Part shown: in pieces, positions 1-31,901 of the stretch | Layout: the number at the start of each line of letters is the position of its first letter | Numbering within the stretch: position 1 is the stretch's first letter | IMG/VR virus record: IMGVR_UViG_3300044712_001460 | Coordinates: 1-31,901 of that record | Reading direction: 5' to 3' (one strand) | DNA from: a virus | DNA length: 31,901 nt | The notes under the pieces: model-generated | Seen by the model: the letters and a program-made list of their open reading frames with translations, nothing else | What the model was told of the DNA's origin: nothing | Database searches by the model: none | Translations under genes and position numbers: made by a program

Positions 1-38
1 TCAGCAATGGCGTGCAGGTTCGAGTCCTGTTTTGGGCA
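1..38 (+). tRNA. tRNA 3' end, probably tRNA-Leu (5' part outside window)
   Basis: Bases 14-18 (GCAGG) pair with 26-30 (CCTGT) around a canonical TTCGAGT T-loop at 19-25. The 3' acceptor strand TTTGGGC (31-37) and discriminator A38 follow. No CCA is encoded. The 13 bases before the T-arm fit the end of a long variable arm, suggesting a class II tRNA, and the GCCCAAA-type acceptor fits Leu. Phage genes lie downstream of the tRNA 3' end, as in the att junction that keeps the intact tRNA, so this is a likely prophage boundary. The anticodon is not visible, so the amino-acid identity is tentative. Confidence 0.8.
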
Positions 39-47
39 CAAAAAGAA

Positions 48-76
48 AGCCTTACTAATTGACAGTAAGGCTTTTC
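48..76. terminator. Bidirectional rho-independent terminator
   Basis: A perfect 9-bp inverted repeat, AGCCTTACT (48-56) and AGTAAGGCT (64-72), has a 7-nt loop and is followed by a T run on the plus strand. On the minus strand the RNA also ends in a T-rich stretch (complement of 47-41). It can end both the tRNA transcript and the leftward phage late transcript. Confidence 0.8.
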
Positions 77-86
77 TATTTCAATA

Positions 87-105
87 GGGAACGAATTGGG
101 GAACG
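87..105. repeat. Short direct repeat GGGAACG beside the tRNA
   Basis: GGGAACG occurs at 87-93 and again at 99-105, a 12-bp period close to one helical turn, just inside the presumed prophage end. Such spacing could suit a recombinase arm or accessory site. This is inference only; the repeat is short and could be chance. Confidence 0.25.
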
Positions 106-122
106 CTAGCCCTAATTTTGAC

Positions 123-482
123 CTATTCTCGGATAAGTTCGAAGATATCAAATGCTTCACCGTTGGGCCTGAACTCTCTCATTTGCTCCTCCGTTATCTT
201 AATTTTTGCAAGCTCAATTGTGGATGGCTTGTTGAGAATTTCGGAAACTCCTGGAGTGTTTCTTTTCCACCCTTCACCGAACGACTCTCTCATTGATTCG
301 AGAATGTTTTTTGCCTCCGTTACGATCCGGGGTTCATTGTCACGAATGTTCTTCTGAACATCATAATCACGAACATAGCTAATTGAGAAACGAAAGAATG
401 TTTTTCCCCCTGTTTGTGGGATGACTGTTGCCAACCTCAGGATATCATCATTTGTTGGCTGCTTTTTGATTTCTGTTTTCAT
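123..482 (-). CDS. Small phage protein of unknown function (119 aa)
   Basis: I do not recognise this family. The protein is soluble-looking and charged, with no signal peptide or membrane segment. It is the last gene of the leftward late operon, just downstream of the tail fibre gene (20-bp gap) and before the terminator at 48-76. That position often holds fibre-assembly or host-range accessory genes, but nothing in the sequence shows such a role. The ATG at 482 is the natural start because it follows the fibre gene stop. Confidence 0.6.
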   Translation of the reverse strand: MKTEIKKQPTNDDILRLATVIPQTGGKTFFRFSISYVRDYDVQKNIRDNEPRIVTEAKNILESMRESFGEGWKRNTPGVSEILNKPSTIELAKIKITEEQMREFRPNGEAFDIFELIRE

Positions 483-502
483 TTATATTGATTTTATGGT
501 AA

Positions 503-2626
503 TTATGCTGTTGTTACTGACCAACCCCTTGCTATCAACGTCGCCTTATCGACTAACCCTTGTGCCGATGGAGCCACATTAAGTGCTCCACCACTCCCTG
601 AGTTACCAAGGTTGAGTGTGCAGCTTGTATCTACCAAACTAATCGCAAGGCATTGGTTGAGTATGTTGTCAACCCTCGCCTGAGTTAAACCACTGCGCAT
701 GAATTGAATTGATGCAACACTTGTTAATTGGCTCAATGCTGGAGGAGTTAGGGAGTTGACTGAGTAAACTAAAAGCGATTGGCAATTAGTGACACTATTC
801 ATTGGCACACTTGATAAGCTTGTTGACGAATAGGCTCGTAAATTTGTAATAGTGGTTGCACTTCCACAATTTATGCTTGTCAATGATGGGCATGAATAGG
901 CGTAAAGGTTAGTCATTGTCATGACTCCGCTTGGGATTGTAATAGAGGTCACCCCACATGTTTGGGCATAAAGATTAGTGATCGCTGTCAATGCCGGTAA
1001 ATTAAGGGTGCTCATAGCCGTATTACCACTAACATTGAGCGTTGTCATAGTGCGTACTGAGGCTGGAACCGTCAATGATGTCAATGATGTGCAATTGTTC
1101 GCTAGATAACTAGAAAGAGCAGTTGAAGTATATCCAGCAAAACCAACACTTGTCAATAGTGGATTGTTATCAATAGAAATTCCTGCTGATGCCGTGAGTG
1201 AATTAGCATTAATAGTTGTTAGTTGTGAATTGTAATTCACGTAGAAATAACATGATGAACCCCCAGTAATATAGGTTGTAAGGCTCGGTATCTTTGTTGA
1301 GTAGACTCTGAAATTACCATTGCATGTAACAAGGTTATTGATAGACAGGGAAGTCTGATTTGTATTATTATAACAATCGAAAGCTGCAACACTTGTAAGA
1401 TTGTTGGCTGTTAATGAAACAAGACTCGGATTGTTTTCTGCTCTGAAACCAAGGGCAGAACCCCCGGTAATATATGTTGTAAGGCTCGTTAATTTATTTG
1501 AATAGACATAAAAATCACTTGTACACGTCGTAAGATTATTTATTGATAATGAGGTAAGATTAGCATTTGTATGAACCCTGAATCGAGAACAAGTCGCCAA
1601 CGCATTTGCATTTATTGATGTTAAAGCTGAATTACCATAACAATAGTAATCGCCTGCTGAATGACCAGAAAAATATGTAGTTAAACTTATTAACCCTGTA
1701 TTGTAGCAAGAAAATACAGGACAATAAGTTAAGTTATTAAGATTGATTGATGTCAAAGCTGAATTTAGCTGCATGTACAATGATGCAACTGCCGTTAATG
1801 AAGACAAATTAGCAGATGATAAATTTATGTTATTATCAATTCTACAAATTAAATTTACACTCCCTGGAAAATAAGTTGTAATGGACGTCAGATTTGTACT
1901 GTTAACAGAAAAGTTTGAATTGCACGTTGTTAGATTTGAAACGTCAATTGAGGATATGGCCGTATTATTAACCCTAAAATCGTTACAAGTTGCGAGATTA
2001 CTAACATTAATCGATGTTAATAATGCACATGAATAAGCATAAAATTTATCTGTTATAGAAGTAATACTGCTAATATTAACTGAAGTCAAAGATGCACACG
2101 AATATAATTGTATGTCAGTCATAGATGTAATGGTTGATGGGATCGTGAAAGAAGTAACCCCAGACGAATACAACCTAACTGTTTTAAGCGCTGTATATTC
2201 AGATGGAATTGAAAAGGAGGTGAGTTGAATATTTCCGTTGAAATCCAAAGAGAACATACGAGTACACTCAGGGGCAAGGAAAACTGATTTTACCGACTGA
2301 TTTGCACAAAAAATGTAAGTTACTTGAGTGACATCACCTGTTAACGTCACATTAAAATCTCCAGAACTTGAATAGGTGTGTGTTTTGGACGTATTGTTAT
2401 TGACAAGGGTTGAGCTTCCATCTCCCCAATTAATTGTCACTGTGTTATAACTATAACAATAAACTTGAATTGTAAAGTTTGTTTGTTTGTTGTGAGTGAT
2501 TGTAGGAGGTGTAAAAGCTGGAGCTTTTTGCCAAACTAACTGATCACCAAAATATACTTTACCCATTTTAGTATCACCGAAATTAACTTCAGCCATATTG
2601 TTGCTATCTCCGTAGTGTATTGCCAT
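503..2626 (-). CDS. Tail fibre / receptor-binding protein with PKD and BspA-like leucine-rich repeats
   Basis: The 707-aa protein starts with three short repeats built on a Y/F-G-D core (residues 5-7, 16-18, 26-28), typical of phage virion proteins. A PKD-like domain follows (WGDG at 67-70, HTY..SGDF at about 83-91). Residues from about 105 to 650 are BspA/TpA-type leucine-rich repeats rich in Ser, Thr and Asn. A higher-order repeat of about 67 aa recurs around residues 254, 320, 387 and 453 (TTYxxG blocks), visible in the DNA as copies about 200 bp apart. The C-terminus (NLGNSGS... DKATLIARGW) looks like a capping segment. It lies next to the baseplate gene, 1 bp after its stop. The inferred role is binding a host surface protein or glycan at the tail tip. 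No reverse transcriptase is present, so a diversity-generating retroelement is not supported here. Confidence 0.8.
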   Translation of the reverse strand: MAIHYGDSNNMAEVNFGDTKMGKVYFGDQLVWQKAPAFTPPTITHNKQTNFTIQVYCYSYNTVTINWGDGSSTLVNNNTSKTHTYSSSGDFNVTLTGDVTQVTYIFCANQSVKSVFLAPECTRMFSLDFNGNIQLTSFSIPSEYTALKTVRLYSSGVTSFTIPSTITSMTDIQLYSCASLTSVNISSITSITDKFYAYSCALLTSINVSNLATCNDFRVNNTAISSIDVSNLTTCNSNFSVNSTNLTSITTYFPGSVNLICRIDNNINLSSANLSSLTAVASLYMQLNSALTSINLNNLTYCPVFSCYNTGLISLTTYFSGHSAGDYYCYGNSALTSINANALATCSRFRVHTNANLTSLSINNLTTCTSDFYVYSNKLTSLTTYITGGSALGFRAENNPSLVSLTANNLTSVAAFDCYNNTNQTSLSINNLVTCNGNFRVYSTKIPSLTTYITGGSSCYFYVNYNSQLTTINANSLTASAGISIDNNPLLTSVGFAGYTSTALSSYLANNCTSLTSLTVPASVRTMTTLNVSGNTAMSTLNLPALTAITNLYAQTCGVTSITIPSGVMTMTNLYAYSCPSLTSINCGSATTITNLRAYSSTSLSSVPMNSVTNCQSLLVYSVNSLTPPALSQLTSVASIQFMRSGLTQARVDNILNQCLAISLVDTSCTLNLGNSGSGGALNVAPSAQGLVDKATLIARGWSVTTA

Positions 2627-2627
2627 T

Positions 2628-5600
2628 TTATTCCGGTATGAAGTAAAACTTTGACGGTCTTCCAGTACCTAAACCATCATAATAGGTTTGTGTACAAACC
2701 TCGTGATCAACTTGACCTAAGGATTTGAGAGCGTTCCACAGTGCAGAGTTGTCGGTAACAATGCCATAAGTACCAGCTGCCATTCTTTTCATCAAACCAT
2801 TGCTGGTGAAATCGCCATCGACAAGCACATCGCTAGGCAATTGCCATTCAGCCCATGAAACGCCTTTAATGCCAGGACTCGTTTCAATAATCGTAAGAAT
2901 ATCGCCAACAGTTGTGCCTTGAATCTGGGAGTACAGGAGTTCTGTTAGCAGAAATTCATCAGTACTTACCCCCTGTTGGCCAACAACGTTTCTGTACAGT
3001 TTTCCAACGGCTGAAAGTTCAATACTTCCATCATCGTGAAACATGATTGCACTGTCAGAAACTCCATCCTTCGATAACTCTAAATGATCATCCCAATGCC
3101 ACAGCCCCCAATTTGCGCTGTCATCAGCACTGATAGCAATATGATTCTTTGCTTCAATTTCAAACTCTGTCTTAAGTACAATACCGTCAAATCCAAGGAT
3201 AAGCGCATTAGCCCCCTGCAACCTTCCATTGCCTATGATTGAAAAGAACTGCTCACCTTCGAAAATATCGAAAGCATTATTGATTTGAAACTCGATCGAT
3301 GCAGCACCATAAGCCTCGTTTGTGTTTTCAATCCAAAGCGACTGTAAAGGGTTGGCAGATTTCAGCCTTGTATTGATTGATGTTAGATAGTAGTCCTGAT
3401 CTGGCGTTGTTTCGTGCCAGTAGCAATTTCCAACGGTAGAAATGTCTAGCCAAGTAGCAATGCCATGCTCATCTACCAATTGAACGGAAGCAGCACCTGG
3501 CAATGAATTAAGCAACGAATATGGAGTGTACCCCATTTGGTGCTCACTGGTAGCAATCATGGCTGAATTATGATACCCCAAAGAATTATACCAAGCGGGA
3601 ACCGGATCGACAGGGAGCGTCATAATCTCAAATTCATCGTCCGCATTGAATGTAAGTGCACCGGCAAATTCGATTTCACTGGCATAACCACGAATGACAT
3701 CAATTCCTCCAAGGTTAATGCACAGATAGCCGTCCAAGCCATCATCGACAATGTCAGCTCCAGCTCCTATGAGTATGTTTGACGAGCTATGGAAAATGCC
3801 ATTTCCAACCCCTGAACCTATTGCTGTATTGTCTTCACCATCAATGAGGTTCGCTATCCCATCTGGTGTCAATGTTACGTTTCCGTCAACTGGGTAGGCA
3901 TCTAAACCAGCTCCACGGCCAATGTAAAGAGAATCCCCGCGCCAATTGGCCGAGAATGTTGAAGCTGTGCCGTTATAGGTTTTGCCAAGCAATTGCGGAT
4001 AGTTCATGGGCACTTCACCAACCACCTCCGGACAAAGGCTTTTAATCCAAAAATAGCCTCCGATCTCAGGACTGTGCGCTCCATAGACAGGGGCGAATAT
4101 AATTGAGTGAACGCCTCCGAAATAGCCAACAGTGAGGCCGCGTTCGTTGGTATCGTTGTATAGTGAGTCAAGCCAACTATCAGGGGTTTCGTCAATGCTC
4201 AGAAAAGAGTGATTGTGACCAGTCAGCGCATAGCCTGAATGTGTGTGGTTGACCTTTGCATAACCTGATAGATCGATCGAAATTTCCTGACCGTTAAGTC
4301 CAAGTATGGTTTGCGATCCGGATGAAATACTTACTGGGTCGTGACCAACTCCACCGGAACCAGATGCACCCCAAAGAACCCTTAACTTTCTTGCACCGCC
4401 TACATTCGTGCCCAACTCGCCTAACTTGTACAACACATAATCAGGAATAGACTTAGCCCATAAATGATTGTCATTAAAAACAACCGTTGCAGTGCTTCCG
4501 TCTACCGGTAATTTAAGGTAAACAAAAAAAGCTTTCCCACTCATCAGGTCTGTCGATCCCGATGCAAGAGTCCAAGTTTTAGTGGGGTTATATGAGCCTC
4601 TAACGGCTTCAATGATTGACCGTTTTTTTGCATTGAAAGAATGGTGTATCACCGTTCCACCAGTCCAAGAAACCACATCGCCAACCGATGAAAACTCAAT
4701 ACCTGATATTGAAAACTGAATCTCACCGCTATCCAAAGCCAACATGTAAGGATCCAGACTTTCCGGACGATTGTTTTCCGGGATGAAATAATTATCCTTA
4801 AAATCAAAAACAGTAGACTTTAACTCAGAAGTTGATTTCTGATTGCGTTGAACTTTTTCAACTGTGTTGATCCTGCTTACCTTGATGGCCTTTTGAGATC
4901 TTGATTGTGCAATAGCTCTCTTCCTTCCTATAACAGCAAATCTAACATCCGAAAGTTTCATGGTCACATCATGAACATCGGCAAGCGGGAAGTCAATAGC
5001 AATTATCCTGCATGTTGATGAAATATCAAGGTCGAGATCATTAACAGTAACTGCATCTCCCAGGTTGACTGAAAGGCTATTTGCAGCCCAAAATGAAGGG
5101 TTGCTATTAATCGTATAAGAAACGCGAGGCACTGACTGTTCTGCTAAATATTCTGATGCTGCTGCATCGAGTCGTGAAATTGCATCGTCTATATAGCTTT
5201 GAGGTAAACGTATGTCAAGGATGACATATTTGTCAGTTGCTGCGGGCTTCACATTCTCATTTGGAACCCTATAACCTGATTCGTTGTCGAAAGGAATGAA
5301 TTTAATTGTTTTGGACACATGATCATAATCCAAAATATCGAAGGTATAACCGGCACAATCGCCAGTTAAAAAGTTGATTTTTGGCTTTGTTTCTGGAATC
5401 CAGTATATGGTATTGCCGTCAATATCTTCTGCTTTCAGATCGAACATAGAAGAATCAACCAGTTTGTAATCCTCATCCTCTGTTATTTCGAATGATGTTA
5501 CAATTCCGACCCTCTCAGGTGTCACATCGAAGTTTACAGTTGCTTCCCTATAATCTGTATCTGTATTGGCTTCTATATAGTCAACTGTTCCTCTAAGTCG

Positions 5601-6296
5601 ATCATGGGCGTAATCAAGTGGCAAATTCCGATCGCTTCCACGGTAATACAACCGAGTTATCATTTTGTCAACATCTACATTTGATCTTGTGATATTGGAT
5701 AGAGGCTTATCTTTCCCATATTCCAATACAACCTCTGATTCATTGCCTATTTTCTTTTTCAGATTTATAAAGGCTTGTACATGCTCATATTCTAAGTCAA
5801 ATTCATCACAGATGATGTTCAGCGCACCCAGGCAATTCACCTCTGAATATTGAATGTTTTTGTATTCATCTGTCGGGGCTGTTCCTTTTGTAAAGCTGTC
5901 AGGTATTGCACTGCCAACCCTTGTGAGATTGTCAAAAATGATTTGTAGGTGATCGCTGGCCGTACCATTATAAAAGAAGTCTCCTTCTCCATTAATGTTC
6001 ACCAATGAAACCTTTTCCAGGCTGAAGATAGGACTTCTGAAAGTGAAGTTGTAAACATGCTCAACGTCGCTCTTTTTCTCATAATTAGGTAACTCCTGAA
6101 GCCTATACATCCACGTACCTGCTTGTGTAGTTATTCGGATGGATGACTTGATAGGTATATCCAAATAAACAGTGCTTTTGGCAGAAAAGGTGATCTGGTC
6201 TTTTCCGCAAAGCTCCCTACTTACCTTTGCATCGGCTGTTTCAAGGCTCACAATTGCGCCTTCAACTATTCCTTCTGTGTAAATATCTACTATCAT
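2628..6296 (-). CDS. Tail tip / baseplate protein (Tal-like, with fibre-like C-terminal half)
   Basis: The 1222-aa protein follows the Dit-like gene and precedes the fibre, the position of the siphovirus tail-associated (Tal, prophage endopeptidase tail) protein. Residues 1 to about 480 have the beta-rich character of the baseplate hub/tail proteins. After a basic linker the rest is fibre-like, with an HTHSG...GHNHS block near residues 684-697 that resembles the metal-binding His motifs of trimeric phage fibres. No peptidase or lysozyme motif is evident. Its ATG overlaps the Dit stop by 4 bp (ATGA), indicating translational coupling. The role at the tail tip is inferred from position and general character. 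Confidence 0.75.
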   Translation of the reverse strand: MIVDIYTEGIVEGAIVSLETADAKVSRELCGKDQITFSAKSTVYLDIPIKSSIRITTQAGTWMYRLQELPNYEKKSDVEHVYNFTFRSPIFSLEKVSLVNINGEGDFFYNGTASDHLQIIFDNLTRVGSAIPDSFTKGTAPTDEYKNIQYSEVNCLGALNIICDEFDLEYEHVQAFINLKKKIGNESEVVLEYGKDKPLSNITRSNVDVDKMITRLYYRGSDRNLPLDYAHDRLRGTVDYIEANTDTDYREATVNFDVTPERVGIVTSFEITEDEDYKLVDSSMFDLKAEDIDGNTIYWIPETKPKINFLTGDCAGYTFDILDYDHVSKTIKFIPFDNESGYRVPNENVKPAATDKYVILDIRLPQSYIDDAISRLDAAASEYLAEQSVPRVSYTINSNPSFWAANSLSVNLGDAVTVNDLDLDISSTCRIIAIDFPLADVHDVTMKLSDVRFAVIGRKRAIAQSRSQKAIKVSRINTVEKVQRNQKSTSELKSTVFDFKDNYFIPENNRPESLDPYMLALDSGEIQFSISGIEFSSVGDVVSWTGGTVIHHSFNAKKRSIIEAVRGSYNPTKTWTLASGSTDLMSGKAFFVYLKLPVDGSTATVVFNDNHLWAKSIPDYVLYKLGELGTNVGGARKLRVLWGASGSGGVGHDPVSISSGSQTILGLNGQEISIDLSGYAKVNHTHSGYALTGHNHSFLSIDETPDSWLDSLYNDTNERGLTVGYFGGVHSIIFAPVYGAHSPEIGGYFWIKSLCPEVVGEVPMNYPQLLGKTYNGTASTFSANWRGDSLYIGRGAGLDAYPVDGNVTLTPDGIANLIDGEDNTAIGSGVGNGIFHSSSNILIGAGADIVDDGLDGYLCINLGGIDVIRGYASEIEFAGALTFNADDEFEIMTLPVDPVPAWYNSLGYHNSAMIATSEHQMGYTPYSLLNSLPGAASVQLVDEHGIATWLDISTVGNCYWHETTPDQDYYLTSINTRLKSANPLQSLWIENTNEAYGAASIEFQINNAFDIFEGEQFFSIIGNGRLQGANALILGFDGIVLKTEFEIEAKNHIAISADDSANWGLWHWDDHLELSKDGVSDSAIMFHDDGSIELSAVGKLYRNVVGQQGVSTDEFLLTELLYSQIQGTTVGDILTIIETSPGIKGVSWAEWQLPSDVLVDGDFTSNGLMKRMAAGTYGIVTDNSALWNALKSLGQVDHEVCTQTYYDGLGTGRPSKFYFIPE

Positions 6297-7015
6297 ATCA
6301 CTTCAATTGTACCGTTTCTTAAAAAGTTCTGAGCTTCAATTAACCCCGATGCATCTTCATTCAGTTGAACTAGGGTTATGTCATCAATGTTGCCTGTTAT
6401 AACCATGGGGTAATTTTTTGCGGAAACAGTGCCCGCAAATACATAATCCTCTTTTTCGATGTTGTGATCCGTGACAGTACCGTTGAACCAAACATTAATA
6501 TAGCTCTGCTTATGACTTTCACCAGTGTGAATTCGCGGGCTTTTTTTAATTGCGATGCTTACTTCCTTGTCGGCTTCCCTAGCATCCCAGCGAACTTGAA
6601 AATTGAATGGCTGAGGCTCTTCAAATACCATTTTAAATTCTGCCACCGTTTCATTTCCCCTGAAGTAAGTGAATGGTTTTGCAATCGTCGTTTTTTGCAG
6701 GAACACAACATAACCCCGATTTGAAACACCCGGGCATTGTAGCAACTTTAAATCCGAGTGCGTTAAAACCGATCGCAACCCGGTCAACTTTTGTTGAAGG
6801 TTTGTCCAGCTACTTGCAGTAATGAAGCAATCAAGTGTAATTAACCTGTTCCCATATTGCATATCAATAAGTCTTGACGGGGCTTCTGTGTAATTTTGAT
6901 CTGTCCAATCAACGCCTTGTTTTTTCAATGCAGGTAGATCGAAGAGACCACTATATCCGTCTCGTTTTACGAATAGCCCGTACTGGGAAAAATCAACTCC
7001 GTTCAAACTAATCAT
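6293..7015 (-). CDS. Distal tail protein (Dit-like)
   Basis: The 240-aa protein begins with MISLNGVDFSQYGLFV, the typical opening of the N-terminal barrel of siphovirus distal tail proteins. It lies between a small tail gene and the large tail-tip protein, the standard Dit position after the tape measure gene. Dit forms the hexameric ring joining tail tube to baseplate. The start overlaps the upstream stop by 8 bp and the stop overlaps the next start by 4 bp. The assignment rests on N-terminal resemblance and gene order. Confidence 0.7.
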   Translation of the reverse strand: MISLNGVDFSQYGLFVKRDGYSGLFDLPALKKQGVDWTDQNYTEAPSRLIDMQYGNRLITLDCFITASSWTNLQQKLTGLRSVLTHSDLKLLQCPGVSNRGYVVFLQKTTIAKPFTYFRGNETVAEFKMVFEEPQPFNFQVRWDAREADKEVSIAIKKSPRIHTGESHKQSYINVWFNGTVTDHNIEKEDYVFAGTVSAKNYPMVITGNIDDITLVQLNEDASGLIEAQNFLRNGTIEVI

Positions 7016-7403
7016 TTGACTTTAATATTTTGATTGTTATTACTGCCGTATAGCTCCCATGATATATTTCACTCTTGGCCCCATTGTGTACAAATCCTTT
7101 AACTGACACCGATTGTGAGTTTCCAGATATTTCAAAAGTCTTTTCCCCTGTCGTTACTATCTTACCATAAAGGCTGCAAATAGCCTCTTCCCTTTCGGAT
7201 ATCGAACCAAACCAACCTACCAACTGGATCGATGGCTCAGGGCTTGCTTTTCGGCTTGCAAACGGATAAGCATTCATTGAAGAGTATTGATCTGAAGTAC
7301 CACCAGTTGGTTTTCTTTCGTCGATGGTCAAGAACCCATCAAACGCCATCAGCGAGAATCCAAGGCTGGCAATGTCAATATTGTCGATCTTACATAATAC
7401 CAT
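7008..7403 (-). CDS. Small tail protein downstream of tape measure (131 aa)
   Basis: The frame is open further upstream, but the ATG at 7403 is the better start. It has a consensus AGGAGG Shine-Dalgarno 8 nt upstream (complement of 7412-7417), and it reduces overlap with the tape measure gene to 14 bp. The protein is beta-rich, starts MVLCKIDNIDIASLGF and has no catalytic motif. Its place between tape measure and Dit suggests a tail-tip or tube-adaptor component. The family is not recognised. Confidence 0.65.
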   Translation of the reverse strand: MVLCKIDNIDIASLGFSLMAFDGFLTIDERKPTGGTSDQYSSMNAYPFASRKASPEPSIQLVGWFGSISEREEAICSLYGKIVTTGEKTFEISGNSQSVSVKGFVHNGAKSEIYHGSYTAVITIKILKSND

Positions 7404-10400
7404 AGTCACCCCCTCCTGTTTGAGGTTTTGTTTTAATATCGTCAAGCAACTTATTCACGTCCTTGAGTAATCTCACAACGTCTGGCATTGATTCAAGGTG
7501 GAAATTATAACTTGTATTGTGAGCGATTTCGGCAAGGTGCATGATTTGTTTGTTCATCAAATCCCTCATGCCAATTACGTTATACTGGATTGAAGAAATT
7601 GAACCCTCAAGAACACCGGCTGTTTTTTCGGTGATGCCTTGAATAGAGCCTTTCATGGAATTAGCAGAAGCTGCTGCATCGGTAAAATCGCCAAACACGT
7701 TCGACCAGTTTTCAGCCATTTTATTGCCATATTCTACAGCTTGCCTGTATGTATCCTGCATGGCCAATAGTTCTTTCTCTGAAACCTTGAAGCCCTCATC
7801 TGAATCAAGGGACATGGCCGATGTCATTTGTCGTTGAATTTTTGTAAAGTACTGATTATTGAATGATGACAATATTGCATTTCGTGCAGCTTTCTTCATC
7901 AATTCCTCAAACGATCCTGCGAAATCTCCAAGATCATCTTTTCCTAACTTCAAGCCTTCTGCAATTCCATCAACAACTGAACCAACAAGATCACTGTTTG
8001 TAAAGCCAATAAACTGCTCTTGGATAGAATTGATCTTCCCTTCGATTTCGGTCAGTCCCTTAATAAATTCAGTTGTAGTTGTTGAGTCAAAATTAGTTGA
8101 CCAAAACTCAGTTTCCGAGTCCCAAATGGTGCCAGTTGTTAACGACATAAATTGCGTCATTAATCCGTTTACGTCATCCATGGCTCTGAATAATTCTTCT
8201 GCTCCCCAGTCTTTACCATAAACAGCGTCCATAATTTCAGTTAACCGATAGCCGACATTCCTTTTGACCTCATTCATTTGACTATCGTAACCTGTGATTT
8301 GAATAGATACACCAGTATTTATTGTCTGCTTATAAAGGTCTATCTCCTCCCTCAATTGTCTCAATGATTCTGTCGCGCCTTCTGTGGGGCTTAATATACC
8401 TGCTTTGACAAGAAGGTCAACCTGTTCTTGTAGTAACTTATTGTACTCGATTTGCTTTTCAATAATTCTCTTTTGCTTTTCATTATTGAGATCGAGAACC
8501 TGACCTATTAATCCTAGGCCGGACATAATTGCACCAACCCAATCACCACTGGCCAACGCCCCGGCAAATGTCCCAGCTTGTCCAACTAAATTGGCCATGT
8601 CTTTTCCTGACTCGCCAAGCCCCTCGTTAAGGAATGAAACTGCATCAAAAAGAGCATTTCCTATATCGGCTGATGTGATTGCTATTTCGGAGAATCCTTC
8701 CAAACCATCTTTAACCGACTCTTTAAAGTTTATGCTTTTATCGATCCTTTCCTGGTCCTGTTTTAGATGGTTGGCTTGTTCTGTGGTAATTTGTTTTACG
8801 GCTGCCAGATTAAACTTCGATGACTCCTTGCTTACCCTAGCTTTCTCAATCTCATTATTAACCTGTTTTTTCTGCTCATCGGTAAGTTTTTGAGCTTGTG
8901 AATAACCAAGCTTTGCATAAGCATCTGAAACAAGCTTCTGTTCATCAGTGGTTGATATTTGCTTGACTGCCTTCTCGTTCATTTTAGGGATGATCGTAAA
9001 CTGGTCATCCTTTGACATCATTGCTATTTCGAGCTTTCGACGCTCTATTTCGTCAAGTAGTTCCTTTATCTTGTTGGCATTTTCAACCTCTTTTTTAGGA
9101 TCAATGAATGACCACTGCTTGTCTTGGAGTTTTTTGACCTGTTCCTCAAGGTATTTTACAGAACCAACAGCAGCCTCTTTTGCTGCTTTATCGGATTCTT
9201 TCTTAGTCACTCCTGTAAGAGTTGCCAGCTTATCCTGAAGACTTTTGATGTTCTTCTCGGCATCTTCAATCTCTTGTGTTGTTGCAGTTGAAGTTTTTAC
9301 ATTCCTAAGTGATTTTAAGTTTTCTTGTTGTTTTGTTATTTCAGCATTAATGGCATCAATCTGATCACCGACTGTTTGCTTGATGGCTGCCTTATTGTTT
9401 CCTGTGGCCATATTGTCCGTTACGGTGACAGTCATTGGTATTTCTAATCCAAGTGTCTGTTTTAAGCCGTTAACGGTTTCCTTGTACTTTTCTATCTCTT
9501 CGGAAATCTTCAATACTTCAGCCGCTGCTTTAGCTCTCTCCTTTCCGGTCCTTTCGACAACTGTCGTTGTCCCTGGTCCCATACCCGACGCAATATAAAC
9601 CTCTTTCGTTTCAGAAGTTTTCCCTTGAGCCGATGCAAGTTTCTTGTTCAGCTTTATAAGAGCATCTTCAGCTTCTTTCAATTGCTGTTCAGCAACAAGC
9701 TTGATTGCACCCTTTTGCTGTTCATTGTATGCTTTGAGTTTGTCAGAGTTCAACCCCAATACCCGGCCATGTTCATCAATTTTTCCTGTTGCTTCAGGAA
9801 TTTTCTTTGATAATTCATCGATCAACCGGTTGTACTCTGCCTGTTCCTCGTTTGTTTTACCCTGTTTTGTAGAAAGCTCATTATATCTGTCAATCATCTT
9901 GCTGGTAGAATCAACATCTTTTTGTTGATCCTTCAGCTTATTAAACTCTTCCTGGGCTTCGGTAGCTGATTTTGTGGATTTATGCAGTAGCGCGAATGCA
10001 AGAACAAGTCCTGAGATAGCAGCGGTGATCAATCCGATAGGAGAAGCTTTTGTCACTAATGAGAAAGCAACCTGAGCGTCCTTGGCTGTTTTAATGCCTC
10101 TTGCAAGCTCAAACCATGCCTGTACATTGCCGGCAATGGCAGAAGCTTTCTGAACCGCTGCTGTAACCATGATTGCTGCCTTGTACGCTCCGTAAGTTGC
10201 AACCAGGATACCAATGACCTTGATAATTTCTTCGTAGTGTTCAATGATGGTAGAAACTCCTCCAATGGTATCAGAAATAAGCCCACTGTTGGCCTGTCCA
10301 ATTTTATTGAACATCTTGTCTATCGTATCGCCAAGGTTCGAAATTTGGCCACCAATTGTCTTGGATATCGCTTCCATTCCACCACGAACACCCTCCATGT

Positions 10401-11073
10401 CTCCTAGGCTTGCAAGATATTGCTGAATATCGGTTGCATTGTTCTTAACAACCGTTGCCTGTTCTTTGAAAGTGAAAGTGATCTTATCTCCCTCTTTTGC
10501 TGCATTGATTCCAAATTCTTTTAATCGCTCAAATTGGCCTGTTACTGCATCGGCAGCGGCCTCGGCCAATTGGTCGAATCCCTTTCCAACCGATGAAGCA
10601 AGATCTCCATATTGCCTCATTTGCTCCATGGTCGGTTGAAGACCATAGTTAGTAAGCTTCACATAAGCTCCGGTGAGTTCCGATAGTGAGAAAGGAGTCA
10701 TGGCCGCGAACGTCTGAAGGTCTTTCATGACCCTGTTTGCTTCATCCTGACTGCCCAATGTATTGGCGAGAACCGCCTGATACTTCTGAAACTCTGCTGT
10801 TACGTCGATAATCCCGGAACCAAGCTGCTTTAATACAGCAATTCCGGCTCCAACCGATGCAATAGGTAGGAGTTCTTTCATGAACCCTCCCAATTTACTT
10901 TGGGAATTAGCAGCCTCATCACTTACGCCCTTAATTCCTTTTTCAACCCTATTTAGTGGGCCATACGTGTTATTGACTGCGTTTGTGAGTGCGACCAAAT
11001 GGTTATTCATCAGATTTATTGTCTGAAAAAAATTATTTGGATCTATCGAGGCATCGAACCTTAGGCTTGACAT
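7390..11073 (-). CDS. Tail tape measure protein
   Basis: At 1227 aa this is among the longest genes and follows the tail-assembly chaperone frames by 3 bp. The N-terminal quarter carries the tape-measure domain pattern (FQKYQAVLANTLGS... LQTFAAMTPFSLSELTGAYVKL, about residues 95-145). Hydrophobic stretches near 280-310 and 345-366 follow, then long Lys/Glu/Gln-rich coiled coils (about 370-800) and a second hydrophobic region. The protein sets tail length and is injected through or against the cell envelope. The coiled-coil length and position make the call secure. No lytic domain was recognised inside it. Confidence 0.93.
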   Translation of the reverse strand: MSSLRFDASIDPNNFFQTINLMNNHLVALTNAVNNTYGPLNRVEKGIKGVSDEAANSQSKLGGFMKELLPIASVGAGIAVLKQLGSGIIDVTAEFQKYQAVLANTLGSQDEANRVMKDLQTFAAMTPFSLSELTGAYVKLTNYGLQPTMEQMRQYGDLASSVGKGFDQLAEAAADAVTGQFERLKEFGINAAKEGDKITFTFKEQATVVKNNATDIQQYLASLGDMEGVRGGMEAISKTIGGQISNLGDTIDKMFNKIGQANSGLISDTIGGVSTIIEHYEEIIKVIGILVATYGAYKAAIMVTAAVQKASAIAGNVQAWFELARGIKTAKDAQVAFSLVTKASPIGLITAAISGLVLAFALLHKSTKSATEAQEEFNKLKDQQKDVDSTSKMIDRYNELSTKQGKTNEEQAEYNRLIDELSKKIPEATGKIDEHGRVLGLNSDKLKAYNEQQKGAIKLVAEQQLKEAEDALIKLNKKLASAQGKTSETKEVYIASGMGPGTTTVVERTGKERAKAAAEVLKISEEIEKYKETVNGLKQTLGLEIPMTVTVTDNMATGNNKAAIKQTVGDQIDAINAEITKQQENLKSLRNVKTSTATTQEIEDAEKNIKSLQDKLATLTGVTKKESDKAAKEAAVGSVKYLEEQVKKLQDKQWSFIDPKKEVENANKIKELLDEIERRKLEIAMMSKDDQFTIIPKMNEKAVKQISTTDEQKLVSDAYAKLGYSQAQKLTDEQKKQVNNEIEKARVSKESSKFNLAAVKQITTEQANHLKQDQERIDKSINFKESVKDGLEGFSEIAITSADIGNALFDAVSFLNEGLGESGKDMANLVGQAGTFAGALASGDWVGAIMSGLGLIGQVLDLNNEKQKRIIEKQIEYNKLLQEQVDLLVKAGILSPTEGATESLRQLREEIDLYKQTINTGVSIQITGYDSQMNEVKRNVGYRLTEIMDAVYGKDWGAEELFRAMDDVNGLMTQFMSLTTGTIWDSETEFWSTNFDSTTTTEFIKGLTEIEGKINSIQEQFIGFTNSDLVGSVVDGIAEGLKLGKDDLGDFAGSFEELMKKAARNAILSSFNNQYFTKIQRQMTSAMSLDSDEGFKVSEKELLAMQDTYRQAVEYGNKMAENWSNVFGDFTDAAASANSMKGSIQGITEKTAGVLEGSISSIQYNVIGMRDLMNKQIMHLAEIAHNTSYNFHLESMPDVVRLLKDVNKLLDDIKTKPQTGGGDYGIM
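7412..7417 (-). promoter_or_regulatory. Strong Shine-Dalgarno site (AGGAGG) deciding the start at 7403
   Basis: The minus strand reads AGGAGG 8 nt before the ATG at 7403, inside the 3' end of the tape measure gene. Most starts in this window, as in Bacteroidota generally, lack such a motif, so this one stands out and settles the start choice. Confidence 0.7.
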
Positions 11074-11076
11074 GGC

Positions 11077-11265
11077 TTAAAACTTTAGTGACTTTAACAG
11101 TTTTGTTGCTTCATCTGGGTCCGTGACCCTAATTGGCGGTTTCTCTTTTTTTTCTTCTTTTTCTGATCCAACATATTTCAACTTATCGTAGATCAAGAGG
11201 GTCAAGTTTCTCCAATCCACACTATCCAAAGCACCATCAAACGACATGCTTGGAAATGCCTCCAT
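11077..11265 (-). CDS. Tail-assembly chaperone, T part, probably made by -1 frameshift (gpGT-like)
   Basis: A 62-aa frame starts at the ATG that overlaps the upstream stop (TAATG). The same frame is open upstream without a stop from the T9 run at 11353-11361 to this ATG, and it is exactly the -1 frame relative to the upstream gene. A ribosome slipping at T9 would add about 92 residues to give a 238-aa fusion. This is the G/GT arrangement of lambda-like phages, where both products load onto the tape measure protein. Independent initiation at 11265 is the alternative. The protein is charged at its C-terminal end (KEEKKEKPPIRV). Confidence 0.75.
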   Translation of the reverse strand: MEAFPSMSFDGALDSVDWRNLTLLIYDKLKYVGSEKEEKKEKPPIRVTDPDEATKLLKSLKF

Positions 11266-11792
11266 TATTCCTGCAATGGTTCCCCAGATACTGTCACTAC
11301 CTTCGTAGCCGGTGCGAGTATTCTGAGGGCTCCTAACTGGCTTATAGAGTTCAAAAAAAAATCTGCATTTGTTTGGCTCATCACCACATCTGTCAATTGT
11401 TTCAGTTCAATTGCAGATAAGTTGTTAATGATCTTTTGTTGAAGTTCTTCGATCTGTTTATCCTTTGTTTTTTTGATGGTGCGATAGATGCCCGGAATGA
11501 TTGTTTTTACACGCTCCTTTTTTGTTTCTGCCTTCTGGAGAATAGCAATTGCGATGATCTTTGCAGCAGGTATCGAATCGCTAGCCCTGTCTATGATCTC
11601 ATACACTTTTGTGGGTTCTTTCTCAAATCTTTGAATAGTTGCTGACTCTTCATTGATCTGAATGAGCGTTCGAAGCGTAAGTGGCTTAACTTCAAGTTCA
11701 CCTATGTTTTCGATGGTGAACTTTATTCCACTACTCAACAATGCTCTTGCAGCTTCAATTTGTAACTCAGCATCTGTTTTTTTCTCAGCCAT
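11265..11792 (-). CDS. Tail-assembly chaperone (gpG-like)
   Basis: The 175-aa, helix-rich, mostly charged protein lies just upstream of the tape measure gene, in the position of lambda gpG. Codons 144-147 are GAT TTT TTT TTG, which contain in-phase slippery heptamers T_TTT_TTT and T_TTT_TTG. The downstream gene is in the -1 frame. The known role of this family is binding the tape measure protein while the tail tube polymerises. It starts in a TAATG junction with the upstream gene. Family assignment is by position and frameshift architecture; the sequence alone is not diagnostic to me. Confidence 0.78.
   Translation of the reverse strand: MAEKKTDAELQIEAARALLSSGIKFTIENIGELEVKPLTLRTLIQINEESATIQRFEKEPTKVYEIIDRASDSIPAAKIIAIAILQKAETKKERVKTIIPGIYRTIKKTKDKQIEELQQKIINNLSAIELKQLTDVVMSQTNADFFLNSISQLGALRILAPATKVVTVSGEPLQE
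11353..11361 (-). other. Slippery T9 site for -1 frameshift between G-like and T-like frames
   Basis: The minus strand reads GA TTTTTTTTT G. Zero-frame phasing is GAT TTT TTT TTG, so T_TTT_TTT is correctly phased for tandem -1 slippage. The -1 frame is closed upstream by a TGA at about 11409 and open downstream to 11077. I saw no strong downstream stem-loop by eye. Confidence 0.75.
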
Positions 11793-12178
11793 TACTTATC
11801 AATTAAATTTTTGATTTCGCCTTTTATTTCCTCGATATTTTCAGGCGTGATCTTATCGAGTAGTTTTGCAATCCTTCCAGTAATACATGTCAGCTTCTTT
11901 ACCTGCTCTGATAGTTTATCGATCTGTAAGGCCAATTCATCACGTTTTGCTCGAGAATCTGCAAGTTCTAATTTCAGACTTTCAGCCATCTCCCTCCATA
12001 TCTTTATCGCCTTTTCAACATTGTTCAGTTCTTGACCTTCTGCAATTGCCTCGGCATTTTGAGCTGTCGCGGCCGCCTCCTTTTTTTTGCTTTTCAATGT
12101 GAAAAGATACATTGCACCACCACCCAGGAAGGCACTTATGAATGATGACAAAAGCATCCAAATACCGTAACTTCCCAT
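11792..12178 (-). CDS. Membrane-anchored coiled-coil protein (128 aa)
   Basis: One N-terminal membrane segment (about residues 5-26) is followed by a basic KSKKK and then a helical, Lys/Glu-rich coiled coil to the C-terminus. This layout resembles inner-membrane spanins or phage accessory proteins with an N-terminal anchor. It follows the endolysin-like gene with a TAATG overlap and precedes the chaperone gene with another TAATG overlap, so translation is probably coupled. A lysis role is possible but not shown; a separate spanin candidate lies at 13601-14065. Confidence 0.6.
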   Translation of the reverse strand: MGSYGIWMLLSSFISAFLGGGAMYLFTLKSKKKEAAATAQNAEAIAEGQELNNVEKAIKIWREMAESLKLELADSRAKRDELALQIDKLSEQVKKLTCITGRIAKLLDKITPENIEEIKGEIKNLIDK

Positions 12179-12633
12179 TATGCAACAAACATTTGATAGT
12201 GATTAATATACTCCTGAACAATACCCTTTCCCATGTATGTATTATACACCCGCTTCCAATATTCCGCCTGACCATATAATGAATCAGGGATAGGCTGTGG
12301 ATCTCTCAGATATTTAATCCTCGCCATACAAGCAGCATAAACATCATTTGTTTCCAAAGCTCCTGCATTAGGCGAAAACATCCCTGAAACTGATAGTATT
12401 TTTTGAGAAAGTACAGGATTGTAGTTGAGATAATTCACCCAACAGTCATCATGAGTATACGGTTCCATTTGAAACAATCCTAATGCTGGTCCATTACCTA
12501 ATTGCCGTCTATACTGCCAACCTAGCGATTCATGAGCACTGGTACCCATCAGCAACTGGACTGCACTTTCAGAATACAAATCGATCGACAAAAGGGTATT
12601 TGAAATTATTCCTTTGATTGTGTATTTGTCCAT
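12178..12633 (-). CDS. Lysozyme-like / lytic transglycosylase-type endolysin (151 aa)
   Basis: The protein has a lysozyme-fold signature. The catalytic-type Glu35 lies in a TSAHES motif, followed by a GPALGLFQMEP segment (about 48-58) that matches the AxGLMQ-type motif of SLT/goose-type lysozymes. Length fits a small soluble peptidoglycan hydrolase. No signal peptide is present, so export would depend on the holin-like protein at 14067-14456, or it could act as a virion-associated enzyme. It starts downstream of a terminator after the tail tube gene, so its expression may be held below that of the tail genes. Confidence 0.7.
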   Translation of the reverse strand: MDKYTIKGIISNTLLSIDLYSESAVQLLMGTSAHESLGWQYRRQLGNGPALGLFQMEPYTHDDCWVNYLNYNPVLSQKILSVSGMFSPNAGALETNDVYAACMARIKYLRDPQPIPDSLYGQAEYWKRVYNTYMGKGIVQEYINHYQMFVA

Positions 12634-12644
12634 AGTGTTATATC

Positions 12645-12666
12645 AAAAGCCCCCGGTTAAGGGGGC
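12645..12666 (-). terminator. Rho-independent terminator after the tail tube gene
   Basis: On the minus strand GCCCCC (complement of 12661-12666), loop TTAACC, and GGGGGC (complement of 12649-12654) are followed by TTTT and AT-rich sequence. It lies between the tail tube stop (12693) and the endolysin start (12633). A G/C-only 6-bp stem suggests efficient but perhaps partial termination inside the late operon. Confidence 0.8.
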
Positions 12667-12692
12667 ATTAGACAATAGGTGAGTTATCTCAA

Positions 12693-13217
12693 TTAAGCAG
12701 GATCAGGGTAAATAATTTTGAAAGCGTCTGTGTTGGCCTTAGTTGGAGCCAATATGGTAATTTTCACTTTCAAACGTCCAAGGTCTGACCTTGTGAACGC
12801 CCAATCAAAGTTTGATGACAGCTTACCCCTGACAACCTCGAAGATATGACCGGTGTCGGTTGTCAATCTAATAGAGCGCTCAATGTCCTGGGTTGTTGAT
12901 GGTGGGGTATATGTTGCATGAACAACAGGAGGCCCAGCAGCATATGCTGTGGCAGTTCCACCCATAAATGCAGCCAATACAGACCCAGACATGTCGTACA
13001 TCCCTAACTCAATTGTTTTAACCGAATCCTTGGTGGTGATGATCTTGATTGGATCAACCTTTTCATTTACCAAAAATTCCTTTGTTTCAGGATCCGTTGA
13101 AGTCAACTTCACAGTGTCCTTTTCGGTGTCTGCATACTGAGTTAGAGATGTTCCCATCCCTCCATCGCCAGCCACTTCACCGAATTCTATTTTTGTAAGA
13201 CCGAAAACTAATTCCAT
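12693..13217 (-). CDS. Major tail tube protein
   Basis: The 174-aa, beta-rich protein (KIEFGEVAGDGGMGTSLTQ start, repeated TxDTGHIFEV-type strands) has the size and character of siphovirus tail tube proteins. It sits after the tail terminator gene and upstream of the chaperone and tape measure genes. Strong terminators often follow highly expressed structural genes, and one follows here at 12645-12666. The tube protein polymerises around the tape measure protein. The call rests on position, size and composition. Confidence 0.75.
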   Translation of the reverse strand: MELVFGLTKIEFGEVAGDGGMGTSLTQYADTEKDTVKLTSTDPETKEFLVNEKVDPIKIITTKDSVKTIELGMYDMSGSVLAAFMGGTATAYAAGPPVVHATYTPPSTTQDIERSIRLTTDTGHIFEVVRGKLSSNFDWAFTRSDLGRLKVKITILAPTKANTDAFKIIYPDPA

Positions 13218-13229
13218 GATAGAAATTTG

Positions 13230-13604
13230 TTATTTGTTCAACATTACAACATGGTACTTCAGGTTCAATGAATGGAACCCATCTTCCTGAAACACCTGTT
13301 CATTTCTTAACTCGAATGAAATAAAATCACTCTGATCATCGTTGCTGGTGATTATCTTAGCCTTAATGTATTCTCCGATTTCAAAAAGCCTCTTATTATC
13401 AATGAGGCATTGTTTATCCTTCACGTTGATGTTAATATTTACAAAGCCCTGGGCCAAAACACTATCGGGAAACCCGAGTGTATTAACACAGATGTATTCA
13501 GGGTCTGTGATGTCCTTTTTTACCGTGTGTGGGTAAACAGGAACCTGTGGCACTGCTGCCTTAACCGCTGAAATAGCCCTTGTAACTGCATCCTGTGAGT
13601 TCAT
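13230..13604 (-). CDS. Tail terminator / tail completion protein
   Basis: The 124-aa protein (RAISAVKAAVPQVPVYPHTV... near the start, then alternating strands ending LNLKYHVVMLNK) fits the size and pattern of tail terminator or completion proteins. These cap the head-proximal end of the tail. It is immediately upstream of the tail tube gene, the expected place. The start overlaps the spanin stop by 4 bp (ATGA). Confidence 0.6.
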   Translation of the reverse strand: MNSQDAVTRAISAVKAAVPQVPVYPHTVKKDITDPEYICVNTLGFPDSVLAQGFVNININVKDKQCLIDNKRLFEIGEYIKAKIITSNDDQSDFISFELRNEQVFQEDGFHSLNLKYHVVMLNK

Positions 13605-14065
13605 ATCGGAAGTATTTTTTTGACTTTATATAATACGATAACCACCAAGGAAGTCAGAGAAATAACACCCGTTAAGGCTAGGATAATAAGCCATTTCGGG
13701 TACACTTTTTGAATTTGAACCTTCACTTCCTGCTGATCGATACTGCTCGACGTATGAACTTCCTTCCATTTAATGTAAACCTGTTCAGAGTCTATCTTAA
13801 CTGAGGCACTTAGCCAGTTGTCCCGGAATTGGATCACCGGTTTCAACTTGCGCCCTTCGATCGTTTCCAGCTTAGACATGACGACACGATTAAATGAATC
13901 ACATTCGAACCAAGCATTGAACAAGGCAGAATCAGCCGGAATGACAATTAAAGAATCCCTGAAAACTATCAGAGTATCATTCTCAACGATCGTGGTTGAA
14001 AGTTCTTTGCAAGGCCTACACGAGGCCAGCACAACAAACAGTAATATGATCAGGAAGCGGTTCAT
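13601..14065 (-). CDS. Unimolecular spanin candidate (lipoprotein with C-terminal membrane segment)
   Basis: With the ATG at 14065 (1 bp after the holin-like stop) the 154-aa protein begins with a lipoprotein signal, MNRFLIILLFVVLASC, with the lipobox cysteine at residue 16. A periplasmic domain of about 105 residues follows. A membrane segment near 125-146 and a short basic tail end it. Outer-membrane lipid anchor plus C-terminal inner-membrane segment is the u-spanin topology known from phage T1 gp11, which fuses inner and outer membranes in the last step of lysis. It adjoins a holin-like gene. The frame is open upstream to 14131, but that version would bury the signal peptide and overlap the neighbour. 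Confidence 0.7.
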   Translation of the reverse strand: MNRFLIILLFVVLASCRPCKELSTTIVENDTLIVFRDSLIVIPADSALFNAWFECDSFNRVVMSKLETIEGRKLKPVIQFRDNWLSASVKIDSEQVYIKWKEVHTSSSIDQQEVKVQIQKVYPKWLIILALTGVISLTSLVVIVLYKVKKILPI

Positions 14066-14066
14066 G

Positions 14067-14456
14067 TTATTTACCCTTTTTATTGACCAAGGATAATAGA
14101 CCGCTAATGATACCAATATCAAATATTCCATTACCAGCCAGTCCAGCCGCTAAAGCATAAAGCAAAGCCCAATACCATTGAAGCCCGGCAAATATCCCGA
14201 ATTGAAGGAACCATCCAGCAAACGCTAAAGCAACCGCAACAATCCATGAAAGGAATCGGGAAGCAAAACCGGAAGTTTTAAACAGGTATTTTTTAAGGAA
14301 TTCAGTGACGGCCATTACAGCAGCGACAAATCCACCTAAAGTTAAAAACCATGTTCCTGGTTCGATAGTACCGGTGTCACCACCCTGAGCAAACAAACAC
14401 ATTGGCGCTATCATTATGACGGCCAACATTAAAATGTATTTGATGAAATTTTTCAT
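14067..14456 (-). CDS. Holin-like membrane protein (129 aa)
   Basis: The N-terminus reads as a cleavable signal (about residues 1-24, ending CLFAQGG). Three hydrophobic segments follow, around 36-52, 66-90 and 92-118, and the protein ends in a basic KKGK tail. Size, multiple membrane segments and the basic tail fit a holin. The next gene is a u-spanin candidate and an endolysin-like gene is 1.4 kb downstream. The start overlaps the upstream stop (ATGA). No family-specific motif was recognised, so holin is by topology and context. Confidence 0.6.
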   Translation of the reverse strand: MKNFIKYILMLAVIMIAPMCLFAQGGDTGTIEPGTWFLTLGGFVAAVMAVTEFLKKYLFKTSGFASRFLSWIVAVALAFAGWFLQFGIFAGLQWYWALLYALAAGLAGNGIFDIGIISGLLSLVNKKGK

Positions 14457-14857
14457 AACTTGTTTTTTAATGATTCTAAATCCCCCTTCAGGAGATCAAT
14501 GATTTGAATAGTTTGATTTGATATGACATTGTAGCCTTTTGCTTCAACAGCTGCTGCATAATTCATCCCGGCAACACCGATCAGGTAGTAAACACCAGCA
14601 TCTTTAGGAATTTCATTCAAGACTGATCGTGCAGTTTCATCTCCATCACCAACAAGCAACGTATTGCCTTTGAAAACGAAATAACCCAAGGAAGCCCGGA
14701 GATTGCCGGTTTGATCCTGATATGTCCTTTCATTCCTACAATCGGAAAGAAACTGCTCGCCTCGTCTGGTCATCATCGACAGAATCAACCCTTCAAGAAC
14801 CTCTTTCGACTTGTTCAATTGATCGATTACACCTGAAACGCCAGACAATTTTATCAT
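14453..14857 (-). CDS. HK97 gp10-like neck / tail-completion protein
   Basis: The 134-aa protein carries the pattern of the HK97 gp10-like family: an RTYQDQTGNLRASLGYFVF segment (about 44-62) and a C-terminal YAAAVEAKGYNVI segment (about 99-111). These proteins join head and tail. It lies between the head-closure candidate and the holin-like gene, with ATGA-type 4-bp overlaps on both sides. Confidence 0.75.
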   Translation of the reverse strand: MIKLSGVSGVIDQLNKSKEVLEGLILSMMTRRGEQFLSDCRNERTYQDQTGNLRASLGYFVFKGNTLLVGDGDETARSVLNEIPKDAGVYYLIGVAGMNYAAAVEAKGYNVISNQTIQIIDLLKGDLESLKNKL

Positions 14858-15171
14858 AACCAGATTCTTGAATTTAGCTGACCGTTCTCGTGCCTCTTGA
14901 CCTTTGCTTTTATTTCACGGGTACCGGAAATCTTCAAAGTACAATCGACACCAAAAGGGATTTCAATGTCCATTTTAGGAAGGTAAACAGTAAACTCAAA
15001 CACCACCATTTCACCAGACTGAGAGAGTATTGTCTTGTTGCCTGAATTTGGTTCGGCCCGACAAACAAACTCCGTCGATGTAACGCCACTGAAAACCCAC
15101 TCCCCATTAACCTGTACAGGATGGGAAGTAGGTAGTTCAATGACAAGGATATGAGGATACTGAGCAACCAT
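14854..15171 (-). CDS. Head-closure protein (head-tail connector), 105 aa
   Basis: This small beta-rich protein fits head-closure proteins (SPP1 gp16 / HK97 gp7-like) by size and position after the first connector gene. I chose the ATG at 15171, 5 bp after the upstream stop. An in-frame GTG at 15183 would add four residues and overlap the upstream gene; neither start has a clear Shine-Dalgarno. The function is from gene order only. Confidence 0.6.
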   Translation of the reverse strand: MVAQYPHILVIELPTSHPVQVNGEWVFSGVTSTEFVCRAEPNSGNKTILSQSGEMVVFEFTVYLPKMDIEIPFGVDCTLKISGTREIKAKVKRHENGQLNSRIWL

Positions 15172-15176
15172 ATTAA

Positions 15177-15491
15177 TTACCACTGATTGGTAGCATCACG
15201 AATGACAGGGTTTGAGACATTGTAACTTTCACCCCATTTGGAGTAAAGCCTTTCCATTTCTTTCCTAACTTCTCCCTTGTTTGTATGTGCAAGGGAAAAC
15301 CCACCTTCAGTGGTTGTAGGAGTTGAAAGAATTGTTGAAAGACAATCTGCTTTGGCCAATTCCAACTTCTTCAGGTTAGACGCTGAATAAGTATCTATTT
15401 CGGTTAGTGACCGGCTGATCAATGCCAGCTTGAAAGAATTGTTGTCAAGTGGGTACTGAACGATTGCCTTTAATGCCTCAAGGTTTGTCAT
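15177..15491 (-). CDS. Head-tail connector / adaptor protein (104 aa)
   Basis: The helical 104-aa protein directly after the major capsid gene is in the place of the gp6/gp15-type adaptor that binds the portal. It starts MTNLEALKAIVQYPLDNNSF, a pattern I associate with connector proteins of Bacteroidota phages. The gap to the capsid gene is 11 bp. Confidence 0.65.
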   Translation of the reverse strand: MTNLEALKAIVQYPLDNNSFKLALISRSLTEIDTYSASNLKKLELAKADCLSTILSTPTTTEGGFSLAHTNKGEVRKEMERLYSKWGESYNVSNPVIRDATNQW

Positions 15492-15502
15492 AGGGATTCA
15501 GA

Positions 15503-16594
15503 TTACACTGTTTCAGTTTGTAGGATCACCATTTGATCGATGACTTCAACACCAGGGAAAGCATTCAGCTCACCTTTTGTGAATTCACCCCAAGGATCAT
15601 TTTGCTGATATTTCGAGATCAACACTTTATCGGCTGTAGCGTAGTCAATACCGTTAACGGGTTTCAACTGCTCAATCGAGAATGCGTTATGGATGATACC
15701 GAATTTACCTGCAGGTACAAATGAAACATTGTACTCACTCCAAGGCTCAATAGTGCTGATCGCACCATCTTTCTCGATACCGATAATTTCAGTTACGATC
15801 TCTATAATCGGGAACTTATTGCTCAACAGGTACTCATTAACCCTTTCGAGAGTAACGGCCACTGTTCTTCCTGTCCCTGCATTATAGAAAGCTGAAATAT
15901 TAGATTTGAACTTGTCACATTTTGCCATCCTCCAGAATGTTTCAAGCCTCATCATCATCTTTTCGAAAATCACACCTTTTGCCTTAGCTATCTTAACAAT
16001 GCCTTCGATATCTGCTGTTGGATCACCAGATCCAGTTATCGACCACTTTGCAGTAGCCTTAACCAAGTTTGCAGATGGCATGAGTAAATCAATATCACCC
16101 AAAATCAACCCGTCTGGGTTGGTGTTAGCATCAATTGACACTTTGCCGGTAGACATTGCCTGAAGGCACATAATGTCGAGCTTTTTCATCGGACCATTGC
16201 CCGCCTTTGTGATGTCATCCCACAGTAATTTCAGGAGCATGTCCCTTTTTGTGGTGTCGTTCACATTTGGAAGACTTTGAATCGTGATGAAGTTCCGATA
16301 ATCATTTTCGGTCATCTTGAAAGCCTGCTTGATCGCTGGTACTTCGCCAGTCAACTTTTCAATTTGTGAACGAGAGCGGAGAGGTGCAGGAGAATCCCTG
16401 TCAACGATAGTTGCTGCAGCCTCGATCCTACTTCTGCCAATGACAGTAGTGAAATCAAGATTTACAGTAGTGGATCCCCAATCGAAGTATCTGGTAAACC
16501 ATGTTGGTTTGAAGATGTCCTTCCGGGCATCAATCATAACTTGCATTTTGGAAGCGAACTTCCCGAATACGCTTTGAATTTTTTCGGTTGCCAT
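15503..16594 (-). CDS. Major capsid protein (lambda gpE-like)
   Basis: The 363-aa protein has features of the phage capsid E family: a TWFTRYFDWGSTTVNLDF segment near the start and a C-terminal WSEYNVSFVPAGKFGIIHNA segment around residues 285-304 that matches the P-domain/C-terminal region seen in gpE-like capsids. It follows scaffold and decoration genes, as in lambda-type head clusters. A strong Shine-Dalgarno, GGAGGTG, lies 6 nt before its ATG, in line with high expression. Confidence 0.88.
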   Translation of the reverse strand: MATEKIQSVFGKFASKMQVMIDARKDIFKPTWFTRYFDWGSTTVNLDFTTVIGRSRIEAAATIVDRDSPAPLRSRSQIEKLTGEVPAIKQAFKMTENDYRNFITIQSLPNVNDTTKRDMLLKLLWDDITKAGNGPMKKLDIMCLQAMSTGKVSIDANTNPDGLILGDIDLLMPSANLVKATAKWSITGSGDPTADIEGIVKIAKAKGVIFEKMMMRLETFWRMAKCDKFKSNISAFYNAGTGRTVAVTLERVNEYLLSNKFPIIEIVTEIIGIEKDGAISTIEPWSEYNVSFVPAGKFGIIHNAFSIEQLKPVNGIDYATADKVLISKYQQNDPWGEFTKGELNAFPGVEVIDQMVILQTETV

Positions 16595-16600
16595 AAATTA

Positions 16601-16607
16601 CACCTCC
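16601..16607 (-). promoter_or_regulatory. Strong Shine-Dalgarno site for the capsid gene
   Basis: The minus strand reads GGAGGTG with 6 nt to the capsid ATG at 16594. It is one of only two clear Shine-Dalgarno sites noticed in the window. Confidence 0.7.
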
Positions 16608-16608
16608 A

Positions 16609-17205
16609 TTAATAAGAGTTAGAGAAAATGATGTTTGGCAAATATGCCTTCACACCCGCTGCAATCTTCGGGATCCTACGCTCGTAAACAGTACCCCTGA
16701 GCAATACACCGCATGAAGTATTGTCTTCGGCTTTTACATCTTCATAGAGAAGCCCCTTTGGATCACCAGAACCGTAAGCGCAAGCACTTGCACCAGTGGC
16801 TGAACTTTGGAACAATACCACACCATCAGCTGCCGTCAAGGCAACCCCTAGGGTTGTTCCAACTGTGAGAACGTCATAATCGGCATTTGTTGAGTCGATC
16901 TCGGTAATGGCATAAGCCTTACCTCCAACAACTACACCGATGTAATCACCAACTTGGAGAGGGTGACCTTTTTTGACTTGGTAGGTAGTTGCATCATCTG
17001 CAGCATTAGCATGCAAAACTGCAACTTTGAGGACTTTTGCCTTACGGGTTGCCTCATCAAAACCCATTACGGAGCCAGCTAGCACTTCAGTACCAGCAGC
17101 AAGATTTGAAGTGTCAAGAGTAAACCCACCTGTGGCGAGTTCCATGGCTTGGACATATATTGTCTTGCCTCCGCTAATCGTTTGTTGTGTGATCTTAAAT
17201 CCCAT
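16609..17205 (-). CDS. Capsid decoration protein (head stabilisation, gpD-like)
   Basis: The 198-aa protein is Ala/Gly/Thr/Val-rich with the character of head decoration proteins: an early LAAGTEVLAGSVMGFDEATRKAKVL stretch (about 35-59, the 'delay' barrel-like repeats seen in gpD-like proteins) and a late GVLLRGTVYERRIP motif (about 166-179). It lies between scaffold and major capsid, the lambda D position. It begins in a TAATG overlap with the scaffold gene. Confidence 0.72.
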   Translation of the reverse strand: MGFKITQQTISGGKTIYVQAMELATGGFTLDTSNLAAGTEVLAGSVMGFDEATRKAKVLKVAVLHANAADDATTYQVKKGHPLQVGDYIGVVVGGKAYAITEIDSTNADYDVLTVGTTLGVALTAADGVVLFQSSATGASACAYGSGDPKGLLYEDVKAEDNTSCGVLLRGTVYERRIPKIAAGVKAYLPNIIFSNSY

Positions 17206-17855
17206 TACTTAGAATCTTGAACGGTTGAATTTTTCTCAGCCCATGCCTTAATTTCAGCATCGGCAGCAGTAGAAGTGGTTACTCCACTACCAGAAGGTTT
17301 ATCAACCCAGTTCCCTGAATTGATCTGCTCCTGCTTGAAAGCAGTAAAGCGTGTTTCCTGGGTAGTGACGAACTCATCGATTTTGCTTTCATCCTCGATA
17401 TTAAAGGCTCCCACAAATGATTCTGGTATGCCTTTTTCTTTGAGTTTTGTTTTGGCTGTAGTGTTGAAGACTTCCGCAGATTTAGCTACCTTGAATTGAT
17501 TCAATTCAGCCTCCAATGCGGCTTGCTTCTGTTCTTGAGTCTGTCGATAAGCTTTGAACCATGCAGGCTCGTTAGGATCATCAGGAGTAGGTGTAGGAGT
17601 TGGATTTGTTATTGCCTTTCCATCTTTTACCCCATACTTTTTCTCGTAGTTCACAACTGCCGTTTGGCTCGCGTCTGTAGCCCTGCGATCGGCCTCACTT
17701 TGAATTACAGTTGCAATTGTTATCCCATCAGAAATGGTTTGCAATTGCCCCTCGTCAGTGATTCCTTTTGTTTTGTTCTCAGCTAAACGCTCAAGAATTG
17801 CATTGTCAACCCCCGCGAATTTGGCTATCAACAACGCTAATAATTTTTCCTTCAT
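17205..17855 (-). CDS. Capsid scaffolding protein
   Basis: The 216-aa protein is acidic, Gln/Lys/Glu-rich and predicted helical, with a Pro/Thr linker (TNPTPTPTPDDPNEP, about 84-98) and a coiled-coil segment after it. It precedes the decoration and capsid genes. These are the usual traits of a phage scaffolding protein. It is the first leftward gene after the plus-strand island, so it needs its own promoter in 17856-18016 or antisense read-through from the upstream head genes. Confidence 0.7.
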   Translation of the reverse strand: MKEKLLALLIAKFAGVDNAILERLAENKTKGITDEGQLQTISDGITIATVIQSEADRRATDASQTAVVNYEKKYGVKDGKAITNPTPTPTPDDPNEPAWFKAYRQTQEQKQAALEAELNQFKVAKSAEVFNTTAKTKLKEKGIPESFVGAFNIEDESKIDEFVTTQETRFTAFKQEQINSGNWVDKPSGSGVTTSTAADAEIKAWAEKNSTVQDSK

Positions 17856-17868
17856 ACTGCTTTTTTGA

Positions 17869-17881
17869 GTTAATGATTAAC
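17869..17881. promoter_or_regulatory. Palindrome GTTAATGATTAAC upstream of scaffold gene
   Basis: Six-base arms around a central G, 14 bp upstream of the scaffold ATG on the minus strand. It may be an operator or part of a leader. No matching promoter boxes for the minus strand were convincing. Confidence 0.3.
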
Positions 17882-17939
17882 AGCACGAAATTTCAGGATA
17901 ATGGAATGTTTAGAAGTAGTGTTTAGGCGTTTGAAATAC

Positions 17940-17962
17940 GACACTTTTGAAACTGTCGGAAA
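17940..17962. promoter_or_regulatory. Near-palindromic operator candidate, copy 1
   Basis: The site reads GACACTTTTGAAACTGTC followed by GGAAA. It matches 22 of 23 bases of the site at 27358-27380, whose core is a perfect palindrome. It directly abuts the -33 box of the plus-strand promoter at 17963-17994, so a bound protein could control the potassium-channel gene. Regulatory function is inferred. Confidence 0.45.
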
Positions 17963-17994
17963 ATTGAAAAATGTATTGAGTTTTACTATATTTG
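17963..17994 (+). promoter_or_regulatory. Bacteroidota-type promoter for the plus-strand island
   Basis: A perfect -7 box TATATTTG (TAnnTTTG) lies at 17987-17994. A partial -33 box ATTG is at 17963-17966 with a 20-bp spacer, matching the primary sigma consensus of Bacteroidota (TTTG ... TAnnTTTG). The expected start is near 18001, leaving a leader of about 16 nt before the ATG at 18017. Confidence 0.6.
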
Positions 17995-18016
17995 GAGGCA
18001 GACCAAATCTTTAACT

Positions 18017-19033
18017 ATGAATGCTAAGAAACAAACAAAAATCACATTTTTAAATTGGCTTACAGAAAGACCTTTGATTTTTGTTATAATATACATTCTT
18101 TTTATTCCAACCTTTGCTCTAATATATAATCATTTGCCAGAGAATAGTTTCTTCTTATCAACGTCAAAGTATGAAATTGACAATATGAATAAAATTCTCA
18201 ATGAAATAAATGTGAACTTAAATTGCGAAATTGATAGTATTTGCAATAATCCTTCAAACAACTACAATTTCCCAAATAATGAATTTCGTAATAATTACTC
18301 CGAAATAATTATTAATGACAATAAGATTGAAATGTATTTTTTTGATGTATCAAGATTTTTTAAGATTAATCCAGATGATGAAGTAGGGAGTGGATTATTG
18401 AGTGTTTTTAATGCTATGAAAGGATCAAATGATCTTGAAACATTCCAGAAAATAAATATAAAAGAATCAGAGAGTGAATTTTTTATGGCCGACAATTTAT
18501 TAGATATTATTAGTAATCAGCTATTTACAATTGAATTAGCAAAATACAAAATTTCAAACGTTGATATTAAAACAGAATTATCTTTATATCCATACAAAGC
18601 CATTTTAGAACTGCCTAATAAACATTTTAATACTCTATCGGATAAGATAAATATGTATATTTCAACCAATCAGTTATGCTTTTTAACAGACTTGAAAAAA
18701 GATTCTATTTTTAAAAATATCATTGAAAGAGAGAATTATCTTAAAAAAGAGAAGAATGCTTTGAATCTTACATTTAATATTAGTTCTTCATTAATTAGAA
18801 AAATCGAAGAATGTATATATAATTCATCCGGTCTTTCTTATTCATCAAAATTGAATTTTACAAGAATGCTGTATTTTAGCACTGTTACTATAACAACATT
18901 GGGTTTTGGTGATATTGTTCCTTTAACAGATACAGCAAGACTTTGGACATCTCTTGAATCGATTTTGGGCGTAATAGTCATTGGTCTTTTCTTCTTTTCA
19001 TTGTCAAAGAGATTTGGGAATAAAGACTCCTGA
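18017..19033 (+). CDS. Two-TM potassium-channel-type protein with large extracytoplasmic domain
   Basis: The 338-aa protein has TM1 at about residues 20-38, an insert of about 240 residues, then a pore region. The selectivity-filter motif TLGFGD spans residues 294-299, preceded by a pore helix (MLYFSTVTIT), and TM2 covers about 309-332. TLGFGD corresponds to the TVGYGD filter of K+ channels. In a typical Kcv/KcsA-like channel TM1 and the pore helix are separated by a short turret; here a long domain replaces it and would face the periplasm. The gene is AT-rich and opposite to the head operon, so it looks like transferred cargo. Function in membrane depolarisation, superinfection exclusion or abortive defence is inference. 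Confidence 0.85.
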   Translation: MNAKKQTKITFLNWLTERPLIFVIIYILFIPTFALIYNHLPENSFFLSTSKYEIDNMNKILNEINVNLNCEIDSICNNPSNNYNFPNNEFRNNYSEIIINDNKIEMYFFDVSRFFKINPDDEVGSGLLSVFNAMKGSNDLETFQKINIKESESEFFMADNLLDIISNQLFTIELAKYKISNVDIKTELSLYPYKAILELPNKHFNTLSDKINMYISTNQLCFLTDLKKDSIFKNIIERENYLKKEKNALNLTFNISSSLIRKIEECIYNSSGLSYSSKLNFTRMLYFSTVTITTLGFGDIVPLTDTARLWTSLESILGVIVIGLFFFSLSKRFGNKDS

Positions 19034-19069
19034 TTTTTCTTATTTTTGCAGAGTCCACTACATAATTTT

Positions 19070-19159
19070 TAGCAAGCAAAAGGCTTTAAGAGCTGGCATA
19101 GGGGTGCAAGTCCTCTGGCTGCTTGCTATATGTATGTGGTGGACGGTGACCAGCTCTTA
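19070..19159 (+). ncRNA. Folded RNA-like leader element upstream of the 74-aa gene
   Basis: A perfect 10-bp stem pairs 19087-19096 (TAAGAGCTGG) with 19150-19159 (CCAGCTCTTA). Inside it 19100-19104 and 19112-19116 form a 5-bp stem (one G-T pair) with a 7-nt loop TGCAAGT, like a T-arm. Alternative pairings exist: GCAAG (19106-19110) with CTTGC (19122-19126), GTCC (19110-19113) with GGAC (19141-19144), and AGCAAGC (19071-19077) with GCTTGCT (19121-19127). The element ends 17 nt before the ATG at 19177. It could be a cis-regulatory leader or a small structured RNA. A weak TAATTTTT box at 19063-19070 might start transcription just before it. Confidence 0.45.
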
Positions 19160-19176
19160 TCTTTTAAGTCCATCAC

Positions 19177-19401
19177 ATGACAACAAAGGAACTTCGAAAG
19201 ATTTCACGTGACACGATCGAATATGAAACTTCTTTCTCGATCAATTCAATCCTTAATATTGACAGAAAAAAATCAACTGTGCAGATAGAATGCACCGATC
19301 GGTTTAATGGCCGGGTGATCCTGCAAACAAGAATTATAGAGGGAAAGATCGAAATTACTTCTCCTGGGCAGGGAACAATTCTTGTTCAAAAAATCAAATA
19401 A
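19177..19401 (+). CDS. 74-aa protein of unknown function
   Basis: A short soluble, beta-rich and slightly basic protein (MTTKELRKISRDTIEYE start) with no membrane segment. Its base composition is like the phage core rather than the AT-rich genes on either side. It follows a structured leader element and lies 53 bp upstream of the second membrane-protein gene. I do not recognise the family. It could be a regulator or a small partner of the two membrane proteins, but nothing in the sequence shows this. Confidence 0.6.
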   Translation: MTTKELRKISRDTIEYETSFSINSILNIDRKKSTVQIECTDRFNGRVILQTRIIEGKIEITSPGQGTILVQKIK

Positions 19402-19454
19402 TTAGCATCAATTATTAATTAATAGCCTATCTTAGATGCAATTAAATCAACCTC

Positions 19455-20306
19455 ATGAAAACTCTTCTGATCAAACTTAAAAAGATATTTAGTGCGCGAC
19501 AATTTTGGATAATTGTTTTTACTATCCTTTTAATATCTCTATTTATTTATCAAAAGAAGATTTTAACATCAACTCCTAAACATCCATATATTCAAATGAA
19601 GTTCAATAGAAATACATTTGTAGACTCTATGGAAATTTATGTTGATTACGTAGAAAATAAAAATTACGATTATATTTCTATTAAAGGAAAACTAATCTTC
19701 GATAATATATATAAGGATTCTTTTAGCGATTTGGAAATTACAAGCAATTTGAAAGCATCAACTATTTGGCTTAACAAAGACAATCCCAACGTTAAAATAA
19801 AAGAAATTGATATAATAAAATATAAAGATGGTCGGAAAAGTTATCCTGGGTATTCTTTTAAATTTCCAAAAAAGGAAAATTGGTTTGAAATAATATTCTA
19901 TGGATCGATATTTGAAAAAGATTGTTCTGATATAATAAGTGAAATTGGTATCATTCCTTTTGGTGGTATAATTAACTTTCATGAATATAAAAATTGGAAA
20001 TATTCGATTGCAAACACTAGAAATATAAATTTCTTTCATATTTACCCAAATCCTGATTATCAAGATGCATTCCATTTAAGATTTGAGAAACAAGAGACTA
20101 TCGATCATATATTTTGCAATGGGGTACAAGTTCAGGGGGAAGATACAAATAGAAAAAATAAAAATCAATTTATATCATTAGTAATCAGCGTAATTATAGG
20201 TGCTTTATTCTCAGGAGTTATTTCATTAATTATTGATTTGTTAATTCGAAAGGATAAAATGAAAGCTCCCGAAACAGCAAAAGCAAATCCCGAGAGCTTA
20301 GTTTAA
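19455..20306 (+). CDS. Membrane protein with two TM segments and extracytoplasmic domain
   Basis: The 283-aa protein has TM1 at about 18-35 and TM2 at about 237-262. Between them lies a beta-rich domain of about 200 residues rich in Lys, Tyr, Ile and Asn. The cytoplasmic tail is short and basic. The topology parallels the potassium-channel-type protein encoded 1.4 kb upstream, though no selectivity filter is present. The gene is AT-rich and ends 33 bp from the convergent minor head gene. No family was recognised. It may be an accessory subunit of the channel-type protein or separate cargo. Confidence 0.65.
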   Translation: MKTLLIKLKKIFSARQFWIIVFTILLISLFIYQKKILTSTPKHPYIQMKFNRNTFVDSMEIYVDYVENKNYDYISIKGKLIFDNIYKDSFSDLEITSNLKASTIWLNKDNPNVKIKEIDIIKYKDGRKSYPGYSFKFPKKENWFEIIFYGSIFEKDCSDIISEIGIIPFGGIINFHEYKNWKYSIANTRNINFFHIYPNPDYQDAFHLRFEKQETIDHIFCNGVQVQGEDTNRKNKNQFISLVISVIIGALFSGVISLIIDLLIRKDKMKAPETAKANPESLV

Positions 20307-20339
20307 CCTTAATAAGTTTTTCAGTAAGTTACACCATAT

Positions 20340-21407
20340 TTACATCATCTGCAACTCAGTAACGTATTTTCTGATGAACTTTTGATTATCTTGAATGAAA
20401 TATGGCGCTTTCTCGCGCTCGACCATTGATTTAACCCGATCTTCATTGTCATTCATCCATTTACTGAAACCTTCATTTGGTTCAGAAACATAGTTTTCAG
20501 ATTGGGCCGGATCAAATGGCCTATTATTAATAACCGAATCGAGATATTTATCAAACTCTTTTTCAGATAACATGATTGGCACTGCATAGCAGAAACAGTG
20601 GGGATGCCAACCGTTATAGAGAAACGATTTAGGATATTTCCCCTTTAGATCATCGCAAATATCAGCTGCAGGGTGTGATCCTGAAAGCTTGATTTCAAAA
20701 CCAACAATTGTGGGGTTTTTTTGCCAGCGTAAATGGTCAGCATTACGATAGGCCATGTTGGTTTCAGTTACAACAAGCCTTCTGGCATTTTTGAAACTTG
20801 ACCTGTAAACACCTTGCCCAGGATGAAAAGCTTTTGCATTATCCGAAAGGAGGAAATTACCGTTTTTATCGCGAACACGTCTGAAAAGCTTTTCCGGCTC
20901 CAAAAGATTCTCCCGGATCCTCCGTGAAATGACATTTGCACTATCACCATTTGCAATCCCGATCTGGAGGTGCATTTCAAGTTCATCTTTGAAGGCGTCA
21001 ATCTGATTCCATATTCTTTGAGAAAGATTGAGTCCATCAACCTTCCGGGAGATGAAAGCGTCAAGAGCTTTGAGGTTATGATCCCTTAAGCCAGAAACCA
21101 AATTTAATACCTCAGCACTTTTGATTGTAGCCTTAACAAGAGCATCATTTTTGGTATTGGCCAATAACCACTCCTCTGTTATATTGGCCACAACAGAATT
21201 GTAAAGCTCGGAATTGAACTCTTTTAGTGCCTTATCAACCAGCTCTTGAATCTGCTTGTTGTTAGAGAACTTGAAGGACTTCTGAAATTTTGCCTTGGGG
21301 TTGTCCGCTATCTTAGCGATTTTGGATGCAAAAGACAGATAATGTTGTTCAAGTTTCTTGGTGTACTTGTATGCGTTGGCCTTATGTCGTTTGTCGAAGT
21401 CGGACAT
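20340..21407 (-). CDS. Minor head protein, MuF / SPP1 gp7-like
   Basis: The 355-aa protein has the MuF head-morphogenesis pattern. A helical N-terminal half is followed by ARRLVVTETNMAYRNADHLRW (about residues 208-228), a DICDDLKGKYP segment, and a WHPHCFCYAVPIM segment (about 267-279) with the conserved His and Cys residues. These proteins bind the portal and are packaged in the head. It follows the portal gene by 7 bp. Its 3' end is convergent with the plus-strand island. Confidence 0.85.
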   Translation of the reverse strand: MSDFDKRHKANAYKYTKKLEQHYLSFASKIAKIADNPKAKFQKSFKFSNNKQIQELVDKALKEFNSELYNSVVANITEEWLLANTKNDALVKATIKSAEVLNLVSGLRDHNLKALDAFISRKVDGLNLSQRIWNQIDAFKDELEMHLQIGIANGDSANVISRRIRENLLEPEKLFRRVRDKNGNFLLSDNAKAFHPGQGVYRSSFKNARRLVVTETNMAYRNADHLRWQKNPTIVGFEIKLSGSHPAADICDDLKGKYPKSFLYNGWHPHCFCYAVPIMLSEKEFDKYLDSVINNRPFDPAQSENYVSEPNEGFSKWMNDNEDRVKSMVEREKAPYFIQDNQKFIRKYVTELQMM

Positions 21408-21414
21408 TTACATC

Positions 21415-22833
21415 TTACTTTACAGACCCTTCCATTGACCCAGTTTCATCCTCCTTCAACCTTTCCAGTTCCTGATCAGCATCAGAAATGAAAGGGTGAT
21501 TTTCCGCGTAGGTTCTTTTCGACATCCCACCAGAAGCAACGCCATTATCAAGGATAGTTGCAATCTCTTGTTCATTGACCGGTAAGTATGGAGTACAAAT
21601 CGGGGTAATAGTAAGGTTTGATTCTTCCTTTGCCAAGGATACTTCCACAGTCCGGCAGATGCAGGCTTTTATTACGTTGATCATTCGCTGAACACCAACA
21701 CCGAAAGTTCTCCAGTTCTTTTTCGCTTTCATGTGGGAATCAGTAAACAACAATTTTAGAGCAACACCAGACGTTGGAAGACCTTTGCCAAGTAAAGTAT
21801 TAAAAGAAATCGCTGCCGTCTGAGTAATCTCCATAATTCCATCCTTCAGGTTCTCGTTTTCAAGTTTTATCGATTCAGGTGCACTATCCCAGGATAAATA
21901 CTTTGCATCGGCATCAGAATCTCCGGTCAAAGCCTTTCCCCTGCTACCTTTTGCAGGGGCACCGCTCAATTTTCCTTTAGTAAACAGAATAGGAGCGCCG
22001 TTGTAATCATTAGTGTCCCCATGGTTTGAATAATTCAACTCCAATCTTTCTATCATTGATTGTACTTTGTGCCAGTCCGGTTGTTTGATCTGGAAATAGA
22101 CTGCGGTTATTTTTCCCGGTGAATCAATTGTTGTTGTCAATGCCATTTCTCCAGTCGATTTGTCCCACTTATACACCTTTTCAGCTGTGTAAATATCAAA
22201 ATGCTCTATCTTTTTACCATCAACAGTAACAATATAAGACCTGGTTAAAGCGTCCATGTCTCCTGTTTCGTCAAAATGTGGGTAAAGAGTATCTCCTAAC
22301 TCTGAAGAACAAATACGCGATTTGATCCTGAATTTACTTTTCGACATATCACCCCAATATCCTTCTTCTTCGGTAAAATAGAAGATAAGTGCAACTTCCA
22401 TTTCCCGGAATAACCTTTCGGCAACCTCAGGAAGAACCATATCCATTTTGTTATCATCCCAAACCTTCTGGATCATTTTAAATAACTTGGTTCCTTGTTC
22501 TGATTCTGTAAAGAATTTTGATTTGAACTCGACCGGATTTCCAAGCATGAAACCTACTGACCGATCCACTATCAATTCCTGGTATGCCAACCCAACCCTT
22601 GTTACAAATTCAACAGAAGTTTCTGTTTTATCTGAACCGTCATCATTCTTTTGGCCAGTTGGACGAGTTACCGTTTTGTCCGGTCTTTCCGTTTTACTGA
22701 AAACCTTGTGTTGGTTTACATCATATTGCTTCTTTGCATCTTCCTGTGAAACCGTAAACTCAGGCTTAACCGACAACTGCTTTTTAATCTCTGCAAAGTC
22801 GGTCAGTGCCACTATTTCCTGTATTGTTGCCAT
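21415..22833 (-). CDS. Portal protein (SPP1 gp6-like)
   Basis: The portal follows the large terminase. I chose the ATG at 22833 (MATIQEIVALTDF), 11 bp after the terminase stop; the longer frame to 22923 would overlap the terminase. The 472-aa protein has portal-family features: GLAYQELIVDRSVGFMLGNPVEF (about 80-102), a YSNHGDTNDYNGAPILFTKGKL segment (about 265-286), and the C-terminal helical region with SGVALKLLF. It forms the dodecameric ring at the packaging vertex. Confidence 0.9.
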   Translation of the reverse strand: MATIQEIVALTDFAEIKKQLSVKPEFTVSQEDAKKQYDVNQHKVFSKTERPDKTVTRPTGQKNDDGSDKTETSVEFVTRVGLAYQELIVDRSVGFMLGNPVEFKSKFFTESEQGTKLFKMIQKVWDDNKMDMVLPEVAERLFREMEVALIFYFTEEEGYWGDMSKSKFRIKSRICSSELGDTLYPHFDETGDMDALTRSYIVTVDGKKIEHFDIYTAEKVYKWDKSTGEMALTTTIDSPGKITAVYFQIKQPDWHKVQSMIERLELNYSNHGDTNDYNGAPILFTKGKLSGAPAKGSRGKALTGDSDADAKYLSWDSAPESIKLENENLKDGIMEITQTAAISFNTLLGKGLPTSGVALKLLFTDSHMKAKKNWRTFGVGVQRMINVIKACICRTVEVSLAKEESNLTITPICTPYLPVNEQEIATILDNGVASGGMSKRTYAENHPFISDADQELERLKEDETGSMEGSVK

Positions 22834-22844
22834 GGTATTTTGAT

Positions 22845-24371
22845 TTATAAATAATTTGCTAATTGTGAGGCGGTCCAGCCGTCTTGTTGTGGTTGCAGTT
22901 CGAACCATTCGCGCATCATCCACATATCCATGAAGTCAGTCGAATGGCCGATGATTGCTTTTCTCATGTGTTTTGGGATAACTGCTAGTTTGCCGTCATG
23001 GTCGGGTTTATCCCTTTTAATTGCTCGCCTTTCATCCATGATGTGTTCCCGGACCGTTTTGCCCTGAACAACCTTATTTGCCACTTCAGGAGATATGTAA
23101 TAACCATCATTATTGACTCGATCGGCAAGCTTGAAAAAACACTGATCGCGTAGATACTTGTAGTTTTCCCCATTGAGAGCTGATGATCCATTTTTAAAGC
23201 ATATTGAATTGGTGATAAAACCATCTACAAACTGGCCAACACCATCATCATCATAAGCAATTTGAGAGTTTGGAACATTCCACTTTTTGGCCATTTCCTT
23301 AATCAGATCGATTACCTGGTTTCCTTTGGATCGCTCCATTACCCCGATATCAATTAGCCTGAAACCTTCCCAAACACCGACTATAAGTAAATCTGAACCT
23401 TTGAGAGCGATATCTGCAGTGATGTACCTTTTCCGATCCGGTTTTACAAAGTCATTAGTAAATACATCCTTGCATTTTATGAAGTTGATCAGTTCATCAC
23501 CATTAGTCCTTACTTTCCAGTTCCCTTTCAGAAGTTGTGACTGTGTTGCTTCATCCTGTGCCAATAAGTTCCCTAAATATTGTGGGTTGACCCTCATCAA
23601 TTCTTTATTTCCGTATATATCGCCCGGGATGAACGTAACCGATTTGATAAGGTCTTTAGGATTGGTTTCCGGGCTTGCTTTTAGTATCTCTTCGATAATA
23701 TGAGGGACTTGATCAATTACTTCCTGTCTGTTATCTCCCCAAACAATGTTGTCAGCATTTTTCAGAAAATACCTGATTTTACCAGCTCGCTCAGGGATAG
23801 GGAACCCATAGTTAGGGCTTTTATCATCCTGTTCGATCCACCATTCCAAAAAGTTTGCAAGCCAGCTGTCGGGATCAGGGTTGCATGTGGCCCGGACATA
23901 AGGTTTGATACCACAGGTGGACCGGTTACGTGAAAGGAGATAGAAAAACATCTTTTCAGTGAAATGGGTAAGCTCATCAAATCCGATAAACGGAATCTGG
24001 GATCCTTGCCAGTCGAAAATGTTCTTTTCATATTCGAGGTGAGAAAATTTAATCTTTCCTCCTTTGATGATTTTTTCAGCCTGTCGTCTTTGAAATATCC
24101 ATTCCAATGATGACTCCCTGGGAATTCCTCCTATCAATGGATAAAGTTCTTTTGACGTATCCCAAAGCCCACCCTCGGCCCTTATCTGTGGACCGGTTCG
24201 CCTGAATATAACACCTCCAAACTTCGGGTTGACACTATGGCGCAATGGTTCGAGAATTAGAGCAAAAGTTTTCCCTGCACCGGCAGCACCACCACCAATG
24301 GCGATATCTGCAGGAGTACGGAGAAAGGCTTCCTGAAATCCTATCTGTGGCTTAATTTCTCTCATTTGCAT
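22845..24371 (-). CDS. terL: Terminase large subunit
   Basis: Numbering from the ATG at 24371, the ATPase domain has Walker A GGGAAGAGKT (26-35) and Walker B IPFIGFDE (Asp132-Glu133). The C-terminal nuclease domain has Asp320 in YITADIALKG, the DDD cluster near 374-376 and a late DHDGKLAVIP segment, giving the RNase H-like metal-binding acids. About 508 aa is normal for the family. The frame is open to 24410, but the ATG at 24371 or 24365 better suits the overlap with the small terminase gene. It cuts and pumps phage DNA into proheads. Confidence 0.95.
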   Translation of the reverse strand: MQMREIKPQIGFQEAFLRTPADIAIGGGAAGAGKTFALILEPLRHSVNPKFGGVIFRRTGPQIRAEGGLWDTSKELYPLIGGIPRESSLEWIFQRRQAEKIIKGGKIKFSHLEYEKNIFDWQGSQIPFIGFDELTHFTEKMFFYLLSRNRSTCGIKPYVRATCNPDPDSWLANFLEWWIEQDDKSPNYGFPIPERAGKIRYFLKNADNIVWGDNRQEVIDQVPHIIEEILKASPETNPKDLIKSVTFIPGDIYGNKELMRVNPQYLGNLLAQDEATQSQLLKGNWKVRTNGDELINFIKCKDVFTNDFVKPDRKRYITADIALKGSDLLIVGVWEGFRLIDIGVMERSKGNQVIDLIKEMAKKWNVPNSQIAYDDDGVGQFVDGFITNSICFKNGSSALNGENYKYLRDQCFFKLADRVNNDGYYISPEVANKVVQGKTVREHIMDERRAIKRDKPDHDGKLAVIPKHMRKAIIGHSTDFMDMWMMREWFELQPQQDGWTASQLANYL

Positions 24372-24882
24372 TATCCCTGCCATTAGCAGGAAGAATAATA
24401 ACCGCACCATTTTCCGTCTTTATAGTTCCTTCAATTTCTTTGGGAGCAAACGACCCAAGCAGCTTGCACCTGAAATCAGCCTCTTTTTGCATCAACTCCA
24501 TGAACTTGTAATACCCGAGGCCATCCTCCTCACTTCGGTTCATCTCGATCTCTTCAGGTGAATCTTTTGATCGGCCTTTCTTTTTAACATGGGTTTTCTT
24601 TTGGGTCGATTCGGATTTCTCCCAGGCTTCCCAAAGTTTCTTCTCCCGGATCAAAGATTTTTCCAACTCGATCGCAACATGACTTGAAATCATATTCTCC
24701 TTCTTCTCCTGCCACTCTCTCAAAATTTCCTGAATATCGTTTGCAACGGTCTGAAATGAGACCTTGTAACTTCTAATTTTATTGATATGTTCCGCGATGA
24801 ATCGAACTGAATTGTTCTTGACGTACATCTCCGCGATCAGGACTAAATCCTGTTGCCTTTCCGGTTTTGATCTTCTTGCCAT
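24352..24882 (-). CDS. terS: Terminase small subunit
   Basis: The 176-aa protein lies directly upstream of the large terminase and overlaps its start. The N-terminal 60 residues suggest a helix-turn-helix DNA-binding region (LVLIAEMYVKNNSVRFIAEHINK). A basic stretch (KKTHVKKKGRSK) and a late FRCKLLGSFAPKEIEG segment resemble small-terminase C-termini. It recognises the packaging site. The gap to the formyltransferase gene is 4 bp. Confidence 0.82.
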   Translation of the reverse strand: MARRSKPERQQDLVLIAEMYVKNNSVRFIAEHINKIRSYKVSFQTVANDIQEILREWQEKKENMISSHVAIELEKSLIREKKLWEAWEKSESTQKKTHVKKKGRSKDSPEEIEMNRSEEDGLGYYKFMELMQKEADFRCKLLGSFAPKEIEGTIKTENGAVIILPANGRDNANERN

Positions 24883-24886
24883 CGTG

Positions 24887-25561
24887 TCAAGTATTTATTG
24901 TCAACTTTTTTGATTGTCTGCTCTCTAACATTAATAAATCAGGTTTGAAGATTTGCTCCAATTCTGTTGAAGGTTCGAACGTTGCAAAACGGTCATCTTG
25001 TGGCTGCCTGATTATCGTCCCTTTTTGGATGTCATTTATTGCCTTTGAGAATAATCTCAGCCCCATGTCCAGTAAAGTCTCTCTCCATAACTCGGATGCA
25101 GCTTCAGCCGGTTTTTTTATTTGCAATTTTGGGTCAATGAAGCACCAATCCTGATAAGCGATGTCTCCTCTGTCTAGTCCTGAATTGAGCCAATACACCG
25201 TTCCACCTGTAATTGCATCACGCATTCTAATTGCCCATTCAACTGATGATTTTCCTCGGTGCCTTGGTAGTAGAGATGGGTGGTACCCAATCCATCCAAT
25301 CTTTGCTTTATAACGGGTACGCTTCCCAATGAAGTCAAAAGAATGCGCGGCAATTCCTAGATCGATATCTTCAGGCATAGTATCAGCGTTCAGGCTCCCT
25401 GCAGGAATGATTGGAATACCATTTATTGTTGCCAACCTTCCAATATACTTATCATTTATTGGGCAACAAACGGCTGCTACCTCACATTTCAACTGAAGAC
25501 AAAGTCGTAACACTTCAGCCCCAAAATACTTCTGCCCAGCTATAATCACTCTCAAACCCAT
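24887..25561 (-). CDS. Formyltransferase-family protein (phage type)
   Basis: From the ATG at 25561 the protein is 224 aa. It contains the formyltransferase signature GYHPSLLPRHRG (92-103) and GGTVYWLNSGLDRGDI (119-134), as in GART and Met-tRNA formyltransferase. The catalytic-type His94 and Asp130 are present, but the position of the usual catalytic Asn (N-x-H-P-S-L-L-P) is Gly92. An N-terminal Rossmann-like start (LRVIIAGQKYFG) is visible. Other in-frame ATGs lie upstream at 25573 and 25603. It closes the ParB / ABC-GNAT set and precedes the small terminase gene by 4 bp. A role in nucleotide or DNA-base formylation is inferred; a housekeeping role is unlikely in this setting. Confidence 0.8.
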   Translation of the reverse strand: MGLRVIIAGQKYFGAEVLRLCLQLKCEVAAVCCPINDKYIGRLATINGIPIIPAGSLNADTMPEDIDLGIAAHSFDFIGKRTRYKAKIGWIGYHPSLLPRHRGKSSVEWAIRMRDAITGGTVYWLNSGLDRGDIAYQDWCFIDPKLQIKKPAEAASELWRETLLDMGLRLFSKAINDIQKGTIIRQPQDDRFATFEPSTELEQIFKPDLLMLESRQSKKLTINT

Positions 25562-25642
25562 AGTAAATTTCATAAATAGTGGGTGTACAAATACCCAATT
25601 CAACTAATGTCTTCCTAATTCTCTTTTTCAATGTTCTCATAT

Positions 25643-26056
25643 TTAACCAATATATTTAAAGCCTTGGACAGCTCTGAAATGACCACCATAACCGGTGCCC
25701 GCCCCAATATCACTACCTGCCTTTTTTAAGGACCTTTGGCTTTTTGCCTTATTACCCCCAAATAACTGTTGACTCTTTAAAATCCAATTTTTAGAATTCT
25801 TCAAGTAGCCTATCAACTGTGGATGCGAGGTGTGAAAAAGGGTCGGGAGTTTCTTTCCACATCTTCCGTTTCCTTGCTTATGATACTCGCAAACTGATTC
25901 AAGAAACTTTGTCCCACAACCCGCTCCTTGCCACTCTGGCATCACTACTAGTCTTGTGGCCCTGTAAGCATTGGCTGTAAAAAAAGGTGCTACAGCAAGA
26001 TGGCAAACAAGTTCATCATCAACGGTACCAATAAAGTATTCTGCTGCCGGTGGCAT
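25643..26056 (-). CDS. GNAT acetyltransferase-like domain, probably fused to the ABC ATPase by -1 frameshift
   Basis: The 137-aa ATG frame has GNAT motif A, RLVVMPEWQGAGCGTKFLES (the Q-x-x-G-x-G type acetyl-CoA loop), and a C-terminal GGHFRAVQGFKYIG. In the same frame, upstream of the ATG, the sequence continues as coding: KFELEIRKVDQTYWHHFKP and HYYLDLP precede the ATG. This frame is open only from just after a TGA at about 26168-26170 and is exactly -1 relative to the ABC ATPase. Slippage at the A7 run (26158-26164) would give a 372-aa ABC-GNAT protein. I recall single-chain ABC-GNAT proteins from other phages and mobile elements. A separate start at 26056 would lack the first part of the fold. 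Confidence 0.8.
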   Translation of the reverse strand: MPPAAEYFIGTVDDELVCHLAVAPFFTANAYRATRLVVMPEWQGAGCGTKFLESVCEYHKQGNGRCGKKLPTLFHTSHPQLIGYLKNSKNWILKSQQLFGGNKAKSQRSLKKAGSDIGAGTGYGGHFRAVQGFKYIG

Positions 26057-26064
26057 GGGTAAGT

Positions 26065-26760
26065 CTAAATAATAATGTGGTTTAAAATGGTGCCAGTAAG
26101 TTTGATCGACCTTCCTAATTTCCAGCTCGAACTTCGGTCTTGGCTCAAGCTGGAATCTTTTTTTAATTCACCTGTTCCGGTGTCCAATACCCAATCGGGT
26201 TGGAGCCATTCGACAATATCGTAGTGGCATGATAAAAGAACTACCCTTTTACCCTTGTTCCTTCGCCACCCCTTGGAGAAAGCCATTGCGCCAATCTTAG
26301 CAATTTGCCTATCTATTACGGATGTGAACTCATCAACAATAACATCATCTCCTCCCTCACAAATTAATCGTGCTAACCCGGCCCGGAACTGTTGACCATT
26401 ACTTAAAGCCTTAAATGGTCTTAACCATGCAGGAACATCGCCTAACCCAACATTGGCCAATGATCCTGTCACGATATCAAAATCACACCCAGGAGCAATG
26501 GCTTCAACAATTGGCATATTGTCTGGCCATCCTGAATAAAGATCCACGATCTTACCTCCTCCAAATAAATTTCGTCCAATGGTTGTTTTTCCGCTTCCTG
26601 ATGGTCCAACGATAAGTCCAATTTGCCAATCTGAATCCTCGACCGGAAGGTTTACTTTCAACTCAAACGAATTTCCTTTCTCGGCGTTAAAGAGGCTTTT
26701 CACCCTCGCAGCCCTGTATGAATTGAAATCATCACAGGAATTCATGACATCAATTATCAT
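26065..26760 (-). CDS. ABC-type ATPase, N-terminal part of a probable ABC-GNAT fusion
   Basis: The 231-aa frame has Walker A GPSGSGKTT (52-60), signature LSNGQQFRAGLARL (119-132), Walker B VIVDE (140-144, Asp143 and catalytic Glu144) and an H-loop His179. It has no membrane segments and no transporter gene nearby, so a soluble ATPase is likely. After Lys201 the zero frame runs on for 30 residues of low-quality sequence (DSSLSQDRSSSWKLG...) and stops, while the -1 frame joins the GNAT domain. It overlaps the ParB-like stop by 4 bp (ATGA). In phages this pairing with a GNAT and a ParB-like protein suggests DNA modification, which is inference. Confidence 0.85.
   Translation of the reverse strand: MIIDVMNSCDDFNSYRAARVKSLFNAEKGNSFELKVNLPVEDSDWQIGLIVGPSGSGKTTIGRNLFGGGKIVDLYSGWPDNMPIVEAIAPGCDFDIVTGSLANVGLGDVPAWLRPFKALSNGQQFRAGLARLICEGGDDVIVDEFTSVIDRQIAKIGAMAFSKGWRRNKGKRVVLLSCHYDIVEWLQPDWVLDTGTGELKKDSSLSQDRSSSWKLGRSIKLTGTILNHIII
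26120..26164 (-). other. Programmed -1 frameshift signal: slippery A7 and stem-loop
   Basis: On the minus strand TTA AAA AAA GAT contains A_AAA_AAA in the right phase (complement of 26158-26164). Two nt later an 11-bp stem (one G-T pair) forms between the complements of 26145-26155 and 26120-26130, with a 14-nt loop. This resembles the dnaX-type frameshift signal, although the spacer is shorter than the usual 5-9 nt unless the first pairs open. Confidence 0.7.
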
Positions 26761-27281
26761 ACAACTACTACTTTACAGTTATAACCTTCTTTTGTCAGCC
26801 TATTAAATACGGCTTCCTGATCATCCGCTGAATCACACATCACAATTATCCCAAACTTGTTCTCCGCTTTTATTCCTTCATCAGCAAATGGATCGTTTCC
26901 AACAGGAGATTCTTTATCAAAAGAAACATCAAAGCCCCATGCATCAAGGTCTAATATGTCCATGTCCTCAAGAAGTAAATCCTGATCAAATAAGGATGTG
27001 TCAGTGGTGTGGTTGTCAGCAAAAGCAAGTTTTTGCCTTCTTGGATCATCTGGGGAAAGGTCACGTCTTTTTACAGCGATTAGTTCATCACCGTCTGTTT
27101 CAATTATCCGTATTGGCTTATCCCCCCATTCCCCAAAGACGCCGTTCCCAGCAATAATTCTCCCTGAGTTATCAAGTAATATGGAGCGCCCGGCTCCAAG
27201 TTCATCTAAAGATTTTTGAATTAATGACTTGTTCTTGTCATCATGAATTCGGTAGTTCCTCTCGTCCTTTACAATTTCCAT
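26757..27281 (-). CDS. ParB-like nuclease-domain protein
   Basis: The 174-aa protein has a ParB N-terminal domain pattern: ERNYRIHDDKNKSLIQKSL (7-25), GRIIAGNG (box II-like GN, about 40-47) and LAFADNHTTDT near residue 85-95. A C-terminal stretch of about 35 residues (KFGIIVMCDSADDQEAVF...) forms a small separate domain. ParB-like proteins of this kind, here without a partner ParA, occur with DNA-modification genes in phages. It overlaps the upstream 144-aa gene by 41 bp, and its stop overlaps the ABC ATPase start by 4 bp. Confidence 0.78.
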   Translation of the reverse strand: MEIVKDERNYRIHDDKNKSLIQKSLDELGAGRSILLDNSGRIIAGNGVFGEWGDKPIRIIETDGDELIAVKRRDLSPDDPRRQKLAFADNHTTDTSLFDQDLLLEDMDILDLDAWGFDVSFDKESPVGNDPFADEGIKAENKFGIIVMCDSADDQEAVFNRLTKEGYNCKVVVV

Positions 27282-27675
27282 CTGCGTACATTTTCAATTT
27301 CGAATAAATGTACGCGACCTCATTTGTGAAGTCAGGGTAGATAGAAAGGTAATTCCTGACAGTTTTGAAACTGTCGGAAATTATGGTTGGTTTGCATTGG
27401 AGAGTTATTGAAAGCTGCTTTCTCAACCCATTTTTCATGTTCTTCTTGAATTCGAATGAATCGGGATCGTATAGTTTGAGGATGGTAGCGATAAAGACAA
27501 GGCGCTGGTAAGTGGATTTTGATTTTGATAATGGCGTTGCTTGAATGTCGCAATATTCAATGTGCAGTTGATCGATCATCGACAAATCATCGATGTCAGG
27601 GATCGTGATGAGTTCCTTTGCTAAGAAAGGGTATGTCTTCAGGACTTTGCGCCCCAGTACTGCGTAGTCAATCAT
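27241..27675 (-). CDS. Phage protein of unknown function (144 aa)
   Basis: A helical, soluble protein (MIDYAVLGRKVLKTYPFLAKELI start; STYQRLVFIATILKLYDPDSF in the middle) that looks like a conserved late-early-junction protein of Bacteroidota phages, with no catalytic motif visible. Its base composition matches the phage core. It begins 2 bp after the stop of the AbiC partner gene and overlaps the ParB-like start by 41 bp. The second copy of the palindromic site (27358-27380) lies inside it. Confidence 0.65.
   Translation of the reverse strand: MIDYAVLGRKVLKTYPFLAKELITIPDIDDLSMIDQLHIEYCDIQATPLSKSKSTYQRLVFIATILKLYDPDSFEFKKNMKNGLRKQLSITLQCKPTIISDSFKTVRNYLSIYPDFTNEVAYIYSKLKMYADGNCKGREELPNS
27358..27380. 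promoter_or_regulatory. Perfect palindrome, operator candidate, copy 2
   Basis: GACAGTTTTGAAACTGTC at 27358-27375 has 8-bp arms around a central TG and continues GGAAA. It matches the site at 17940-17962 in 22 of 23 bases. This copy is inside a coding gene 77 bp upstream of the ParB-like start, so it may control the ParB/ABC-GNAT/formyltransferase genes. Function is inferred. Confidence 0.4.
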
Positions 27676-27677
27676 TT

Positions 27678-28568
27678 TTAAAAATTATTAAATATTTCTC
27701 CATCAGTATATTTCAAAATAATTTTATTCCTAGAAATTACCTCTTTTATTGATTCAATGCTACTTAGGCTTGCTCTTTCCAAATATTTACTTTCCTCACT
27801 TATGTAACTCCATGAAAAATAATTAACTTTTCTTTGAATACTATCTGAAATAATTGGATCATTGTATTTAAAAAAAATGACAAGATAACCTTTTGGCAAA
27901 TCTTTCATTTCCTTTATATGTTCATGAATTGGAACTTTTAATTCAATCATATTTTCCTTTCCCCCCTCAAATCCACCTTTAAAATCTAGCAAAAGATCTC
28001 TGATTTCAATTAGCATATCATTATTTAAAACAAAATAATAAATTCCCATCTGTATGTTTTGAGCTCTCCTACCATCTTGTTCTAAAATAATTTGGATTTT
28101 ATAGATACTCTCATATTTTACCCATTTAGGTGTATCAAATATTAATAAATTGGATAAATCTTTATATATATCTACCTCAAGATTATTATTTATCTTATTT
28201 AAATAATTTGAAAGTGAGTCAAATTTTGAATTCTGAATGATCCTTTTATCTAATAATTCCAAAGTCTTGAGACTGACTGAATCTAACTTTTTATTAATGC
28301 TATCAACATCTTGTATTTTTTTTTCAAGATCCTTAATTACCTCTTCAGTGCTTGCTGTTTTTATTCCAATTTCTTTTTGCAATGAATCCCTGATAGTTTG
28401 TTTCTCTTCATCATCCTTAAATACATAAATGTTCATTATTATTGAACACGTTACAAGAAACAGGAATAGATAACCAACCCAATTAAGTTTATTTTTATCA
28501 TTCTTTATTTTAAAGAAAATAGGGATTGAGCCAATCACGATTGTAAACACGATACTAGCAACTTCCAT
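27678..28568 (-). CDS. Membrane-anchored coiled-coil protein, partner of the AbiC-like gene
   Basis: The 296-aa protein has two N-terminal membrane segments (about 5-20 and 30-50), a coiled-coil region (about 60-125) and a C-terminal domain of alternating strands. It is AT-rich like its neighbour and overlaps the AbiC-like stop by 14 bp, so the two are translated together. I do not recognise a family. The layout suggests a membrane sensor or effector acting with the AbiC-like protein. Confidence 0.65.
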   Translation of the reverse strand: MEVASIVFTIVIGSIPIFFKIKNDKNKLNWVGYLFLFLVTCSIIMNIYVFKDDEEKQTIRDSLQKEIGIKTASTEEVIKDLEKKIQDVDSINKKLDSVSLKTLELLDKRIIQNSKFDSLSNYLNKINNNLEVDIYKDLSNLLIFDTPKWVKYESIYKIQIILEQDGRRAQNIQMGIYYFVLNNDMLIEIRDLLLDFKGGFEGGKENMIELKVPIHEHIKEMKDLPKGYLVIFFKYNDPIISDSIQRKVNYFSWSYISEESKYLERASLSSIESIKEVISRNKIILKYTDGEIFNNF

Positions 28569-29709
28569 TTTCGATTAATTTGTTACGATTATTTTTTTCT
28601 TGAAATTCAAATAATAAATCTTTATCCTCTTTACCTGCTTCTTTTCTGTAACTTTCAATTTTAAAAGCGTCAATTTCTTCTAAAATGAAATCCTTCAACA
28701 ATAATTTTTGAGGTATATTATGGATCATTCTATAATCTGTAAAAAACTTATTTGTCTCATCCTCCCACGCATTACCATAACCAGATTTCCAATTGTAGAA
28801 AAGCAGTTCTTGTTCTTGGTTAGAAAGTTGTGCCCTAAGTATCCGAAGATAATTTCTTTTCATTTCATAGGTGAAATTATCATCTTCAGGTCTGTTAGCA
28901 ATATATTTCACCATTTGAAATAGGTGTCTGTAATAATGGCCTAATTGATGACTATGTCCAATAAATAAATCGAAATTTAAAAGATCCAATTTCTCCATCG
29001 CAGTATAAATATTTAATTCTAATGGAATTTGGAAATCTTTATTGCTCTCATTTTTCCAATTCAACTTAAATTTACCTAACTCATAATACAAAGATTCATA
29101 AATTTCAAATCTTTCATCTTGTTTTCCTAGCTGGTTTATCAATTCATTATGATCCCAAATTCCATTAAAAAATATATCATAACTCTTTGGTAAATCACCA
29201 GATATCGATTTGTTATTCCTAATATAAAAACTTTTGACTACAATATAGGTTGCATGCAATTCACATAAAAAATACTTAAATGCTTCTTTCCCAACAATCG
29301 TTTTACCGTCATTTTTAGTCAATGATATTTCATTGACATTCTCTTTGTGTAATTTTAACATTTCATAAAACTGATTCTCTAATCTATTGGAATCAAGTTC
29401 TAACCTAAAATTCTTAATTTGCTGTTGGTTTGCTCGAAATTGAACGTAAAATGCTAAGAATGTCAAGCAAACACCGGCAATGCCAATGAATGGACTCATC
29501 AATCCTCCGATTGTATCACCAATGTATCCAGTGCTATTATCAAAGCCCACATTCTTAATTGACAAAAAAGAAAAAACGAAAGGTGATAAAAAAGAAAAAG
29601 CACAAAATATAAATGCAATGCCCAATAATATTCTTCCAGTCCAGCCTAATTCAGAAAAAAGGTTGAATTTCTGTTGAAATTTATTCTTCACGGATTCATT
29701 CTTAGTCAT
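28555..29709 (-). CDS. AbiC-like putative phage abortive-infection protein (putAbiC family)
   Basis: From the ATG at 29709 the protein is 384 aa (the longer frame begins with a GTG at 29757). Two N-terminal membrane segments (about 28-50 and 66-88) are followed by a helical domain with putAbiC motifs: NQFYEMLKLHKENVNEI, LGHYYRHLFQMVKYI (about 270) and YLRILRAQLSNQEQELLFYN (about 300). The family includes lactococcal AbiC, which aborts phage infection. It is AT-rich cargo between phage genes. It forms an overlapping pair with the membrane coiled-coil gene. The mechanism is unknown. Confidence 0.82.
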   Translation of the reverse strand: MTKNESVKNKFQQKFNLFSELGWTGRILLGIAFIFCAFSFLSPFVFSFLSIKNVGFDNSTGYIGDTIGGLMSPFIGIAGVCLTFLAFYVQFRANQQQIKNFRLELDSNRLENQFYEMLKLHKENVNEISLTKNDGKTIVGKEAFKYFLCELHATYIVVKSFYIRNNKSISGDLPKSYDIFFNGIWDHNELINQLGKQDERFEIYESLYYELGKFKLNWKNESNKDFQIPLELNIYTAMEKLDLLNFDLFIGHSHQLGHYYRHLFQMVKYIANRPEDDNFTYEMKRNYLRILRAQLSNQEQELLFYNWKSGYGNAWEDETNKFFTDYRMIHNIPQKLLLKDFILEEIDAFKIESYRKEAGKEDKDLLFEFQEKNNRNKLIENGSC

Positions 29710-29813
29710 AGTTGGCAATCTGTTGTTTTTCAATCGTAAATATACAAAAAACCTCACTAAAAGTGGAGCTTAATACCACTAGTATTATTTGGGTTATAAA
29801 ATATGGAACTATT

Positions 29814-29840
29814 AAAAAACAAAAGGGGCTGTTAACCCCT
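29814..29840 (-). terminator. Rho-independent terminator after the small gene
   Basis: On the minus strand AGGGG, loop TTAACAG and CCCCT are followed by TTTGTTTTTTAAT (complement of 29823-29811). It insulates the gene at 29905-30108 from the AbiC-like cargo. Confidence 0.75.
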
Positions 29841-29842
29841 CA

Positions 29843-29867
29843 GGTGGGTTCAGGACAGTTGCCCACC
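29843..29867 (-). other. Second hairpin next to the terminator
   Basis: GGTGGG (29843-29848) pairs with CCCACC (29862-29867) around a 13-nt loop, just upstream of the terminator on the minus strand. It may stabilise the transcript 3' end. Confidence 0.45.
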
Positions 29868-29904
29868 CCAAACCAACACTAATGTATAACTTTTTTAATA
29901 AAAG

Positions 29905-30108
29905 TCAATGCTTAACAAGAACAGCGGTTACAACAGCATTAAGCTGAACGCTGCCGCTTGCTGACTTTATTTCAACAACAGATTGCTCTAGGCTTTTAAC
30001 TTCAAAGCCATTTGCTAATTCTGGTTGAAATCCAGAGCCGCTTAAAAAATCAGCATTTCCTATCAACGTATTAAGCGGAACGATAACGGTTTTAATTTTT
30101 TGAATCAT
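29905..30108 (-). CDS. Small protein of unknown function (67 aa)
   Basis: I chose the ATG at 30108 (MIQKIKTVIVPLNTL); the frame is open to 30150 but the longer start adds a hydrophobic stretch overlapping the likely leader. The 67-aa protein is soluble and beta-rich (VVEIKSASGSVQLNAVV near the end). It is isolated: 175-217 bp from the pcfJ stop upstream and followed by two hairpins including a terminator. This suggests a separate, well-expressed transcript. No family was recognised. Confidence 0.6.
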   Translation of the reverse strand: MIQKIKTVIVPLNTLIGNADFLSGSGFQPELANGFEVKSLEQSVVEIKSASGSVQLNAVVTAVLVKH

Positions 30109-30158
30109 AACAATATTTTTAAAGTAAACTATAAATATAAGCAATGCCAATGGATATT

Positions 30159-30200
30159 AGACAAATCTTTTTAGAACATGCTTGTGATAGTGATTTGTCT
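30159..30200. repeat. 9-bp inverted repeat upstream of the small gene
   Basis: AGACAAATC (30159-30167) and GATTTGTCT (30192-30200) are perfect inverted copies with a 24-nt spacer, about 50-90 bp upstream of the ATG at 30108. It may be an operator or a leader hairpin. Confidence 0.4.
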
Positions 30201-30325
30201 CTGTTAATCTACCATAATCATCATTTTCAGTTAGCCCTTTATTTTGATGTATTACCAATGTAATTATCAACCAATGTTTTCCTTTGCACCATCGATACTA
30301 TTCCCCAAATGGTTATATAAAGCAA

Positions 30326-31645
30326 CTATGCGCTCTTTCTTTTCCTCGATCCAATTCTTTTCTTGATCTCAAAAACATTTTCTTCGATCAACTTAACAAT
30401 CATGTCATGATGCTCAGTAGCACAATTTTTAAATCCTCGTGACTGGACTACTCTCATTTGCGTTAATGAGAATTCAACTGTCTCGATTGATTTATCACCG
30501 ATCCTTGCAGAAAGGAGTAATGAATCAGGTTTTTTGTGATATTCGCTGGCAAAGACACAGTGCTTTAATTCTTCACCTTCTTTCATCAACTCCCTTACTG
30601 TCTCGATGGGCTTAACGTACAACTCACCATCTGAGAAGAACAAGTCCATGAATTTTCTGAAACGCATTTCATATTCGAGCTGATCTTCTTCTAGCTTTTG
30701 TTTCAATTTCTCATATTGCTCCTTTTGATCGATTTTACGTATCTTTTCAGCAAGCCTATCATGCTCCTTCTCAATGTCAACGGGACAAATAAACTTCGGG
30801 TTGCGAACATCTTTGCCCATCCGTTTAAGCATTCTGATCATGTCAATCCAGTTCGAAGAATCATTAACACGATACCCATTCCTTATGCAGATTTTTATCG
30901 ATGGCCAGAATTCTTCAATACTCTCATAGTTCCATCTCATGAAATGCTTTAACAGTTTTATCTGATTGGCTTTCAATAATGTCTCTGCAGTTTTGTTTTT
31001 CAGAATATCAGAGAACAGTAAGTGCGGCGCAATGTCATAGTAGTAACCTTTGAACCCGTTCCTTTTTATGATCTGCAACACCTTCCTATTTGGGTGAATT
31101 AAGAATGGATTGATGAAATATTTCTGACCTTTTTGAAAAGATGGCGGTCTAACTTCCATTTCATGTTCCCAGTTCCATTGATCAAAGTACATTGATGGGC
31201 CAATGCAAGGTCGTGAAATTGTAGTGACATCACCAGCTTCATCTATCCAGTGCTGCATGACTTCTTTGATCATGTACTCCGGAACTGTTCTTTTCTTGAA
31301 CCATTTCTTGACAAAGAAAAACCTCACAACTTGCATATCATCGACAACCGTTATAATGGAGAAATAAGCTGTTTGAGTATTATAACGATGATATTCAATC
31401 TTATAAGTTAATATCTTGCCGCAATTGGGACAAGTACAGCCAGTCATTCTTACCACCAACGATCCATCACCATGCCATGAGTGTCCACATTCAAGACAGT
31501 AGCTTGTTTTACGGGAGATGACAACAAACTTTTCAAAGCATTTTTCGAAAGCATACTGCTTTTGCTTCTCGGTTATTGGTTTCAGCTTTGCGCTTAATCC
31601 AACAACCTTTTTTTGGATTTTCGTTTTAGGTTTCATGCTGATCAA
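30326..31645 (-). CDS. pcfJ: PcfJ-like protein
   Basis: The 439-aa protein has an N-terminal zinc ribbon (CLECGHSW ... CTCPNCGK, about residues 50-78) and a C-terminal PcfJ signature: EGEELKHCVFASEYHKK, then SLLLSARIGDKSIETVEF (about 365-405). PcfJ is named from the pCF10 conjugative plasmid and is frequent in mobile elements and prophages, paired with PcfK. Its molecular role is not settled. The start overlaps the PcfK stop by 4 bp (ATGA), confirming the operon. The next ATG, three codons in, is also possible. Confidence 0.85.
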   Translation of the reverse strand: MISMKPKTKIQKKVVGLSAKLKPITEKQKQYAFEKCFEKFVVISRKTSYCLECGHSWHGDGSLVVRMTGCTCPNCGKILTYKIEYHRYNTQTAYFSIITVVDDMQVVRFFFVKKWFKKRTVPEYMIKEVMQHWIDEAGDVTTISRPCIGPSMYFDQWNWEHEMEVRPPSFQKGQKYFINPFLIHPNRKVLQIIKRNGFKGYYYDIAPHLLFSDILKNKTAETLLKANQIKLLKHFMRWNYESIEEFWPSIKICIRNGYRVNDSSNWIDMIRMLKRMGKDVRNPKFICPVDIEKEHDRLAEKIRKIDQKEQYEKLKQKLEEDQLEYEMRFRKFMDLFFSDGELYVKPIETVRELMKEGEELKHCVFASEYHKKPDSLLLSARIGDKSIETVEFSLTQMRVVQSRGFKNCATEHHDMIVKLIEENVFEIKKRIGSRKRKSA

Positions 31646-31901
31646 AATAAGGATTGCTGAACACTCACTGGCGCCTGTTCTACCTTCTTTGGAGTTTGCT
31701 TTTTGGTAAGTCGGTCTTTCTCCTGGGCAATGGCTATTTCTTTTGCCTTTTGCTTTGCCTCCTGAATTTCCTCCGGAGTAAGTTCAATCTGTCGGTTGAT
31801 GACAACGTTCATCTTTCCAGATGATTTCGATATAGTGATGTCATCTTCATCGTAATAGTGGGCCGCCATGCCAAATATTTCTTCATCGGCAAATCCGTTG
31901 C
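31642..31901 (-). CDS. pcfK: PcfK-like protein, 3' part (5' end outside window)
   Basis: The frame runs on past the ATG at 31869 to the window edge without a stop, as NGFADEEIFGMAAHYYDEDD, the typical PcfK core. The visible part ends in a Lys/Gln-rich tail and QQSLF, which matches the QxxLF-type sliding-clamp binding motif. The ATG at 31869 is therefore probably internal. PcfK accompanies PcfJ in conjugative elements and prophages; the clamp motif hints at contact with replication machinery (inference). Confidence 0.8.
   Translation of the reverse strand, partial: NGFADEEIFGMAAHYYDEDDITISKSSGKMNVVINRQIELTPEEIQEAKQKAKEIAIAQEKDRLTKKQTPKKVEQAPVSVQQSLF

Follow-up and report, generated by a model that had tools for sequence, protein, structure and literature searches.

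The ABC ATPase gene described here lies in a 31.9-kb virus record with a tailed-phage gene set (the window, meaning the whole stretch of DNA analysed) and is very likely expressed by programmed -1 frameshifting, a conclusion that rests on comparative evidence only, no product having been observed. A first-pass annotation, made from sequence alone, had proposed that such a frameshift fuses the ATPase to a GNAT domain; comparison with relatives supports this proposal and makes it one corner of a wider picture, in which hundreds of relatives in unrelated phages appear likely, as inferred from comparison, to make the same two products. The programmed -1 split exceeds what chance would give, because the split and its A-run recur across relatives, the hairpin behind the run covaries, and the overlap between the two frames varies as GNAT-coding sequence.

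The minus strand of the window encodes a ParB-like protein, the ABC ATPase, the GNAT half in the -1 frame, a formyltransferase-like protein and terminase genes. The ATPase start overlaps the stop of the ParB-like gene (ATGA), whose product (26757..27281, minus strand, by profile match) ends in a C-terminal domain of about 40 aa (phrog_28816). The downstream formyltransferase-like gene (24887..25603, minus strand; PF00551, 4.1e-15) adjoins the ABC-GNAT gene also in Porphyromonas phages and Komp_PAO1_1, and ParB-like neighbours are frequent beside the ABC-GNAT genes of relatives, some records calling them DNA modification methylase. The approximately 40-aa domain is fused to the ParB-like C-terminus in the window, while a similar protein occurs elsewhere as a separate small ORF, which overlaps the ABC start in Porphyromonas phages and Komp_PAO1_1 (L072:3876-4004; L073:3855-4004) and bears the label 'acr candidate' in the Porphyromonas phages. 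A Com-like regulator upstream, as in phage Mu, was considered for these ORFs and rejected: at 42-49 aa they lack zinc-finger cysteines, and they resemble instead the C-terminal part of the window's ParB-like protein. Elsewhere in the window, two islands of 28-29% GC (18000-20300 and 28000-30000) lie within a phage of 40% GC, the first holding plus-strand ORFs of unknown function (18017-19033 and 19455-20306) that run opposite to the main gene direction.

Read in the 0 frame, the ABC ATPase (26065..26760, minus strand; 231 aa; PF00005, 1.4e-6; phrog_11143, 1.4e-82) carries Walker A (GPSGSGKTT), signature (LSNGQQ) and Walker B (VIVDEF) motifs and continues as a 30-codon tail past the slip site to a TAG at 26065..26067 (minus strand), the same place as the +1-frame stop of continuous relatives. 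The -1 frame is closed by a TGA at 26168-26170 and open from 26167 to a stop at 25643-25645, giving a GNAT acyltransferase half of 174 codons from TGA to stop (25643..26167, minus strand; PF13508, 3.4e-5; phrog_11143, 6.4e-36). An AlphaFold2 model of this half (mean pLDDT 85.9) finds GNAT structures among its Foldseek matches and places strand 1 and helix 1 of the fold before the window's ATG. The ORF counted from the first ATG (25643..26056, minus strand) misses both elements, so the ATG at 26056 is probably not the real GNAT start. Joining ATPase codons 1-201 to the GNAT half gives a conceptual fusion of 372 aa; phrog_11143 matches both halves of the gene, and matches to phage records run unbroken across residues 1-372. 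The first-pass annotation had given these ATPase and GNAT coordinates, the -1 relation and frame closure, the phase of an A7 run, the 372-aa fusion length and the existence of one-chain ABC-GNAT proteins in other phages, and all of these held, the last through the phrog_11143 match to both halves and the phage matches over 1-372.

The junction reads ...GAA TTA AAA AAA GAT, which sets an A_AAA_AAA heptamer followed by G (26158..26164, minus strand) in 0-frame phase (TTA_AAA_AAA) within the overlap of both frames; the corresponding runs in relatives extend from A6G to A11. After a -1 slip, base 26158 would be read twice. A7 runs are common, with 14 on the window's minus strand, and by itself such a run proves nothing. 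Behind it lies a hairpin (26120..26155, minus strand; RNAfold -19.3 kcal/mol, z -4.0) with a 13-bp stem (26143-26155 with 26120-26132) and a 10-nt loop, the presumed stimulator of the -1 slip, a role inferred from comparison without reporter data. The earlier description of this structure as an 11-bp stem with a 14-nt loop failed in detail. Its placement 2 nt after the A7 run held for the base of the window's full stem; the portion common to relatives begins 5 nt past the run.

Relatives collected from IMG/VR, phage records and GTDB genomes comprised 101 split and 138 continuous loci, duplicates included; they are not independent of each other, and locus counts overstate the number of independent cases. 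Approximately 70 distinct Bacteroidota phage or prophage junctions, drawn from finished genomes and independent contigs and with ATPase identities of 60-89%, keep the -1 split at an A-run (A6G, A7, A9, A10 or A11), a handful being off-frame. As a group, the A7 and A6G relatives have the strongest hairpins. In ten A7 relatives, 93% of hairpin cells are paired and three pairs have changed on both sides, that is, they covary; when one arm is slid by 1-3 nt as a control, pairing falls to 9-52%. No stem was found at the junction of A9-A11 relatives (mean z about -0.4 to -0.7). From this comparison, we infer that the A6G/A7 set fits ribosomal slipping aided by structure; the A9-A11 set may fit self-sufficient slipping, perhaps by RNA polymerase.

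Several split loci depart from this pattern. Three have A-runs in a +1 rather than a -1 relation (L109, A11; L124, A8; L230, A11), possibly through mutation, error or a slippage that tolerates any frame. In Tenacibaculum phage pT24 (L272), annotated with two ABC genes, an in-frame stop cuts the GNAT half and the same frame then resumes, which could reflect error, decay or readthrough. Firmicutes phages show a further -1 split, with GTT_TTT_C at most junctions; for example, Streptococcus and Lactococcus phages (L077-L083, L252-L264) have ABC and GNAT in a -1 split with a conserved CAG_GTT_TTT_C, where the candidate sites, G_GTT_TTT and in some cases A_GTT_TTT, are leads only. Oenococcus phage Vinitor-27 is split at a different junction, and Enterococcus phage 9184 (L084) has GCA_AAA_AAG.

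The upstream part of the GNAT frame varies as protein-coding sequence on both sides of the 0-frame stop, as comparison shows. Counted by GNAT-frame codon position, changes in the overlap number 17649 at position 3, 13691 at position 1 and 9677 at position 2; GNAT-frame third positions are the second positions of the 0 frame, and the overlap pattern is the opposite of that of 0-frame coding. Moreover, a GNAT-frame ATG lies near the start of that frame in only 24 of 71 split relatives, and at the window's own position (26056) in 18 of 71. In the majority of split genes there is no ATG from which reinitiation could start.

Continuous relatives carry a different layout at the same spot, found while seeking A6 and A8 controls among them: AGGGGG or GGAGG, 3 nt, then CTT followed by CGG, TGG, CGA or CAA. 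When synonymous codons were redrawn in 121 distinct continuous loci according to each gene's own usage, CTT was expected at the site in 23.9 loci and observed in 104, the SD-like element in 12.7 and observed in 61, an open +1 frame in 72.5 and observed in all 121, and a +1 stop at the conserved place in 51.3 and observed in 113. The +1 frame was both open and stopped at that place in 113 of 121 loci (32.4 expected), while the control -1 frame was open more rarely than expected (16 against 29.2). Since resampling fails to give the +1 layout, protein conservation and codon usage alone do not account for it; the procedure controls for these two factors and not for phylogeny. In a set of 66 non-Bacteroidales genes, each with about 370 in-frame positions, the segment lying 3 nt ahead of CTT is the best anti-SD partner of all in 42 and ranks within the top five in 59. 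The +1 tail spans 25-27 codons in 102 of 104 loci. Furthermore, synonymous identity relative to expectation lies at 0.9-1.3 along the gene, rises to 1.3-2.0 across the overlap and returns to baseline past the stop. The SD and CTT codons reach peaks of 3-5, as does the codon bearing the stop in Bacteroidales. The in-frame stop that follows CTT in RF2-type sites is absent from the continuous relatives, which have the sense codons CGG, TGG, CGA and CAA instead. A +1 slip here would therefore lack one known strong stimulator and would resemble RF2 slipping, not RF2 autoregulation. Named phages with the +1 site include Leptospira phage LE4 (AGGAGG TTG CTT TGG), Pseudoalteromonas phage SL25 (AGGGGG AGT CTT AGG C), Pasteurella phage Pmp13 and Gordonia phages NHagos and Yago84. 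Two continuous IMG/VR loci (L048 and L051) read AGG GGG GTA G, where a +1 slip at GGG would hit a stop immediately and give an ATPase without a tail.

The signal ahead of CTT differs between host groups. Continuous relatives from Bacteroidales have no SD at the site; in its place stands a hairpin, with a stem mostly of 5-7 bp, that ends exactly 5 nt before CTT. Nine distinct covarying arm pairs are found (CACGC/GCGTG, CACGG/CCGTG, CGCGG/CCGCG, CTCGC/GCGAG and others), and none of 2000 shuffles matched the pairing. SD and hairpin are mutually exclusive, with 61 loci having the SD only, 38 the hairpin only, 7 neither and none both. Resampling predicts 3.6 hairpins in the 38 hairpin-only loci; these loci were chosen for having a hairpin, so that more weight rests on the exclusion and on the covarying arms. 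Hosts of SD sites belong to Pseudomonadota, Planctomycetota, Verrucomicrobiota and Thermodesulfobacteriota, hosts of hairpin sites are mainly Bacteroidales, and hosts of A-run -1 sites are mainly Flavobacteriales, with Chitinophagales. Bacteroidia ribosomes conceal their anti-SD (PMC8710568). A hidden anti-SD does not forbid SD-type slipping, since prfB keeps an SD-type +1 site in most Bacteroidia (PMC8710568). An upstream hairpin can stand in for the SD in +1 slipping by 70S ribosomes in vitro (PMC6321510). A bolder reading, which we consider likely as a joint claim, is that one phage family keeps two products while the direction of recoding and its signal follow the host ribosome: SD-using hosts would have +1 at CTT with SD:anti-SD pairing, Bacteroidales, with their hidden anti-SD, would have +1 at CTT with a hairpin in the mRNA, and Flavobacteriales and their relatives would shift -1 on an A-run. 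The link between recoding signals and host ribosomes is an inference from comparison.

These patterns recurred in 95 distinct junctions that had not been used in forming the idea, taken from two more IMG/VR scans and a few genome loci. All 10 split junctions were in a -1 relation, at A7, A9 or A10. CTT was present in 74 of 85 continuous junctions, of which 65 had the SD only, 7 the hairpin only, 2 neither and none both, with tails of 25-27 codons in 72 of the 74. The 11 without CTT mostly had GTT C behind GGGGG, and every one had an open tail and a stop. A tree of 137 ATPase sequences places the A-run loci together with the hairpin +1 loci in a single Bacteroidota group, and A-run length has changed at least nine times. 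A nested reversal, with +1 arising inside a -1 clade, was seen in a quick tree and could not be secured; under an AU test a single A-run clade is not rejected, and constraining the tree to contain it gave a better score. At least one switch of direction is needed within the core clade. Sampling of about 400 Bacteroidota and about 400 Pseudomonadota genomes gave only three new genes, indicating that the family is rare in genomes.

The frames, the sites and their conservation, the covariation and the dual coding are shown by these comparisons. The slipping itself and its efficiency are inferred, with no mass spectrometry, ribosome profiling or reporter evidence behind the frameshift. In the proposed mechanism, most ribosomes would read through the A7 run and stop at 26065-26067 to give the 231-aa ABC ATPase, while a fraction, delayed by the hairpin, would slip back one base on A_AAA_AAA and make the 372-aa ATPase-acetyltransferase. 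Slipping would serve to set the ratio of ATPase alone to fusion, a purpose that is likewise inferred, and this ratio may let an ABC dimer form with fewer than two GNAT arms or may limit the acyltransferase dose. The first-pass suggestion that non-slipping ribosomes make the ATPase alone, in a fixed ratio of the two products, is kept as an inference. Related phages would reach the same pair through a longer A-run, possibly by RNA polymerase slippage, and continuous relatives would obtain the short form by an RF2-like +1 slip at CTT. Split genes would thus have the ATPase as default and the fusion by slipping, and continuous genes the fusion as default and the ATPase by slipping.

Some observations count against the -1 mechanism: the stem is missing from A9-A11 relatives, so that this stimulator is not shared by all; the window's full stem begins only 2 nt past the run; five A-run loci are in other frames; and in E. 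coli, A_AAA_AAG shifts more strongly than A_AAA_AAA does (PMC5009743). The closest rival, transcriptional slippage, supposes that an extra base enters the mRNA when RNA polymerase copies the A-run; ordinary translation of the altered mRNA would then give the fusion, and the same two products would arise without the ribosome slipping. Relatives often have A9-A11 without a stem, the repeated changes in run length on the tree are in keeping with it, off-frame A-run loci (L130, L195 and L230) suit varying base additions, and slippage on runs of 9 A is documented (PMC5009743). It is nonetheless unlikely for the window, which has only A7 together with a covarying hairpin at ribosomal spacing that a polymerase does not need, and the strongest hairpins sit in the A6G and A7 group. 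The original proposal is accordingly refined in that A9-A11 relatives may use transcriptional slippage and that the one-chain homologues, on comparative evidence, themselves appear recoded by +1 slipping.

Sequencing error or a decaying gene, meaning either that the split is an artefact in a continuous gene or that the split copy is dead, can be all but excluded. A-runs are prone to length errors, and L124 and L109 look off-frame; however, the -1 split recurs in about 70 distinct junctions and 10 new ones, which refutes error as a general explanation, and selection acts on the GNAT half as a protein both before and after the 0-frame stop. The first-pass annotation had named A6 or A8 with a continuous gene in relatives as its refuting case; this was met only by a few odd loci (L130 and L195, continuous; L124, L109 and L230, in a +1 relation) and not by the body of relatives, while its conservation check was passed, the A-run being kept wherever the frames are split in Bacteroidota and the stem being conserved and covarying among A7 relatives. 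Alternatively, two separate proteins could arise if GNAT translation reinitiated at the ATG at 26056 after the ATPase stop. This ATG lies 8 nt past that stop, and other ABC gene pairs use translational coupling (PMC3711429). We hold reinitiation to be very unlikely: only 18 of 71 relatives have an ATG there, a start at 26056 drops GNAT strand 1 and helix 1, and the stretch upstream of it, which one-chain relatives also have, shows conservation of the GNAT-frame protein. Programmed -1 frameshifting by the ribosome remains the preferred reading for the window.

The window gene belongs to the same protein family as the ABC ATPase-GNAT system described by Iyer, Aravind and colleagues, which is predicted to acylate DNA bases (PMC7824862); a protein cited in that review, QAX98348.1, is ASfcp2_2, found among our matches (H29/L273). 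A role of the window gene in acylating phage DNA bases is this published prediction, and the activity is inferred. Database and fold matches of the GNAT half are to generic GNAT proteins only, without a direct comparison to Mu Mom, and a PADLOC search gave weak matches. The ATPase should dimerise, as inferred from its retained catalytic motifs, and a mixture of short and fused chains would then yield dimers that carry between zero and two GNAT arms. The implication is that the ATPase-to-GNAT ratio matters for the predicted DNA-modification system. No frameshift is described in the relevant sections of PMC7824862; the open-access literature was searched, and an earlier report is not excluded. 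In hundreds of phages, gene callers and existing ABC-GNAT annotations would thus overlook one of the two inferred products. Additionally, the family offers a large natural set of RF2-like +1 sites beyond prfB and a natural covarying upstream hairpin at the SD place in hosts with a hidden anti-SD, and makes +1 slipping without SD pairing testable.

Among known recoded genes, the phage tail-assembly chaperone is likewise a conserved frameshift of tailed phages that yields a short and an extended protein, although gene and function differ; nearly all annotated frameshifted genes in PRFect's phage set are such chaperones (PMC10885494). The prfB (RF2) +1 consensus, AGGGGG, 3 nt and CTTT (PMC12421855), has a layout shared by the continuous relatives and not by the window, and the relatives differ from prfB in having no stop after CTT and no link to RF2 autoregulation, slipping giving the short product. 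The in vitro case of an upstream hairpin replacing the SD used artificial constructs (PMC6321510), whereas the Bacteroidales hairpin is natural and conserved by covariation, without activity data. A further likeness is to dnaX, which encodes tau and gamma of DNA polymerase III: as in the window gene, its two products share the ATPase part and arise by a -1 slip at an A-run with a hairpin, or by transcriptional slippage in other species, and the short and long products can exchange roles (PMC5009743). It differs in being a cellular gene for which no +1 version is described in the relevant sections of PMC5009743. According to a large survey, orthologues keep the direction of their programmed frameshifting (PMC3711429), a rule that the ABC-GNAT family breaks, both slip directions occurring within it.
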